This document shows positions 1-64,000 of a stretch of 64,000 bases of DNA, piece by piece; the stretch's first letter is position 1; each line of letters starts with the position of its first letter. This stretch comes from Emticicia oligotrophica DSM 17448 (GTDB lineage: Bacteria > Bacteroidota > Bacteroidia > Cytophagales > Spirosomataceae). The stretch spans positions 124,001 to 188,000 of the forward strand of contig NC_018748.1 in the NCBI RefSeq assembly GCF_000263195.1, given 5' to 3'. The position numbers and the translations under genes are program-made. The notes under the pieces were generated by a model. The model saw only the letters and a list, made by a program, of their open reading frames with translations. It was not told where the DNA came from and searched no databases.

Positions 1-273
1 TAATTCTTGGTCATATTTAAGTTCACCTTTTTTGATTTTATCGAAAGTTCCGACCATAATAGGTACTTTTATCATGCTTGCCGTTGGGAAAATAGTATCA
101 GCATTGATAGCTACAAATTTATTTGATTTGATATTCTTCACGTAAACTCCAGCAATTCCATTGAATCCTTTTAAAGTTTCTTCTAATTTGGCTTTCAATT
201 GTAAATCTTCCTTTTGCGAAAATGCAGCGAATGAAGATAGAGAAAATACGAAAAGGAGTATATTTTTTTTCAT
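1..273 (-). CDS. Class A beta-lactamase-like serine hydrolase (N-terminal part)
   Basis: Only the first 91 codons are present; the 3' part lies beyond the left edge. The ATG at 273 opens a signal peptide (MKKNILLFVFSLSSFAAFS, cleaved before QKED). The mature part has a GVYVKNIKSNKFVAINAD strand pair and then TASMIKVPIM, which carries the SxxK motif (catalytic serine and lysine) of class A beta-lactamases and related penicillin-recognising serine hydrolases. The SDN, E166 and KTG regions would lie outside the window, so I cannot tell an active beta-lactamase from an inactive homologue. A possible -7 element, read on the minus strand as TATATTTG, sits at 298-305. The protein is expected in the periplasm. 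Confidence 0.8.
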   Translation of the reverse strand, partial: MKKNILLFVFSLSSFAAFSQKEDLQLKAKLEETLKGFNGIAGVYVKNIKSNKFVAINADTIFPTASMIKVPIMVGTFDKIKKGELKYDQEL

Positions 274-349
274 TGTTTTTGAGAATGTCTTTATAAACAA
301 ATATAGCAATCAAGTTTTCAATTGCCTTATTTAAGCATCAAAATCTAAA

Positions 350-382
350 TAAAAAAAGCCATGTCAAAAAAAAGACATGGCT
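350..382 (-). terminator. Rho-independent terminator of the TonB-dependent receptor gene
   Basis: A perfect 9-bp stem (AGCCATGTC at 357-365 paired with GACATGGCT at 374-382) has an 8-nt A-only loop. Read on the minus strand it is followed by a run of T. It lies 37 nt past the stop codon of the receptor gene at 419. Confidence 0.85.
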
Positions 383-418
383 TCGAATGAAACTTTATTG
401 TTGAAGCATAATTTCAAA

Positions 419-3037
419 TTATCTTGGTCGGCCACCCCCTGCGGCTGGTTGCTGAGCTCCACCTCCAGAACTATCTCCTTCACCCGCTTTAGCATCATCA
501 TTTGATACTTTTTTCTTGCTACGGAACATACTTCCACCGTTAAAATCCATCTTACCAAACATATAGTTAATTGAGAATCTGATTCCTCGGTTGTAAATAT
601 ATCTTGTATTGGCTGACTTGAAAGTTGGGTCACTTGTTTCGCCCTTAATTTTGAGTGAACTTGTGAATGGATTATCTAAACCGATATTAAAGCTACCCTT
701 TTTATTTTTAAAGTCTTTCTTCGCTCCAAGATTATAGAATCTAAATGAGCCCTGATAACCTTGTAATTGGATTTGGCGACTTCCCATGAAACCAAATGCT
801 TGTGCACCCCATCCTTTCGTAAATGTATAAGAAGCGTTAAAGTTCACATTCGCATTCCATCCTTCGTTTGAAATGGCCACAACTGTACTTTTGTACGTAT
901 TATCTGTTTGCAAAACAGGAATTACAATAGAACCACTCAATAAGTTGTTGGTAATGTTTGTTCCACCGCCAATTCTAAGATTTTTAGTAGGTTGTAAATT
1001 AATGAAAACGCTACCACCATAGAAATTTGTTTTACCAATATTATCAAAAGTTGAAGTAACAATGCCTTTGTCATCAACTGACCTAACAGTAGTGATATTA
1101 TTATCAGTAAATCTTCTAAACAAGGAAACGTTGATTGAATTTGCCTTGAAGAAAGTACTGTAATTAAATTCAAAACTGTGACTTAATTCTGGTTTCAGTA
1201 ATGGATTTCCGTAAGAGATATTCAAAGGGTCAGCATAATTCACAAAAGGATTCAAGAATTCAAGTGAAGGACGTTGAATACGTTGTCCATAACTAAACTT
1301 AATCTTGTGGTTTTTCGGAAAATCCTTTGAGACTGTCACTGTAGGAATAATATTATCATACGCAGGAATCAAAATAGGTTTATCCGAAGTCTGGAATTTA
1401 GCGGTAATTTGAGTATTTTCATATCTTACCCCTGCCTTAAAGCCCCATTTCTTTGGTAATGCGATTGTTAAGGTAGAGTAAGCGGCTGCTACATCCTGAT
1501 TATAACTAAAATTATTCGTGCGGCTTGGCTGAATAATGTAAGAGCTTGAATTGTTATCCCAGTTAAAGAAATCAAAATTACTTGTTACATCACGTAAAAT
1601 ATATTTTGCCCCTACCTCAAAGATATTTTTCTTAAATGGATAAGTATAATCTAACTGGAAAGTAGATTCGCTATTAATACCATCATTATTACTTTTATTG
1701 AAAGGTAATCCTAAACGAGCATTCGTAAAATCAGTTGTACGAACATTACGACCATGTTGTGCTAGAAACGCTAATTCATGTCCTTGCTCTTTGAATGTTT
1801 TTGTGTAGTTGAAATCTAAATCTACACTTTTATTATCACGAATATTTTTGGTATCTTGCGTAAATTGTTGAAGAATAGAACCCGAAATAGTTTTCAACAA
1901 ACTAGATTGAACGCCAGTAGTGTTAAAATTACCAAGACCATATCTTGCACTTAAACTCATTGAATTTTTTGAGTTAATATCATAATCAATAGATAATTGC
2001 GTGTTAGCAAATAAACGTCTAACGTTACTTTCATCTGATTGATTAAAAGTTGTTTCCACACCTCTCACCGAAGAATTACGAGAAGTTGTACCATTACTTG
2101 GCGTATTGTATGAGCTATTACCTCCAAAATTCAAAGAAGTTCCGATTTTCTTTTTACGCATATTGATATTACCAAATGCATTAGCACCTCTCCAACCCGC
2201 ACCTCCATTTACGAAACCCGTCAATCCTTGTAAATTATTTTTCTTTGTCACAATATTAATAATACCAGCAGTACCTTCAGCATCATATTTAGCTGATGGT
2301 GAAGTAATTACTTCAACTGACTTAATCATATCGGCAGGAATTTGCTTAATAGCATCGGCAACATTAGTAGCCAAAATACTTGATGGCTTGTTGTTGATTA
2401 ACACTTTGATATTGCCACTACCACGCATCTGAACATTACCGTCCATATCTACTGTAAGCATTGGTACCTTGCGAAGCACATCTTCTGCAGTACCACCTCT
2501 ACTCGTAATATCTTTATCAGCGTTGTAAACCAAACGGTCAACTTTATCTTCAATCAAAGCAGCTTGACCTGTTACTGTTACTTCGTTCAAAACTTTAGTA
2601 TCAGTGGCCATTAATAAACTTCCAACGTTTACTTCTTCTTTATTGGCCTTAATCTCAATCTTGCCAATAACAACATTTTTATATCCAATAAATGAACCAA
2701 CTACTTTATAAGTACCTTTAGCCAAATTTTTGACTGTGAAAGCACCATTCATATCTGTCATTGCACCATCAACAACTTTATTGTTTTTATCGTATACTGC
2801 TACAGATGCAAATTCTACTGGTTTATTCGTTGTAGAGTCAATCAATTTACCACTAATTTTGGCCGAACCACGTGGAATTTCTTCTTGTGGAACCTGTTGT
2901 TGTTGATTCATCATTCCAGGAAAACCACCGCCGCCCATACGCATTCCTCCTCCGCCACCACCCATACCAGGCATTTGGGCAAAAGTTGTAATCACAGTTC
3001 CTACAATAAATAATAAAAGTAAATTCAGTTTTTTCAT
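419..3037 (-). CDS. TonB-dependent receptor / outer membrane beta-barrel protein
   Basis: The 872-residue protein has a signal peptide (residues 1-20), a Gly/Met-rich stretch (about 22-45, MPGMGGGGGGMRMGGGGFPG), a CarboxypepD-regulatory-like domain (about 58-150), a TonB plug (about 152-265, EVTVTGQ to INIVTKKN) and a long beta-barrel of the OMP_b-brl_3 type. It ends in a low-complexity Gly/Pro/Gln tail (GGGAQQPAAGGGRPR). These outer-membrane proteins import or bind large ligands using TonB energy; the substrate cannot be read from sequence. No SusD partner lies next to it, so it is not a SusCD pair. The barrel ends near residue 835, so the tail probably projects from the last strand. An element reading TATTTTTG on the minus strand at 3104-3111 could be its -7 box. 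Confidence 0.88.
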   Translation of the reverse strand: MKKLNLLLLFIVGTVITTFAQMPGMGGGGGGMRMGGGGFPGMMNQQQQVPQEEIPRGSAKISGKLIDSTTNKPVEFASVAVYDKNNKVVDGAMTDMNGAFTVKNLAKGTYKVVGSFIGYKNVVIGKIEIKANKEEVNVGSLLMATDTKVLNEVTVTGQAALIEDKVDRLVYNADKDITSRGGTAEDVLRKVPMLTVDMDGNVQMRGSGNIKVLINNKPSSILATNVADAIKQIPADMIKSVEVITSPSAKYDAEGTAGIINIVTKKNNLQGLTGFVNGGAGWRGANAFGNINMRKKKIGTSLNFGGNSSYNTPSNGTTSRNSSVRGVETTFNQSDESNVRRLFANTQLSIDYDINSKNSMSLSARYGLGNFNTTGVQSSLLKTISGSILQQFTQDTKNIRDNKSVDLDFNYTKTFKEQGHELAFLAQHGRNVRTTDFTNARLGLPFNKSNNDGINSESTFQLDYTYPFKKNIFEVGAKYILRDVTSNFDFFNWDNNSSSYIIQPSRTNNFSYNQDVAAAYSTLTIALPKKWGFKAGVRYENTQITAKFQTSDKPILIPAYDNIIPTVTVSKDFPKNHKIKFSYGQRIQRPSLEFLNPFVNYADPLNISYGNPLLKPELSHSFEFNYSTFFKANSINVSLFRRFTDNNITTVRSVDDKGIVTSTFDNIGKTNFYGGSVFINLQPTKNLRIGGGTNITNNLLSGSIVIPVLQTDNTYKSTVVAISNEGWNANVNFNASYTFTKGWGAQAFGFMGSRQIQLQGYQGSFRFYNLGAKKDFKNKKGSFNIGLDNPFTSSLKIKGETSDPTFKSANTRYIYNRGIRFSINYMFGKMDFNGGSMFRSKKKVSNDDAKAGEGDSSGGGAQQPAAGGGRPR

Positions 3038-3256
3038 TAGTTGATTTATTAAAAAGTAGTTTTGTCAAGCAGTTCGAACTTGTACGAAATTCTTAATTTT
3101 GTACAAAAATACTGCTTAAATACCCTTTAAAAACTAAAATTTGTACCAAATGATTTAGTTAAATTACAAGCGGCAGAAAAGTATAGACGAATGGCATAGA
3201 ATAATAGACGTTGAAAAGATTACAATTCCAAAAGAATGAAGAGCAAAAACGTAAGT

Positions 3257-3436
3257 TTACGTTTCGAGAAGATATTTTCTTCTTGTAGGGTTTATCAAAA
3301 ATTTCTTTTGCGATGTGAAACTTTCTGGGTGCATTTCAGCAAAAAGTCGACGCCATTCAGCAAACCTTTCTGGTTCTGATTTCATGAATTTGTTAGCATC
3401 AATTTTTTTTGACAATAAATATTCCTCAAAAGTCAT
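3257..3436 (-). CDS. Small conserved-looking protein of unknown function (59 aa)
   Basis: I prefer the ATG at 3436 (MTFEEYLLSKKIDANKF) over the TTG-initiated frame nine codons upstream, because it gives the protein a helical, charged N-terminus. The protein is rich in Phe, Lys and Glu and ends FLINPTRRKYLLET. It has no signal peptide, membrane segment or cysteines. The layout EEYLLSKKID..F...EP..F..W..LF...HP.SFT.QKKFLIN..RR.Y looks like short proteins common in Bacteroidetes, but I know no function. It stands alone between the divergently placed receptor and lipoprotein genes. Confidence 0.6.
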   Translation of the reverse strand: MTFEEYLLSKKIDANKFMKSEPERFAEWRRLFAEMHPESFTSQKKFLINPTRRKYLLET

Positions 3437-3518
3437 TTTAAAACAATGTAAGATTATTTGCAAAACTATTGACTATTTCTCAATTTTATACTAGTATTCA
3501 ACTTTTTCTTTTCAATTT

Positions 3519-4565
3519 ATGCCTAAAGCATTTTTTCTTGCCCTGACCATTATTTTTTACAGCTCTGCTTGTCAAAATAAACCATTAGTTTATAGAGGAA
3601 CAAAACTGAAAGGTGTATGTTTTGTCGCTCCTCCAAGAGAAATTGATGCCAATGAATTTGATAAAGTGAAGGAAGTAAACGCCACTTGGGTTGCCTTAAC
3701 ACCCTATGGATTTACTCGAGGTGGGAATCCAGAATTCAAGTATAATAAATCAAGTGATGGGCACTGGTGGGGAGAATCTCCGAAAGGCGTAAGTGAATGT
3801 GCCAAAATGGCTCATGAAAAAGGACTAAAAATCATGTTAAAGCCTCATGCTTGGATACAAAGTAATCAAGGAAGCACTTTTACAGGAGATTTAGATTTCA
3901 AGACAGATGAAGAATGGAAAACTTTTGAAAAAACCTTTGGAGAATATTTAATTGATTATGCAAAAGTTGCCGATTCTTGCAAAATTGAAGTCTATTGTAT
4001 TGCTACTGAATTTGAAAATTTTGTTGAAAAACGTCCTGAATTTTGGCATAAAATAATCAAAGAAATTAGAGGCATTTATAAGGGCCAGCTTACGTATGCT
4101 GAAAATTGGGATTGCTACGAAAAAGTACCTTTCTGGAATGAACTTGATTTTGTAGGAGTAGATGCCTATTTCCCACTTGCCGACGAACAACATCCTCAAT
4201 TAAATACCATCAAAAAAGGCTGGTATGAACACAGAAAAAAGTTAGAAAAATTTAGCAGTAAAATTCAAAAACCTATCCTTTTTACTGAAATTGGCTATCA
4301 AAGTACTGATTTTACTACTCACAAACCATGGGAATCCTACACTCAACATGCCGATAACGACCCACTTCAAGCCGATGCTTATCGGGCATTTTTTGAAGAA
4401 ATGTGGCAAGAACAATGGTTGGCAGGATGTTTCATTTGGAAATGGTTTCCTGAAATGAAACGCGAAAAAGAAGAAAAACGCCAACATAAATTTAGAGATA
4501 GATATACTCCCCAAGGCAAAGCCGGCGAACTTGTACTTAAAGAATTTTTCAAAAAACAATCATAA
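3519..4565 (+). CDS. GH113-like glycoside hydrolase lipoprotein
   Basis: This 348-residue protein has a lipoprotein signal peptide with the lipobox cysteine at residue 18 (FYSSACQN). The rest resembles the (beta/alpha)8 barrel of GH113 beta-mannanase-like proteins. A strand-4-type IATEFENF carries a candidate acid/base (E164) and a strand-7-type PILFTEIGYQS carries a candidate nucleophile (E257). Other barrel markers are KGVCF, HWWGES, IMLKPHAWI, FVGVDAY and GCFIWKWFPE. The family acts on beta-mannans or related glycans; the substrate here is unknown. It would sit on the periplasmic or outer surface of the outer membrane. The next gene starts 12 nt downstream, which suggests an operon with the two secreted proteins that follow. 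Confidence 0.8.
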   Translation: MPKAFFLALTIIFYSSACQNKPLVYRGTKLKGVCFVAPPREIDANEFDKVKEVNATWVALTPYGFTRGGNPEFKYNKSSDGHWWGESPKGVSECAKMAHEKGLKIMLKPHAWIQSNQGSTFTGDLDFKTDEEWKTFEKTFGEYLIDYAKVADSCKIEVYCIATEFENFVEKRPEFWHKIIKEIRGIYKGQLTYAENWDCYEKVPFWNELDFVGVDAYFPLADEQHPQLNTIKKGWYEHRKKLEKFSSKIQKPILFTEIGYQSTDFTTHKPWESYTQHADNDPLQADAYRAFFEEMWQEQWLAGCFIWKWFPEMKREKEEKRQHKFRDRYTPQGKAGELVLKEFFKKQS

Positions 4566-4577
4566 ACAAAATCTTAG

Positions 4578-5435
4578 ATGAAATCTATTATTTATGCCTC
4601 GCTTATTTCTTTTCTTCTTTTTGCTTGTAATAGTAAAAAACAAGAAAACACAACCGATACAACCATAGTTACTGATACATTAGCTCAAGTAATTGACCCT
4701 TCGACCGAAACGAATGGCGAAATACTTGCTTTTGGATTTACGAATGAAAATGGTAATAAAGTCATTGCTTTTGAAGAAGGTATGAACAGCCAATCACTAA
4801 CAAATGTGATTGATAATCATGGAAATAACTACGAGCTTGTTTATGAAAATATTCAAAAAGGCAACGAAAATGGAGTAAATTTAATACCAAGTAATTTCAA
4901 TGATTGTGCAGGTGAGGTCTATAAATTAAAAGGTAATAAAAAACTAAACCCTGACTATTCAACCGTTTTGGTCAATGCTGCTTTTCTAGAAACTCGAAAA
5001 ACCCTCCCAATTAAATCATTTAATCAACCTGAACAAATTGATGAGAGTAATAAATTATCAATTCAAAATGATAAAAAACGCAAAATTAAACAAGCTTGGA
5101 AAATTGCAGAGATAAATAACCAACAAGCTTTTATTGTAATCTTCGAACCTAAAAAAGATAGTGTATTGGCAAGCTTAGTTATTGGTGGTGAAAAGCTTAT
5201 TTATCGAGATTATCCCGCTAAATACGACGAAGGCTCAACTTGGCGAGTTGACGACGGAGGCGAATTTCCGAATGATGCTATAAAAATCATTGGTGCATTT
5301 TTAAATGCTAATAATGAATTAGAAATTGTCATTGACTGGCAAGGAGCCGAGGGAGCCAATATTGAGTATGCAAGAGCAAATTCGAATGTGTTTGAAACGG
5401 TGAAAGAGGGAGCAAGATATTGGGGTGCTCTTTAA
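4578..5435 (+). CDS. Putative lipoprotein of unknown function
   Basis: I do not recognise this 285-residue protein. It has a lipoprotein signal with a lipobox cysteine at residue 17 (SFLLFACNSKK), a Thr/Asp-rich linker (about 22-45), and a globular domain rich in beta strands and Asn/Lys. That domain carries YRDYPAKYDEGSTWRVDDGGEFP and later EIVIDWQGAEGANIEYA. It follows the GH113-like gene after 12 nt and precedes another secreted protein after 39 nt, so the three are probably co-transcribed and act in the cell envelope. Confidence 0.75.
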   Translation: MKSIIYASLISFLLFACNSKKQENTTDTTIVTDTLAQVIDPSTETNGEILAFGFTNENGNKVIAFEEGMNSQSLTNVIDNHGNNYELVYENIQKGNENGVNLIPSNFNDCAGEVYKLKGNKKLNPDYSTVLVNAAFLETRKTLPIKSFNQPEQIDESNKLSIQNDKKRKIKQAWKIAEINNQQAFIVIFEPKKDSVLASLVIGGEKLIYRDYPAKYDEGSTWRVDDGGEFPNDAIKIIGAFLNANNELEIVIDWQGAEGANIEYARANSNVFETVKEGARYWGAL

Positions 5436-5474
5436 ATTCAATTAACTTTTTAGAAAAATAAAACATCAACTAAA

Positions 5475-6071
5475 ATGAACAATAAGTATTTCTTTTTCTG
5501 CTTAATTATTAGCTTTTCCACTTATGCTCAACAAATTACAAGCAAACCCATCGAAAAAGAGGAATTAAAGAATTTTATTGATAATAAAGCTAAAGTATTA
5601 AAAGCACTTAAATTTAATGATAAAAATGGTGTAAACTTTTTTACCATAACCCTAAAAGAGGAACGAAAATATGATTTAGTTTCAAGAACGCTCTTGGTTC
5701 AACACAGAATTGAAAAAAACAAAGGTGATTATGCACTACTCCGTCAGGTAGTTGATTACGAAAAAGAATGCCCCTTTGATAACGAGTTGGACCTAATTGA
5801 TAAATCATTAATAATAAGCGACTTAGATAAAAATAATCTTGCAGAAATTAGCTTTATGTATAAAATTGGTTGTAGAAGTGATGTGAGCCCAATTGATATA
5901 AAATTGATGGTTATTGAAAACGGAAATAAAGCGGCTATCCGAGGCATGACTTCTATAACAGGAATCAATGAACCTAAAGTAAAAACACCTGATTTGGCCT
6001 TTAAAAAATTGCCAAAACCAATTCAAGAACAGGCCAATAAAATTTGGGCAAAATTTGAACATGAATTCTAA
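5475..6071 (+). CDS. Secreted protein of unknown function (M949_RS01915-like)
   Basis: The 198-residue protein has a signal peptide ([18 protein letters not shown], mature from QQITS) and one alpha/beta domain. The block [20 protein letters not shown] followed by [13 protein letters not shown] resembles the Bacteroidetes M949_RS01915 family named for surface polysaccharide biosynthesis in Riemerella. I assign that from memory of the motif, with low certainty. No catalytic signature is visible. It ends the small envelope-protein run that starts with the GH113-like gene. Confidence 0.65.
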
Positions 6072-6138
6072 CATTGATAGTGCCTGTTAGCATTATCAAG
6101 GATTTCAGAATCACCAACAATAATTCGACATTTTTTCT

Positions 6139-6146
6139 TAATTTTG
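6139..6146 (+). promoter_or_regulatory. Candidate -7 element of prfC
   Basis: TAATTTTG matches the Bacteroidetes TAnnTTTG -7 consensus and lies 26 nt before the prfC ATG. I see no TTG at the expected -33 distance, so this is a half-promoter call. It argues against TTG-initiated translation from 6074, which would lie upstream of the promoter. Confidence 0.4.
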
Positions 6147-6172
6147 CACTCGTTTTACAAAAAAAGTCCAAA

Positions 6173-7768
6173 ATGTCATTTATAGAAGAGTTACACAAAC
6201 GCCGCACGTTTGCTATCATTGCTCACCCCGATGCTGGTAAAACTACCCTTACAGAAAAACTCCTACTTTTTGGTGGAGCTATTCAAACTGCTGGTGCTGT
6301 AAAATCAAATAAAATCAAGAAGTCTACTACTTCTGACTTCATGGAAATTGAGAAACAACGTGGTATTTCGGTTGCTACTTCGGTAATGACATTTGAATAC
6401 CGCGAACTCAAAATCAACATTCTTGATACTCCTGGCCACAAAGATTTCGCGGAAGATACCTACCGTACATTAACGGCTGTTGATAGTGTAATCTTAGTAA
6501 TCGACTGTGTAAAAGGCGTAGAGGAACAAACTGAAAGGCTGATGGAAGTTTGTAGAATGCGTAAAACACCTGTTATTATTTTCATCAACAAAATGGACCG
6601 TGAAGGACAAAATCCATTTGATTTATTAGATGAATTAGAGCAAAAGTTAGATTTACGAGTTCGCCCAATTACTTGGCCAGTTAATGGTGGTTCGAATTTC
6701 AAAGGTGTTTATCACTTACTTGAGAAAAAAATGAATCATTTTGCTGTGAATAAAACTCGCTTAGAAGATGATATTGATGTTATCGAGTTAGATTCAGAGG
6801 TTCTTGACCAAAAAGTTGGAGCCAAAGACGCTGCTCAATTACGTGAAGATGTTGAGTTAATTGACGGAATATATGACACTTTTGATAAAGATGCCTATTT
6901 AAAGGGAGATTTAGCCCCAGTTTTCTTTGGAAGTGCGGTAAGTAATTTCGGTGTCATGGAATTATTAAATACTTTCTGTGATGTTTCTCCACTGCCTGTT
7001 CATCGCATGACTGATAAAAGAATGGTTGAGCCTGAGGAAAAAAAATTTAGCGGATTCGTATTCAAAATTCACGCTAATATCGACCCTCGCCACCGTGATA
7101 GAATTGCATTTTTACGTATTTGCAGTGGCGAATTTAATCGTGGTAAATTCTACAAACACGTACGCCTAAACAAAGAAATGCGTTTTGCCAGTCCATTTGC
7201 ATTCTTGGCAGATAGAAAAGACGTAGTGGAAGATGCTTATCCAGGTGATGTAATTGGTCTATACGATACGGGTACTTTCAAAATTGGTGATACCTTAACT
7301 GAGGGAGAAGAGTTTCAATTTACTGGTATTCCGAGTTTCTCTCCAGAAATTTTCAAAGAGGTTATCAATAAAGACCCAATGAAATCTAAACAATTGGAAA
7401 AAGGCGTTCAACAATTAACAGATGAAGGAGTTGCCCAGTTGTTTACAATCCAACCCGGTAATCGAAAAATCATTGGGACAGTAGGAGAACTCCAATTTGA
7501 AGTAATTCAACATCGCTTATTAAATGAATACTCAGCCAGTTGTGTTTTTGAAGCCAGACCATACTCAAAAGCATGCTGGATAACGGCTGATGATAAAACT
7601 AAATTAGCGGAGTTTATTCGTCTAAAGAGCAATTTTATTGCTTATGATAAAGACGAAAATCCTGTATTCTTGGCAGAAACTGATTGGATTTTAAGAATGA
7701 ATATTCAAAATAATCCAGATATTCAGTTTCATACAACGTCAGAATTTAAAACTGCTTTACAATATTAA
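6173..7768 (+). CDS. prfC: Peptide chain release factor 3
   Basis: RF3 is the translational GTPase that removes RF1 and RF2 from the ribosome after peptide release. From the ATG at 6173 the protein is 531 residues, close to the 529 of E. coli RF3. It has the G1 loop AHPDAGKTT (residues 17-25), G2/switch I region with [12 protein letters not shown]3 DTPGHKDF, G4 INKMDREG, a beta-barrel domain II and a C-terminal RF3-specific domain. The frame stays open upstream to a TTG at 6074, but those codons overlap the end of the previous gene's region and are not RF3-like, so I reject that start. Confidence 0.96.
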
Positions 7769-7838
7769 TACTAAAGTAAAGATGAGTCATCTTGAATTTT
7801 GGATAATCATTATTCGAAACTCAGGATAACTCATTTTT

Positions 7839-8561
7839 TCATTTTACAATAATATTTTTCTGCTCAATCACCGAAAGTAGTGAGTCACTTCCCGAAATAA
7901 AGGCTTTGTCGTATTCGTGAGTTTTAAGTGTAGTATCTGTAATAGCAAAGTTTTCATAATCTTGAAAAACAATACCACCCACAACTTGACGATTTTTCAC
8001 TCTACGAAATCTTGGTCCGCCATTAGCATAAGCTAAGTAATCAAGCATGTGCGTTTTTTGATTAAACCAATAGCAAAATACATCTTCGTGGTCTTTACCA
8101 CCTCCTTCTTTATCAAATGTAACTTTAATTTTATCATATTTTTCGCTGTTGATAATCGCATTGCCAACATATTCTAGATTGACGGCTTCATCTTTCAGTT
8201 TATATGGTAATAAAACAAAGTAGGCAATTGAATTTACAGCATTTTTGTACTTTTCTTGGTCTTTATCCGATAATGTAACTTGATTTCCGTTAATTAAGCG
8301 GAGATACCCTTTATTATTTACAACATCCCAAATATCATTTCTAGCACTATCTTTTGAGATTCGTTCATATTGAAATTGTCCATTATGTTGAGATAGCTTA
8401 ATATGAAACTGTCGAAAATCGAATTCTGCATCAAAATTATCGTATTTGGCACCACCATGCACTTCAATACTTTTCTCTATAATCTCACGGGCTTTGTCTG
8501 TTTTACCCTTGCAGTTTATCAAAAGAATTCCAAGAAATGATAAGAAGATTAGTTTTTTCAT
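7839..8561 (-). CDS. DUF6503-like lipoprotein
   Basis: The ATG at 8561 opens a lipoprotein signal (MKKLIFLSFLGILLINCKGK, lipobox Cys 17). The mature part starts with an IEKSIEVHGGAKYDNF motif and continues with beta strands such as FDFRQFHIKL, GQFQYERISKD and KGYLRLING. This layout fits the DUF6503 family of secreted Bacteroidetes proteins, whose fold resembles LolA-type lipid-binding baskets; the function is unknown. The frame continues upstream to another ATG (8597), but that gives a non-signal N-terminus and overlaps the next gene. Total length from my start is 240 residues. Confidence 0.72.
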   Translation of the reverse strand: MKKLIFLSFLGILLINCKGKTDKAREIIEKSIEVHGGAKYDNFDAEFDFRQFHIKLSQHNGQFQYERISKDSARNDIWDVVNNKGYLRLINGNQVTLSDKDQEKYKNAVNSIAYFVLLPYKLKDEAVNLEYVGNAIINSEKYDKIKVTFDKEGGGKDHEDVFCYWFNQKTHMLDYLAYANGGPRFRRVKNRQVVGGIVFQDYENFAITDTTLKTHEYDKAFISGSDSLLSVIEQKNIIVK

Positions 8562-8593
8562 AATTAGATAGTAAAGCTTGGGGTTATGATTTA

Positions 8594-8863
8594 TCAAAAA
8601 TAAGACGCTATGACTTCTTGAATTTTGCTCATTGGCACAATCAATGGTTTTTTGGTAATCGTAATGGCTATTTTTGTAGGCGAACTATTGAGCTCAGATA
8701 TTACCAAATACGTTCCCTTTATAGAGCCAACTAAGGTTTGCAGACTAAACAATCCATTTGAGGCATCTCCTTCAAAAACACCACCTTTACTTTGTATTGC
8801 CTTAGTTGCATTTACAACGAATTGGTTAGAAGTTCCGGGGAAGTCAATATTAAATGATGCCAT
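8594..8863 (-). CDS. Small protein of unknown function (89 aa)
   Basis: The protein starts MASFNIDFPGTSNQFV and is predicted to be a small cytoplasmic alpha/beta protein with no cysteine, signal or membrane segment. The pattern FEGDASNGLFSLQTLVGSIKG followed by an amphipathic hydrophobic strand and a C-terminal KKPLIVPMSKIQEVI is loosely like polyhydroxyalkanoic-acid-system small proteins, but I would not assign that name. It lies 31 nt downstream of mutS on the same strand and could be co-transcribed with it. Confidence 0.6.
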   Translation of the reverse strand: MASFNIDFPGTSNQFVVNATKAIQSKGGVFEGDASNGLFSLQTLVGSIKGTYLVISELNSSPTKIAITITKKPLIVPMSKIQEVIASYF

Positions 8864-8894
8864 TATTTTTTTAAATTATTGTTTTAAATAAACT

Positions 8895-11522
8895 CTAAAG
8901 CAACTTAACCAATTCATTAAGTTTCAATAATGCCTCGATTGGTGAAAGTGTATTGATATCAATGGCTTTCAACTTATTCTTCAATTCTTCAACTTTTGGG
9001 TCTGCTGGCTCAAAAAAACTTAATTGGTAGTTATTTTTAGGAACTTCTTTTATACGCTCTTTATTATCTTCTTTAATATGGTCTTTTTCAAGATGCTGTA
9101 AAATTTCATTTGCTCGCAAAACTACAGCCTGAGGCATACCCGCAATTTGTGCCACGTGAATACCAAAGCTATGCTCGCTTCCTCCTTCTTTGAGTTTCCT
9201 TAAAAATACAACTTTGTTATTTACTTCTTTTACCGAGACATTAAAGTTTTTGATTCTTCCAAAATCTTCGGCCAACTGATTTAGTTCATGGTAATGAGTA
9301 GCAAAGAGTGTCCAAGGCTTATATTTTTGATGATTATGCAAATATTCAGCAATACTCCAAGCAATGCTCACACCATCATAGGTACTTGTTCCTCGTCCGA
9401 TTTCGTCCATAATAATTAGACTTCTATCGCTTAAATTATTAAGAATGGAAGCAGTTTCTGTCATTTCGACCATAAAAGTCGATTCTCCACGAGAAAGGTT
9501 ATCGCTTGCTCCTACCCTTGTGAAAATCTTATCAACTATTCCCAGTTCGGCACTTTGGGCTGGAACAAAACTTCCTACCTGTGCCATTAAGACGATGAGA
9601 GCGGTCTGACGTAACAAGGCCGACTTACCCGCCATGTTTGGCCCTGTAATGATAATGATTTGTTGAGTTTGGTCATCTAAATACAAATCATTCGGAATAT
9701 ATGCTTCCCCCAAAGGCAATTGTTGTTCAATGACAGCGTGGCGGCCTTCTTTGATATTAAGGACTTTATTATCAGAAACAACGGGTTTGCAATAGTTATT
9801 CCGTTGTGCTACCTTGGCAAAGGAAGATAGAGCATCAAGTATAGAAATTACTCGGGCATTTTGCTGAATTTGGGCGACAAACTCATTCGCCGCTATGACC
9901 AAATCATTGAAAATTCTGAATTCAATCTCAAATATTTTTGACTCTGCCGTCAGGATTTTTTCTTCATACACCTTCAATTCTTCTGTAATGTAACGTTCGG
10001 CATTTACAAGTGTTTGCTTACGAATCCATTCCGTTGGAACTTTACTTTTATGAGCGTTCGATACTTCAAGATAATAGCCAAATACCTTATTATAAGAAAT
10101 TTTAAGTGAAGGAATACCCGTACGAGCTGATTCACGATTTTGAATTTCAATCAAGAAATCTTTTCCCGAAAATGCAATTTTATGAAGTTCATCAAGCTCA
10201 GCATCTACCCCCGACTTAATCATGTTTCCTTGATTCATCACTACGGGGGCATCATCACGCAATTCTCTTTCGATTCTCTCAACTAAATACTTACAATCGG
10301 TTAATTGATTTAGATATTTTTGTAAAATTGGGAAACGTTCACTACCGATTTCCAATTGCTTCTTGATTGGCTCAATTTGACCTAAAGCTTTTTTCAATTG
10401 ACCAAGTTCACGAGGATTGATACGTCGAACTGCCACTTTCGAAATCAAACGTTCTAAATCGCCAATCGGTTTTAATAGTAAAGATAATTGCTCTAAAACT
10501 TCATCATTTTTTACAAAAAACTCTACAGTATCAAGGCGTTCTTGAATCAATGAACGTTCTTTCAATGGCAACACTAACCATTTGCGTAAAAGCCTCGCTC
10601 CCATTGGAGTAATGGTTTGATCGAGCACTTGAATGAGAGGTACACCGCCATCATGTTGTGCAAAAACCAATTCCAAATTGCGAATGGTAAACTTATCTAG
10701 CCAAACATATTTATCTTCATCAAGGCGAGTGATACGTGAAATATGACCCATTTCCTTATGTTCGGTATCGGATAAGTATCGGAGAATAACACCCGCTGCC
10801 GTAATACCTTCGGGCATATTTTCAATGCCAAAACCTTTTAGTGTCGTAACATTGAAATGATTGAGTAAGAGATTATATCCAAAATCAAATTTATACGCCC
10901 AATCTTCAAAAGTAAACTCATTGAATTTTTCGCCGAAAAGAGCATGAAAATCAGTTCGATTACGCTTACAATACAGCACCTCTGAAGGAGCAAAACTTTG
11001 AAGCAGTTTATCAATGTAAGCAGCATTTCCTTCCGTTGTGAGAAATTCACCCGTTGAAACATCTAAGAAGGACACTCCAAAATAATCATTTTTAGCAAAA
11101 TGTATAGATGCTAAATAGTTATTTTGCTTATGATTCAATACATTATCGTTGAACGAAACACCGGGTGTAACAAGTTCTGTAACACCCCTACGAACAATAC
11201 CTTTAGCGGTTGATGGGTCTTCTAACTGGTCGCATATAGCTACACGCTCACCCGCCCGAACAAGTTTTGGCAAATAAGTATCAAGCGAATGGTGCGGAAA
11301 ACCAGCCAACTCTTCTTGTGCTCCGCCATTATTACGGCGAGTAAGCACAATGCCCAAAATCTTTGAAGCACGAATGGCATCATCGCCAAAGGTTTCGTAA
11401 AAATCCCCTACCCTAAACAATAGCATTGCTCCGGGATATTTGGCTTTGATTTGGTTATATTGACGATTTAAAGGTGTTTCCTTGATTTGCTTTACTAATT
11501 CTTCTTTTGAAGGTCTTGCCAC
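8895..11522 (-). CDS. mutS: DNA mismatch repair protein MutS
   Basis: MutS recognises mismatches and starts methyl-independent or MutL-dependent repair. The 875-residue protein has the mismatch-contact Phe-X-Glu motif (GDFYETF, F41 and E43), connector, core and clamp domains, and the C-terminal ABC ATPase. There the Walker A GPNMAGKS sits at residues 627-634, followed by the LSRGESTF signature and the Walker [13 protein letters not shown]. The start codon is a GTG (11522). An in-frame stop lies just upstream and no nearby ATG precedes the conserved N-terminal domain. The MutS2 Smr domain is absent, so this is the repair paralogue. Confidence 0.97.
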
Positions 11523-11940
11523 GATTCTCTACTTGCTAAATGTTTGTAAAATTTAACCCAAATTTAGGAGAAAAGGGCGAGAAAAGCAGGAAAATTACAT
11601 AAAATTACTATTCTGTAAGGCCTAAGATAAAATTGGCAAAACTTATTCCTTCTCATTTATCAGTCTTTCTGCAAAAAAGGAGGAATCATTACGCTGTCTA
11701 TCAAAGTAAAACCCAGTTTTCAATCTAAACTGTAGTAAATATTTTGAAGTAGAATTATTTCCCTTGTATAAAGCCATTTAACAAAAGTTTTAAACGAACC
11801 CTATTAATATCATCCAAATAGCATTTTAAAATTCATTCAAATACCCATTCATAATATTTCATACTATATGAGGCATAAGAAATATGTAAAAATTACTATT
11901 TTTATGCATTCAAACTCTACTTCTTCAATCCTACAAAACT
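11523..11940. other. Intergenic spacer between mutS and GMC oxidoreductase
   Basis: This 418-nt divergent spacer holds no credible small gene. An element reading TAAATTTG on the minus strand at 11559-11566 fits the -7 consensus and could serve mutS. No convincing -33/-7 pair is visible for the rightward gene. I see no repeat or hairpin of note. Confidence 0.5.
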
Positions 11941-13656
11941 ATGTATTTCAATATCGACGCCGATAAAAACACAACTTATGATGCCATTGTTATTGGTTCG
12001 GGCATCAGCGGTGGCTGGGCAGCCAAAGAGCTCTGCGAAAAAGGATTAAAAACATTGGTTCTTGAACGTGGCAGAATGGTAGAACACATAAAAGACTACC
12101 CAACTGCCATGAAAAACATTTGGGAATTTGACCACCGATTACGAGATACCAAAGAAGATTTAAAGAAAAATCCAATTGTCAATCGTTGTTACGCTTACTC
12201 CGAAGCTACCCAACATTTTTTTGTGAAGGACGAACAGCATCCTTACATTCAAGAAAAACCTTTTGACTGGATTCGTGGCTATCAGGTTGGGGGAAAATCT
12301 TTGCTTTGGGCCAGACAAACCCAACGGTGGAGCGAATATGAATTTGAAGCTCCTGCAAGAGATGGCTTCGCAGTTGATTGGCCGATTCGTTACAAAGATA
12401 TTGCTCCTTGGTACAGCCATGTAGAACGCTTTGCGGGAATCTCGGGAAATAAAGACAATATAAAAAATCTACCCGATGGAGAGTTTTTACCAGCATGGGA
12501 ATTGAATTGTGTTGAAAAACATATTCAATCACAGGTTAAGAAAAGCTACCAAGACCGCCAAGTGATTATCGGGAGATGTGCTCATTTAACAAAACCGAAT
12601 GAAATTCATCATCAACAAGGACGTGGGCAATGTCAAGCTCGCAGTTTGTGTGAACGTGGCTGTCCATTTGGTGGCTATTTTAGTTCAAATTCTTCAACGT
12701 TACCTTGGGCAGCCAAAACAGGTAAATTAACAATTAGGCCTAATTCGGTCGTAAATTCGATTATTTATGATGAAAAATTGGGTAAAGCATCAGGGGTGCG
12801 AGTAGTTGATACGAATACAAAGGAAAGTATAGAATATAAAGCAAGAATCATTTTTGTTAATGGAGCTACATTGAATTCAAATTTGATTTTATTGAATTCT
12901 ACTTCTAATCGTTTTCCAAATGGACTTGGTAATGATAGTGGCGTTTTGGGGCAATACATTGCTTTCCATCAATATCGTGGACAAGGAGGTGCTACTTTTG
13001 AAGGTTATACTGATCAATATTATTATGGCCGTCGACCTACTTCGGCATTTATGCCTTCGTTTAGAAATGTTGAAAAACAAGAAACAGATTTTCTACGTGG
13101 CTACATGGTAGCATTTTCAGCTGGGCGAGGCTCTTGGCAACGCGGTTCAAAACCAGAGGCATTTGGGGCAGATTTCAAAGAAAGTCTGACACACCCAGGA
13201 GATACTTGGGGTATATACATTCAGATGCAGGGAGAAACTATTCCCAAAAAAGAAAACCATGTAAGATTAAGTAAAGATAAAACTGATGCATGGGGTGTTC
13301 CGCAGCTCATCACTTCCATCGACTATGATGAAAATGATAGCAAAATGATGAAAGATTTTCATATACAAGCATCTGAAATGCTAGAAAAAGCTGGCTGCAA
13401 AAACATCAGTATGTTTGATAGCAAACAAGCTCCCGGACTAGATATTCATGAAATGGGTGGTATTAGAATGGGCAAAGACCCTAAAACATCAATGCTTAAT
13501 GAATGGAATCAGTTATATACTTGTAAAAATGTATTCGTGACTGATGGTGCTTGCATGACATCCATTGGAAATCAGAACCCATCTTTGACTTTTATGGCTC
13601 TTACAGCTCGTGCAGCGAATTATGCAGTAAGTGAATTGAAGAAGAAGAATTTATAG
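11941..13656 (+). CDS. GMC family oxidoreductase
   Basis: This 571-residue flavoprotein has an N-terminal FAD-binding dinucleotide fold (GSGISG at residues 19-24) and a GMC-type signature region (GYQVGGKSLLWARQTQRW). A central cysteine-rich loop reads GQCQARSLCERGCPFGG. The C-terminal half carries the conserved HEMGGIRMG and NQNPSLTFMALTARA blocks that frame the catalytic His/Asn pair. The type is that of Bacteroidetes glucose/gluconate-dehydrogenase-like large subunits. Such enzymes often have a small gluconate-2-dehydrogenase subunit 3 partner and a cytochrome; neither is nearby, so electron acceptor and substrate are open. It has no signal peptide at the N-terminus. Confidence 0.88.
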   Translation: MYFNIDADKNTTYDAIVIGSGISGGWAAKELCEKGLKTLVLERGRMVEHIKDYPTAMKNIWEFDHRLRDTKEDLKKNPIVNRCYAYSEATQHFFVKDEQHPYIQEKPFDWIRGYQVGGKSLLWARQTQRWSEYEFEAPARDGFAVDWPIRYKDIAPWYSHVERFAGISGNKDNIKNLPDGEFLPAWELNCVEKHIQSQVKKSYQDRQVIIGRCAHLTKPNEIHHQQGRGQCQARSLCERGCPFGGYFSSNSSTLPWAAKTGKLTIRPNSVVNSIIYDEKLGKASGVRVVDTNTKESIEYKARIIFVNGATLNSNLILLNSTSNRFPNGLGNDSGVLGQYIAFHQYRGQGGATFEGYTDQYYYGRRPTSAFMPSFRNVEKQETDFLRGYMVAFSAGRGSWQRGSKPEAFGADFKESLTHPGDTWGIYIQMQGETIPKKENHVRLSKDKTDAWGVPQLITSIDYDENDSKMMKDFHIQASEMLEKAGCKNISMFDSKQAPGLDIHEMGGIRMGKDPKTSMLNEWNQLYTCKNVFVTDGACMTSIGNQNPSLTFMALTARAANYAVSELKKKNL

Positions 13657-13664
13657 GAATTTTT

Positions 13665-13697
13665 AAGGAAGTCTTCGCTTCGAGCGAAGACTTCCTT
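13665..13697. terminator. Bidirectional terminator hairpin
   Basis: A perfect 15-bp stem (AAGGAAGTCTTCGCT at 13665-13679, pairing with 13683-13697) closes on a TCG triloop. T-rich flanks lie on both sides. It sits exactly between the convergent GMC oxidoreductase and Rrf2 genes and can serve both. Confidence 0.85.
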
Positions 13698-14129
13698 TTA
13701 CAACGAATTAATATCTTTTTTAACTAAATCAACTAAATTAGTATTTTCATAAATTTCTAAATTAGCATTACGAATTTTCATCATAATTGGTCGAATACTA
13801 CACAATTCTTCCGACTCACAATCATCACATTTCCCGTAGAAATTTACTGATACACAAGGAGTTGGTGCAATTGGTCCATCAATAATTCGAAGCACTTTTG
13901 CTACCGAAACTTCGGTTGGAGACATCCGAAGTAAATATCCTCCCCCCTTCCCTTTTTGACTTTTTAGCACCCCTTGATTTCGGAGTTCGAGCAAAATGGC
14001 TTCTAAAAATTTTTTAGGGATTTTTTCTTTAACCGCAATATCGTTTATTAAAGTTGGTTCATTAGATTCAAACTTTTCAGTGAGCACTTTTAAGGCTTTC
14101 AGAGCATATTTTGCTTTTTTAGAAATCAT
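13698..14129 (-). CDS. Rrf2 family transcriptional regulator (copy 1)
   Basis: The 143-residue protein has the Rrf2 winged helix (residues 1-75: KYALKALKVL, IPKKFLEAILLELR, GKGGGYLL). A C-terminal cysteine cluster follows (C92, C101, C104, C110; CVSVNFYGKCDDC then EELC). Rrf2 proteins such as IscR, NsrR and CymR bind promoter palindromes, and many sense Fe-S clusters or sulfur status through such cysteines. The neighbouring O-acetylhomoserine sulfhydrylase gene (same strand, 120 nt upstream) points to sulfur control. The paralogue at 17001-17411 has identical cysteine positions. Confidence 0.93.
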   Translation of the reverse strand: MISKKAKYALKALKVLTEKFESNEPTLINDIAVKEKIPKKFLEAILLELRNQGVLKSQKGKGGGYLLRMSPTEVSVAKVLRIIDGPIAPTPCVSVNFYGKCDDCESEELCSIRPIMMKIRNANLEIYENTNLVDLVKKDINSL

Positions 14130-14211
14130 ACTTTGATTATTTTCTACTTTCTGAGTGTAAATAACAAAGATTTATGCAAAATATAAAAATTTGACTCTAG
14201 TATTTAATCAA

Positions 14212-14242
14212 ACAAGCCCTTCGGTTTTTCCAAAGGGCTTGT
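14212..14242 (-). terminator. Terminator of the O-acetylhomoserine sulfhydrylase gene
   Basis: A 10-bp stem (ACAAGCCCTT at 14212-14221, pairing with AAGGGCTTGT at 14233-14242) closes on an 11-nt loop. On the minus strand it is followed by TTTGATTAAAT, a weak U-rich tail. It lies 8 nt past the stop codon. Confidence 0.75.
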
Positions 14243-14249
14243 CAAAATA

Positions 14250-15605
<1,356 letters not shown>

Positions 15606-15620
15606 CTATAAATCCGATAG
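15606..15620. promoter_or_regulatory. Candidate Rrf2 operator upstream of metY
   Basis: The palindromic 15-mer CTATAAATCCGATAG (CTAT-N7-ATAG) lies 67 nt before the metY start. Its minus strand, CTATCGGATTTATAG, matches 11 of 15 positions of the core of the inverted repeat that overlaps the -33 region of the TonB receptor promoter at 20346-20366. The binding protein is inferred only. Confidence 0.45.
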
Positions 15621-15684
15621 ACAAAGTAATAGATTATTTAAAATTATTCCTAAAAAACATCACTATATTTTTACTTAAGATTAT

Positions 15685-15708
15685 GGTAAGGTTTCTGAAA
15701 ACCTTACC
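15685..15708 (-). terminator. Hairpin after the sterol-desaturase gene
   Basis: A perfect 10-bp stem (GGTAAGGTTT with AAACCTTACC) and CTGA tetraloop lie 23 nt past the stop of the desaturase gene. There is no clear U-run on the minus strand, so it may stabilise mRNA or terminate weakly. Confidence 0.55.
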
Positions 15709-15730
15709 TAATGCTAGTTTAGCTTAATCA

Positions 15731-16978
15731 CTATTCAACCTTAACAAATAATTTCGACTCCAGATGCCCATAAATAAACCTTAAATAACTAACCTTTATC
15801 TTCGAAACAATATCAAAATCAAGGCTTAAAATGATGAGCGAGATAATTGCTATTATAGAAATTGTAGTTTGAGGGAAATACCATATAAATGGTAAAGATA
15901 CTATGGCAACCCTAACAAATTCGATGTAAAACACCCAACGTCTTTGCTCTAAAATTGCACCACAGTTGATTAATGTGGCAATAATGGTCAGTGCAATGAT
16001 GGTTTGCAAAAATATATTGATGTAATACTCGAAAAGTAAAAATATAAACAAAATCAGCAGCATCACACCCATCTGAATGAACACATATTGCTTGAATTTA
16101 TTGGAATGTATTCTTACTTTATACTTCGATAATATTTTATGCTCCATAATCGAACGAGCTTCTGGGTCAAAAGCAATTGGAGAACCAAAAATAACTTTCA
16201 GCTTATTTAGTAATCCTTGTTTTTTTGATACTGCGTATGCAATTTCAAACAAAAAATGAAAATGCTGCCACAAGAAACTTTTACTTTCCAATTGTTTAGT
16301 TAGACCATAAACTGGAGTTTCGGTTTTTTCTGCAAAAGTGCCGAAAAGTTTATCCCAAATAATAAACATATCGCCATAGTTTTTATCTAAATAAACTTCA
16401 TTACTGGCATGATGCACGCTATGATGAGTGGGTGTAACAATGATATATTCCAAGATTCCAAGTTTTCCGATGAGTTGTGTATGCGTAAAAAATGGGTAAA
16501 CGCCATGAACTATCAATAAAATGCTAATCATATGTGGTGGAAAACCGATGACAGGCAAGATTGACCAAAACAATGTTCGAACAACAGCTTGGAAAATGGT
16601 AATACGGGTAGCCGCCGAGTAATTAAATTCTTCACTCGAATGATGGACTACATGGAAACCCCAAAAAAGATTGATTTCGTGCCCAAAACGGTGATACCAA
16701 TACCAAATAAAATCAGTTGCTAAAAGCAAAGCAATCCAGAGTAAAATACTTGGTTTAATATCGAAAATAGCAAAATGCTTATGCAAATAAGCATAAAAGA
16801 AATAGAACCCTCCCGCCGTGAAAGAATCAATCAATCGCTCAGCAACTCCTACATTCAAATTGGCAATGGTCGTACTGAAACTATACAATTTAAGTCCTTT
16901 TCGCTTGGCAATGTAATATTCTAAAACAATAAAAAACAAGAAAAAAGGAATGGCAAAGGCAAAGATATTGTATTTCAT
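15731..16978 (-). CDS. Sterol desaturase / fatty acid hydroxylase family membrane protein
   Basis: This 415-residue membrane protein carries the histidine box pattern of the di-iron fatty acid hydroxylase superfamily: HRFGH (H96, H100), HVVHH (109-113), H166 and HHSVHH (185-190). Family members hydroxylate or desaturate lipids in the membrane using O2 and iron. The first 200 residues match the family core. The last 115 residues add a set of hydrophobic segments (about 300-395) that short family members lack. The Rrf2 paralogue starts 22 nt upstream, so regulator and enzyme form an operon and the regulator probably controls it. The lipid substrate is unknown. Confidence 0.87.
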   Translation of the reverse strand: MKYNIFAFAIPFFLFFIVLEYYIAKRKGLKLYSFSTTIANLNVGVAERLIDSFTAGGFYFFYAYLHKHFAIFDIKPSILLWIALLLATDFIWYWYHRFGHEINLFWGFHVVHHSSEEFNYSAATRITIFQAVVRTLFWSILPVIGFPPHMISILLIVHGVYPFFTHTQLIGKLGILEYIIVTPTHHSVHHASNEVYLDKNYGDMFIIWDKLFGTFAEKTETPVYGLTKQLESKSFLWQHFHFLFEIAYAVSKKQGLLNKLKVIFGSPIAFDPEARSIMEHKILSKYKVRIHSNKFKQYVFIQMGVMLLILFIFLLFEYYINIFLQTIIALTIIATLINCGAILEQRRWVFYIEFVRVAIVSLPFIWYFPQTTISIIAIISLIILSLDFDIVSKIKVSYLRFIYGHLESKLFVKVE

Positions 16979-17000
16979 TGCTGAATTGGATTTTAGTGAA

Positions 17001-17411
17001 TTATAATATATCAGCTAAAGTCATATTCTCATAAACACTCAAATTTGCATCACGAACTTTCATCATCAATGGTCTGATTTTACAAGATTCTTCGCTTCCA
17101 CAATCATCACATTTGCCATAAAAATGCAGTGAAACGCAAAGTGTTGGTGCAATCGGGCCATCAATCAACCGAATAAGTCTGGCTATAACAATTTCATTGG
17201 GAGGATTATTCAGAAAATATCCTCCATTTTTCCCTTGCGTACTACTCAAAATTCCCGCTCTACGTAAATCATGCAGAATAGTCTCTAGGAATTTTTTAGG
17301 CAAATTATCCTCAGATGCAATTTCGGTTAAAGTCAAAACTGGTTTAACCATATAACTCCTTGCCAACACACTAAGGGCTTTCAAGGCATATTTTGCTTTC
17401 TTGGTAATCAT
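17001..17411 (-). CDS. Rrf2 family transcriptional regulator (copy 2)
   Basis: The 136-residue protein is a close paralogue of the regulator at 13698-14129. It has the same winged helix (KYALKALSVL, LPKKFLETILHDLR, GKNGGYFL) and the same cysteines (C92, C101, C104, C110) with identical spacing. It probably binds an Fe-S cluster or senses thiols. It is the first gene of a two-gene unit with the sterol-desaturase gene, and the TonB receptor gene lies upstream on the same strand behind a hairpin. Confidence 0.93.
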   Translation of the reverse strand: MITKKAKYALKALSVLARSYMVKPVLTLTEIASEDNLPKKFLETILHDLRRAGILSSTQGKNGGYFLNNPPNEIVIARLIRLIDGPIAPTLCVSLHFYGKCDDCGSEESCKIRPLMMKVRDANLSVYENMTLADIL

Positions 17412-17506
17412 GTTTGTTGATGAAGATATACAAGGATTTTTATGACTTTTTCCTTTACTTGGCTCTTTAACTTTAACCCAAAACGAGTCGAATTTTTTGA
17501 TTTAAC

Positions 17507-17536
17507 CCGAGTTTCGAGTAAGTTCTCGAAACTCGG
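17507..17536 (-). terminator. Hairpin after the TonB-dependent receptor gene
   Basis: A perfect 12-bp stem (CCGAGTTTCGAG, pairing with CTCGAAACTCGG) closes on a 6-nt loop 11 nt past the receptor stop codon. The minus-strand downstream side lacks a strong U-run. Confidence 0.65.
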
Positions 17537-17547
17537 CATGCTATATT

Positions 17548-20112
17548 TTAGAATGTATATCTGAGTGTTGTTCCGTAAGTACGTGGGTCACCCAAAATAC
17601 CTGCGTATTGTCCTGCACTTCCGGGAGCGGCTAATAATTGCTCGAAATAATCTTTGTTTAGTAGATTTCTGCCCCAAACATAAATTGAGAATCCATTCGA
17701 TGCTCGGAAGCCTATACGTCCGTTGAGTAAGGAATAACCATCAATATTTAAGTATTGTGAAGGTGATGGACTTGATGAAAATTTCGAACGGAAGAAAACA
17801 TCAAGAGCGGCAAAATAATTTCCTTTCCATTGGAACAAACTGCCTTTGGTAGTCGCTTCTGCCCCAAATGAACCCGACCATTTTGAAATACCTGGCAATG
17901 CTCCTCCCGAAATATCTTTGAACGCTTGTGCCCCACCTACTTCTTCCAAAGGAACTGGTGCGTTGGTGAACGATACATATTTCCCATCGGTATATGCTAC
18001 TGCACCTGTAAAGGTAAAGTGGTCGATTTTTACATTTCCATCAACTTCCACACCTAATACTCTTACTTTTTCTGCATTTGCCAAATAACCTCTGTTCACC
18101 CCAGGTTCAGGTGTTTGTACCTGTGTTTGGTAGTTCTTGATTTCATCATCAAAAAATACCAAGTTTAAAATCGAGTTAGTGGTTGGCTTGGTTTTTACTC
18201 CAAATTCGTAGTGTTTTACAAACTCAGGTTTCACACGTGCAAGATCAATTAATACCTGCCCATTGGCCGTTGGCAAACCGCCGATATTTACACCAACTGG
18301 CTTATAACTAACCGAATAAGTAGCAAAAGCATTGATTGATTTATCTACTTTGTATTGTAGCGTAAGTTGGCCTGAGAAGTTTCCTTCAGTAGCCTCAGTA
18401 TCAAATGATTGGTTGGTGTAAACTGCATTTTTAAGAGCTAAAAGGGCGGCATCAGTAGTTTGTAATCCACCGTAAGTTTCTCTTTTATAATTGGCTGTTT
18501 TCTTGTCATAATTATATCGTACACCTGGTAATACGTGTAGTTTTTCAGTGATTGCCCAATCAGCTTGACCAAAAACAGCTAAACTTGTACTTTGAATTCG
18601 GTTGGTTGTACGAATCCCAAAATTATCGAATAAACCAGGGGTTTTCCATAAAGCACTAGTTGAGCTTTGTGCAAAACGCCATTGAGCCGAACCCGCCTCT
18701 TCGGTTTGTACTGGGTCAGAATTCAAATCTTGCCATAGACCAAATAAGCCCACCACTCCACTCAATTTCGATGAGATTTTGCCTGAATAACGTACCTCTT
18801 GCGACCATTGCTCATGCTTTGAATTTCCTGAAGAAATTGTAAAAATTGGTAAACCTGTATAGTCACGGTCATTCAATGGCGTCCATTCCCAATAACGCCA
18901 TGCAGTAGTTGAAGTTAAGGTACCCTTGCCTATTTTAATATCAGCATTCAACGAAACACCACCCAATTGGTTATCTGCTTTTGATGGCGTATCAAGGTCA
19001 ACAATTCTTTCGAAAGGACTGCTGTAAGGTAGTTTATAATTCAAATCAGCAATAATAGCATTAAACTGACGATAGGCCGCACGCTTGGTAGTAACTACCC
19101 CTGCCACTGGCCAACCATAGCCATTAGGCTTTTGGTCTGTCACATCAGCAATAAAGGTGATTTTAATTTTATCGGTTGGGGTATATAAAAGTTGTCCTCT
19201 AATTCCCAAGTTATTAATATCATTCATGCGTTGTTGCGTTTTGACATTATACAACAAACCATCTCTTTGTGTACCAGAAAATGATATTCTAGCCGCTAAT
19301 TTCTTACTCAATGGCCCCGAAACCGAACCTTTAGCTTGAATATATCCATAGTTTCCGTAGCTAAGTTCGAAACTTGCAGTTGGATCGAAGCTCGCTTCGC
19401 GTGTAGTAATATTGAAGGCTCCAGCAGTCGTATTTTTACCAAACAAAGTTCCTTGTGGCCCACGAAGAACTTCTACTCTATCAATATCGACAAAATCTAA
19501 AGCGGTGGCAGCGGGACGAGCATAATACACACCATCTACATAAAAACCTACGCCTGGGTCAATGCCATCATTAGTTAGACCAAAAGTCGAACCCAAACCC
19601 CGAATATTGAGCGTAGTGTTACGGGCATTTGATGCATAAAGCTGAACCGTAGGAACTAACTCTTTCAATCGGTTTACGTTGAAGGCTCCTGCATCTTCAG
19701 CAGTTGCACCTCTGATTACTGAAATTGGTATGGGAATATCTTGTACGGCTTCCTGACGACGACGTGATGAAACCACAACATCTTCTAATTGATTGACATT
19801 TTCATCGAGTTTGATAATAACTTTACTTTCATTGATAATCAACTCTTTTTTCAAGTATCCAACATAAGTAATGATTACGGTAAAAGGTAATTTCTGACCA
19901 GTAATGAGGGCAAACTCACCATTGGCATCGGTTGTCGCACCGTTGGTGGTTCCTTTAATCGCAACGGTTGCTCCGATTAATATTTCATTGGTTCGAGAAT
20001 CAACAACTTTACCCGAAACAGTGGCGTTGATGATAGGTTTATCTTGTGCAGTAAGTGTGTTATAGAGGCCAACAGCCAATAAGAATACTATTGAATTTAG
20101 AAGTTTTTTCAT
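17548..20112 (-). CDS. TonB-dependent receptor with carboxypeptidase-regulatory domain
   Basis: The 854-residue outer-membrane transporter has a signal peptide (1-22, ending LTAQ), a CarboxypepD-regulatory-like domain (about 28-115, SGKVVDSRTNEILIGATVAIKG), a plug (about 118-230, QEAVQDIPIPISVIRG to VLRGPQGTLFGKNTTAGAFN) and a 22-strand barrel ending in the aromatic TLRYTF. The closed plug signature VLRGPQGTLFG is typical of siderophore, vitamin or small-molecule receptors rather than SusC. There is no SusD. The neighbouring Rrf2, metY and desaturase genes suggest a sulfur- or lipid-related ligand, but this is inference. It has a strong-looking promoter (20326-20355), an overlapping inverted repeat and a leader of about 200 nt. 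Confidence 0.92.
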   Translation of the reverse strand: MKKLLNSIVFLLAVGLYNTLTAQDKPIINATVSGKVVDSRTNEILIGATVAIKGTTNGATTDANGEFALITGQKLPFTVIITYVGYLKKELIINESKVIIKLDENVNQLEDVVVSSRRRQEAVQDIPIPISVIRGATAEDAGAFNVNRLKELVPTVQLYASNARNTTLNIRGLGSTFGLTNDGIDPGVGFYVDGVYYARPAATALDFVDIDRVEVLRGPQGTLFGKNTTAGAFNITTREASFDPTASFELSYGNYGYIQAKGSVSGPLSKKLAARISFSGTQRDGLLYNVKTQQRMNDINNLGIRGQLLYTPTDKIKITFIADVTDQKPNGYGWPVAGVVTTKRAAYRQFNAIIADLNYKLPYSSPFERIVDLDTPSKADNQLGGVSLNADIKIGKGTLTSTTAWRYWEWTPLNDRDYTGLPIFTISSGNSKHEQWSQEVRYSGKISSKLSGVVGLFGLWQDLNSDPVQTEEAGSAQWRFAQSSTSALWKTPGLFDNFGIRTTNRIQSTSLAVFGQADWAITEKLHVLPGVRYNYDKKTANYKRETYGGLQTTDAALLALKNAVYTNQSFDTEATEGNFSGQLTLQYKVDKSINAFATYSVSYKPVGVNIGGLPTANGQVLIDLARVKPEFVKHYEFGVKTKPTTNSILNLVFFDDEIKNYQTQVQTPEPGVNRGYLANAEKVRVLGVEVDGNVKIDHFTFTGAVAYTDGKYVSFTNAPVPLEEVGGAQAFKDISGGALPGISKWSGSFGAEATTKGSLFQWKGNYFAALDVFFRSKFSSSPSPSQYLNIDGYSLLNGRIGFRASNGFSIYVWGRNLLNKDYFEQLLAAPGSAGQYAGILGDPRTYGTTLRYTF

Positions 20113-20325
20113 TAATTTTAATCGTTTAATGTAAAATAAGGTCTGGACAAGTAGTTTTTCGACTACTGTCTGGTTTCATTTGGTGATGATTTTATCAGCA
20201 TTAAACTCCGACCAGCTTGGTGGCAGCCTCGCTGGTCTTTGTTTTTTTATGCTATCAACAAATAATTTTCTGCGGTTTAAAGTCTATCATTTTTAACATG
20301 TATCATGTTTTTTAATTTGATGACA
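20113..20325 (-). promoter_or_regulatory. Long structured leader of the TonB-dependent receptor mRNA
   Basis: About 205 nt separate the inferred transcription start from the ATG. Two hairpins stand out: GACCAGC/GCTGGTC (20210-20237, 14-nt loop) and a stem formed by GACAGTAGT with ACTACTTGTC around a CGAAAA loop (about 20145-20170). It does not match the SAM-I, SAM-II, cobalamin, TPP or FMN consensus that I know. It may be a cis-regulatory RNA or an attenuator coupled to the short frame at 20126-20179. Confidence 0.4.
20126..20179 (-). CDS. Possible 17-aa leader peptide upstream of the TonB receptor
   Basis: An ATG-initiated short frame encodes MKPDSSRKTTCPDLILH and stops 13 nt before the receptor ATG. 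Its middle part overlaps the second leader hairpin. A Cys codon lies mid-frame, which would suit translation-coupled sensing of cysteine supply. A frame this short can occur by chance, and no clear ribosome binding site is visible, so the call is tentative. Confidence 0.25.
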   Translation of the reverse strand: MKPDSSRKTTCPDLILH

Positions 20326-20355
20326 CAAATATACAAAATCCATATACTCTACCAA
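20326..20355 (-). promoter_or_regulatory. Promoter of the TonB-dependent receptor gene
   Basis: On the minus strand it reads TTG-N19-TATATTTG, an exact match to the Bacteroidetes -33/-7 arrangement (TTG, 19 nt, TAnnTTTG). The -7 box is at 20326-20333 and the TTG at 20353-20355. Confidence 0.7.
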
Positions 20356-20366
20356 TTTTATAGAGT
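20346..20366. promoter_or_regulatory. Inverted repeat overlapping the -33 box (candidate operator)
   Basis: ACTCTA-N9-TAGAGT is a perfect 6-bp inverted repeat that covers the -33 TTG of the receptor promoter, a position suited to repression. Its core resembles the CTAT-N7-ATAG site in front of metY. One of the two Rrf2 proteins is the obvious candidate binder. Confidence 0.5.
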
Positions 20367-20563
20367 TATATTTTATAAAATTCATTATTAAATACAAGAT
20401 TTTATTAGAAAAGGGAAAAAGTAGATAATGATTCTTGCTATTGATGTCATAACTTAATAAAAATGTATTATCTATACTATTTAGCAGGATTTCATGAAGT
20501 TAGTTAGATATTCTAATCAAAATGACATTTATTTGATAGATTATCTAATGAATTTTCAAAAAT
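20367..20563. other. Spacer between the receptor promoter and methylmalonyl-CoA epimerase
   Basis: This is the mce-proximal part of the 451-nt intergenic region 20113-20563. It is AT-rich, holds no ORF, and shows no clear -33/-7 pair for the rightward gene. Confidence 0.4.
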
Positions 20564-20965
20564 ATGCTGACAAACGTAGAACATATAGGAATTGCAGTGA
20601 AAGACATTGCATCTTCAAATGAATTATTCACAAAACTGTTCAATATTCCCCACTACAAATCTGAAAGTGTAGAAAGTGAGGGAGTAAATACTTCTTTCTT
20701 CAAAATCAATGAAACTAAAATTGAATTGTTAGAAGCCACAAATCCAGAAAGTGCAATAGCTAAATTTATTGAGAAAAAAGGTGAAGGTATTCATCACATT
20801 GCTTTTGAAGTAGATGATATTTTGGCGGAAATGGAAAGACTAAAAGCGGAGGGTTTTACTTTATTAAATGAAGTACCCAAAAAAGGTGCTGATAATAAAT
20901 TAGTCTGTTTCTTACACCCAAAAGGAACAAATGGGGTATTAATTGAATTATGTCAAGAAATATGA
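20564..20965 (+). CDS. mce: Methylmalonyl-CoA epimerase
   Basis: The 133-residue VOC-fold enzyme interconverts (R)- and (S)-methylmalonyl-CoA, feeding propionate, odd-chain and branched-chain catabolism or the succinate-propionate route. It has the two VOC modules: NVEHIGIAVKDI at the N-terminus with metal ligand H7, EGIHHIAFEVDDI with H77/H78, and a C-terminal GVLIELCQ with E128. The methylmalonyl-CoA mutase genes are not in this window. The stop codon lies inside a 15-bp perfect hairpin (20954-20988). Confidence 0.93.
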   Translation: MLTNVEHIGIAVKDIASSNELFTKLFNIPHYKSESVESEGVNTSFFKINETKIELLEATNPESAIAKFIEKKGEGIHHIAFEVDDILAEMERLKAEGFTLLNEVPKKGADNKLVCFLHPKGTNGVLIELCQEI

Positions 20966-20988
20966 GATATAGAATCTCATATTTCTTG
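20954..20988. terminator. Perfect 15-bp hairpin spanning the mce stop codon
   Basis: The stem CAAGAAATATGAGAT (20954-20968) pairs perfectly with 20974-20988 around a 5-nt loop. The mce TGA (20963-20965) is inside the left arm. It sits between two convergent genes and probably limits read-through in both directions, although no long U-run follows. Confidence 0.65.
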
Positions 20989-21000
20989 TATAACATCTGC

Positions 21001-21618
21001 TTAAATCGCTCCTTTGACAAAATCTAAAATTCCAGCAAGTTGATTCCTTACTGCTGGTTCTGCTACTTTAGCGGTCATTCCACCTTTACTAAGAGTAGCA
21101 ATACCAGAAATTGCAGTATTGAGAAATCCACCTAATTTTTTTTGAGAATCTGTTCCTAAAACTGATAAACCAGTTTTCATTAAACCTAAGTTTTTGGTTA
21201 GACCACTGGTATTTCCAAGCAAACTTGAACCTCCTAAGGCACTTTCAATCCTCTTTGCGGCTAAGAGCATTTTTACGGTATTAACCACTTTTTTAAGCAT
21301 ATCCCCTTTCAATAAACCACTCTTCACCAAGGGAGTCAATTTCTGTAAAGCACTAACTTGCCCAATTAATTTATCTTTAAAATTACCCGTATATCCTTTA
21401 GTCTCTTTTTCAACGGCGGCCGTACTTGCGGTCAATGCACTGAAAAGGGCATTTTTATCTCCAGTAACTTCCGCTTCGAGGGCTTTATCCAGTAAAATTT
21501 CAGGGGTGGTTGTCTCTTCTTGAATAAAATTTACTTTGAGATGATAGGCTACACTTTCATTCATAACCCCAACATTCAACATAGCTACCGAAATAGCCAG
21601 TAATACATTCTTTTTCAT
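21001..21618 (-). CDS. Secreted protein of unknown function
   Basis: I do not recognise this 205-residue protein. It has a signal peptide (1-23, MKKNVLLAISVAMLNVGVMNESVA) and a helical, Leu/Lys/Gly-rich mature part with alternating amphipathic helices. Examples are PEILLDKALEAEVTGDKNALF, FKDKLIGQVSALQKLTPLV and KVVNTVKMLLAAKR, and it ends in ILDFVKGAI. There are no cysteines. It could be a small periplasmic helical bundle. No operon partner is visible. Confidence 0.7.
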   Translation of the reverse strand: MKKNVLLAISVAMLNVGVMNESVAYHLKVNFIQEETTTPEILLDKALEAEVTGDKNALFSALTASTAAVEKETKGYTGNFKDKLIGQVSALQKLTPLVKSGLLKGDMLKKVVNTVKMLLAAKRIESALGGSSLLGNTSGLTKNLGLMKTGLSVLGTDSQKKLGGFLNTAISGIATLSKGGMTAKVAEPAVRNQLAGILDFVKGAI

Positions 21619-21745
21619 TTGTAAAATATTTTAGTTTTTACGTTGGACGAGAGAAACAGAAAATAGCCACAATTTTTTAATTAAGAAATTAGCCTATTTT
21701 TCAAAAAAGGGTAATTCGTACATGAATTCACAATCAGATTAAACA

Positions 21746-21778
21746 AAAAAAATCGGACTTTAGGGGTCCGATTTTTTT
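21746..21778 (-). terminator. Terminator of pheT
   Basis: ATCGGAC pairs with GTCCGAT around a TTTAGGG loop, flanked by an A-run on one side and a T-run on the other, so it works in both directions. On the minus strand it ends the pheT transcript 57 nt after its stop. Confidence 0.85.
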
Positions 21779-21834
21779 ATTAAACTTCTGAAATGAGCTT
21801 CAATAGCCAATATCTCAAAGTCAACTATAAAATT

Positions 21835-24267
21835 TTATTTTCTAATTACTGCACCTAACTCTTTTTCGTAGGCAGTAATTAATCTTTGCATCGTTTTGTC
21901 AATCACTTCATCTGTCAAAGTTTTCTCTTTATCAATTAAGGTAAAACTAACTGAGTAAGATTTTTTACCCTCTCCAAGTTTTTCACCTGCATAGACATCA
22001 AAAACATTTACACTTTGTAATAATGCTTTTTCGGTTTTGTTAGCAATGGCAATCACCTGCTCAAACTTCACTTCGGCATCAATTACTAAAGAAAGGTCAC
22101 GGCGTACTTCTGGGAATTTAGGAATTTCAACAAAAGCAACTTTACCTGAATATTGTTTCAATAAGTATTCCCAATCGAAATCGGCATAGAAAACGGCCTG
22201 TTTAACATCTGCTAATTTTGCCAATTGAGGTTTTACTAAGCCTAAACTTACAATAGGTTTCTTATTAACAAGGTATGTTAAACCATATTGAAATACGGCC
22301 GAATCTGCTTCTTGTGTATCAAATTTCGTTACTTTCATGGCCTTTAATACTTTCTGCACAACCAATGCCAAATCATGAAAAGTAAGTGGTGTATTAGGGC
22401 TTGTCCAAGATTCATTTTGGCGATTCCCCGTCATCCAAATGCCTAAATGTTTGTTTTCTTTGTATTTATCTTCTTTCTTGAAATAGCTACGACCAAATTC
22501 AAATAATTTTAAATCTTTTTGACGACGATTGATATTATATGCAACCGACTCCATTCCAGTAAGTAATAGACTTTGGCGTAAAACCGAAAGTTCTTCACTC
22601 AAAGGATTTAACAATTTCACCTCATCGCCTTTAGCAATAGCCGTTAAGGCTTCATTGTAAGATGGACGAGTAATTGAAAGCGTTTGAATTTCATTGAAAC
22701 CATTGGCAGCCAACAAATCAATCAAACGAAATTGCAATTTATCGGCATCTTTTTCAGCAAAGGCCGATAAAAAATCTGTTTGAAGATTTTCAGAAAGCTC
22801 AATATTATCAAAGCCGTAAATACGTAAAATTTCCTCAATTACATCGGCTTCACGAGTTACATCTACACGGTAAGGAGGTACACTCACTTGCATTTCGTTA
22901 CCGTTATCGCTTACTACCTCGATATCAAGGCTATTCAAGATTTTACGAATCAATCTATCATCTAAATTCTTGCCTATCAAGCGATTAATATTTTTATGCT
23001 TAACGGTAAATTCAAAATTACCAATCGGATTTGGGTAAACATCTTGCATACCCGAAAGGATTTCTCCACCCGCTACTTCTTGAATCAATACCGCCGCTAA
23101 ACGGATTGCATAAGGAGGCATATTTGGGTCTGTTCCACGCTCATAACGGAATGAAGCATCGGTTTTTAAGCCGTGGAAAGTAGCAGTACGACGAACCCAA
23201 ACTGGATTAAAATAAGCTACTTCTAAAAATACATTTTGTGTTTCGTTTTTGATTCCCGACTTCTGTCCACCAAAAACACCAGCAATCGCCATTGGTTCTT
23301 CAGCATTACAAACCATAAGGTCGTTGCCCGAAAGTGTACGTTCTACCCCATCAAGGGTTGTAAACTTTGTACCTTTTTCTGGTACTCTCACTACAATCTT
23401 ATGACCTTTTACTTCATCGGCATCAAAAGCGTGCATTGGCTGCCCAAGTGTATGGCAGATATAATTTGTAATATCAACAATATTATTAATTGGATTTAAA
23501 CCAATGGCCAAAAGAGCATTTTTAAGCCAAGAAGGTGATTCTTGTACTTTCACTCCTCTAATTTCTAGACCACAGAAACGTGGACAAGCCTCATTATTTT
23601 CAATAGAAATCTCAAAATCAGTTGTCTGTGAAACTGGATTGAAATTTTCAACTGAAGGCATTTTTATTTCACGACCTAAAACCGCACGGAGGTCACGTGC
23701 AACACCTAAATGGGAAGCAGCATCAGCACGGTTTGGTGTAAGACCAATTTCAATTTGATAATCAGATTCAAATGATTTTCCAACAGATTTGAAGTACTCA
23801 ATCGCTGGAGTACCATTGGGTAAATTAGTATCCAAGACCATAATTCCCTCATGCGAGTTTCCTATGCCGAGTTCATCTTCTGCACAAATCATACCTTCAG
23901 ATGGATGACCATAAACCTTACGTTTTTCAATAACAAACGATTTCCCGTCAGCAAAATAAATAGTCGTACCAAGTGTAGCAACAATTACTTTTTGTCCTGC
24001 TCTAACATTTGACGCACCACATACGATAGTTGAAGGGGTTTCGGCACCGATACCCACAGTCGTAAGGCTTAGTTGCTTGTCTTTTACCATAAAAGGCTCG
24101 CAAGTAAGTACCTCACCTACTACAAAACCTTTCAAACCACCCTTAATCGACTCAATTTCTTCGATACCTTCTACTTCCAAACCCGTAGAGGTTAGTAATT
24201 TTCCAATTTCCTCGGCCGATTCCTGAATATCAATCAAGCCCTTTAACCAATTGTACGAAATTTTCAT
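21835..24267 (-). CDS. pheT: Phenylalanyl-tRNA synthetase beta subunit
   Basis: This beta chain of the alpha2-beta2 PheRS charges tRNA-Phe. The 810-residue protein has the N-terminal tRNA-binding (EMAP-like) domain (about 40-150), B3/B4 editing domain (about 215-385, with KTDASFRYERGTDP), B5 domain (about 405-475) and the C-terminal FDX-ACB domain (about 717-810, FPEVRRDLSLVID and GKKSYSVSFTLID). pheS is not adjacent, which is usual in Bacteroidetes. A possible -7 box (minus strand TACCTTTG) is at 24318-24325. Confidence 0.97.
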   Translation of the reverse strand: MKISYNWLKGLIDIQESAEEIGKLLTSTGLEVEGIEEIESIKGGLKGFVVGEVLTCEPFMVKDKQLSLTTVGIGAETPSTIVCGASNVRAGQKVIVATLGTTIYFADGKSFVIEKRKVYGHPSEGMICAEDELGIGNSHEGIMVLDTNLPNGTPAIEYFKSVGKSFESDYQIEIGLTPNRADAASHLGVARDLRAVLGREIKMPSVENFNPVSQTTDFEISIENNEACPRFCGLEIRGVKVQESPSWLKNALLAIGLNPINNIVDITNYICHTLGQPMHAFDADEVKGHKIVVRVPEKGTKFTTLDGVERTLSGNDLMVCNAEEPMAIAGVFGGQKSGIKNETQNVFLEVAYFNPVWVRRTATFHGLKTDASFRYERGTDPNMPPYAIRLAAVLIQEVAGGEILSGMQDVYPNPIGNFEFTVKHKNINRLIGKNLDDRLIRKILNSLDIEVVSDNGNEMQVSVPPYRVDVTREADVIEEILRIYGFDNIELSENLQTDFLSAFAEKDADKLQFRLIDLLAANGFNEIQTLSITRPSYNEALTAIAKGDEVKLLNPLSEELSVLRQSLLLTGMESVAYNINRRQKDLKLFEFGRSYFKKEDKYKENKHLGIWMTGNRQNESWTSPNTPLTFHDLALVVQKVLKAMKVTKFDTQEADSAVFQYGLTYLVNKKPIVSLGLVKPQLAKLADVKQAVFYADFDWEYLLKQYSGKVAFVEIPKFPEVRRDLSLVIDAEVKFEQVIAIANKTEKALLQSVNVFDVYAGEKLGEGKKSYSVSFTLIDKEKTLTDEVIDKTMQRLITAYEKELGAVIRK

Positions 24268-24317
24268 TTATATGCTGTAAGTTATTATCAATCTTTTTCG
24301 GCTTCCGAAATTTTGTG

Positions 24318-24325
24318 CAAAGGTA
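24318..24325 (-). promoter_or_regulatory. Candidate -7 element of pheT
   Basis: On the minus strand this reads TACCTTTG, matching TAnnTTTG, 50 nt before the pheT ATG. I find no TTG at the right -33 distance. Confidence 0.4.
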
Positions 24326-24856
24326 ATGTTTTTTGGGCATTTCTCCATACCTGCCCAAACGCATCCATTTGATAACTTTATTATTTTTTCTTAATTAATG
24401 GCATTGGGTTTGTTAGGTATAAGGAATCATTAGACAATTCTATAAATAATAACAAATACTAGCAGAAATCATTTAATGTATCCGCTAGGTAAAATTATTT
24501 ATAAATCTTACTAATTGGCACATATTTAGCTAAAGTTAGAGATAAGTGCAATTAATAAAAATGTTTTCCTAATAACCATTTATAACATTTGATTTACTGT
24601 ATAAACAACAACTTTAGTAGAAATCTGTAAGTGAAGTGAACCTTCACGTACTTTTAGAAAATATTTTTTTCTATCACTTTAGAGCGTTTTACTTTGATTT
24701 AATAAGACTTAAAAATTAAAGAAAGAAGCCAAATTTATTAAAAGTTTAGGGCAATAAGGGAGTTTCAACTAAATAGGTAATTAGTAGTCAAAAGAATAAA
24801 AAAGTTAAATTTTTTTAAATTGATTAGAGTAGATAAATTACAGTTAAAGTATGCAG
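24326..24856 (+). other. Non-coding spacer, possibly hosting a small RNA
   Basis: Between the pheT start (24267) and the GMC oxidoreductase stop (24906) lie 638 nt with no credible ORF. The spacer ends in a plus-strand terminator (24857-24887) that no annotated plus-strand gene would use. A second small hairpin (GTGAAG/CTTCAC) lies near 24632-24648. This is compatible with an unrecognised plus-strand sRNA, but I find no clean promoter for one. Confidence 0.3.
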
Positions 24857-24887
24857 CGGAGTATCATTGTTTGATACTCCGTTTTTT
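24857..24887 (+). terminator. Plus-strand rho-independent terminator without a known gene
   Basis: CGGAGTATCA pairs perfectly with TGATACTCCG around a TTGTT loop, followed by TTTTTT. The polarity is plus strand. The nearest gene on the minus strand ends 19 nt away and might use the hairpin, but the minus side lacks a U-run. Confidence 0.7.
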
Positions 24888-24905
24888 AATGTAGTTAATT
24901 TAAAA

Positions 24906-26507
24906 TCACCCTAATATCATATCCGCTCCCTTCTCTGCAATCATATATACAGGTGCATTTGTATTTCCAGAAACGATGGTAGGCATAATCGAGGCATCAA
25001 TAACCCTCAAACCCTCAATGCCACGCACCCTTAATTCATCATCAACAACTGCCATTTCATCATTACCCATCTTACAAGTACCAACAGGGTGATAAACTGT
25101 TTCAAGTTGTTTTTTTAAGTGAAGCATAATTGAGTCATCTGAACTTACATCTGGAGGTGTAATCATTTTTTTACGGTAAACATCAAAGGCTGGTGCTTGA
25201 ATTACTTCAATGGCTTTCTTTGCTGCTTTAAGTAATGTAACTTGGTCTTGTTCTTCTGATAAAAAATTAGGTTGTATGATAGGTGCTCCATACAAATCCT
25301 CATTGTTTAGCTTTACATATCCTCTACTTTCAGGACGTAATAAAGTAGGTAGTATCGAAAAACCATCAATGTGTGGAAATGTATTCAAATCATAAAAATC
25401 ATAATTATAGTCATCGCCTAATTGTAAAGAAGCAAAATGAAATTGATAATTCACACGCTCAGGACTGTCATCGGTCATCCAAAAAGCAGCAGATTCCAAT
25501 GGACTTATTGTAAACACTCCCTTTTTGGAAATAATATATTTACCCAAACCTATTAATTGGTTTAATGGCGTTAGATGATGATTTTGTCCTAACTGTTGTT
25601 TTGAAATTGCACTAACTCCGGAAAAAAGATGGTCTTGAAGGTTTTTTCCTACACCTGCTAAATTTTTCTTGCATTCAATATTACTTTTTTTCAATTCATC
25701 AGCTTCACCCACTCCAGAAAGCATCAGGATTTGAGGAGAAGCAAATGCACCCGCAGACAAAATTACTTCTTTATTGACAAACGCCTTTTCAGTGGTATGT
25801 TTTGAAGTAAAATACTCTACTCCTACTGCTTTGTCATTTTCAATTAAGATTTTCTTCACTGGACAATTTGTTTGTACAGTTAAATTTTTACGATATTTCA
25901 CTGGCTTTAAAAAAGCACTGGCAGCACTATATCGTTTGGCATTTTTGATTGTAAATTGTAATCGGCTTGCACCTGCCTGTTCAGCACCATTGTAGTCATT
26001 ATTTCTCTTGATTCCACTTTCATCACAAGCTTCAACGAAAGCATCAGAAAAAGGGGTATCAAATCTGTTGGCAAATGTTACATTCAGTAAACCACCCTGG
26101 CCATGATATTCGTTTGAAATTTGTTCGTTATGCTCGGATTTTATAAAATAAGGCAGTACATCTTCATAACTCCATCCCTTATTACCAAGTTTTGCCCAAT
26201 CATTATAATCTTCTTTATTACCTCTAACATAAGCCATAGCATTGGTCGAGCTACTACCACCCAGTGTTTTGCCACGTGGTAGATATATTCTTCGCCCTAA
26301 TACATGCTCTTGTGGCTCTGTGCTAAAACCCCAATCAACTTCTGTTTTAAATAATTTTGCGTAGCCCGCTGGAATATGTATTTCCATTTTCTTATCTGGC
26401 CCCCCAGCTTCGATTAATAATACCTTATTCGAAGGATTTTCTGAAAGTCGGTTAGCTAAAACACAGCCAGCAGAACCAGCTCCAATTATAATGAAGTCGT
26501 AACGCAT
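24906..26507 (-). CDS. GMC oxidoreductase, choline dehydrogenase-like
   Basis: This 533-residue FAD enzyme matches the alcohol/choline dehydrogenase branch of the GMC family. It has the N-terminal FAD motif IIGAGSAGC (G9, G11, G14), PROSITE-like signature 1 LPRGKTLGGSSSTNAMAYVRG, signature 2 GAFASPQILMLSGVG and the C-terminal YHPVGTCKMG catalytic histidine region, followed by DASIMPTIVSGNTNAPVYMIAEKG. Length and motifs resemble BetA, but no betB or transporter lies nearby, so the substrate may be another primary alcohol. It differs clearly from the GMC enzyme at 11941-13656. Confidence 0.9.
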   Translation of the reverse strand: MRYDFIIIGAGSAGCVLANRLSENPSNKVLLIEAGGPDKKMEIHIPAGYAKLFKTEVDWGFSTEPQEHVLGRRIYLPRGKTLGGSSSTNAMAYVRGNKEDYNDWAKLGNKGWSYEDVLPYFIKSEHNEQISNEYHGQGGLLNVTFANRFDTPFSDAFVEACDESGIKRNNDYNGAEQAGASRLQFTIKNAKRYSAASAFLKPVKYRKNLTVQTNCPVKKILIENDKAVGVEYFTSKHTTEKAFVNKEVILSAGAFASPQILMLSGVGEADELKKSNIECKKNLAGVGKNLQDHLFSGVSAISKQQLGQNHHLTPLNQLIGLGKYIISKKGVFTISPLESAAFWMTDDSPERVNYQFHFASLQLGDDYNYDFYDLNTFPHIDGFSILPTLLRPESRGYVKLNNEDLYGAPIIQPNFLSEEQDQVTLLKAAKKAIEVIQAPAFDVYRKKMITPPDVSSDDSIMLHLKKQLETVYHPVGTCKMGNDEMAVVDDELRVRGIEGLRVIDASIMPTIVSGNTNAPVYMIAEKGADMILG

Positions 26508-26623
26508 AGTTGAATAGGTTGATGTTTGTTTATAGTTAGGTTGAAATTTAGTGAAAGATATGAATATTTTTTAATCAAAACTATATTAAAATATCTTTCA
26601 CTAAAGTTAATCATTGTTGAAAA

Positions 26624-27268
26624 CTATGGTGAAAGTCGTTCGATTTTCCAGTTCTCAGCATCTTTCGTAAATAAAATCCTATCATGTAAACGATTGGCTC
26701 TTCCTTGCCAAAATTCAATCCTTTCAGGAATGACACAATAACCGCCCCAATGAGCTGGTCTTGGAATTACTTCTAAATCTTTAAACTTAGTTTCCAGTTC
26801 AGCTAAACGGTTTTCTAAAACTTCTCTGCTAGTAATAACCGAACTTTGATCAGATACCCAAGCACCTATTTGGCTACCCCTCGGCCGTGAATGAAAGTAA
26901 GCATCTGATTCTGCTTCACTTACTTTTTCTATACTTCCTTCAATTCTAACTTGTCGCTCAAGTTCTCCCCAAAGAAATGTAAGAGACACAAAAGGTACTT
27001 CTGCTATTTGATTTCCCTTGTTACTTCTATAATTAGTATAAAATGTAAATCCATTTTGGTCAAAGCCTTTTAATAATACAACTCTACCGTGTGCTCTACC
27101 TCCCGAAATGGTCGATAAGGTCATGGCATTAGGCTCTAAAATTTGAGCATTCAATGCTTCTTCAAACCATTTACCAAATTGCTCGTATGGATTTGTTAAA
27201 ACATTTTCCTCTAACAGTTCGTTTCGTGTGTAAGATTGCCTTAAAGCGGCTATATGTGTTTTATTCAT
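26624..27268 (-). CDS. pdxH: Pyridoxamine/pyridoxine 5'-phosphate oxidase
   Basis: This FMN enzyme oxidises PNP and PMP to pyridoxal 5'-phosphate, the last step of B6 synthesis and salvage. The 214-residue protein shows the family blocks: AMTLSTISGGRAHGRVVLLKG, FTFYTNYRSNKGNQI, the VSLTFLWGELERQVRIEG strand pair, SRPRGSQIGAW and the C-terminal RPAHWGGYCVIPERIEFWQG with RLHDR near the end (FMN and PLP contacts). It is a standalone gene. Confidence 0.96.
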   Translation of the reverse strand: MNKTHIAALRQSYTRNELLEENVLTNPYEQFGKWFEEALNAQILEPNAMTLSTISGGRAHGRVVLLKGFDQNGFTFYTNYRSNKGNQIAEVPFVSLTFLWGELERQVRIEGSIEKVSEAESDAYFHSRPRGSQIGAWVSDQSSVITSREVLENRLAELETKFKDLEVIPRPAHWGGYCVIPERIEFWQGRANRLHDRILFTKDAENWKIERLSP

Positions 27269-27351
27269 TTGATTTGCAACGTTTTTATATTTTTTTTCGT
27301 ATATAACAGTATAAGGATAAAGAAGTTTTTAAAACCTAAAACAATTCTTAT

Positions 27352-27359
27352 TACATTTG
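27352..27359 (+). promoter_or_regulatory. Candidate -7 element of the DUF349 gene
   Basis: TACATTTG matches TAnnTTTG and lies 34 nt before the ATG. No clear -33 TTG is present. Confidence 0.4.
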
Positions 27360-27393
27360 CAAATCTAATGAGAACTTTTCAGAACATTTAGAA

Positions 27394-29538
27394 ATGACCA
27401 ATAAAGAATTGGACTTAACAGAAAACGCCGCGGATACTACAATTGACGAAGAATTATCTTCTGCAAATGTAGAGCAATCTACTGAAAATGTAGATAAAAT
27501 AAAAATTGAGGAAACAGCCAAAGATAATATGAACGAGCAAAAAGACACAATCGAAATTGCAACCGAAGTGAAGGTTGAAGAAGCAGCTAATACAGTTCAA
27601 AATGAAGTAGTTGAAGAAACTACAGAGAATAACGTAGCAAGCGAAGTGGTAAATACAATAGAAGAAACCCCAACTACTATCGAACCAATTACTGCACAAG
27701 AAGTAGTTGATAGTAATGATAACATAGCTTCCATCGAACCAATTGATGAAGAAGTTTCTATTGCTGAAGATGTCGATTATAGCAACTTCACTAAAAAAGA
27801 TTTTGTTGAACTTGCCGAAAAACTTTTGGCCTCAATTAAAGCTGATACCGTAAGCGTTTCTGATGTAAAAAACGCAGATGTAGTAATGCGTGAAATCAAG
27901 CCAATTTTTGATGACCTCAAAGCAAAAGAAAAAGTAGAAGCATTAAAAAAATATATTGCAGATAATGGTAACAATGAAGGATTTGAATACAAAAACGATA
28001 ATTATATTGTTCGCTTCGAATCCCTCAATGCACAAATCAGAGATACCAAAAATGCTTTCTTCCAAAAAATCGAGCGTTTGAAAGAAGATTATTTCGAACG
28101 TAAAACTCAATTACTTCAACGTTTACGCGAAGTGGTTGATGAAGAAGAAAAAGGTGGTACAAAAAGTAACTGGCAAGAATTTAAGAAAATTCAGGAAGAT
28201 TGGAAAAATGCCGGAAATGTAAATTCACCGCATAATACCAGTTTATGGTCTGCATACAACGCTTTAGTTGATAGATATTTTAGTATTCGTCATATCCAAA
28301 ACGAATTAAAAGACCTAGATCGCAAGAAAAATTTCAACGCAAAAGCTGATATCGTTTCTAAAATTGAAGCAATTGCTCAATCAATTGGTGGAGAAGGCCT
28401 TTCAAACTCAACCCTCCGCCAGGCGAATGATTTACTTGAAGAATATAAGCACATTGGCCCTGCAGCACGCGAAGCACAAGAAGAACTTTGGCAACGCCTG
28501 AAAGCCGCTTTTGATATTATTCATAACAAACGTCGTGAGCAGACTGCCCAAGCAAATCAATTACAAGATGAAATTTATGCGGCCAAAGCTCGCTTAGTAG
28601 AAAACCTCAAGCCTTATATTCAGTTCAACACCGATAGCATTAACGAGTGGAACGCCAAAACTAAAGAAGTAATGGCTATTCAAGACCAATGGAATGCCAT
28701 CAAAGGTGCGATGCCTAAAGATAAAGGCAAGGAAATAAGTCGTGAATTTTGGGGTCAGTTGAAAACTTTCTTCCGTAACAAAGGTGATTTCTTTGCGAAA
28801 TTAGAAGCACAAAGAGAAGAAAACTTAAAAGCAAAAACTATCCTTTGCGAACAAGTAGAGGCTTTAGTCGCATCAGGTGATTATTCTGCTGCATTTACAG
28901 ATAAGGTAGTTGAACTACAAAAAACATGGAAAACGATTGGCCACGTTCCTGAAAAAATGAAAGATAAAATTTACGAGCGTTTCAAAAAAGCTTGTGATAC
29001 TTTCTTTGATGGAAAGCGTGCCAAAGGCAATGCAATTGAAGCGGAATATGAAGAAAATTTAAAGCAAAAAATTGCGATTTGTGAAGAAATTGAAGCCTTA
29101 GCGAAAAGTGGAGATACGCAACTTTCAAAACTTGCAGAGTTTAAAGCTCAATACAATGCTATTGGTTTTGTACCTCGCAAAGACATGCAAAGCACCCAAC
29201 GCCGTTTTGTAGATGCTATCAACTCATTTGTAAAAGGTAGCAGTGGAATCAGCGGAGCAGAGAAAGAAAAAATGGTTCTACAAAACGAAGTTGAAGTAGT
29301 AACTAAAGGAGAAAAAGGTGGTTCTAAAGAATTAGACAAAAAAGAGAATGACATCCGTCGTAAAATGAAAACCATCGAAGATGATATTCATTTGTGGCAA
29401 AATAATATTGAGTTTTTCGCTCGTTCAAAAAATGCATCTTCGGTTCGTGCTGAATACGAAACCAAAATTAAAGGGGCAGAAAAAGAGTTGAACGAACTCA
29501 AACAAAAATTAAAGATTATTATTGCCGCTGGCGAATAA
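27394..29538 (+). CDS. DUF349 domain protein
   Basis: The 714-residue cytoplasmic protein has a very acidic, low-complexity N-terminus (about 1-125, rich in Glu, Asn and Thr) followed by repeated all-helical DUF349 modules. The modules show a W-x6-I/Q-x3-W-x3-G pattern, for example NWQEFKKIQEDWKNAG, IQDQWNAIKGAM and LQKTWKTIGHVPEKM. A C-terminal coiled coil follows (about 640-712). DUF349 proteins are widespread in Bacteroidetes, with no firmly established biochemical role that I can cite. The acidic leader and the coiled coil suggest protein or nucleic-acid contacts. Confidence 0.88.
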   Translation: MTNKELDLTENAADTTIDEELSSANVEQSTENVDKIKIEETAKDNMNEQKDTIEIATEVKVEEAANTVQNEVVEETTENNVASEVVNTIEETPTTIEPITAQEVVDSNDNIASIEPIDEEVSIAEDVDYSNFTKKDFVELAEKLLASIKADTVSVSDVKNADVVMREIKPIFDDLKAKEKVEALKKYIADNGNNEGFEYKNDNYIVRFESLNAQIRDTKNAFFQKIERLKEDYFERKTQLLQRLREVVDEEEKGGTKSNWQEFKKIQEDWKNAGNVNSPHNTSLWSAYNALVDRYFSIRHIQNELKDLDRKKNFNAKADIVSKIEAIAQSIGGEGLSNSTLRQANDLLEEYKHIGPAAREAQEELWQRLKAAFDIIHNKRREQTAQANQLQDEIYAAKARLVENLKPYIQFNTDSINEWNAKTKEVMAIQDQWNAIKGAMPKDKGKEISREFWGQLKTFFRNKGDFFAKLEAQREENLKAKTILCEQVEALVASGDYSAAFTDKVVELQKTWKTIGHVPEKMKDKIYERFKKACDTFFDGKRAKGNAIEAEYEENLKQKIAICEEIEALAKSGDTQLSKLAEFKAQYNAIGFVPRKDMQSTQRRFVDAINSFVKGSSGISGAEKEKMVLQNEVEVVTKGEKGGSKELDKKENDIRRKMKTIEDDIHLWQNNIEFFARSKNASSVRAEYETKIKGAEKELNELKQKLKIIIAAGE

Positions 29539-29543
29539 TACAG

Positions 29544-29579
29544 AAAAATAGAGAGCTTGAAAAAGTTCTCTATTTTTTT
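29544..29579 (+). terminator. Terminator of the DUF349 gene
   Basis: AAAATAGAGA pairs with TCTCTATTTT and is followed by a T-run, 6 nt past the stop codon. Confidence 0.85.
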
Positions 29580-29645
29580 AAATTACTGACTTCCAATTAG
29601 TTAGAAGTAAACAGAAAAAATATTAAGAAAAATTTCAAAAAATAC

Positions 29646-29676
29646 TTGCTTAATTAAGTATATCAGACTAATTTTG
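29646..29676 (+). promoter_or_regulatory. Promoter of the tRNA-Thr pair
   Basis: TTG-N20-TAATTTTG fits the Bacteroidetes -33/-7 arrangement and lies 51 nt upstream of the first tRNA. Confidence 0.6.
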
Positions 29677-29727
29677 CACCACGATAACAAAATAACGGCC
29701 TCAAAAGCCAAAAATGTTAAAGTAATT

Positions 29728-29800
29728 GCCTCCATAGCTCAGCTGATAGAGCAACTGACTTGTAATCAGTAGGTCGCTGGTTTGATCCCGGCTGGGGGCT
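29728..29800 (+). tRNA. tRNA-Thr (anticodon TGT), copy 1
   Basis: The full 73-nt cloverleaf is present: acceptor stem GCCTCCA/TGGGGGC, D arm GCTC/GAGC, anticodon stem ACTGA/TCAGT with the loop CTTGTAA (anticodon TGT, threonine), and T arm GCTGG/CCGGC. The 3' CCA is not encoded. It shares its sequence exactly with copy 2 located 42 nt downstream. Confidence 0.96.
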
Positions 29801-29842
29801 CTAAAGTTCACAAAATACTTTTCAAAAATTTGTAAAAATAAT

Positions 29843-29915
29843 GCCTCCATAGCTCAGCTGATAGAGCAACTGACTTGTAATCAGTAGGTCGCTGGTTTGA
29901 TCCCGGCTGGGGGCT
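29843..29915 (+). tRNA. tRNA-Thr (anticodon TGT), copy 2
   Basis: This is a second 73-nt tRNA-Thr(TGT), identical base for base to copy 1 and separated from it by 42 nt. The pair is probably one transcript ending at the terminator at 29918-29952. Identity over the whole gene with a different spacer indicates a recent local duplication or gene conversion. Confidence 0.96.
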
Positions 29916-29917
29916 CT

Positions 29918-29952
29918 GAAAATCCTAAATTGAAAAGTTTAGGATTTTTTTG
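29918..29952 (+). terminator. Terminator of the tRNA-Thr transcript
   Basis: AATCCTAAA pairs with TTTAGGATT and is followed by a T-run, directly after the second tRNA. Confidence 0.88.
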
Positions 29953-29965
29953 TTTTATACACTTC

Positions 29966-29982
29966 GAGGTTGTTTAGTATTA
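29966..29982 (+). repeat. Left terminal inverted repeat of the IS element
   Basis: GAGGTTGTTTAGTATTA. Compared with the reverse complement of the right end, it differs at three positions (3, 4 and 13). Confidence 0.7.
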
Positions 29983-30010
29983 TAAAAAGATTCCCAAAAT
30001 AGGTTGAATT

Positions 30011-30874
30011 TTGTGGTGCGAATCATCAAAAAGACCTACAGTGGAAATCTTGAGTAAAAATACGATTGAACAATATATATTACCAAATTTAAGTATTGGT
30101 TTACGTGGAAAAGAGTGTGAAATAGAACAGTTGACAGCTATTGTTTCAGCAATTTTATATCGTTTGAAAACAGGTTGTCAATGGCGTCAACTGCCAGTAA
30201 AGCAATTTTTTAATAATAAGGTTTTAACATGGCAAGGAGTCTATTATCACTTTAATGAATGGGTCAAGGACGGCTCTTGGACAAAAGTTTGGATAAATAT
30301 TTTAGCATCAAACTATTCATATTTAGACTTATCTTGTATCCAACTTGATGGTAGTCATACACTTGCCAAACGTGGAGGTGAAGCTGTTGGGTATCAAGGT
30401 CGAAAAGCATCAAAAACAACTAATTTGCTCTTTTTAGCTGATAATCAGGGACAAATGTTGGCATGTGCCAGCCCACAAGAAGGAAAACACAACGACCTTT
30501 ATAATATTCAGGAACTCTTTGAAGAACTGTGTCAAATGCTCATAAAAGCAGGAATTAATCTCAGAGGCCTTTTTCTAAATGCTGATGCTGGATTCGATAG
30601 CAAAGAATTTCGTCAAATTTGTAAAAATAAAGAAATTGAAGCCAATATTGATGTTAATTCTCGAAATAACAAAATAGAAAATCAATCTACTGAATATCAG
30701 CATTTTGATGAAGAGTTATACAAACGACGAGTACTCATTGAGCACGCTAATGCTTGGATGGATAGTTTCAAAGCATTACTTGTCAGGTTTGAAACGAAAG
30801 CAATTAACTGGGTGGCTTTAAATTTATTGGCATTCTCAGTTCGTTTTTTACGAAAAATTAAATATAAAAGTTAA
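30011..30874 (+). CDS. IS5 family transposase
   Basis: The 287-residue DDE transposase has an N-terminal DUF4096-type helical region (QLTAIVSAILYRLKTGCQWRQLP) and an RNase H-like catalytic core. The likely triad is D113 (QLDGSH), D192 (LNADAGFD) and E244 (RVLIEHANAWMD). The reading frame is intact with no frameshift. The longest frame begins with TTG at 30011; a GTG at 30041 (giving MEILSKN) is an equally good start. The stop codon TAA falls inside the right inverted repeat, which is common in compact IS elements. Confidence 0.9.
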   Translation: MWCESSKRPTVEILSKNTIEQYILPNLSIGLRGKECEIEQLTAIVSAILYRLKTGCQWRQLPVKQFFNNKVLTWQGVYYHFNEWVKDGSWTKVWINILASNYSYLDLSCIQLDGSHTLAKRGGEAVGYQGRKASKTTNLLFLADNQGQMLACASPQEGKHNDLYNIQELFEELCQMLIKAGINLRGLFLNADAGFDSKEFRQICKNKEIEANIDVNSRNNKIENQSTEYQHFDEELYKRRVLIEHANAWMDSFKALLVRFETKAINWVALNLLAFSVRFLRKIKYKS

Positions 30875-30888
30875 TCCTAAACAAGTTC
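30872..30888 (+). repeat. Right terminal inverted repeat of the IS element
   Basis: TAATCCTAAACAAGTTC. It overlaps the transposase stop codon and is followed by the direct repeat ACTTC. Confidence 0.7.
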
Positions 30889-30907
30889 ACTTCTTAAAAC
30901 TACGAAT

Positions 30908-31984
30908 ATGATGAAAAAAATCTTGAAAGCTTTAAAATTTACTTTCATCGGATTACTTATACTCTTGTTCGTATTTATTATCTTCAATTTTGACTCGACA
31001 GTTTACGCTTATCGACAGGCAAAAGGGCAAGTGAAAATAATTTTAAATACTCGGCCAGTTGAAGAAGTTTTAGCCGATAAAACTTTTCCCGACTCACTAA
31101 AAAGTAGAATTCAACTAATTCAAGAAATAAAAAAGTTTGCTGTTGATTCGCTAGGGTTGAATCCTTCCGAAAATTATACAACATTTTATGACCAACAACA
31201 AAAGCCGATTTTGTGGGTAATCACTGCTTCAGAAGCCTTCGAACTAAAAGCAAGAAAATGGCATTTCCCTATTATTGGGACTTTCAGCTACAAAGGACAT
31301 TTTGAAAAGTCAATCGCTGACGATGAACTTGATGAGCTAAAGAGACAAGGTTATGATACCCAACTCAATGAAGTATCTGCTTGGAGTACCTTAGGGTATT
31401 TAAAAGACCCCATTCTGAGTTCGATGTTAGAAAAATCAGAAGGTAGGCTTGCTGCACTCATTATCCATGAGCTAACCCATGGTACACTTTTTGTAAAAAA
31501 CAATTTAGAGTTCAATGAAAACTTAGCCGATTTCGTAGGTGATTATGGGGCAATCCGATTTCTTGAGAGTAAATATGGCAAAGATTCAAAAGAACTTAAA
31601 CGCTATCAATTCTCAAAAAAATACAATGATGCATATAGCCAGCATTTATTGAGAGGAGCTAAGAAACTTGATAGCCTATATAAAAATATGTCTCAGAAAA
31701 TGACAATTCAGGAAAAGAAGCGTCAGAAAAAAGATTTAATTACAGAGATTATCAATTCGACAGATACATTACTTGCTGGTGAGTTTGAGAAAAGTCTGAT
31801 AAATAAGAAGAAATGGCTACTAAATGACAATAATTTGCCTAATAATGCGTATTTTATTGGATACCTGACCTACCAAAGCAAACAGAACCAGTTTAAAGAT
31901 GAATTTGTTAATAGCTTTAAAAACGACTTTAACAATTATTTAATATACCTCAAAAATAAATATCCGAGTAGTATTGTTTTCTAG
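30908..31984 (+). CDS. Putative aminopeptidase (PF10023-like)
   Basis: This 358-residue protein has an N-terminal membrane anchor (about 9-28) and a zinc-metallopeptidase motif HELTH at 187-191, with E204 (EFNENLADFVG) as a likely third ligand. That layout matches the putative aminopeptidase family PF10023, whose members are membrane-anchored with the catalytic domain outside the cytoplasm. Other family-like blocks are WVITASEAFEL, FPIIGTFSYKGHF and SAWSTLGYLKDPIL. The substrate is unknown. The next gene starts 30 nt downstream. Confidence 0.82.
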   Translation: MMKKILKALKFTFIGLLILLFVFIIFNFDSTVYAYRQAKGQVKIILNTRPVEEVLADKTFPDSLKSRIQLIQEIKKFAVDSLGLNPSENYTTFYDQQQKPILWVITASEAFELKARKWHFPIIGTFSYKGHFEKSIADDELDELKRQGYDTQLNEVSAWSTLGYLKDPILSSMLEKSEGRLAALIIHELTHGTLFVKNNLEFNENLADFVGDYGAIRFLESKYGKDSKELKRYQFSKKYNDAYSQHLLRGAKKLDSLYKNMSQKMTIQEKKRQKKDLITEIINSTDTLLAGEFEKSLINKKKWLLNDNNLPNNAYFIGYLTYQSKQNQFKDEFVNSFKNDFNNYLIYLKNKYPSSIVF

Positions 31985-32014
31985 ATAAGAAATTATTTCA
32001 AGTATTCATTTACA

Positions 32015-32803
32015 ATGGGTTTCCTCAAAAAAATCTTATTTTTCAATTTAATCATTCTTACTTGCTCTTTTGCAGTGAGTGATAGCTACCGCTATATGCC
32101 TAATCATGCATTCAAGGCAGGCGAGTATTTTGAATACAAAGTAAAGTATGGTTTTTTAAGCATTGGCGAAGCTACTGTAGATGTAAGTCCACAAATTTAT
32201 TCAGTAAATAATCGGCCATGTTATCGAATAAATATTTTTGGCCGAACAACAGGACTAACCGACCTCTTTCATATCAGAAACACTTATCGTTCTTATTTAG
32301 ATACAGCGGCAATTCTTCCACAAAAATTCTTAATGGATTTACACGAAAATAATTACCGAAAAGAACAGACCATTGTTTTCGACCATATATCAAATGCGGC
32401 CATCAGAGAACAAAATAAAGAGCGTAAAAACTTTAAACTTCCTGATAATATTCATGATGTGGTATCAGCCTATTATTTTTTACGTACAATTGATTTTTCA
32501 AAAGTGAAAGTGGGTGAAACCCTTGCATCAAATATGTTTTTTGATGACGAGATTTATAATATGAAAGTAAAATACAATGGCAAAGGAGTGATTAGAACAA
32601 AATATGGAAAAATAAATGTAATCAAACTCAATCCAATTTTACCTCCAAATAAAATGTTTGAAGGAGAAGATGCCATTCGAATTTGGGTTTCGGATGATAA
32701 AAACCGAGTTCCAGTAAAAATAGAAGTTGATTTTTATGTTGGTGGAGCTACTATGGAATTGAAGGAATATAAAAATGTGAAATATGATTTTCATTGGCTT
32801 TAA
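32015..32803 (+). CDS. DUF3108 domain secreted protein
   Basis: The 262-residue protein has a signal peptide (about 1-20) and the DUF3108 pattern: HAFKAGEYFEYKVKYGFLSIGEATVDV, a central DLFHIRNTYRSYLD, ALRTIDF-like DVVSAYYFLRTIDF and a C-terminal IRIWVSDDKNRVPVKIEV. DUF3108 proteins are periplasmic beta-rich proteins with a fold like lipoprotein carriers; no enzyme function is known. It probably forms a two-gene unit with the aminopeptidase. Transcription would end at the 21-bp hairpin at 32816-32863. Confidence 0.85.
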   Translation: MGFLKKILFFNLIILTCSFAVSDSYRYMPNHAFKAGEYFEYKVKYGFLSIGEATVDVSPQIYSVNNRPCYRINIFGRTTGLTDLFHIRNTYRSYLDTAAILPQKFLMDLHENNYRKEQTIVFDHISNAAIREQNKERKNFKLPDNIHDVVSAYYFLRTIDFSKVKVGETLASNMFFDDEIYNMKVKYNGKGVIRTKYGKINVIKLNPILPPNKMFEGEDAIRIWVSDDKNRVPVKIEVDFYVGGATMELKEYKNVKYDFHWL

Positions 32804-32815
32804 TTCAAGCCCAAA

Positions 32816-32863
32816 ACCATAAAAAATACCCCTCAGCAAAAACTGAGGGGTATTTTTTATGGT
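32816..32863. terminator. Bidirectional terminator, 21-bp perfect stem
   Basis: The arms 32816-32836 and 32843-32863 are perfectly complementary over 21 bp with a 6-nt loop. The core is ACCCCTCAG/CTGAGGGGT and the outer part is A/T-rich, giving a U-run in each direction. It separates two convergent genes. Confidence 0.9.
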
Positions 32864-33127
32864 TTAATATCTACGCCCATGTCCCCTTGAATCTCTATCG
32901 TTTCTATATCCACGATTTCTATTATCATATCTATAATTTCTATGGTTGTCATAATAATAACGTCTAGGTGGCGGCGGTGGATATGACCTATAACTGTAGT
33001 ACGGTCTCGAATAGTAGCGAGGTCGATAATAACTATAGCCACTATAAAAACAACTCGAAAGACTTAGCGAGATTAAAGCAAAAATACCTGCTAAGGTTAA
33101 AAAGCGGAGCTTTGATTGATTTTTCAT
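32864..33127 (-). CDS. Tyr/Arg-rich small lipoprotein
   Basis: The 87-residue protein has a lipoprotein signal with a lipobox cysteine at residue 26 (ISLSLSSCFYSG). The mature part is almost entirely Tyr, Arg, Asn, Asp, Pro and Ser (RYYSRPYYSYRSYPPPPPRR, then RGYRNDRDSRGHGRRY). It is probably disordered and very basic, and exposed on the envelope. I know no function; such proteins are common in Bacteroidetes. Confidence 0.7.
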   Translation of the reverse strand: MKNQSKLRFLTLAGIFALISLSLSSCFYSGYSYYRPRYYSRPYYSYRSYPPPPPRRYYYDNHRNYRYDNRNRGYRNDRDSRGHGRRY

Positions 33128-33269
33128 AAACTATCCTTTTTTTGGTAGATGCATGAAAACGCTAAAAGGTTGCATTTCATATATGACATGACAAATTATT
33201 TGTAAAAATCCCCTACTCTAATCCATTAAAATTTAGTTAAATTGCAAATTGATTGAAAAAAGAACAATT

Positions 33270-33833
33270 ATGGCACTTACCGAGTCGAATATGTTACCCA
33301 TCGGGACAACTGCTCCTGATTTTCGTTTAATTGATACTATTTCTGGTCAAATACTATCATCAGTTGATTTATTTTCTGATAAAGCGACGGTGGTAATGTT
33401 TATTTGCAATCATTGTCCTTATGTAATCCACGTAAAAGGTGAAATTGTAAGAATGGCCCATGATTTTCAACCCAAAGGCGTAAAATTTATTGCTATTAGC
33501 TCAAATGATGTCTTGAAATATCCACAAGATGGCCCCGAAGCCATGAAAATATTTGCATCAGAGAATGGCTTTACTTTTCCATACTTGTATGATGAAAGCC
33601 AAGAAGTAGCCAAAGCATACGATGCAGCTTGTACACCTGATTTTTATATTTTTGATGGTAATCAAAAATTACGTTACCGTGGTAGATTGGATGAGTCTCG
33701 TCCAAGAGTAGAGCATCCCAAACCAGTAACCGGACAAGACCTCAGAGGTGCTTTAGAGGCAATTTTGTCTAATCAAATGATTTCTGAAATACAGTATCCG
33801 AGTATGGGCTGTAATATTAAATGGAAAGATTAA
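33270..33833 (+). CDS. Thioredoxin/peroxiredoxin-like protein
   Basis: From the ATG at 33270 the protein is 187 residues; a start seven codons upstream is possible but adds unconserved residues. It has the AhpC/TSA-Redoxin fold: APDFRLIDTISGQ, then VVMFICNHCPYV with a C46-N-H-C49 redox motif, ISSNDV, FPYLYDESQEVAKAY and the cis-Pro region TPDFYIFDGNQ. It has no signal peptide and is likely cytoplasmic. Proteins of this type are annotated as thioredoxin family proteins with no defined partner. Confidence 0.9.
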   Translation: MALTESNMLPIGTTAPDFRLIDTISGQILSSVDLFSDKATVVMFICNHCPYVIHVKGEIVRMAHDFQPKGVKFIAISSNDVLKYPQDGPEAMKIFASENGFTFPYLYDESQEVAKAYDAACTPDFYIFDGNQKLRYRGRLDESRPRVEHPKPVTGQDLRGALEAILSNQMISEIQYPSMGCNIKWKD

Positions 33834-33878
33834 GCATATTCCGAACATGTATACTTACAATAATTTACTAACCTAACC

Positions 33879-36164
33879 ATGACAAACACTTCCAACACTC
33901 AAAAATACCGTTCTATAGCATTACTATTTATCTTTTTTTTCTCAGGCTTTGCCGCACTTATATACCAAGTAATTTGGCAAAGATGGCTAGTTTTCTACAC
34001 TGGAATTAGTTCTGTGAGTATCAGTTTAATTGTATCCGCATTTATGGCTGGCTTAGGTCTTGGGTATTTAGCTGGCGGACAAATAGCAGATAATGCAAAA
34101 AAAAACCAACCCATTTTGTTTTTTGTATTGGCGGAATTAGGTATTGGCACTTTTGCACTCATCAGTAAATCAATTATTTATGATTGGCTCTACCAAGGAA
34201 ATATTTTGTATGGAGGTTCTACCTTTCAAACCTATCTAACATTATTCCTTATTTTGCTCTTCCCCACTTTCCTAATGGGGTTATCACTTCCATTATTATC
34301 AAAAGCATTTGAGCAAAAAAACGCCGAAAATCAGGCCCATTACATCAGTTTATTGTATTTTACCAATACTCTTGGAGCCGCAGCGGGCACTTTTATCACA
34401 ACATTTATATTAATAAGAGTTATCGGCTTTGAAAATGCGGTTCGTTTAGGAGCAAGTTTCAATTTCTTATGTGCAATAACTGCTGGAATTATCTATTATT
34501 TTCAAACGACTTCACCTCAAAAAGCAGAAGTTGAAGTACAAAAAAACTCTTCAGAAGGAGTATTTTCTTGGAATAGAAACTTCAGTTATTGGATTCTCCA
34601 ATATACAGCTTCTGGATTTATGGCTATTTGCTTTGAAATCATTTGGTTTAGAATGATTGAAACCATGATGAAATCAATTGCATTGACATTTTCAATCATA
34701 CTCACTATTTATCTTGCCATGATGGCAATTGGCACTTATGTGGGAGTGAGATTAGCCAAAAAAATCAAAACAAATAGGCTAAAACTTTTCTTAAACTCGC
34801 AATATCTACTCTATTTATATTCGGCGGGCTCAATACTATTATTACATACTGTTATTAGCGAGAAATCAATATTTGCTTATTTATTTGAGTATTTCCAGAG
34901 TTATGAGACCTCCTTTGCTGCCAAAATTGCCATTTCAACAATGTTTGTTATTCCATTTTTTTTGATGGCAGTTCCTACATTCATCATGGGATTTAGTTTT
35001 ACAATCTCACAAACTATTATTCAAGATAAATTTGATGAGGTAGGCCGTAAAGTGGGTTGGTTACAATTTGTCAATATCGTAGGTTCTACAATTGGAGCTT
35101 GGTTTGTTACGCTTATTGGCTTTAACCACCTTGGAACTGCCCTAACAATCAAATTAATCAGCTTAATTGGTTTGGTTTATGTTTTGGCTATTCATCGCAA
35201 CCAATTTTATTCTGTTTTTGTGAGGCTTATGATGGGCCTTGTCTTAATCATGACAATTATATTGATTCCTGATAATGAAAAATTTTGGATGAATTTTAGT
35301 GGCATGTCTGATGCAAAGAGATTTATTGTAAAAGAAGATGAAACCGCTCTTTCATTCATTAAAACCTTGAGTGATGAATCTTATGTGTATATCAATGGCT
35401 TAGGGCAAAGTATGTTTCCATTTCATAAAGATATCACCCACTTTACATTGGGTGCTGTACCTTCATTAATTCATCCAAGCCCAGTAGATATTGGGATTGT
35501 CGGCCTTGGTTCGGCATGTACACTATATAATGCAGGTGGCAGACCAGAGACCCAAACCCTCGATTGTTTTGAAGTAATTGTCAACCAACCTGATGCTGTT
35601 CGAGAATACGTCAAACGTTCAAAAGATAGTTCGGCCTTGCGAATTATGAATGATAAAAGAGTAAAACTCATTCTGCAAGATGGTCGATATTATTTACACC
35701 AAAATCCAAAACTATATGATATTTTAGAAGCAGATGCCCTGCGTCCGAAATCATCTTATTCAGGAAACCTTTACTCAATTGAGTATTTTAAATTACTTAA
35801 ATCAAGGCTAAAAAAAGGAGGAATGGCCATTACTTGGGGAGCTACTGGGCGAATAAGAAATGGTTTTGCAGAAGTATTTCCATTTATCTACGAAATTGAT
35901 GGCTTCATGATTATTGGTAGCGACCAACCGATTGAGTTTGATGAGACAAAAATACTTGAACGTTTGAATAACTCATTTACCAAAAATCATTTTAGCCAAG
36001 CACAAATCGATGCTCATGAAAAATTGGCTAGGGTACTAAAAACAAAAAAAATACTTCAAAATGGAAAATTAATGATTACTAAAGCCCATAATTCGGATAT
36101 GTGGCCAAAAGATGAATTTGATTATGGTAAACTCTGGGAAAATATTTTACCTAAAGACGAATAA
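33879..36164 (+). CDS. Fused membrane / spermidine synthase-like protein
   Basis: The 761-residue protein has about ten hydrophobic segments in residues 14-470 and a C-terminal Rossmann methyltransferase-like domain of the spermidine-synthase superfamily (about 510-700). That domain has VDIGIVGLGSACTLYNAG and then DCFEVI at the acidic strand end, and RVKLILQDGRYYLH. The Asp that would be the active-site acid in aminopropyl transferases appears as ILEADALRP. The membrane half resembles transporter-like domains of fused MFS/spermidine synthases. Polyamine synthesis is unproven for this class. Confidence 0.8.
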   Translation: MTNTSNTQKYRSIALLFIFFFSGFAALIYQVIWQRWLVFYTGISSVSISLIVSAFMAGLGLGYLAGGQIADNAKKNQPILFFVLAELGIGTFALISKSIIYDWLYQGNILYGGSTFQTYLTLFLILLFPTFLMGLSLPLLSKAFEQKNAENQAHYISLLYFTNTLGAAAGTFITTFILIRVIGFENAVRLGASFNFLCAITAGIIYYFQTTSPQKAEVEVQKNSSEGVFSWNRNFSYWILQYTASGFMAICFEIIWFRMIETMMKSIALTFSIILTIYLAMMAIGTYVGVRLAKKIKTNRLKLFLNSQYLLYLYSAGSILLLHTVISEKSIFAYLFEYFQSYETSFAAKIAISTMFVIPFFLMAVPTFIMGFSFTISQTIIQDKFDEVGRKVGWLQFVNIVGSTIGAWFVTLIGFNHLGTALTIKLISLIGLVYVLAIHRNQFYSVFVRLMMGLVLIMTIILIPDNEKFWMNFSGMSDAKRFIVKEDETALSFIKTLSDESYVYINGLGQSMFPFHKDITHFTLGAVPSLIHPSPVDIGIVGLGSACTLYNAGGRPETQTLDCFEVIVNQPDAVREYVKRSKDSSALRIMNDKRVKLILQDGRYYLHQNPKLYDILEADALRPKSSYSGNLYSIEYFKLLKSRLKKGGMAITWGATGRIRNGFAEVFPFIYEIDGFMIIGSDQPIEFDETKILERLNNSFTKNHFSQAQIDAHEKLARVLKTKKILQNGKLMITKAHNSDMWPKDEFDYGKLWENILPKDE

Positions 36165-36252
36165 AACTTTACTTGTCATTAATAAAATTTAATTATTTGT
36201 AAATGATTTTATCTTTTTTCTTCGTTTGTACATTTACTAAAATATTTAATTT

Positions 36253-36957
36253 ATGTATTCACGTATCCTAAGTGCCATCGTATTATTATTTGCTCTATCG
36301 TGTAGTAAAAGCGAAACGCCATCGCCTGCTGATACAGCGTGGCAGCCAAGCACCATCGATGGACAGTTTGTGTTTAATACTTTCAAAAGTGCTGGCCTAG
36401 GCGGTAGTAGAGGTAAAATTCAAAAATGGTCTCAATCTGAAGTCTATTACTGGTTTGACAATGAGGGTGCAGGAACAAGCTCTTTAGTAGCAATTTCAGA
36501 CAGTGTATTTAATCAAATCAATCAATATACACAATCATGTAAATTCATTAAAACCACTGATGAATCGAAGGCTAATATTAAGATTTTCTCTGGTAGAGAT
36601 ACTGAGTTTGAATCAAAATACAAACTTAGCCTACAGGGAGAACTGCAAGTTGGAGGAACGGCTTTTATGTCGGTAAATTCTAAAAATGAACTTGAAAAAG
36701 TTGTAGTCTGGGTTACACATGTATTTCCTCAACTCGACCGTAGATTAATTACCCGTCATGAAATTGGACATGCCATAGGTTTTTCGCACGTACCAACCAA
36801 ACGTTCGATTATGTGGGATACCATTGACCTTGAGTATAATCCAACCGACTATACTGATGTCGATAAAGATTATATAAAAATACTGTATGATTCACGAACA
36901 AAAGCAGGAATGACACAAGAACAACTTCTACCTGTTTATAAAGATATATTGAAATAG
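36253..36957 (+). CDS. Matrixin-like zinc metalloprotease lipoprotein
   Basis: The 234-residue protein has a lipoprotein signal (lipobox Cys 17, LLFALSCSKS) and the metzincin motif HEIGHAIGFSH (H169, E170, H173, H179) followed by a Met-turn SIMW (M187). The layout and size fit matrixin (M10A) peptidases of bacterial type. It lacks a visible cysteine-switch propeptide. It would act on extracellular or periplasmic proteins. It stands alone, and the hairpin after it points toward clpB on the other strand. Confidence 0.87.
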   Translation: MYSRILSAIVLLFALSCSKSETPSPADTAWQPSTIDGQFVFNTFKSAGLGGSRGKIQKWSQSEVYYWFDNEGAGTSSLVAISDSVFNQINQYTQSCKFIKTTDESKANIKIFSGRDTEFESKYKLSLQGELQVGGTAFMSVNSKNELEKVVVWVTHVFPQLDRRLITRHEIGHAIGFSHVPTKRSIMWDTIDLEYNPTDYTDVDKDYIKILYDSRTKAGMTQEQLLPVYKDILK

Positions 36958-36983
36958 TAGTAAAATGGACTTTACATAAATGT

Positions 36984-37020
36984 AAAAAAAACTCCTGCAA
37001 GAAAATCATCTCACAGGAGT
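36984..37020 (-). terminator. Terminator of clpB
   Basis: ACTCCTG (36991-36997) pairs with CAGGAGT (37014-37020). On the minus strand a T-run (complement of 36984-36990) follows. It lies 45 nt past the clpB stop. Confidence 0.7.
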
Positions 37021-37065
37021 TCTAAACCTAACTAAACCTAATCTAAATTTACCCTATTTACTTAC

Positions 37066-39696
37066 TTATATTACTTCTTCTACTGAAGATATATTTTCAA
37101 AAACAATCTCACCGGCATTATCTACTTCCATCATTACTACTGAATCTTTGAGCACTTTACCCGATAAAATTTGTTTCGATAATTCATTCAAAACTCTACG
37201 TTGAAGTACTCTTTTGAGTGGTCTTGCTCCAAAAGTGATATCGTAACCTTCTTCTCCTAATTTATCTAATACGGCATCACTTGCTTCAAGTGTAATTCCT
37301 TGCTCTGCCAAACGGCTTTGAATTTGTTTGAACTGAATTTGAACAATTCGACGGATATTATTTTTAGTTAATGGGTCGAACAATACAATTTCATCAATAC
37401 GATTTAAAAACTCTGGTCTTACGGAAGCCTTAAGCAAGTTCATTACTTCATTTTTAGCTTCTTCTTTGTAGAATAACTGCCAACCTTTTTCATCCCCTTT
37501 TGACTCAAGATATTTTTCTTGAATAAAATGGCTACCAATATTTGAGGTCATGATGATGATGGTATTTTTAAAGTTTGCCGTACGACCCTTATTATCTGTC
37601 AAACGACCTTCGTCAAGAACCTGCAACAAAATATTCCATACATCTGGATGAGCTTTTTCAATCTCATCTAATAAAATCACACTATAAGGTTTTCTTCTAA
37701 CAGCCTCTGTCAACTGGCCACCCTCATCGTAGCCAACATATCCTGGAGGTGCTCCAACCAAACGGCTTACTGCGTGGCGTTCTTGATATTCACTCATATC
37801 AATCCTAACCATGGCAGAATCATCATTAAATAGATATTCAGCTAAGGCTTTGGCTAATTCGGTCTTTCCAACACCCGTACTTCCTAAGAACAAGAAACTT
37901 CCGATTGGTTTCTTAGGGTCTTGCATACCTGCACGAGAACGTCGAACGGCATCTGCAACCAACTCAATGGCTTCTTCTTGACCAGCTACTCTCCTTCGTA
38001 ATTCATCTTCAAGGTGTAAAAGCTTTTCACGCTCACTTTGAAGCATCTTTGTAACTGGAACACCCGTCCAACGAGCAACGACTTCGGCAATATTCTCAGC
38101 AGTTACTTCTTCGTTCAATAAATTCGCTGGCTGTTCATTATTAGCCGATTGAATTTCATTCAAGCGATTATTGGCTTCTATTAATTTTCCGTAACGAATT
38201 TCAGCTACTTTACCGTAATCGCCAGAACGTTCAGCTTGTTCAGCTTCAATTTTTAATTGTTCAATTTGTTCTTTTAAAGAGCGTAATTCATTCAATGAAC
38301 CTTTTTCATTTTCCCACTTCGATTTTAAATCATTGCGTTTTTCACTTAATTCCGCAATATCTTTATTTAGAACCGCTTCTTTTTCACGATTATTCTCACG
38401 TCGAATCGCTTCTCTTTCAATTTCAAGTTGCATGATTCGACGATTTAATTCATCTAATTCTTCTGGAACAGAATCCATCTCCAAACGTAATTTTGAAGCG
38501 GCCTCGTCCATTAAGTCGATAGCTTTATCAGGTAAAAATCTATCAGAAATGTATCTATCTGATAACTCAACTGCGGCAATTACTGCATCATCTTGAATAC
38601 GTACGCCGTGATGAAGCTCATATTTTTCTTTGATTCCACGTAAGATTGAAATGGCATCTTGCACATTTGGTTCATCAACTACTACCGATTGGAAACGACG
38701 CTCAAGAGCTTTATCTTTCTCAATATATTTTTGGTATTCGTTTAAGGTAGTTGCACCAATTGTATGCAATTCTCCACGAGAAAGTGCCGGTTTCAATAAA
38801 TTTGCCGCATCCATCGCTCCATCTCCTCCTGCTCCTGCTCCTACTAGCGTATGAATTTCATCAATAAACAAAATCATTTCGCCGTTTGAATCAGTTACCT
38901 CTTTGATAACTGCCTTTAAGCGTTCTTCAAATTCTCCTTTATATTTTGCACCTGCAATCAACAAACCCATGTCAAGCGACACGATGGTTTTAGTTTTTAA
39001 GTTTTCTGGAACATCTCCAGAAACAATTCTTTGGGCTAAACCTTCAACAATGGCAGTTTTACCAACTCCAGGTTCTCCCAAAAGTATTGGGTTATTTTTA
39101 GTACGGCGAGAAAGAATTTGTAGAACCCTACGAATTTCATCATCACGTCCGATTACGGGGTCAATTTTGCCTTTTCGTGCTAAATCATTTAGATTTTTGC
39201 TGTAACGAGAAAGGGCTTGATAAGTATTTTCAGCGTTTTGTTCTTTCACAGTGTTATTTCCTCTTAATTCTTTAATAGCTCCTTTTAAGTTTTTTTCATT
39301 CAAATTATTCTCCTTCAATAAACTCGCAACCGAGTCTTTTCCTCCAACCAAACTCAAAAGTAAAGTCTCGACACTTACATATTCATCACCCAATTCTTTC
39401 ATTAAATTGGATGCACGGCTAAATGCCTGTGCGGTATCATTGCTCAAATAAACTTGCCCATTATTATTTCCTGAAACTTTTGGGTAAGCAGCAACAATAT
39501 TTTCGAGCTTAGGTTGTATGTTTTCTTTTTTTGCATCAACCTTTTTTAGTAAAAAGGTTGCAGTATTTGCATCTTCCTCAAGAATAGCTTTTAAAATATG
39601 ACCTGTTTCTATGGCCTGTTGGCCGCTTCCCATAGCAATTTCAGATGCTTTCTGAATCACCTCTTGGGCCTTAATTGTATATTGATTAAAATTCAT
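37066..39696 (-). CDS. clpB: ATP-dependent chaperone ClpB
   Basis: ClpB is the ring-shaped disaggregase that works with DnaK to rescue aggregated proteins. The 876-residue protein has the Clp_N repeats (about 1-145), AAA1 with Walker A GEPGVGKT and Walker B ILFIDE, a long coiled-coil middle domain (about 400-530) and AAA2 with [13 protein letters not shown] and [11 protein letters not shown]. It ends in the C-terminal D2-small domain ([15 protein letters not shown]). The middle domain separates it from ClpA and ClpC. It is a lone gene with a long AT-rich upstream region. Confidence 0.97.
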
Positions 39697-39893
39697 AGCT
39701 CTTTATTTTTAAGGCTTTTAATGCTGAATAAGTTGTGTTTATTAATTTATTTTTTTACAATACTCTATTCATCAAAAAGTATGCAGATTTTAATTTTCGG
39801 AAATATTGACAGAATAACATTAAAAACAATTAATTTTTCAAGACAAAAAGGCAGAAAATATCTAATTTTTGTCAAACCCATTGACAATATTGC

Positions 39894-39924
39894 ATAAAAA
39901 AAGCGATGTGCATGACACATCGCT
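39894..39924 (-). terminator. Terminator of the small membrane protein gene
   Basis: AGCGATGTG (39902-39910) pairs with CACATCGCT (39916-39924). On the minus strand a T-run follows. Confidence 0.88.
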
Positions 39925-39959
39925 CCTTCAAAATTTATATTTGGTTTAAGGGAAATATC

Positions 39960-40250
39960 TTAGAAAAATCTTGTAAAAGCAGTTACAACAAATACAAAGA
40001 TTGAAGCCCACATAGGCACTCTACGAGCTTTATAAGTAGCTAACTTGAAAACTTTTAAATATTCTAAACGAAGCCACACACCCACTGCCAACAACAAGCA
40101 AAGGGCCGAACTTGCAAACTTGAAAGCTACTGCATGCATTGGCTCAGTAGAAAAATACAGGAATAAATTTACTAACAATATTAGGCTTCCTAGTAGTGCA
40201 AAAACCTTAAATGTCCATGTGTAAGTTTCTTTATCTATACTATTTCTCAT
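39960..40250 (-). CDS. Small membrane protein of unknown function
   Basis: The 96-residue protein has three hydrophobic segments (about 14-33, 42-60 and 77-93) and a basic linker (KLATYKARRVPMW). No family is recognised. It is a single-gene unit with its own promoter (TTG-N21-TATGTTTG at 40271-40302) and terminator, which supports it as a real gene. Confidence 0.72.
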   Translation of the reverse strand: MRNSIDKETYTWTFKVFALLGSLILLVNLFLYFSTEPMHAVAFKFASSALCLLLAVGVWLRLEYLKVFKLATYKARRVPMWASIFVFVVTAFTRFF

Positions 40251-40270
40251 GATTTTGTTGTTTTATGATA

Positions 40271-40302
40271 CAAACATAATATAAAAATCTGATACTTGTC
40301 AA
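40271..40302 (-). promoter_or_regulatory. Promoter of the small membrane protein gene
   Basis: On the minus strand it reads TTG-N21-TATGTTTG, a good -33/-7 match. The -7 box is 21 nt before the ATG. Confidence 0.6.
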
Positions 40303-40592
40303 GTATTTTCAAAATTATTTTGCAAAAAACATATATCACAAAATAATATTTGGCACGCAATCTTTTAATAGTAATTTTAATTATTAGAATAATACAATAT
40401 TTTTTGTTAGTTATAGAAAAAATAGGTTTCATTTTTTATCATTTTCACATATTTTTTATCATTTAATTAAAAAATACGTATAATATTAAATATCTATTTT
40501 TAGTATCAAATAATTGTATATTTCTAATATTAAAGCATTTATTTAAAAAGTATCAGGAAACTTTCAGATTAGTCTAAGCGTTAGAAAAATAT
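40303..40592. other. AT-rich divergent spacer
   Basis: This 290-nt stretch lies between the leftward small-membrane-protein promoter and the osmC -7 box, within a 378-nt gene-free region. It is very AT-rich with short homopolymer runs. I see no ORF, tRNA or strong hairpin. Confidence 0.5.
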
Positions 40593-40600
40593 TACCTTTG
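40593..40600 (+). promoter_or_regulatory. Candidate -7 element of the OsmC-family gene
   Basis: TACCTTTG matches TAnnTTTG and lies 28 nt before the ATG. A clear -33 TTG is missing. Confidence 0.45.
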
Positions 40601-40628
40601 TAATAAAGAAACTTATAGAGCTAAGCAG

Positions 40629-41048
40629 ATGAAAGTAGAACTTGTAAGAGTAGATGACGCATTCCATTTTGAAGCTGTTGGAGTAGCTGGTACTATCAAC
40701 CATATGGATGCCAATGTTGATATTGGTGGTCATAATTTAGGAGCACGTCCAATGGAAATGCTTTTGATGGGATTAGGTGGCTGTACGGCCATTGATGTAA
40801 TTTTGATTCTGAAAAAACAACGTCAAGTAATTGAGGATTTCAGAATTACGGTTGATGGGGAACGCGTAAAGATTGAAGGAACTGAAATGAGTCCATTCCG
40901 TAAGATAAATATTCACTTTGCTTTAAAAGGTCAACTCGACCAAGGTAAAGTAGAAAGAGCTATTCAGCTTTCTATGGAAAAGTATTGTTCGGCTACTGCT
41001 CAATTCAGAGCTTCTGCTGAGATAACGCATACTTTATCTATCAATTAA
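40629..41048 (+). CDS. OsmC/Ohr family protein
   Basis: The 139-residue protein has the OsmC-fold layout with two reactive cysteines: C52 in GLGGCTAIDV and C120 in MEKYCSA. These form the thiol peroxidase pair in OsmC and Ohr proteins that remove organic hydroperoxides. The close blocks GARPMEMLLMGLGGC and KVERAIQLSMEKYC are typical of the YhfA-like OsmC group. It is cytoplasmic. Confidence 0.92.
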   Translation: MKVELVRVDDAFHFEAVGVAGTINHMDANVDIGGHNLGARPMEMLLMGLGGCTAIDVILILKKQRQVIEDFRITVDGERVKIEGTEMSPFRKINIHFALKGQLDQGKVERAIQLSMEKYCSATAQFRASAEITHTLSIN

Positions 41049-41107
41049 AATTAATGGTATAATATTTGGAGTACAGTATTCAACTCTGTATTGTAAAATA
41101 TTTTATC

Positions 41108-41293
41108 ATGAAAAATTTAATTGTCACATTAGTATTGGTAGTATCTTCTGCCACTGTGGTATTAGCCATCGACAACGAAAAAATCGGACGAAAAGCACGC
41201 CGTGAAACAGCAAAAAAAGAAATGAAATGCTGCGATAAAGCAATGGAAAAAGAATGTAGAAAAGAAAGTAAAGCTTACAACAAAATAAATAAT
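41108..41293 (+). CDS. Small secreted Cys/Lys-rich protein (62 aa)
   Basis: I choose the ATG at 41108 because it gives a clean signal peptide (MKNLIVTLVLVVSSATVVLA) with mature start at IDNEK. The 42-residue mature part is basic and helical, with three cysteines (KCCDKAMEKECRK). The paired and single cysteines could bind a metal or cross-link, but no family is known to me. It follows osmC after 59 nt and has its own terminator (41301-41338). Confidence 0.62.
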
Positions 41294-41300
41294 TAAAATA

Positions 41301-41338
41301 AAAAGAAGGTCGGTAAATATTTACTGACCTTCTTTTTT
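41301..41338 (+). terminator. Terminator after the small Cys-rich protein gene
   Basis: AAAAGAAGGTC pairs with GACCTTCTTTT; the loop holds a second internal hairpin GTAAATATTTAC. A T-run follows. Confidence 0.9.
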
Positions 41339-41404
41339 ACTTTTGGTTGTAGAATAAATATTGTTTTTCTTAAATTGCCACAAGAAATATATGTTCTAAC
41401 CTAA

Positions 41405-42217
41405 ATGACCAAAAAAGCTCCTTTAAGAAAAAAGATACACGGAATTCTCGAAATTACGTGGCATCAAAAACTTGGCCTGAGTTTTTGGATAAACATATTT
41501 CTGACGGTCATCATTTCGCTTAATGCAGTGGCGATTATCATTGATACAGTGCCAAGTATTCATAAAAAATACCACAGTTTATTAGTAGATTTTGAAGTAT
41601 TTTCGGTCGTTGTTTTTACCATTGAATACATCCTTCGATTATGGTCATGTGTAGATGACCCTCATTTTTCACATCCAGTAAAAGGACGAATAAAATTTAT
41701 TTTTTCGGCTTGGGGTTTGGTAGATTTGTTATCTATTTTACCTTTCTATGCTAGTTTTTTCTTAACAGACCTTGGATTTATTCGTATTCTTCGTTTGCTT
41801 CGAATGCTTCGCCTTTTTAGGGTTAGTAAGTATTTTCATGCCCTAAAAATTATTCAAAAAGTAATTAAAGAAAAACAAGAAGAACTTATCTTGAGCTTTG
41901 TTTTTATTATATTTGTATTGATTATTTCTTCGAGTACTCTTTATTACTTCGAACACGAAACTCAACCTAGAAAGTTTTCGAGTATTCCTGAAACCATGTG
42001 GTGGTGTGTGAATGCCATGACAACCGTTGGTGATGCCGATTACCGACCTATCACTCCTATTGGCAAAATCATTGGTGGCATTATTTCTATACTTGGAGTA
42101 GCTCTTTTTGCCTTACCTACAGGTATATTGGCCTCGGGTTTTGCGGAACAAATAAGGCGACAAAAACCCAGCATTAAGTGCCCTCATTGTGGAAATGAGT
42201 TCAATCATACACATTAA
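41405..42217 (+). CDS. Voltage-gated potassium-channel-like ion transporter
   Basis: The 270-residue protein has six membrane segments in the Kv-type layout. S4 carries five arginines at every third position (R127, R130, R133, R136, R139, within FIRILRLLRMLRLFRV). The pore helix reads ETMWWCVNAMTTVG. The selectivity filter reads TTVGDADYRP (206-215) where canonical K+ channels have TVGYGD, so the second aromatic and glycine are replaced by Asp and Ala. S6 contains GVALFALPTGILASGF. The C-terminus ends in a CPHC zinc-knuckle (C259, C262). The channel is likely in the inner membrane; its ion selectivity cannot be assumed. Confidence 0.85.
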   Translation: MTKKAPLRKKIHGILEITWHQKLGLSFWINIFLTVIISLNAVAIIIDTVPSIHKKYHSLLVDFEVFSVVVFTIEYILRLWSCVDDPHFSHPVKGRIKFIFSAWGLVDLLSILPFYASFFLTDLGFIRILRLLRMLRLFRVSKYFHALKIIQKVIKEKQEELILSFVFIIFVLIISSSTLYYFEHETQPRKFSSIPETMWWCVNAMTTVGDADYRPITPIGKIIGGIISILGVALFALPTGILASGFAEQIRRQKPSIKCPHCGNEFNHTH

Positions 42218-42219
42218 GA

Positions 42220-42250
42220 TTGTTTTTCGATAGTACCATGCTTATCTTTG
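42220..42250 (+). promoter_or_regulatory. Promoter of purK
   Basis: TTG-N20-TATCTTTG lies just upstream of purK. The last three bases of the -7 box are the TTG at 42248, which opens a longer frame; the box therefore decides that purK starts later. Confidence 0.6.
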
Positions 42251-42268
42251 CACAAAAAATTTCCATTC

Positions 42269-43414
42269 GTGCAATTCAATAACACTCAGAAACTTGGAAT
42301 TCTTGGCGGTGGCCAATTAGGCAGAATGATTATTCAGGCTGCCATCGACTTCGACTTCACTATAAAATCGCTCGACCCAGACCCAGACGCTCCTTGCAAA
42401 TTTATTGCACACGAGTTTGTAAATGGCTCATTGAAAGATTTCGATACAGTGATGGCTTTTGGTCAAGATTGTGATATCATCACTATCGAAATTGAAAATG
42501 TGAGTATCGAAGCACTGGAAGCTTTACAAAATCAAGGAAAATTGGTTTATCCACAACCTTCTGTTCTTCGACTCATTCAAGATAAAAGAATACAAAAGCA
42601 ATTTTATAAAGAAAATAATCTTCCAACCGCTGATTTTATTCTTACTAACGACCGTGCCGATGTAAGCAATTACAAGGATTTTCTTCCGGCCGTCCACAAA
42701 CTTGGTACTGGAGGCTATGATGGCAAAGGTGTTCAAGTCATTCGTACGGAAGCTGATTTTGCTAAAGCATTCGACCAGCCCAGCGTATTAGAGAAAATGG
42801 TTGATTTTGAAAAAGAATTGGCTGTAATCGTAGCACGGAATCCAAGTGGCGAATGTAAGACTTTTCCCGTAGTTGAAATGGTTTTTCATCCTGAAGCAAA
42901 TTTGGTTGAATACCTATTTGCACCAGCCGAAATCAATGCCGAAATTGAAAAACAAGCTGAGGATGTAGCTATTCGCACGGCAGAAGCGTTTGGGGTTGTA
43001 GGATTGTTAGCTGTTGAGATGTTTTTAACAAAAGATGGGCAAATATTGATAAACGAAGTAGCACCACGCCCACACAATAGCGGTCATCAAAGTATCAGAG
43101 CAAATGATGTTTCACAATATGAGCAACACCTGAGAGCTATTTTTGACTTGCCTTTGGGTAGTACAATTGCACATTCGAAAGCTGCAATGGTTAATCTTTT
43201 GGGAGAAGATGGTTATTCTGGTGAGGCCGTTTATGAGGGGATGAATGATATTCTGGCGATTGAAGGTGTACACCCTTTCTTGTATGGTAAGAAATTAACC
43301 AAACCTTTCAGAAAAATGGGGCATATCACGATTATAGACCAAAATTTTGATAAATTAAAAGAAAAGGTCAATTTTGTAAAAGAAAAACTAAAGGTAATAT
43401 CAAGAAATGAATAA
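42269..43414 (+). CDS. purK: N5-carboxyaminoimidazole ribonucleotide synthase
   Basis: PurK uses ATP to add bicarbonate to AIR, making N5-CAIR in purine synthesis. The ATP-grasp protein is 381 residues from the GTG at 42269 (MQFNNTQKLGILGGGQLGRM). It has the N-terminal pre-ATP-grasp motif, the ATP-grasp loop KLGTGGYDGKGVQ, EKMVDFEKELAV and the metal site EVAPRPHNSGH. The frame continues to a TTG at 42248, but that TTG belongs to the -7 box (TATCTTTG). purE follows 129 nt downstream. Confidence 0.95.
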   Translation: MQFNNTQKLGILGGGQLGRMIIQAAIDFDFTIKSLDPDPDAPCKFIAHEFVNGSLKDFDTVMAFGQDCDIITIEIENVSIEALEALQNQGKLVYPQPSVLRLIQDKRIQKQFYKENNLPTADFILTNDRADVSNYKDFLPAVHKLGTGGYDGKGVQVIRTEADFAKAFDQPSVLEKMVDFEKELAVIVARNPSGECKTFPVVEMVFHPEANLVEYLFAPAEINAEIEKQAEDVAIRTAEAFGVVGLLAVEMFLTKDGQILINEVAPRPHNSGHQSIRANDVSQYEQHLRAIFDLPLGSTIAHSKAAMVNLLGEDGYSGEAVYEGMNDILAIEGVHPFLYGKKLTKPFRKMGHITIIDQNFDKLKEKVNFVKEKLKVISRNE

Positions 43415-43543
43415 TGTAAAATGAATAAAGAGAATTAGCTGAACGCTGTATCCTTTTATTCGATGAACTTTCCAGAAGTAACTCTTTTGAAAGTAAACGA
43501 AACACATTGTACATTTTGCATTATTAATTATACATTCAATAAA

Positions 43544-44026
43544 ATGGTTGGAATCATCATGGGTAGCCTCTCAGACTGGAAAGTGATGTCGGGAGCAGTA
43601 GAAATGTTAGAACAGTTTGGAATACCATACGAAAAAGAGGTAGTTTCCGCACACCGTACACCACAAAAAATGCTTGATTATGCTCACTCAGCTCGACGCC
43701 GTGGCTTAAAAGTAATTATTGCAGGAGCAGGTGGAGCAGCACATTTACCTGGAATGGTTTCATCAAGCACTACCCTTCCCGTAATTGGAGTTCCGATTAA
43801 ATCAAGTAATTCAATTGATGGCTGGGATTCAATTCTTTCAATTTTACAAATGCCAGCAGGTGTACCAGTAGCTACGGTATCTCTCAATGGTGCTAAAAAT
43901 GCGGGTATATTAGCTGCTCAAATCTTAGGAGCAAGCGATGAAGAAATAGCCAAAAAATTAAGAGCATATAGCGAAGGATTGAAGGATTTAGTAGAAGAGA
44001 TGAATGAAGAATTAAAGAAAAGCTAA
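43544..44026 (+). CDS. purE: N5-CAIR mutase
   Basis: PurE moves the carboxylate of N5-CAIR to C4 to give CAIR. The 160-residue protein (start [15 protein letters not shown] at 43544) has the class I features: GSLSDW near the N-terminus, SAHRTP in the active-site loop, [11 protein letters not shown] and the [19 protein letters not shown] block. The frame extends 27 codons upstream, but these residues are not PurE-like. It is the partner of purK in the same direction. Confidence 0.96.
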
Positions 44027-44195
44027 GTTTTAGAAATTATGTAAGCACTAACTAAAACACTAATAGTCAAATAACTGTTTGATTATCAAGTTGTATTGTA
44101 TTCTTACTTATAAAATCTTACTTTTGTTTAATTGACCTATTGAGCAATAAAAGATACTTGTTTTCCTATTTATAAATTTAAAATTCCCATTTCCC

Positions 44196-44930
44196 ATGCA
44201 GTTTGAAGACCGTGAAAATCGAGAACAACGTAATGAACGTCCGAAAGAAGCAACTCGCAATCTACCAATGGCAGTGTTGTTAGTACTTGTGGGTATTATT
44301 TTTGCTTTACTATATATTGGTTGGAAGTACATGTCTGATGATACTAATGGCAATGAAGACCTCACAGCAGTTCCTGCTGATACCGTTGCCAACGCGATTA
44401 AAAAGCAACCAGAAGAAGAGAAAACGATTGAAGAAGAAACACCTATAAGTAGCTCAACAGCAGAGGCTCTTCCTGAAGTATCTTTAGCAAAAACAGGCAA
44501 TAAAGATGAGGCTTCAGCAACCAAAGAAGAACCTAAAAAAGAAGAGCTAAAGAAAGAAGAAAAAGCGGTTAAAGAGGAGAAAGTAAAAGAAGAAAAAACA
44601 AAAGTTGTTATTCCATCTGGCGGCGAAACCTACACTCATACCGTTGGAGATGGAGAAACATTTTTTGGTATTGCCAACCGCTACAATATGAAAAAAGAAA
44701 CGCTGAAGGCTCTAAATCCAGGTATTGACGAAAATGGTATTAAAGTAGGTGTAACGAAGCTTAAAGTAAGAATTAAAGCCGTTCATACTGTTGGCCCTGG
44801 CGATATTATCAGAGTAGTAAGTAATAAATATGGTGTTTCTCAAACGCTTATTATGCAAGCCAATAAAAAGACTAAAAATTATGCTGCTCGTGGAGAGAAA
44901 CTGATAATCCCATTCTCTGAAAAGCAGTAA
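44196..44930 (+). CDS. LysM-domain membrane protein
   Basis: The 244-residue protein has a short acidic/basic cytoplasmic N-terminus, one membrane helix (about 24-42), a long Glu/Lys/Thr linker (about 50-150) and two C-terminal LysM modules. The first starts YTHTVGDGETFFGIANRYN and the second HTVGPGDIIRVVSNKYGVS. LysM binds N-acetylglucosamine in peptidoglycan, so the protein probably tethers the inner membrane to the wall. No catalytic domain is attached. The 23-residue ending KKTKNYAARGEKLIIPFSEKQ finishes the second LysM strand. Confidence 0.87.
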   Translation: MQFEDRENREQRNERPKEATRNLPMAVLLVLVGIIFALLYIGWKYMSDDTNGNEDLTAVPADTVANAIKKQPEEEKTIEEETPISSSTAEALPEVSLAKTGNKDEASATKEEPKKEELKKEEKAVKEEKVKEEKTKVVIPSGGETYTHTVGDGETFFGIANRYNMKKETLKALNPGIDENGIKVGVTKLKVRIKAVHTVGPGDIIRVVSNKYGVSQTLIMQANKKTKNYAARGEKLIIPFSEKQ

Positions 44931-44947
44931 ATAAGATTATTATTTCA

Positions 44948-44977
44948 AAAAAAGCCATTCGAATGAATGGCTTTTTT
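44948..44977. terminator. Bidirectional terminator
   Basis: AAAGCCATTC pairs with GAATGGCTTT around a GAAT loop, with A and T runs on the two sides. It serves the LysM gene and the convergent DoxX-like gene. Confidence 0.9.
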
Positions 44978-44986
44978 GATAGGATT

Positions 44987-45349
44987 TCAAATCAACCCTT
45001 TATACGTTTCTCTATTGCTATAAACCATGTAGGAATTCATTAGCAGTAGTGCAATTCCAATTCCCGGTGTTTTCGCAATAAATACTTCAAACAATGCAAT
45101 ATTAACCACTATCGGCAGTAGAAGTAACCAAGCTAGTGGACGCTTAAAATTAGCTAGAAGCATCGCTCCAAAAGCAATTTCTAAAATCTTCACAACAGTC
45201 ATGTAACCACTTGACATGAGAATTCCAGCCCAAGTAGCAGCATCGCCCGTCATTTCAGGTTTCGGTAGTAAGTGCACAAAGTGCTCAATACCAAATACAA
45301 AAAATACTAAACCAACAAGGTAAGTGATGATTAAATTTACGATTTTCAT
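44987..45349 (-). CDS. DoxX-like membrane protein
   Basis: The 120-residue protein has four hydrophobic segments. It shows the DoxX-family features FFVFGIEHFV near the first helix, TWAGILMSSGYMTVVKILEIAFGAMLL and LAWLLLLPIVVNIALFEVF. Family members are small quinone- or oxidoreductase-linked membrane proteins, with no assignable reaction here. The gene is alone. Confidence 0.78.
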   Translation of the reverse strand: MKIVNLIITYLVGLVFFVFGIEHFVHLLPKPEMTGDAATWAGILMSSGYMTVVKILEIAFGAMLLANFKRPLAWLLLLPIVVNIALFEVFIAKTPGIGIALLLMNSYMVYSNRETYKGLI

Positions 45350-45412
45350 TTTTTTTTAGGTTCAAACGTTGAAAGAAAAATAATAGACTTAATCAAATCT
45401 ACAATTATTTTT

Positions 45413-46588
45413 TTAAATCAAAAATAAATCGCCCGCAATTTTATCTGCGAATAGTTTTCCTCTTTGAGTAAGCGTAATTATTTGACTATCAACTTCTATG
45501 AAACCTTGTCGCAGATTTTGATTTAATATTTCTTGGTTTGTGGTAATCCACTTTTTACCAACTAGCTTTTCGATTTCTAAAACATCACAACCCCACTTCG
45601 TACGCAGACCGGTCATAATATAATCATTGACTTTATCTTCGGGGCTTAGAATTTCAAAATCGGCTGGAACTTGACCTAATAAAAGAGATTTAATGTAGGC
45701 AGAATTATTCGAAACATTGAATTGTCGAGTTTCTCCATTAAAGGAATGAGCCGATGGTCCGATTCCTAAATATTCATGACGTTTCCAATAAGAAGTATTA
45801 TGGCGAGAATATTGGTTATCTCTACAAAAATTTGATATTTCATATTGTTCATACCCCGCATCTGCTAGTGTTTTCACCAAAATATCGAATTGTTGAGAAG
45901 CAAATTCTTCATCAATGGGCGGAATTTTATTAATCTGTAGCCATTTCCCGAAAACAGTTTTTTCTTCAATCGTCAAACAATAGGAAGAAATATGAGGTAC
46001 ATTTAATGAAATCGCTTTAGCTAAATCTTCATGCCAAATTTGATGCACTCCACTCTCATATACTTTATTATTTTTTTGTTCTTTTTTAGGAAGTGTCAAT
46101 AATGGATGAATTCCATAAATCAAATCAATCGTGATATTTTCGAAACCCATATCTTGGGCTAATTTAACTGAACTTTCAGCGTGCTCGGAAGAATGAATCC
46201 GATTCAGATACTTTAAGTGATTATCATTAAAAGACTGAATACCAATACTTAAACGATTAATTCCGAACCTTTGTAAAATTGCCAGTCGGTCACGAGTGAT
46301 ATCGTCAGGGTTTGCCTCCATCGTAATCTCAATATCTTCGGCGTAAGTATAATATTTCCGAATAGTCTCAAAAATATCATATAACTCATTCATATTGAGC
46401 AAGGAGGGAGTTCCTCCCCCAAAATAAATTGTCTCAAGGCGTTTGTTTTTCAAATAACCTGATTGTAGTTCAATTTCTCGACAAATAGCTTCAACTACCG
46501 AACTTTTCAGTGTCAGATTAGTGCTGAAATGAAAGTCACAGTAATGACAGGCTCTACGGCAGAAGGGTATGTGAAGGTATAAATGCAA
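45413..46588 (-). CDS. hemW: Radical SAM heme chaperone HemW
   Basis: HemW binds heme and delivers it to heme proteins. It is often annotated as an oxygen-independent coproporphyrinogen oxidase homologue. The 391-residue protein has the radical SAM cysteines in CRRACHYC (C10, C14, C17), the glycine-rich GGGTPSLL, the LSIGIQSFND segment and a HemN-like C-terminal domain (DYIMTGLRTKWG). The HemN-specific N-terminal extension is absent, which favours HemW. Confidence 0.93.
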   Translation of the reverse strand: MHLYLHIPFCRRACHYCDFHFSTNLTLKSSVVEAICREIELQSGYLKNKRLETIYFGGGTPSLLNMNELYDIFETIRKYYTYAEDIEITMEANPDDITRDRLAILQRFGINRLSIGIQSFNDNHLKYLNRIHSSEHAESSVKLAQDMGFENITIDLIYGIHPLLTLPKKEQKNNKVYESGVHQIWHEDLAKAISLNVPHISSYCLTIEEKTVFGKWLQINKIPPIDEEFASQQFDILVKTLADAGYEQYEISNFCRDNQYSRHNTSYWKRHEYLGIGPSAHSFNGETRQFNVSNNSAYIKSLLLGQVPADFEILSPEDKVNDYIMTGLRTKWGCDVLEIEKLVGKKWITTNQEILNQNLRQGFIEVDSQIITLTQRGKLFADKIAGDLFLI

Positions 46589-46661
46589 AAAATACTATTT
46601 TTTACCACTCAACAACTGAGGGTGGTTAAAATCATAGAATAGAGCCTTTTAGAAAATTACT

Positions 46662-47438
46662 CTACTTCGTAGCAACAAAAAAGAAATCAATGCATTTTTC
46701 AGGTTCATTCGAAACATGAAAATCGTTTACATCAATAGAAGCAGCCAAACTACCTGTTTCAGCCATTAATTTATTTCTATTAAAACGATTCAATATTTCA
46801 TAAGGTACTCTAAGCATCCAAGCTGGCAAACGATGTTGCAAATCGAAAATATCAAAACGCATGATTTTATTCACCGATTGCTTATTTTCTTCGTAATAAT
46901 CCCATACTTTTTTGTTACCTCCTACACCCATAGTTTCGACTTTCGAGAAATACTTTTGCATTAGAGTACGTAATTCTTGCGTGTCATATTCACGTACGTG
47001 CCAAGGATTACGGCTCAACGAGTAAGGGCGATTAACAGTAGTTAGCAAAACTTTGCCATTAGGTTTCAAAACACGGGCTATTTCTGCTAAAAATTTATGG
47101 TCATCCTGAATATGTTCAATTACTTGGAAAGTAACTACGTAATCAAACGTATTATCTTGAAATGCGGTCAAGTGCGGTAAATCAGCCGTACGAAACGTAT
47201 GATTCGGGTAAGCCGCTTGTAGTTGGTCAATTAAAGGTTGATTTTTATCTAAACCTGTATAATGCTCACATTTTTCAATGAGTGTCTCAACGCCACGTCC
47301 CCAGCCACAGCCTAATTCTAATACATTTCCACTAATAATTTTTGCAGCTTCTACATAAGGAAAGTATAAGCGTTGATGAACAGGATTATCCGATGGAATT
47401 TCGGCACTTGTAATTTCGGTTGTTGCGTATTTACTCAC
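46662..47438 (-). CDS. Class I SAM-dependent methyltransferase
   Basis: The protein has the Rossmann SAM-binding motif NVLELGCGWGRGVE, a post-I acidic GLDKNQPL, a motif II-like FDYVVTFQVIEHI and an HFLAEI-like KFLAEIARVLKPNGKVLLTT. No substrate can be assigned. Two starts are possible. The frame opens with TTG at 47462, but that TTG lies in a TATCTTTG -7 box (47460-47467), so I choose the GTG at 47438 (258 aa). Its downstream neighbour is hemW. Confidence 0.85.
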   Translation of the reverse strand: MSKYATTEITSAEIPSDNPVHQRLYFPYVEAAKIISGNVLELGCGWGRGVETLIEKCEHYTGLDKNQPLIDQLQAAYPNHTFRTADLPHLTAFQDNTFDYVVTFQVIEHIQDDHKFLAEIARVLKPNGKVLLTTVNRPYSLSRNPWHVREYDTQELRTLMQKYFSKVETMGVGGNKKVWDYYEENKQSVNKIMRFDIFDLQHRLPAWMLRVPYEILNRFNRNKLMAETGSLAASIDVNDFHVSNEPEKCIDFFFVATK

Positions 47439-47459
47439 TTGCTTGATATTATTTTTTTG

Positions 47460-47467
47460 CAAAGATA
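47460..47467 (-). promoter_or_regulatory. Candidate -7 element of the methyltransferase gene
   Basis: On the minus strand it reads TATCTTTG, matching TAnnTTTG, and overlaps the TTG that would open the longer reading frame. No clear -33 TTG. Confidence 0.5.
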
Positions 47468-47579
47468 GGGAAGAATTAGGAATTAAGGATTGAGAATTGA
47501 AAATATGCTACAATTATCACCTTTAAATTCGCCTAAAAATAAACTTACTCAGATAAAATTCAGTCCATTTTCAGAATTA

Positions 47580-48926
47580 TTAATCTTGTCTCAACAAACT
47601 TACACCCATATTTAAACTAAATCCGGTAGTATGATACATGAAGTAATTATCAAGCGAGTGGCGTGAAGACAAAGAAAAAACGACGGATGGTTCAATCCAA
47701 AGAGCAATTTTATTATTTACTGGTTTACTCATTCGATACCCTAAGCGAGCATTAAAAGCTGGCTTATTGATAGCATCTGTTTGAATTCCTGCTCTAAAAC
47801 CCAACGAAAGTGCTTGTAATTTACGAATATCATAAAGTAAATCAGACTGAAGTTCCAAATATTGCCAGTTTTTACGTTCGCTATAAATAGAGTTAGCTGG
47901 TGAAACTTCAATGGTGTGTTCATCTATTAATTTTACTACCTTCTGATTCAAATCTGAAACCCCATAACTAATATTAGATTTACCAGCCATATAACTCAAT
48001 CCTGTACGAATATCTAATTTCTTTGTCAATGGATAAACAAAACCTAATTGTGCGGCAAAACTTAATCGATTTGAAGAACCATTTAAGTTATTGACCATGA
48101 AATTATCATTTCTATTAGGCGAAAAAACATAATAACTCAACATTGGACTTACATTTGCAAAGACTTCTGAAGGTGGAATAAAAACCATTCGTTCTCGACT
48201 AGGCTCTTCAATTTCATATGGTTCATTACTAGCAATTTGTATTTCAAGGATTTTATTAAAATTACCAAATTTAGCTTTTCTTGAGTCAAGAAATACTAAT
48301 TTCTCAAATTCAATCATTTTTGAGGTATTTAGACCTGCTTCTTTGCTTAATTCACCTTCAATTGGTGATTTTATTTCAATAGAACTTATTTCATTAATTA
48401 GTGTTGAATTTTTATTTTCTGCAATCGTTGGGGATTTAGTCGAGGAAACAACTGCTGAAGAATTCTCACTCACCACTCTTTCCTGATTTGGTTTTGCTAT
48501 TTTTGCTCGACTGGCAATTGCATCTCTCCTCTCATTTAATTCCACTAAGTTATTATCAGCCTTTTTAGCCTTTTCTCTATTGATATTTACTTCATTGTCA
48601 ATTATTTGTGTAGATTTAGTAGTCGATTTCGCACTCGTTTGTTTGGATGTAGTAGCATTTATAGTTTTTCCATTAAAGTTGGATACTTTCTTCGAATCAT
48701 CTAATAAACTTGATAGTAAATATCCCCCAAATAGAAATCCAAGCAAAATTCCAGCGGCTATACTCCTATTTCGAGTATTTGTCCACCAAATAAAAATTGT
48801 TCTTTTTTTCTGTTCGGGTTCTATTCGGGCTTGTATATTCGCCCACAAAATATCATTTGGCATTTCCTCAAAATCGTGGAAACGCTCATGGTATTCTTTT
48901 TCTAAATTATCTTCAAAGTTTTCCAT
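47580..48926 (-). CDS. Anti-sigma-like N-terminus fused to outer-membrane-barrel-like C-terminus
   Basis: The 448-residue protein follows the ECF sigma gene by 32 nt. Residues 1-54 are charged and cytoplasmic-like, a membrane helix lies at about 55-75 (AAGILLGFLFGGYLLSSLL), and residues 80-260 are a Ser/Thr/Lys-rich linker. The last 180 residues contain alternating strand segments (LSFAAQLGFVYPLTKKLDIRTGLSYMAG, LGFRAGIQTDAINKPAFNARLGYRM, YFMYHTTGFSLNMGVSLLR) like the PorT-type outer-membrane beta-barrel domain. The gene order and topology suggest an anti-sigma factor, but I see no zinc-binding anti-sigma motif. Confidence 0.6.
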   Translation of the reverse strand: MENFEDNLEKEYHERFHDFEEMPNDILWANIQARIEPEQKKRTIFIWWTNTRNRSIAAGILLGFLFGGYLLSSLLDDSKKVSNFNGKTINATTSKQTSAKSTTKSTQIIDNEVNINREKAKKADNNLVELNERRDAIASRAKIAKPNQERVVSENSSAVVSSTKSPTIAENKNSTLINEISSIEIKSPIEGELSKEAGLNTSKMIEFEKLVFLDSRKAKFGNFNKILEIQIASNEPYEIEEPSRERMVFIPPSEVFANVSPMLSYYVFSPNRNDNFMVNNLNGSSNRLSFAAQLGFVYPLTKKLDIRTGLSYMAGKSNISYGVSDLNQKVVKLIDEHTIEVSPANSIYSERKNWQYLELQSDLLYDIRKLQALSLGFRAGIQTDAINKPAFNARLGYRMSKPVNNKIALWIEPSVVFSLSSRHSLDNYFMYHTTGFSLNMGVSLLRQD

Positions 48927-48958
48927 TTTTTGGTAAACTGTTTTTTAAGATTTAAAAT

Positions 48959-49501
48959 CTAAGCCCTTATGCCTATTTTTTCAAGTTTTTTTCTCAATAT
49001 TTTTTTGGCAAAAAACAACTGAGATTTTGAGGTTCCCTCTGTAATATTGAGCATTTCACTAATTTCTTGGTGGGAAAATCCGTCAATTACAAACAAATTG
49101 AAAACCATCCTTGCTCCATCTGGAAGCTCGTTTACGGCGGTGAGCAATTCCATATTACTCATTTGAGAAATCACATCATCGGTTTCCCAATCTTTGGTTG
49201 GTATATCGTGTATTTCATCAATGTTTGTGAAGTTTACTTTCTTATGATAATAATCAATGCATACATTCACTACCACTCTCCTAATCCAGGCACTCATTTG
49301 TTCTGCACTTTTCAATTCGTTTAAATTCAAAAAGATTTTCACGAAAGCATCTTGTAATAAATCTTCAGCATCTTCACGATTTTTTGCATATCGTCGGCAA
49401 ATACCAAAAAAGCGACCTTTATACTGATGATAAAGTGCCGCTTGTGCCTTGGAATCTCTTCTTAGACACCCTTCTAATAATTGACGGTCGTTTGACTGCA
49501 C
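48959..49501 (-). CDS. ECF family RNA polymerase sigma factor
   Basis: The 180-residue protein has sigma region 2 (AALYHQYKGRFFGICRRYAKNREDAEDLLQDAFVKIFLNLNEL) and region 4 (ELPDGARMVFNLFVIDGFSHQEISEMLNITEGTSKSQL), with no region 3, as in ECF sigmas. It directs transcription of an extracytoplasmic-function regulon. The upstream neighbours encode surface proteins, and the downstream gene is a likely membrane regulator, so it probably responds to envelope signals. Confidence 0.93.
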   Translation of the reverse strand: MQSNDRQLLEGCLRRDSKAQAALYHQYKGRFFGICRRYAKNREDAEDLLQDAFVKIFLNLNELKSAEQMSAWIRRVVVNVCIDYYHKKVNFTNIDEIHDIPTKDWETDDVISQMSNMELLTAVNELPDGARMVFNLFVIDGFSHQEISEMLNITEGTSKSQLFFAKKILRKKLEKIGIRA

Positions 49502-49535
49502 AAAAGCTGGGTAAATGGTTTAGGCTATATAAATT

Positions 49536-50483
49536 TTAATTAAAGTTGATTGAAACTGTTGCCTTGATATATATCTTTTCTGAGCGAAAAAGCCCATATT
49601 CGAAAGTCTGAATGCCTTTTGGAGGTGTTGAAGACCTGAAGTAAATCAACCATTTATTGTTATTTTTTTCAATTCTAAGTGTACCTACTGATAGATTTTT
49701 GATAATTTTCAATTCTGCATTTTTATAATTCGTGCAAATTCGGTCGTTATCTAATACATTAAGCAATAAATCAGTATCAGTGGTATAACTTAAAATATTT
49801 ATCACATCATCAGTCATACCTTTCACACATTCTTCCGATTCCAAAACTGATACTTCTACTGGAGCCATTGGATTTTTTTTATTATTAATGCCTACTCTAT
49901 AAAAGAAAATATCATCGCCCATGAAGTCTTGATTGGAAGTATAAACTATTTTTTGATTGATTATTTCTACTTTACCATTTTTGGGGCGAATTTCAATGCT
50001 TAAAGAATTACTGTTGAAATCTCCACAAGTTTTATCATTTTCTAATACATTTATTTCTTTTGCTTTGCCTATTTCGGCTTCAATTTTATCGCCCAAAAGT
50101 CCTGCATTACAAGGCAAATCATTTAAACTTGCAACAAAATTCACTTTTATTTCTTCATTGACAGTTGTTCCGCTTAACTCTTTTCCACTTATTGTAAATG
50201 AATCATTCAAAGCATTTTGATTCGTTCGACGATAAAATACAAATCCATTTTCTAAAAACTTCGCTTCACCATTTTTAGGGACTTGACTCACTATTAATGC
50301 ATTTGCTGATTTAAGTTTTTCAAAAGACGTTGGGTCGATACTTAGATTAGATTCCTTTAAAGTATAGAAGGTACTGGTGGTATTTTCTCCTCCATTCATT
50401 ATCGTGCCTACACTATCTTCTTTTGCTACATCGCATGATAGTACAAGCCACCAAATCAATAAAATAAATAAAATTCGACCCAT
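49536..50483 (-). CDS. Lipoprotein with cadherin-like / Ig-like repeats
   Basis: The 315-residue protein has a lipoprotein signal (lipobox Cys 17, WWLVLSCDVAKE). Two tandem modules carry NVLENDKTCGDFNSNSLSI and LNVLDNDRICTNYKNAELKI, which match the DVLxND-type motif of cadherin-like tandem domains (PF17963-type). The cysteines in the two modules occupy the same place, suggesting repeats with one disulfide each or paired with VSVLESEECVK. It likely sits on the cell surface or in the periplasm. Position between the T9SS protein and sigma gene suggests one transcription unit. Confidence 0.72.
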   Translation of the reverse strand: MGRILFILLIWWLVLSCDVAKEDSVGTIMNGGENTTSTFYTLKESNLSIDPTSFEKLKSANALIVSQVPKNGEAKFLENGFVFYRRTNQNALNDSFTISGKELSGTTVNEEIKVNFVASLNDLPCNAGLLGDKIEAEIGKAKEINVLENDKTCGDFNSNSLSIEIRPKNGKVEIINQKIVYTSNQDFMGDDIFFYRVGINNKKNPMAPVEVSVLESEECVKGMTDDVINILSYTTDTDLLLNVLDNDRICTNYKNAELKIIKNLSVGTLRIEKNNNKWLIYFRSSTPPKGIQTFEYGLFRSEKIYIKATVSINFN

Positions 50484-50540
50484 TTTTGCTTCTTTTATGT
50501 ACTGACTGATTTCATTTCAAAAGGTTGGAAAACATTCAGA

Positions 50541-53500
50541 TTATTTTTTAATTATTTTTTTAACAACTCTCTTTGATTCTTTTTCTAACAACAATAAGTA
50601 AGTTCCTCCTTTAAGTGAACCCAAATCAAGGTAGTTTTGCTCAGCTTTTAAAATTCCCCAATCAATTACTTCACGTCCTAAAATATCCATTAGTCGAGCT
50701 CGGGTAGAGTTCGAATTAAATGAGCTTAAATTTACTTGTAATTGTTCCTCGGTGGGATTAGGATAAACCTCTACCTCAAAAGCCTCTTTTACTTCCCCTA
50801 CTCCTAAAATGGGTTCTACGATTATTTCAATGCTATTTGAGATTACAATACACCCCATTTTTGATAGCTGAATGGCATATTTTCCTGAATCTTGGACTTT
50901 TAATGAAGTTTGGGTTGCTTCTGCAATCAGTTTGGTATCTTTTAACCATTGGAAATCTACATTCGTACATCCCTCAACACTGAGCGTACTAATTTCATCG
51001 CTTTTTATAAATAATTTATCTGCATTGATTTTAGGAGGATTAATGAGTAAGAATTTGTCGTACTCTTCACTTGCACAACCTTTTAGATTAATCTCATCTG
51101 TTTCATTGATACATCCATCATCACGTTTAATAATTCCCTTGTAACGTGCTTTGTCTTTAATAAATATTTCGTTTGAATTTTGACCAACTATTGGCACATC
51201 ATTTTTCGTCCAAGTATAGTTGTATTTGGTATTTTGTTCAGTAAATACCTTAAAAGAATCTATTACACATCCCGAACCTGCGTAAGCATAGCCGAGGTTT
51301 AGCTTAAAATCATTCTTTCTTTCGTAATTAATGAATGAATTATAGTTACAGGTTTTTCCTGTATTAGGTTCTTTATATTGCACTGAAAAAGTATAAAAGC
51401 CTCCTTTGTTGACTCTTAGAAATGGCTGCGTCGCTTCTGGAATTATTTTATCATCTTTTCGCCAAATGATGCTCTCATAACCAAACCTTTGCACAAAAGA
51501 ATCATCAATTTTCAATAAAGCTTGAGCACCACAATTATCTTCTATTTTGGAAATTGGTAAAGATTTTGGAAAATCTTCAGCTACTATTTTATATTTACCA
51601 GAAGTATATGTTTTGTTTTCAGACGGAAAAAAAATGCTGACATTATATTCCCCAGTTATAATAGGTTTAAAATGAGCATTAGTAGAATCTTTGATTAATT
51701 GGCCATTCAAAAACCATTGAAATTTATTTTTAGGGTCATCAATAGGCATGTTATTATCATTTTCACCCCAAGTTGGTTTTAAAAAGGGAACAGGTTTACA
51801 GTAATCTTGGTCGTCATAAAAAATTCCTTTGGAAATTTGAAGAGCTAAACCGTTTTTAATGTTCACTTCATTTGATTCTTTTATGATATTACCCTCATCA
51901 TAATATCTTTTTACTTTATAAATACCATCGCTACTATAAAAATAATCTGAATTTGTATTTGTGTTAGGAGATACTACTTTTACCAATGTATCATTCCGAT
52001 ACCATTCAATTTTACCTTTTAAAAAAAATCTGTCATCAAAAGAGGTGATATATAAATATTTACCTTGATTAAAGATGCTAATTTGAACTGGAAATGGGTT
52101 AACACTTGGATAGATAAGAATCGTATTTGAGCTACTGACTTGGCAAGAAGTATTAGTTTTGTTGATTAATTTCAAACTATAATATCCTGCTTCTTTGGCT
52201 TGAAATAATGCTTGTGTAGCATTTGAAATTGCTTCTCCGTTTTTGTACCATTGATAATTGAAATTGTAATTGTCTAATATTGCATCTGATAATGTCAAAT
52301 TACCACTCAAATTATAATTTCTTATGATACTAACATTCTTATTGTTGCAACTACTTTCATAAAGTTCAACATTTGTTTTCAAAAAACCATAACTATTACC
52401 TACTCTTATATAACTTGTATAGCCTGAAACATAGATGTTTCTTTTCGAATCAATAGTCATAGAAGTAATATTTGTTGACGCACTGGTACTATTATCTACT
52501 TTTGGCGTTGCCGATATAAGTTTGCCTTGAGTATCAAACTTTACTATATATCGAAATAGACCATTTACATTAATTATTTCTTTTGATTCAATACTTAAAG
52601 AGTTTATCATAGTTCCAAAAATATAAGGCTCTCCATTAGTATTCAATTTTAATAGTTGTACTGTTGTAAAATGTGTTGCATCTATATCCTTTAGATAAGA
52701 TATATTCTTAACCCAGTCCATTTTTCCGTCAGTATCGTTAATTTTCGCTACAAAAATACTCTTTCCATTGGTAGTTTTGATATTGACATTTAACATATCG
52801 AACTTAGCATTATCAGACATAATTCCTGCCAAATATACATTGCCCAGTTTATCACTTTCAATATTATGGCATTTATCTTCAACTTTTCCAGCGATAGTTT
52901 TTACCCATAAAAATTGACCATTTTTATCGTATTTAGCATAAAAAATATCTTCTACTCCCTCAGATTCGAGGATATTTCCATTTATCGTTAAACTACCCTT
53001 GAAATCACCAACTATAAAAACCTCGCTTTTAGAATTAACACTTATGGCATTTAAAGCCAAGTTTTCATTAAATGATTTTGCCCAAATGTAATTTCCATTT
53101 CTATCTAATTTCAAGATATATGGTTCTGGGTTATTTCCGGTTGTTTTCAAGATTTGTTTACCTTCAACTTCCAAAGTATTTTTATATTTCCCTATTATAT
53201 GCAAATTCCCCTGACTATCAATTTTTGGCTTTAACGTTCCATCATCACTACTCCCAAGATATTTTTTTGCCCATTTCAATTTACCTTCACTAGTATATTT
53301 TGCAACAAAAATATCTCCTGTTGAACTGTACAATATATTATTAGAATCAAAAGTGATTTTCTGATAAAATTTACCAATTAGATAAACATTACTACTATCA
53401 TCTACCAATACATGATTTTTTGAACCTGCATTTTCAAATGTAATCAACCATTGAATTTCTTTATTAGGTTTAAATTTTGCTACAAATCCCCCAGAATTAT

Positions 53501-53738
53501 ACAACGTCTTTCTTATCAAATTTCTGTTTTCATAACTAATTGCTAATCCCCCTAAACTATCATTTTTATTATAAGACAAAAACACACCCGTGGTAATAAA
53601 GTTATCATCTTTATCAATCTCGACATCATGCACTCTACAATCTTTATAATTACCTCCAAAGTTAAACTCTACATCGCCTTGGCCAAAAGCGAGCTGAAAT
53701 AGATTAAAACATGCAACAACAAGATATATCTTTTTCAT
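50541..53738 (-). CDS. T9SS-secreted giant protein with propeller and Ig-like repeats
   Basis: The 1065-residue protein has a signal peptide (about 1-19, ending FGQGDV). About eight SBBP-like repeats follow (20-440), each with KFD/AKYD-x-G-x-WAK-type blades. Five Ig-like modules share a YxWxK(N/D)GxxIxxATQxx motif (FNYQWYKNGEAISNATQ, FQWFLNGQLIKDSTN, IIWRKDDKIIPEATQ, YTWTKNDVPIVGQ, FQWLKDTKLIAEATQ). A C-terminal T9SS type A sorting domain starts YPNPTEEQLQV. The tail is cleaved by the PorU-type sortase and the protein is secreted or surface-anchored. It probably acts as an adhesin or exposed sensor scaffold; no catalytic motif is visible. Confidence 0.86.
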   Translation of the reverse strand: MKKIYLVVACFNLFQLAFGQGDVEFNFGGNYKDCRVHDVEIDKDDNFITTGVFLSYNKNDSLGGLAISYENRNLIRKTLYNSGGFVAKFKPNKEIQWLITFENAGSKNHVLVDDSSNVYLIGKFYQKITFDSNNILYSSTGDIFVAKYTSEGKLKWAKKYLGSSDDGTLKPKIDSQGNLHIIGKYKNTLEVEGKQILKTTGNNPEPYILKLDRNGNYIWAKSFNENLALNAISVNSKSEVFIVGDFKGSLTINGNILESEGVEDIFYAKYDKNGQFLWVKTIAGKVEDKCHNIESDKLGNVYLAGIMSDNAKFDMLNVNIKTTNGKSIFVAKINDTDGKMDWVKNISYLKDIDATHFTTVQLLKLNTNGEPYIFGTMINSLSIESKEIINVNGLFRYIVKFDTQGKLISATPKVDNSTSASTNITSMTIDSKRNIYVSGYTSYIRVGNSYGFLKTNVELYESSCNNKNVSIIRNYNLSGNLTLSDAILDNYNFNYQWYKNGEAISNATQALFQAKEAGYYSLKLINKTNTSCQVSSSNTILIYPSVNPFPVQISIFNQGKYLYITSFDDRFFLKGKIEWYRNDTLVKVVSPNTNTNSDYFYSSDGIYKVKRYYDEGNIIKESNEVNIKNGLALQISKGIFYDDQDYCKPVPFLKPTWGENDNNMPIDDPKNKFQWFLNGQLIKDSTNAHFKPIITGEYNVSIFFPSENKTYTSGKYKIVAEDFPKSLPISKIEDNCGAQALLKIDDSFVQRFGYESIIWRKDDKIIPEATQPFLRVNKGGFYTFSVQYKEPNTGKTCNYNSFINYERKNDFKLNLGYAYAGSGCVIDSFKVFTEQNTKYNYTWTKNDVPIVGQNSNEIFIKDKARYKGIIKRDDGCINETDEINLKGCASEEYDKFLLINPPKINADKLFIKSDEISTLSVEGCTNVDFQWLKDTKLIAEATQTSLKVQDSGKYAIQLSKMGCIVISNSIEIIVEPILGVGEVKEAFEVEVYPNPTEEQLQVNLSSFNSNSTRARLMDILGREVIDWGILKAEQNYLDLGSLKGGTYLLLLEKESKRVVKKIIKK

Positions 53739-53805
53739 ATGTCTGAAATTAAAATGTTACTTGTATTCTTTGACTAAAAGTAACATCAATAGGTTGTAAA
53801 AGGTC

Positions 53806-53839
53806 AAAAAAAAACCTCAAACTTTCGTTTGAGGTTTTT
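53806..53839. terminator. Terminator of the ribosomal protein operon
   Basis: AACCTCAAAC pairs with GTTTGAGGTT around a TTTC loop, with A and T runs on either side. On the minus strand it closes the alpha operon 19 nt after rplQ; on the plus strand no gene needs it. Confidence 0.88.
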
Positions 53840-53857
53840 CTGAAACTTCAAAAGTTT

Positions 53858-54415
53858 TTAAGCTTCTTTTGTTTCTTCGCCTTCAGCGGCTGGAGTTTCG
53901 TCTTGTGCTGGTGCTTCTACTACTGCAGGAGCTGCCGCTTCTTCAACTACTTCAACTGATGATTCATCAGCAACAGCAGCTGTTTCAGCTTTTTTACCAC
54001 CACGACGACTACGACGCGTTTTCGTAGATTTCTCTTCAACTGAAGTCAATAATGCTTCGTTATAGTCAACCAATTCAATTAGAGCTACCTCAGCGTTATC
54101 ACCAAAACGAGTTCCTAACTTGATGATACGAGTGTATCCACCATTACGATTAGCAACTTTCTCAGCAATTTCACCAAACAAAGTTTTGATAGCTTCTTTG
54201 TCTTGCAAGTAAGAGAAAACAGTTCTACGTGAGTGCGTGCTGTCATTTTTTGATTTCGTAATCAAAGGCTCAACATATTTACGCAATTCTTTAGCCTTAG
54301 CCAAAGTTGTTTCAATACGCTTGTTTTGAATTAATGAAATCGCCATGTTTTTCAACAAAGCATCTCTGTGAGAATGTGTTCTACCTAAATGGTTGATTTT
54401 ATTTCCGTGTCTCAT
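53858..54415 (-). CDS. rplQ: 50S ribosomal protein L17
   Basis: The ATG at 54415 ([21 protein letters not shown]) is the family start; the frame extends nine codons upstream but those are not conserved. The protein is 185 residues because of an Ala/Glu-rich acidic tail (about 120-185, with [23 protein letters not shown]), much longer than the about 120 residues of E. coli L17. Such tails occur in Bacteroidetes L17. It is the last gene of the alpha operon, before the terminator at 53806. Confidence 0.97.
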
Positions 54416-54566
54416 TGTAATTGTTTCGTAAGTAACGGTCAAAATAGCCTACGCAGTCTTGGCAATTCCACCTATTACGATTATAAATTTATTAACTCGA
54501 TAACTGCGGTTCGAAAAATATAAAAAATCCTCTTTCTATTTAGCATAGAAAGAGGAAGGTTCACTA

Positions 54567-55556
54567 TCAATCTTCGTCTAACTTATATTTCGTTACATCC
54601 ATACCGAAATGTAAGCCTTTGTCAGCAACTAATTGCTCCAACTCCGTTAAAGACTTCTTACCGAAGTTACGGAATTTCATCATATCAGCTACTTCAAGTC
54701 TTGCTAAATCGCCTAATGTACGAATATCAGCAGATTTCAAACAGTTGTACGCACGTACTGATAAATCTAAATCTTGTAAAGAAGTCTTCAACAACTTACG
54801 CATGTGTAAGAATTCTTCATCAACAATATTATCTTCATCATCTTTCTTGGTATCAAATACCATGTTTTCGTCCGTAAACTTCAAGAAGTGTTGAATCAAA
54901 ATATGAGCAGCTTCTTGTAAGGCTCTCTCTGGGTGGATTGAACCATCCGTTTTGATTTCAAGTAAAAGTTTTTCGTAGTCAGTTCTTTGTTCTACACGCG
55001 TATTTTCAATGCTATATTTAACATTTTTGATAGGTGTAAAAATAGAATCTATAGAAATGAATCCAATCGGAAGGTCATTTTGCTTTTGCTCATCAGCAGC
55101 TACATAACCACGACCTTTATCTACGATAAGCTCGATTTCTAATTCCTTTTGGTCATCCATACGAGCGATAACCAAGTCAGGATTTAAAATTTGGAAACTT
55201 TGAGTAAATTTTCCGAGGTCTCCAGCTGTAACAACAGCTTGGTTTTTGATTCTAACCGTAAATTTGTTATCTACATAGTCAGAAACTTTTTTGAAACGAA
55301 CCATTTTAAGGTTTAAGATGATTTCTGTTACATCATCTACAACTCCTTCAATGCTCGAAAATTCGTGTAATACCCCCGGGAATCTTACAGAAGTAATTGC
55401 GTAACCCTCTAATGAAGATAACAAAATACGACGAAGTGCGTTTCCGATGGTCACACCATACCCTCTTTCGAGTGGTTTAAACTCGAAAAAGCCATGGAAG
55501 TCGTCAGCCTTTTCCATGACGACCTTGTCAGGCATTTGAAATGCTAATATTGACAT
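54567..55556 (-). CDS. rpoA: DNA-directed RNA polymerase alpha subunit
   Basis: The 329-residue alpha subunit has the N-terminal dimerisation and assembly domain ([31 protein letters not shown]) and the C-terminal alphaCTD ([41 protein letters not shown]) that contacts DNA and activators. The gene order rpsD-rpoA-rplQ on the minus strand is canonical. Confidence 0.98.
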
Positions 55557-55672
55557 ACGTATGCAGTGTGTTTGTTTTCGTTAACTGAAAGGTGGATAGC
55601 TACCCCACCAATAAAAAACGTAGCTGTGCCACTACTGTTTTTGACAGTAATGGCACAACCACTATACAAATA

Positions 55673-56278
55673 TTATTTGTTATACAACTCGACGATAGCC
55701 TGCTCGTTGAAGTTTTCTGGAATTTCATCACGTTCTGGGTAGTTGATAAATTTACCAACTAACTCTGTTGAATCCCATTCTAACCAATTGTAGCGTTTTG
55801 TATTGCGTGCTTTTAAGCTTTCTGTAATAGCTACAAGAGCTTTAGATTTTTCACGAACACCTACAATTTGACCTGGCTTAAGAATCAATGAAGGAACATT
55901 AAGTACCGCACCATCTACTGTAATGTGGCAGTGAGTTACTAACTGACGAGCCGCACGACGAGTTGGAGCAATTCCTAATCTGTAAACAGTATTATCTAAA
56001 CGACCTTCACAAAGTTTCAAAAGGTTATCACCAGTACGTCCTTCTTTAACAGAAGCAAGATGGAAGAAACGTGCAAACTGACGCTCTAAAATACCATAAG
56101 TGTATTTTACCTTTTGCTTTTCGATTAATTGTTGGCCGTATTCTGATTTTTTACTTTTGCGACCTTTTCCGTGTTGGCCTGGAGGATAAGCTTTTTTTGT
56201 TAATGCCTTGCTTGGACCCATTACTGGTTCACCAAACTTTCTTGAAATCCTTACTTTTGGACCTGTGTATCTTGCCAT
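55673..56278 (-). CDS. rpsD: 30S ribosomal protein S4
   Basis: The 201-residue protein starts at the ATG at 56278 (MARYTGPKVRISRKFGEP). The N-terminus lacks the CxxC zinc motif (zinc-free form). The S4 RNA-binding domain is clear (RLDNTVYRLGIAPTRRAARQLVTHCHITVDG). S4 is a primary 16S rRNA binder and translational repressor in E. coli. The open frame upstream to 56335 is not S4-like. Confidence 0.98.
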   Translation of the reverse strand: MARYTGPKVRISRKFGEPVMGPSKALTKKAYPPGQHGKGRKSKKSEYGQQLIEKQKVKYTYGILERQFARFFHLASVKEGRTGDNLLKLCEGRLDNTVYRLGIAPTRRAARQLVTHCHITVDGAVLNVPSLILKPGQIVGVREKSKALVAITESLKARNTKRYNWLEWDSTELVGKFINYPERDEIPENFNEQAIVELYNK

Positions 56279-56504
56279 TTTAATGAAATTTTTAATGAAA
56301 TAGAGATTGATTAGCCCCAATGTCCAAACTATCAATCATTTGGAAAACCAAATTGCAAAACTGCCACCTACTTCATCTCGTATCTAAACGATTGAATTGA
56401 AAAATTATTGTATAATGAAGAAAACAAAAGAACGAAGACAATTAAACTAAAATTATGACCGAAATCAAACTTAGCTTCTTTGTTTTCATTCTTTTGTAAA
56501 TATG

Positions 56505-56900
56505 TTAAACTCTTCTACGTTTCGGAGGGCGACATCCATTATGTGGTAATGGAGTCACATCAGTAATGGTAGTAACTTCGATTCCCGAATTTTGAACAGT
56601 ACGGATTGCAGACTCACGTCCAGCCCCTGGTCCTTTTACGAAAACTTCTGCTTTACGCATACCTGCTTCGTAAGCTACTTGAGCACAGCTCTGAGCGGCC
56701 ATTTGAGCGGCGTATGGAGTATTTTTCTTTGAACCTTTAAAACCCATTTTACCTGCTGAACCCCAAGAAATAACTTGACCTTGGCTGTTTGTAACAGAAA
56801 TAATGATGTTATTGAAAGATGCTTTAATGTGAACTTGGCCTACTGGCTCAACAATCACAACTCTCTTTTTTGCTTTATCTTTTCTTTTTGCTTGTGCCAT
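56505..56900 (-). CDS. rpsK: 30S ribosomal protein S11
   Basis: The 131-residue protein has the signature blocks [38 protein letters not shown] and [38 protein letters not shown]. It lies in the 30S platform. It follows rpsM with a 121-nt gap and precedes rpsD after 226 nt, a rather loose spacing. Confidence 0.98.
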
Positions 56901-57001
56901 TGTGACAAAACATTGTTAAATGATTGGCAGTACAGAAATGCCTGTACTCTGTTCGATTTTCTTCCCCTAAAATGCAATGAGAAAATCCTAAATTGTTTAT
57001 A

Positions 57002-57021
57002 CTCCCCGCAGGAGTTAGGGG
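57002..57021 (-). repeat. REP-like intergenic element, copy 1 (after rpsM)
   Basis: On the minus strand the sequence CCCCTAACTCCTGCGGGG begins one base after the rpsM stop codon. It can fold (CCCC with GGGG), and an internal ACTCC/GGAGT pair is also present. It matches copy 2 with a short gap. Confidence 0.5.
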
Positions 57022-57396
57022 TTACTTAGTAGCTTTCTTCTTGTTAGCTACAGTCTTACGCTTACCTTTACGAGTACGTGAATTGTTTTTAGTACGTTGT
57101 CCACGAAGTGGTAAACCTTTACGGTGACGAACACCACGATAACAACCAATGTCCATCAAACGTTTGATAGCAAGTTGTACTTCTGAACGTAATTGACCTT
57201 CAACAGTCATTTCCTCTGCGATAATACCACGGATAGCGTTAGCCTCACTGTCATTCCACTCGCCAGCTTTCTTGTCGAAGCTTACATTAGCTTTAGTAAG
57301 AATTTTTTGTGATGAACTACGGCCAATACCGTAAATGTACGTAAGGGCGATTTCGCCTCTTTTTTTGTCTGGGATATCAACACCTGCAATCCTCAT
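57022..57396 (-). CDS. rpsM: 30S ribosomal protein S13
   Basis: The 124-residue protein has the family motifs [33 protein letters not shown] and a C-terminal [18 protein letters not shown] with lysine-rich end. It sits in the 30S head and contacts P-site tRNA through its basic tail. It lies directly downstream of rpmJ. Confidence 0.98.
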
Positions 57397-57401
57397 AGAA
57401 A

Positions 57402-57518
57402 TTAGCCTTGTCTTTGTTTAAACTTAGGATTCTTTTTGTTAATAACGTAAATTTTACCCTTTCTACGGATAACTTTACATTCAGCACTACGCTTTTTTAC
57501 TGATGCTTTAACTTTCAT
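57402..57518 (-). CDS. rpmJ: 50S ribosomal protein L36 (zinc-free form)
   Basis: This 38-residue gene is short but clear: [20 protein letters not shown], then [18 protein letters not shown]. The zinc ribbon of other L36 proteins (C11, C14, C27, H33) keeps only C14; the other positions are S11, N27 and F33. It is therefore the C-minus form. It lies 5 nt upstream of rpsM in the usual infA-rpmJ-rpsM order. Confidence 0.97.
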
Positions 57519-57534
57519 AACAATATTTAAAACA

Positions 57535-57553
57535 CCCCTAACCCCTGAAGGGG
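57535..57553 (+). repeat. REP-like intergenic element, copy 2 (upstream of rpmJ)
   Basis: CCCCTAACCCCTGAAGGGG on the plus strand, the opposite orientation to copy 1, 17 nt before the rpmJ start. The stem CCCC/GGGG has the T-G-A-A loop. Confidence 0.55.
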
Positions 57554-57649
57554 AATTTAATTGTAAGAATTCTGCGTGATTTGGGGTTTATAAGTTTCAC
57601 GAAAATTCAATTAAAATTATTATTGTCGTTTTAAGCGAGTACCATAATA

Positions 57650-57668
57650 CCCTATATGGGTTTGGGGG
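57650..57668 (-). repeat. REP-like intergenic element, copy 3 (after infA)
   Basis: On the minus strand CCCCCAAACCCATATAGGG begins directly after the infA stop codon. It matches copy 2 at 12 of 19 positions and shares its placement with copy 1. Confidence 0.4.
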
Positions 57669-57887
57669 TTACTTATAACGATATGTAATACGAGCTTTTG
57701 ATAAATCATAAGGTGACATTTCAAGTCTTACCTTATCACCTGGCAAAATACGAATATAATTCATTCTCATTTTGCCTGAAATATGAGCGATCAACTCATG
57801 CTGATTCTCTAAACGCACACGAAACATGGCATTAGAAAGAGCTTCAGTAATGATTCCGTCAACTTCGATATTTGATTGTTTTGCCAT
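57669..57887 (-). CDS. infA: Translation initiation factor IF-1
   Basis: The 72-residue S1/OB-fold protein starts [17 protein letters not shown] and contains the family block [54 protein letters not shown]-1 binds the 30S A site and assists IF-2 and IF-3. It lies between map and rpmJ on the minus strand. Confidence 0.98.
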
Positions 57888-57936
57888 TTAATTTTCAATG
57901 CCGATTTTACAACTTGGTAAAATCACGATTCTTGTA

Positions 57937-58746
57937 TTATGCAATTACTAAATTTTTCTTTGCTAACACCTCTTCAATATATTGGAAAGTTGTTAGGATT
58001 TCTGCTGAATTTTTTCTTACCACTACAGTGTGCTCAAAATGAGCTGCCTGCTTTTTGTCTTCAGTACGAATTGTCCAATTATCATTTTCTTGTACAACTC
58101 CTCTTTTACCTAAGGTAATCATCGGCTCGATAGCTAATACCATTCCTTCAAGTAGCTTTGGACCATTCCCCCTTTTACCAAAATTAGGTACCTCGGGAGC
58201 CTCGTGTAGATATTTTCCAACACCATGCCCAACCAACTCTCTAACTACTCCGTAGGTATGACTTTCAGCGTAGTTTTGAATGGCGTAACTTAAGTCTCCC
58301 ATTCTATTACCAACTCGTGCTTGCTCTATACCTTTAAATAGTGAACGGTAAGTATGCTTTAGAAGTTCGATTACTTCATCGGCAACATTTCCAACAGTGT
58401 AAGTGTATGCACTATCTGCATGAAATCCGTTTTTATAAACTCCACAATCTATCGAAACTACATCGCCATCTTTCAATTCTCGATTACTAGGAATTCCGTG
58501 AACAACTACTTCATTGACTGAAATACATAGACTGGCAGGAAATCCGTTGTAATTTAAAAATGATGGTTTAGCCGCATTATCTTTGATATATTCAAAAGCA
58601 ATTTTATCAAGTGCTTTTGTTGAAATACCCGGCTCAATTAATTTGGCTACTTCAGCATGAGCTTTACCTAAAATTTGGCCATTCTCTCTGATAATTTCTA
58701 ACTCTTCCTCAGATTTTAGATAAACTATTCTATCTTTTTTACTCAT
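57937..58746 (-). CDS. map: Type I methionine aminopeptidase
   Basis: MetAP removes the N-terminal methionine of nascent proteins. The 269-residue pita-bread enzyme shows the metal-binding motifs SIDCGVYKNGFHADSAYTYTVG (two Asp ligands), GHGVGKYLHEAPEVPNFG (His and Glu), and LAIEPMITLG (Glu). A catalytic His is in NEVVVHGIP. It lies between secY (16 nt) and infA (49 nt) in the spc operon. Confidence 0.97.
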   Translation of the reverse strand: MSKKDRIVYLKSEEELEIIRENGQILGKAHAEVAKLIEPGISTKALDKIAFEYIKDNAAKPSFLNYNGFPASLCISVNEVVVHGIPSNRELKDGDVVSIDCGVYKNGFHADSAYTYTVGNVADEVIELLKHTYRSLFKGIEQARVGNRMGDLSYAIQNYAESHTYGVVRELVGHGVGKYLHEAPEVPNFGKRGNGPKLLEGMVLAIEPMITLGKRGVVQENDNWTIRTEDKKQAAHFEHTVVVRKNSAEILTTFQYIEEVLAKKNLVIA

Positions 58747-58762
58747 GGTGACGTTTTAGTTT

Positions 58763-60097
58763 TTAAGCAGGTACGTTTGCATCAACTTGACGTCCTTGGA
58801 TACGACCAGATTGCATTAAACCTTCGTAACGCTTCATTAGTAAATAACTCTCAATTTGCTGTAATGTATCTAAAACTACACCAACAAGAATCAATAATGA
58901 CGTACCTCCGAAGAATGAAGCAAATCCTTGAGTCATTCCTAAAAGACCAGCAAATGCAGGCAAGATAGCGATAACCGCTAAAAGCACACCACCTGGTAAA
59001 GTAATTCTATCTAAAACATCGGCTACAAAATCTGATGTTGGTTGACCCGGCTTAACACCTGGAATAAATCCACCACCACGTTTCATATCATCAGCGATTT
59101 GATTTGGATTAATCGAAATTGCTGTATAGAAAAATGTAAATCCAATAATTAAGATAGCATAGATAACACAATATTGCCATGAAGTAGGGCTATTCATAAC
59201 TATTGCCCAGCTTTGGAATGTATCACTCTTAGTACTTTCAGCCAAATATGTAAGCACTAAACCTGGAATAAACATCAAGGCTTGTCCAAAAATAATTGGC
59301 ATTACACCTGCAATATTTAATTTAAGTGGTAAATACTGACGTTGACCAGTTACAACCTTATTTCCAACAATTTGCTTTGCATATTGAACTGGAATACGGC
59401 GAGTAGCTTGTGTAATTGCAACTGCAAAAAGTACAACCAAGAATAATGCTACAATTTCAAGTACGAAGAAAAGAATTTGGCCATTTCCACCTCTTGATTG
59501 AGCTTCACCGATGATAGCACCAGGGAATCTAGAAACGATACCAATCATAATCATCATCGAAATACCATTACCAACTCCTTTCTCTGTCATTCTCTCACCT
59601 AACCACATACACATTACAGTACCAGAAACAATTAGAATTACTGAACTGAAATAGAATAATCCTTGGTTAATAGTGATAGCATCAGTCGAAATTGTTGCCC
59701 TTACATATGTAAAAGCCTGAGCTGCAGCTACAATAATTGTGAGCCAACGAGTAATTTGATTCAATTTTCTACGACCAGACTCTCCTTCTTTTTGTAATTT
59801 ACTAAAATAAGGTAAAGCAAGGGTAAGCAATTGTATGGCGATTGAAGCCGAAATGTAAGGCATAATTCCTAATGCCATTACAGAGGCATTTTGGAAAGCA
59901 CCACCAACGAGTGTATTTAATAACCCAAGCAAACCATTGCTTTGAGTTAAATCTTTCAATTTTGCTACATCAACACCTGGTAAAACCACGTGCGAACCAA
60001 TTCTGAAAACTAAGATGATTAATATAGTATTGAGAATTCTTTTTCTCAACTCTTCTATTGACCAAATGTTTCGGAGTGTCGTAATGAATTTGTTCAT
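58763..60097 (-). CDS. secY: Preprotein translocase subunit SecY
   Basis: The 444-residue channel subunit has ten hydrophobic helices, a plug-containing second helix region (AFQNASVMALGIMPYISASIAIQLLT) and the long cytoplasmic loops with FAVAITQATRRIPVQYAKQ. SecY with SecE and SecG forms the inner-membrane channel for secreted and membrane proteins. The position after rplO and before map is standard. Confidence 0.98.
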   Translation of the reverse strand: MNKFITTLRNIWSIEELRKRILNTILIILVFRIGSHVVLPGVDVAKLKDLTQSNGLLGLLNTLVGGAFQNASVMALGIMPYISASIAIQLLTLALPYFSKLQKEGESGRRKLNQITRWLTIIVAAAQAFTYVRATISTDAITINQGLFYFSSVILIVSGTVMCMWLGERMTEKGVGNGISMMIMIGIVSRFPGAIIGEAQSRGGNGQILFFVLEIVALFLVVLFAVAITQATRRIPVQYAKQIVGNKVVTGQRQYLPLKLNIAGVMPIIFGQALMFIPGLVLTYLAESTKSDTFQSWAIVMNSPTSWQYCVIYAILIIGFTFFYTAISINPNQIADDMKRGGGFIPGVKPGQPTSDFVADVLDRITLPGGVLLAVIAILPAFAGLLGMTQGFASFFGGTSLLILVGVVLDTLQQIESYLLMKRYEGLMQSGRIQGRQVDANVPA

Positions 60098-60280
60098 TTT
60101 AATAGGAAAAACAAGGCGTTTTAATGAAATATGTACTTAATAAATAGTTAGGAATTATATAAGCTTGTAAGCAATAGAACTTCACTATTTAGTAGTGTGT
60201 AAATTGCTAACTTACAAATGTAATAATTCTAATACAAAATTACAAGTTAGCAATTTTCAAGCTAACGCCCGCAATTATTT

Positions 60281-60832
60281 TTAGTTTGCCTCCTTCGACT
60301 TTTTAGTTGCTTTTTTAGGCTTCTCTTCAACAACAACTTCAACAGCTGGAGCAGCTACTTCAGCAGCAGCTTCACGGTTGAAAGTGGCATCTACTGTAGC
60401 TGAACCACCAGCTTTTTCGATTGCCGCAATTGCTGATGCAGAGAAAGCATTAGCACGTAAATTAACTGTTGCAGTCAATTCACCACGACCTAATACTTTT
60501 ACCAAATCAGATTTTGAGATAAGACCATTGCTATAAAGTACACCAAGATCAATATTGCTGATACCAGTTTTATCAAATAATGCTTGGATTGTATCTAAGT
60601 TAATAGCTTTGTAAGCAACACGGTTAATATTTTTGAAACCAAACTTAGGCACACGGCGTTGTAATGGCATCTGTCCACCTTCAAAACCACGTTTTTGGCT
60701 ATAACCAGAACGAGATTTTGCACCTTTATGACCACGTTTAGCAGTACCACCACCACCAGAACCATGACCACGACCTACTCTGTCATTTGCTTTTACCGAA
60801 CCTTTCGCAGGTTTTAGAGTTTCTAATTTCAT
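60281..60832 (-). CDS. rplO: 50S ribosomal protein L15
   Basis: The N-terminal region has the Gly-rich loop VGRGHGSGGGGTAKRGHKGAKSRSGYSQKRGFEGGQMPLQRRVPKFGF. At 183 residues it is longer than the usual 145, because of a C-terminal Ala/Glu/Lys tail (EVAAPAVEVVVEEKPKKATKKSKEAN). It lies 183 nt ahead of secY. Confidence 0.97.
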   Translation of the reverse strand: MKLETLKPAKGSVKANDRVGRGHGSGGGGTAKRGHKGAKSRSGYSQKRGFEGGQMPLQRRVPKFGFKNINRVAYKAINLDTIQALFDKTGISNIDLGVLYSNGLISKSDLVKVLGRGELTATVNLRANAFSASAIAAIEKAGGSATVDATFNREAAAEVAAPAVEVVVEEKPKKATKKSKEAN

Positions 60833-60944
60833 TGTAATTTCGATAATAAAATCGGGTTAATAATACGCAAATCTGACCTTCAGATTCACTCGGCTATGCC
60901 TTTGCCAAAAATATGGCAACAAATTAAGAACTTTCAATAAAGAA

Positions 60945-61124
60945 TTAAGCTTCTTCAACAACAATTAAGTGTTGTACAGAATTAATCATTCCTTTCAAAG
61001 CTGGATTTAACTCCTTCTCAACAGTACGATTTATCTTGCCTAATCCAAGAGCAGCGATAGTACGCTTTTGAACTTCAGGACGACCAATTGCACTTCTAAC
61101 TTGTGTAATTTTTACCTTTGCCAT
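60945..61124 (-). CDS. rpmD: 50S ribosomal protein L30
   Basis: The 59-residue protein starts at the ATG at 61124 (MAKVKITQVRSAIGRPEVQ) and continues with TIAALGLGKINRTVEKELNPALKGMINSVQHLI. The frame extends seven codons upstream but those are not L30-like. Order rpsE-rpmD-rplO is canonical. Confidence 0.97.
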   Translation of the reverse strand: MAKVKITQVRSAIGRPEVQKRTIAALGLGKINRTVEKELNPALKGMINSVQHLIVVEEA

Positions 61125-61201
61125 TTTTTTATTAGCTATATGCAATAAGCTTTAAGTGAGTCTAGAATTTGAATTCAAAACTCACTTAAAGCTCAAAGCT
61201 A

Positions 61202-61705
61202 TTATCCGTTGAATACTTTATTCATTTTTACACTACGTTGGAAAGCTACTGAATGTGGGGCTCTCATTTGAGCAAGAGCATCAATAGTTGCTTTAACTAC
61301 GTTGTGAGGGTTTGATGAACCTTTAGATTTTGCTAATACGTTATGAATACCAGCAGCTTCTAAAACGGCACGCATCGCACCACCAGCAATAATACCTGTA
61401 CCAGGTGCTGCAGGCTTAACAAATACGAAACCACCTGAGAATTTACCGTGGATTTCATGAGGTACAGTGTCGTTGATTACAGGAACTGAAACCAAGTTTT
61501 TCTTAGCATCTTCAATAGCTTTTGCGATTGCATCAGTTACTTCATTTGCTTTACCTAAGCCTTGTCCTACAACTCCCTTACCATCGCCTAATACAACGAT
61601 AGCTGAGAAGCTAAAACGACGACCACCTTTTACTACTTTTGCTACACGATTGATGGCGACTACTCTTTCTTTGAGTTCTGCCTCGTTTACTTTTGCTTTG
61701 TTCAT
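61202..61705 (-). CDS. rpsE: 30S ribosomal protein S5
   Basis: The 167-residue protein has the S5 signature [46 protein letters not shown], then [16 protein letters not shown] and [40 protein letters not shown]5 is important for decoding fidelity. It lies between rplR and rpmD. Confidence 0.98.
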
Positions 61706-61723
61706 TGATTCAGAATTTCAAGA

Positions 61724-62071
61724 TTAGAATTTCAAACCGCCTTCTCTGGCTCCTTCAGCCACAGCTTTAATATTACCATGATACAAATAACCGTTACGGT
61801 CGAAAACACAGGCAAGGACTCCCTTTTCAGCCGCTTTTTCAGCTATTTTTTTACCAACTTCTTTCGAATTGTCGATTTTTACACCTTTCAACCCTAACTC
61901 GGTTGTTGAAGCTGCAGCTAAAGTAACACCTTTAGTATCATCAATCAATTGAGCGTAAATGGCAGTATTTGAACGGAATACCGTCAAACGTGGTCTCTCT
62001 GCAGTTCCAGAGATTTTGTTACGGATACTCCACTTAATTTTTTGTCTTCTATCAGTTTTTACACTTGACAT
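61724..62071 (-). CDS. rplR: 50S ribosomal protein L18
   Basis: The 115-residue protein starts [35 protein letters not shown] and carries [21 protein letters not shown] and [25 protein letters not shown]. It binds 5S rRNA. It overlaps nothing and is 18 nt ahead of rpsE. Confidence 0.97.
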
Positions 62072-62142
62072 TGTATTTGCTATTTTGTGATTTTCAGAGC
62101 AGCAAGCAATTACTTGTTTCTCCTACGTCTTGTGTCTAATGA

Positions 62143-62703
62143 TTATTTTTTCTTACCTGATGTTTTACCAGCCTTACGACGAATAACTTCACCAACAAAT
62201 CTAATACCTTTTCCTTTGTATGGTTCAGTTTTACGAAGTGACTTGATTTTTGAAGCTACTAAGCCAATCAATTGCTTATCTGTTCCTTCAAGACTTACCA
62301 TCGGGTTTTTACCTTTTTCCATCGCAGTTGTTACTTTCAATTCTGAAGGAACTACAAAGTAAACATTGTGAGAGAAACCTAAGCTTAAATCAAGGACATT
62401 ACCATTATTAGCGGCTTTGTAACCAACACCGACGATTTCCATATCAACTTTATAGCCAGTGCTAACACCAATAACCATATTATTGATTAATGAGCGATAC
62501 AAACCGTGAAGGGCTTTGTGTCTTTTTTGTTCAGTTGGTCTTTCAACTTTCAATTCGTTATTTTCAACAGAAACTGTGATATCCGAATCAACCTTTTGTG
62601 TAAGAGTTCCCTTTGGACCTTTAACTGTAACAATATTTTGGTCATCTACCGAAATACTTACACCACTTGGAAGGGCAACTGGTTTTTTACCAATTCTTGA
62701 CAT
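62143..62703 (-). CDS. rplF: 50S ribosomal protein L6
   Basis: The 186-residue protein has two similar L6 domains and the motifs MSRIGKKPVALPSGVSI, GPKGTLTQKVDSDITV and TEPYKGKGIRFVGEVIRRKAGKTSGKKK. The C-terminal domain binds 23S rRNA near the sarcin-ricin loop. Its 128-nt leader contains the repeated TCGTGAGCACGA element. Confidence 0.98.
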   Translation of the reverse strand: MSRIGKKPVALPSGVSISVDDQNIVTVKGPKGTLTQKVDSDITVSVENNELKVERPTEQKRHKALHGLYRSLINNMVIGVSTGYKVDMEIVGVGYKAANNGNVLDLSLGFSHNVYFVVPSELKVTTAMEKGKNPMVSLEGTDKQLIGLVASKIKSLRKTEPYKGKGIRFVGEVIRRKAGKTSGKKK

Positions 62704-62734
62704 TTTTTAAATAGTTTAAGGCTTCAAAACACTT

Positions 62735-62746
62735 TCGTGAGCACGA
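62735..62746. repeat. Repeated 12-nt hairpin element ahead of rplF
   Basis: TCGTGAGCACGA (stem TCGTG/CACGA, 2-nt turn) occurs here and at 63278-63289, both in leaders of spc-operon genes, 32-45 nt upstream of the start codons. Confidence 0.4.
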
Positions 62747-62831
62747 GTTATTAAGAGCGGTCAACAAAAAATTTACTTGAGAGAGAGACCTTTATGCACT
62801 GATAAAAGCACATAAGGTCAATAATTTTATA

Positions 62832-63233
62832 TTAATATACGTAGCACAATACTTCGCCACCTACTTTCAATGCACGAGCTTCTTTATCTGTCATTACACC
62901 TTTAGATGTAGAAACGATAGCAATGCCCAATCCATTTAACACACGTGGAATTTCAGTTGTACCAGCATATTTACGTAAACCTGGTTTAGAAACACGCTTC
63001 AAATCTACGATTGCTGGTTGTTTCGTAACTGGGTTATACTTTAATGCGATTTTGATTACTCCTTGAGGAGCAGTATCTTCAAATTTATAACTTTGAATAA
63101 AGCCTTTATCGTAAAGTACTTGAGTAATCGCTTTTTTGATGTTCGAAGCAGGAATTTCTACCACTCTGTGACGTGCTTTGATAGCATTGCGTACACGGGT
63201 AAGGAAGTCTGCTATTGGATCCGTTGTAATCAT
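62832..63233 (-). CDS. rpsH: 30S ribosomal protein S8
   Basis: The 133-residue protein has [62 protein letters not shown] and the C-terminal [32 protein letters not shown]8 is the regulator of the spc operon in E. coli. Its leader holds the repeated hairpin, and a 200-nt spacer separates it from rpsN. Confidence 0.98.
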
Positions 63234-63277
63234 TGTTGATATTTAATTTTGGATACCTAAGCCAACGTTGAGCAGTA

Positions 63278-63289
63278 TCGTGAGCACGA
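63278..63289. repeat. Repeated 12-nt hairpin element ahead of rpsH
   Basis: TCGTGAGCACGA, identical to the copy at 62735-62746. Confidence 0.4.
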
Positions 63290-63433
63290 CTTTCTCAACT
63301 GGGCTGCAAAATTAGAAAATGTATTTCAAAAAAAGTAATATTTGTATAAGTTATTCATGGAAAATATAAATATTCTTCATTAAGTTATATAAAAACCTTG
63401 AATATTTACATCTATACAGATACTTCTACAAAA

Positions 63434-63703
63434 TTACCAAGATGCTTTTGTAACACCTGGGATTAACCCTTTACTTGCCATTTCACGGAAAGTAACACGA
63501 TTGATACCAAATTTACGCATATATCCTCTTGGACGGCCTGTCAATTGACAACGGTTGTGTAAACGTACAGGTGAAGCGTTGCGAGGTAGTTTATCTAAAG
63601 CGGCATAGTCTCCTGCTTCTTTCAAAGCAGCACGCTTTGTAGCGTATTTAGCAACTGTAGCTGCTTTTTTTCTATCTCTTGCTTTTATTGATTCTTTTGC
63701 CAT
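63434..63703 (-). CDS. rpsN: 30S ribosomal protein S14
   Basis: The 89-residue zinc-free S14 shows [36 protein letters not shown] and the conserved [40 protein letters not shown]. The single cysteine replaces the four-cysteine zinc site of the short form. It lies after rplE in the minus-strand spc order. Confidence 0.98.
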
Positions 63704-63738
63704 CGTATGACTGAATTATTAATATCGAAATCTAAATA

Positions 63739-64000
63739 TTATTTCTTAATGCTTGCGAATGGCATACCCATTGCTTTTAGTAGTTCGTAAGCTTCAGCAT
63801 CTGTTTGAGCTGATGTAACGAAAGTAATATCCATACCTTGAATCTTAGAGATTTTGTCAATCGAGATTTCAGGGAAGATAATTTGCTCTTTTACACCAAA
63901 GGTATAGTTTCCGCGTCCATCAAATCCTTTATCGCTGATACCTTTGAAGTCACGTACACGTGGTAGAGCAATGGCAGTTAAACGGTCTAAGAATTCATAC
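63739..64000 (-). CDS. rplE: 50S ribosomal protein L5 (C-terminal part)
   Basis: Only the last 87 codons are present; the gene start lies beyond the right edge. The readable region has a [49 protein letters not shown] type sequence and ends [12 protein letters not shown]. This is the L5 C-terminus. L5 binds 5S rRNA and the P-site tRNA. Order rplE-rpsN-rpsH is standard. Confidence 0.95.

Follow-up and report, generated by a model that had tools for sequence, protein, structure and literature searches.

The locus analyzed here lies in a window of 64,000 nucleotides of the Emticicia oligotrophica DSM 17448 genome and raises the question of whether adjacent genes for surface proteins, a sigma factor and an anti-sigma-like protein form one signaling system and, if so, which of these genes belong to it. 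Four genes on the minus strand, located after rplQ and a terminator-like hairpin followed by a T run (53805..53839, minus strand; z -4.30; absent from the consensus terminator scan), are separated by gaps of 57, 34 and 32 nt. The initial annotation had reported exactly these genes and gaps and had placed the surface proteins upstream of the sigma/anti-sigma-like pair, and both descriptions hold. The interpretation that we consider reasonably likely is that the locus encodes a switch from envelope to transcription built on a dual membrane-spanning anti-sigma, in which a dedicated lipoprotein is the third component and a T9SS-secreted protein is one output, and through which the cell would adjust its outer coat. 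A methyltransferase gene (46662-47462) was rejected as a member of the unit given the 117 nt gap that separates it from the cluster and its absence after the anti-sigma gene in the neighborhood tables.

The head gene (50541..53738, minus strand), which is lineage-specific, encodes a 1065-aa surface protein that consists of an SBBP propeller in approximately the N-terminal 445 residues, an array of Ig-like domains (both matched in the profile scan) and a type A sorting domain at residues 991-1065 (PF18962, 1.2e-10; TIGR04183, 37.7 bits against a cut-off of 23). SprA is encoded in the same genome (TIGR04189, 2239 bits); given this sign of a T9SS and its own C-terminal sorting domain, the protein has the attributes of a T9SS type A cargo, and the earlier description of a T9SS-secreted propeller/Ig protein is borne out. 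The second gene (49536..50483, minus strand) encodes a 315-aa lipoprotein (hereafter LIPO) with Big_9/cadherin-like domains (PF17963, 4.5e-10) and a lipid-carrying Cys17 that is invariant in 17/17 aligned relatives. The predicted structure of LIPO consists of tandem beta-sandwiches (mean pLDDT 78.6, pTM 0.65), and in a fold search of the PDB with this model, cadherins account for most of the best 50 matches, the top match being a GH107 enzyme, with TM-scores that, for chains of this length, reach only about 0.15-0.25. The designation of this protein as cadherin-like is thus valid at the level of the fold type, and the modeled beta-sandwich domains and cadherin-type matches would suit, without proving, a contact or adhesive role. 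The third gene (48959..49501, minus strand; GTG start) encodes a 180-aa ECF sigma factor (SIG), as originally annotated, with Sigma70 regions 2 and 4 above the cut-off (PF04542, 3.1e-14; PF08281, 5.3e-15) and a match to TIGR02937 (94.4 bits; cut-off 42.9).

The last protein of the cluster, a presumed dual membrane-spanning anti-sigma of 448 aa (DMA; 47580..48926, minus strand), shows a composite organization. In the alignment of 17 members, a conserved segment of approximately 45 residues (residues 1-45; 48792..48926, minus strand) with the motif F..FE..PD..LW..I, presumably sigma-binding, precedes the membrane helix; no curated family matched this segment in Pfam and NCBIfam scans. A single membrane helix is predicted from hydropathy (residues 55-75; 48702..48764, minus strand; peak 1.92 starting at residue 56). 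It is followed by a variable tether (residues about 76-250; 48177..48701, minus strand) that is poorly conserved, with gapped columns across the 17 members, and by a barrel-like domain (residues 251-448; 47583..48176, minus strand) with a weak match to PF13568 (19.3 bits, below the cut-off of 27); 11 of the 17 aligned members match this family at E<=0.01. The AlphaFold model of the window protein has a mean pLDDT of 32.5 and is of no use for assigning the fold. Accordingly, the proposal that this protein is a fusion of a membrane segment with an outer membrane protein stands with respect to the predicted helix and is weaker with respect to the barrel, whereas the suggestion that it reports the envelope state to the sigma factor fits its apparent anatomy of N-terminal segment, helix, tether and barrel-like end.

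A similar anatomy has been described for the Dma proteins, which combine an N-terminal sigma-binding part, a membrane helix, a long disordered tether and a C-terminal barrel (PMC13088901, as far as its accessible parts go). Judging from column variability, the corresponding region of DMA qualifies as such a tether; furthermore, DMA is encoded beside an ECF sigma gene in 38/39 loci and in 6/6 additional ones (see below). Further traits of the family are a cognate sigma of group ECF21 and the release of that sigma when the Dma protein is lost. DMA is likely a member of the Dma family. The SIG/DMA pair, compared by description, resembles Dma/Das of Bacteroides thetaiotaomicron in the position of the sigma gene beside a Dma-type protein and in the small operon with an extra gene, and appears to be the already known part of the system; therefore, the view that the arrangement is not a standard one does not hold for a sigma gene next to a membrane-spanning anti-sigma with a barrel. 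An ECF sigma gene adjoining a membrane-spanning partner would also be compatible with classical FecI/FecR-like cell-surface signaling, the barrel being a receptor for an imported ligand, but no match to FecR or to a TonB-dependent receptor was detected among the seven locus proteins scanned (those of the four genes and three neighbors), which makes this explanation highly improbable.

Comparison of gene neighborhoods shows that the evolutionarily kept unit is LIPO-SIG-DMA, that is, three genes rather than four. In the 181 genomes of the family with completeness of at least 90%, the LIPO profile yields 36 full hits at 288 bits or more, clearly separated from the next ones (79 bits or less; Big_9 domains), and in 36/36 cases, SIG and then DMA are located directly downstream on the same strand. 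The inspected set comprised 39 loci, namely, these 36, L066 and L074 from less complete genomes, and L077, which belongs to another family; 38 have the order LIPO-SIG-DMA, the sole exception being L077 where LIPO occurs without SIG and without DMA. Only 17 of these 39 loci contributed rows to the LIPO model, and the trio is present in 22/22 loci outside it (L145-L166). In an order-wide search of 391 genomes (E<=1e-30), LIPO has matches in 21 genomes, 7 of them outside the family. One of these 7 is the genome of L077 (G036), itself a row of the model; in the other six, which represent two families and are not included in the model, SIG and DMA come next in 6/6 cases (DMA is cut by the contig end in two). 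Approached from the DMA side, 36 of the 37 hits with at least 183 bits in the 181 genomes adjoin LIPO, in a sample that is biased because most of the sequences behind the DMA model came from trio loci; the 37th hit is a remnant in one Emticicia genome (G009). At the rplQ site of that genome (L070:9388-10400), only this DMA remnant is found, with stop codons within the match, and both LIPO and SIG are absent. The trio is missing in G006 and G009, the former being a 90%-complete draft in which the absence may reflect a gap. Outside Emticicia, the called frames of SIG and DMA (longest-ORF starts) overlap in 27/27 trio loci. A phylum-wide search of 392 genomes (E<=1e-25) recovered only the LIPO of the window and a single domain-level match, located in a 1383-aa frame of G734; this draw contains few genomes of the order and does not contradict the results for the family and the order. 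All counts over relatives are not independent. Conservation of gene order, which was to be checked in related genomes, is thus found for LIPO-SIG-DMA and does not extend to the T9SS gene.

In 7 of the 11 Emticicia loci (window, L063, L065, L066, L067, L069 and L071), the cluster begins with the T9SS gene, the sorting domain scoring above the Pfam cut-off in all 7, and in the remaining 4, the upstream gene is divergent. Outside Emticicia, such a head was found in 0/27 trio loci: 24 have a same-strand upstream gene, none with a sorting domain in the scan, and 3 have a divergent one. These 24 genes include 9 for PepSY-like lipoproteins (2 of these below the Pfam cut-off), the others being mostly GMC oxidoreductases, patatins and further unrelated genes. 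On these counts, the T9SS gene was rejected as a constant fourth member. The T9SS proteins encoded at the rplQ site have in common the C-terminal 290-600 residues and differ between species at the N-terminus (window 50541-53738; L065:9278-12421; L066:8023-11178; L067:9452-11341; L071:3603-5708). The head is an SBBP propeller in the window and a Vps10-type propeller in two other loci (above the cut-off in L066 and below it in L065); in L067 and L071, no propeller was recognized by the Pfam scan. In Emticicia loci that lack a T9SS head, related T9SS or SBBP genes are found at a distance of several kb on the upstream side or immediately after DMA (L061:16709-19798, 14635-16692 and 5203-6735; L062:13682-15211).

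The T9SS gene is linked to the trio by a promoter-like signature, CAACC..TTT...GTCA, that is present before LIPO (CAACCTTTT-N12-GTC; 50504..50527, minus strand, within the T9SS-LIPO gap) and again before the T9SS gene (CAACCTATT-N13-GTC; 53772..53796, minus strand). Of 68 upstream regions, 36 contain the pattern AACC-N16/17/18-GTC, whereas none contains AACC and GTC at spacings 12-15, 19 or 20. For spacing 16, the shuffle test gives 5 observed matches against a mean of 0.57 and a maximum of 3; for spacings 17 and 18, the control is the absence at the neighboring spacings. Counted by locus, the site precedes LIPO or the head gene in 31/38 cases. Of the other seven loci, L146, L155, L160 and L161 have a site roughly 30-85 nt upstream of the position at which the profile match places the start of LIPO, the longest-ORF start being too far upstream; in L072, L157 and L164, there is no site close to LIPO. 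The six loci outside the family have no AACC site, and in four of these, an AAC-N18-GTC match is found. In the 7 Emticicia cases measured, 19-21 nt separate the end of the strict site from LIPO, and the T9SS gene is preceded by a site in 7/7 T9SS-headed loci (six AACC and one AACT variant). When both strands of the 64-kb window were scanned with a matrix derived from 11 sites in other genomes, the two sites of the cluster ranked first and second (31.2 and 22.6; next 20.0). Because the same signature precedes LIPO and the T9SS gene, the latter is probably a target of SIG and not merely part of one operon.

These sites also bear on the transcriptional organization, which had been proposed to be a single operon. 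The gaps are short, and no terminator-like site was detected in the T9SS-LIPO gap in the consensus scan, so that read-through from the T9SS gene into LIPO is possible; however, because separate promoter-like sites precede the T9SS gene and LIPO, a single, simple four-gene operon appears doubtful. A stronger form of the operon view holds that the four genes are transcribed together, constitutively or by a housekeeping sigma, and that the boxes serve another ECF sigma or persist by descent without a function. The location of all genes on one strand, the lack of terminator-like sites between them on the minus strand in addition to the short gaps, and the occurrence of similar boxes at paralogous sigma loci and at a gene that keeps its box in genomes without the trio are compatible with this scenario, but it is improbable considering the fixed spacing of the boxes in so many loci, the enrichment of the strict pattern only in genomes with the trio, and the number of sigma-70-like sites in the region which is near the shuffled level (42 vs 37.3).

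With respect to this enrichment, in the 9 Emticicia genomes with the trio, the strict pattern matches 45 times and its reversed control 14 times, compared with 1 match, in G009, and 11 control matches in the 2 genomes without it; the Fisher p value of 1.6e-5 treats orthologous sites as independent and hence overstates the difference. The cluster's own sites account for 12 of the 45 matches. Other strict sites precede lipoprotein-like genes in G001, G002, G003, G008 and E. oligotrophica itself, such genes being recognized by visual inspection of the signal region and the cysteine, with downstream genes read at 44 of the 46 strict places. In the E. oligotrophica genome, the loose pattern shows no enrichment (34 matches vs 45 reversed), so these matches are mostly due to chance and a large regulon was rejected; in a ranking of 30 of the 34 loose sites by a matrix built with the window sites among its inputs, the LIPO site came first and the T9SS site fourth. 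A gene which we take to be LytTR-like (weak NCBIfam match) keeps a site in 11/11 genomes of the genus, including the two without the trio (GTCA in 8, GTCT in one, and GTCC in the two that lack the trio), and this presence in all genomes precludes its use as clean proof of a regulon. In the E. oligotrophica genome, two other sigma/DMA loci also contain AACC-N17-GTC, in one case before a lipoprotein gene and in the other before the sigma gene. Because the LytTR-like gene, also in genomes without the trio, and these loci have such AACC-GTC sites, other sigmas may read them as well. A strict site at a presumably DUF1456-like gene in G000, G004, G010 and G009 was set aside, given that only 3 nt separate its end from the ATG and that one of these genomes lacks the trio. 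A further ECF sigma gene of the E. oligotrophica genome (C5 3900984-3901478) has in its vicinity two variant sites, TGCAACCATTT...CGTC (L207 and L208; C5 3902436 and 3902914), which precede genes for a small lipoprotein and for a protein that we assume to be DsbD-like.

The paralogous sigma/DMA loci differ from the trio in their secreted neighbors. One paralogue (L060:7117-11022, at C5 about 1.0 Mb of the E. oligotrophica genome; also L079:7831-11811) consists of a lipoprotein, PepSY-like in L060, an ECF sigma factor and a DMA of ~600 aa in which the presumed sigma-binding motif, F..FE.EP...SW, is repeated in tandem at the N-terminus, as if this protein were able to hold several sigma molecules. 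A further sigma/DMA pair (L167:3370-6365; L171:5270-8321) is located behind a 241-aa secreted protein, which has no Pfam match in L167, with an AACC-N17-GTCTT site before the sigma gene; G006 possesses a pair of this type and has no LIPO hit. In genera g17, g19 and g49 and in G199, a same-strand gene of ~170-260 aa follows DMA (L075:4721-5425; L076:14008-14580; L145, L147-L155 and L160), the product of which, where the start is seen, has the look of a secreted, low-complexity protein and, in the one case scanned (L076), has no Pfam match.

Such variety of neighbors is compatible with an alternative role for LIPO, namely, that of an adhesin or matrix lipoprotein that is the most constant product of SIG, encoded beside its regulator and taking no part in signaling, with DMA sensing the outer membrane alone. 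The cadherin-like fold, common in adhesion, the position of LIPO as the first gene behind the promoter-like site, and the occurrence of other secreted neighbors, the PepSY-like lipoprotein or the 241-aa protein, in the other sigma/DMA loci of the same genome all fit this possibility, which we can endorse only tentatively; a mere target would be expected to be exchanged or lost at times, like the T9SS head, but LIPO stays beside nearly all strong DMA hits, within the bias of that sample.

Under the preferred reading, that of a switch with LIPO as the third component, the barrel of DMA would reside in the outer membrane, with the tether passing through the periplasm, the helix in the inner membrane and the N-terminus in the cytoplasm where, judging from the anatomy and by analogy with Dma1/Dma2, it would hold SIG. 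The lipid-anchored LIPO would touch either the barrel or an external partner, thereby conveying the condition of the outer membrane or the cell surface. A change of state of the barrel, together with LIPO, would cause DMA to let SIG go, and the freed SIG would then transcribe from the CAACC..TTT...GTCA sites, that is, the LIPO-SIG-DMA genes, in Emticicia also the T9SS gene, and perhaps a few other envelope lipoprotein genes. The self-regulation proposed here is comparable with the B. thetaiotaomicron Dma2/Das2 system where, as reported in the accessible parts of the study, the dma2 operon and its neighbors are among the most changed genes in a dma2 mutant, the dma2 operon being among the most strongly induced (PMC13088901). 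The outputs reported there are vesicle formation and polysaccharide loci, and the extra gene, BT_1557, is described as having an unknown function (PMC13088901, same parts); in contrast, Emticicia has a cadherin-like lipoprotein before the sigma gene and a T9SS gene with the same promoter-like site. ECF-type promoters have been tied to T9SS genes in other Bacteroidota, through ECF control in Porphyromonas gingivalis and the motif SM6 with a CGT -10 box in Flavobacterium psychrophilum, but there, so far as the consulted portion of the source indicates, it is the secretion machinery that is controlled, whereas in Emticicia it would be the secreted cargo (PMC9723704). Searches of the open PubMed Central literature listed no paper on a lipoprotein partner, this promoter-like site or a T9SS cargo for a Dma-type system; as far as this literature goes, what is new is the lipoprotein as a constant component, together with the promoter-like site and the output through T9SS.

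Altogether, LIPO, kept together with one branch of DMA in at least three families, becomes a concrete candidate for a sensor or ligand, and the promoter-like site offers a reporter with which this role can be tested. A possible, still speculative, extension is that the trio is a three-component surface or contact switch of Cytophagales in which the cadherin-like LIPO would be an obligatory ligand or gate of DMA, and the Emticicia T9SS proteins with their exchangeable heads would be the output. If this three-component interpretation is correct, an event at the cell surface would set transcription across both membranes, and the locus would tie T9SS-dependent surface display to envelope sensing.
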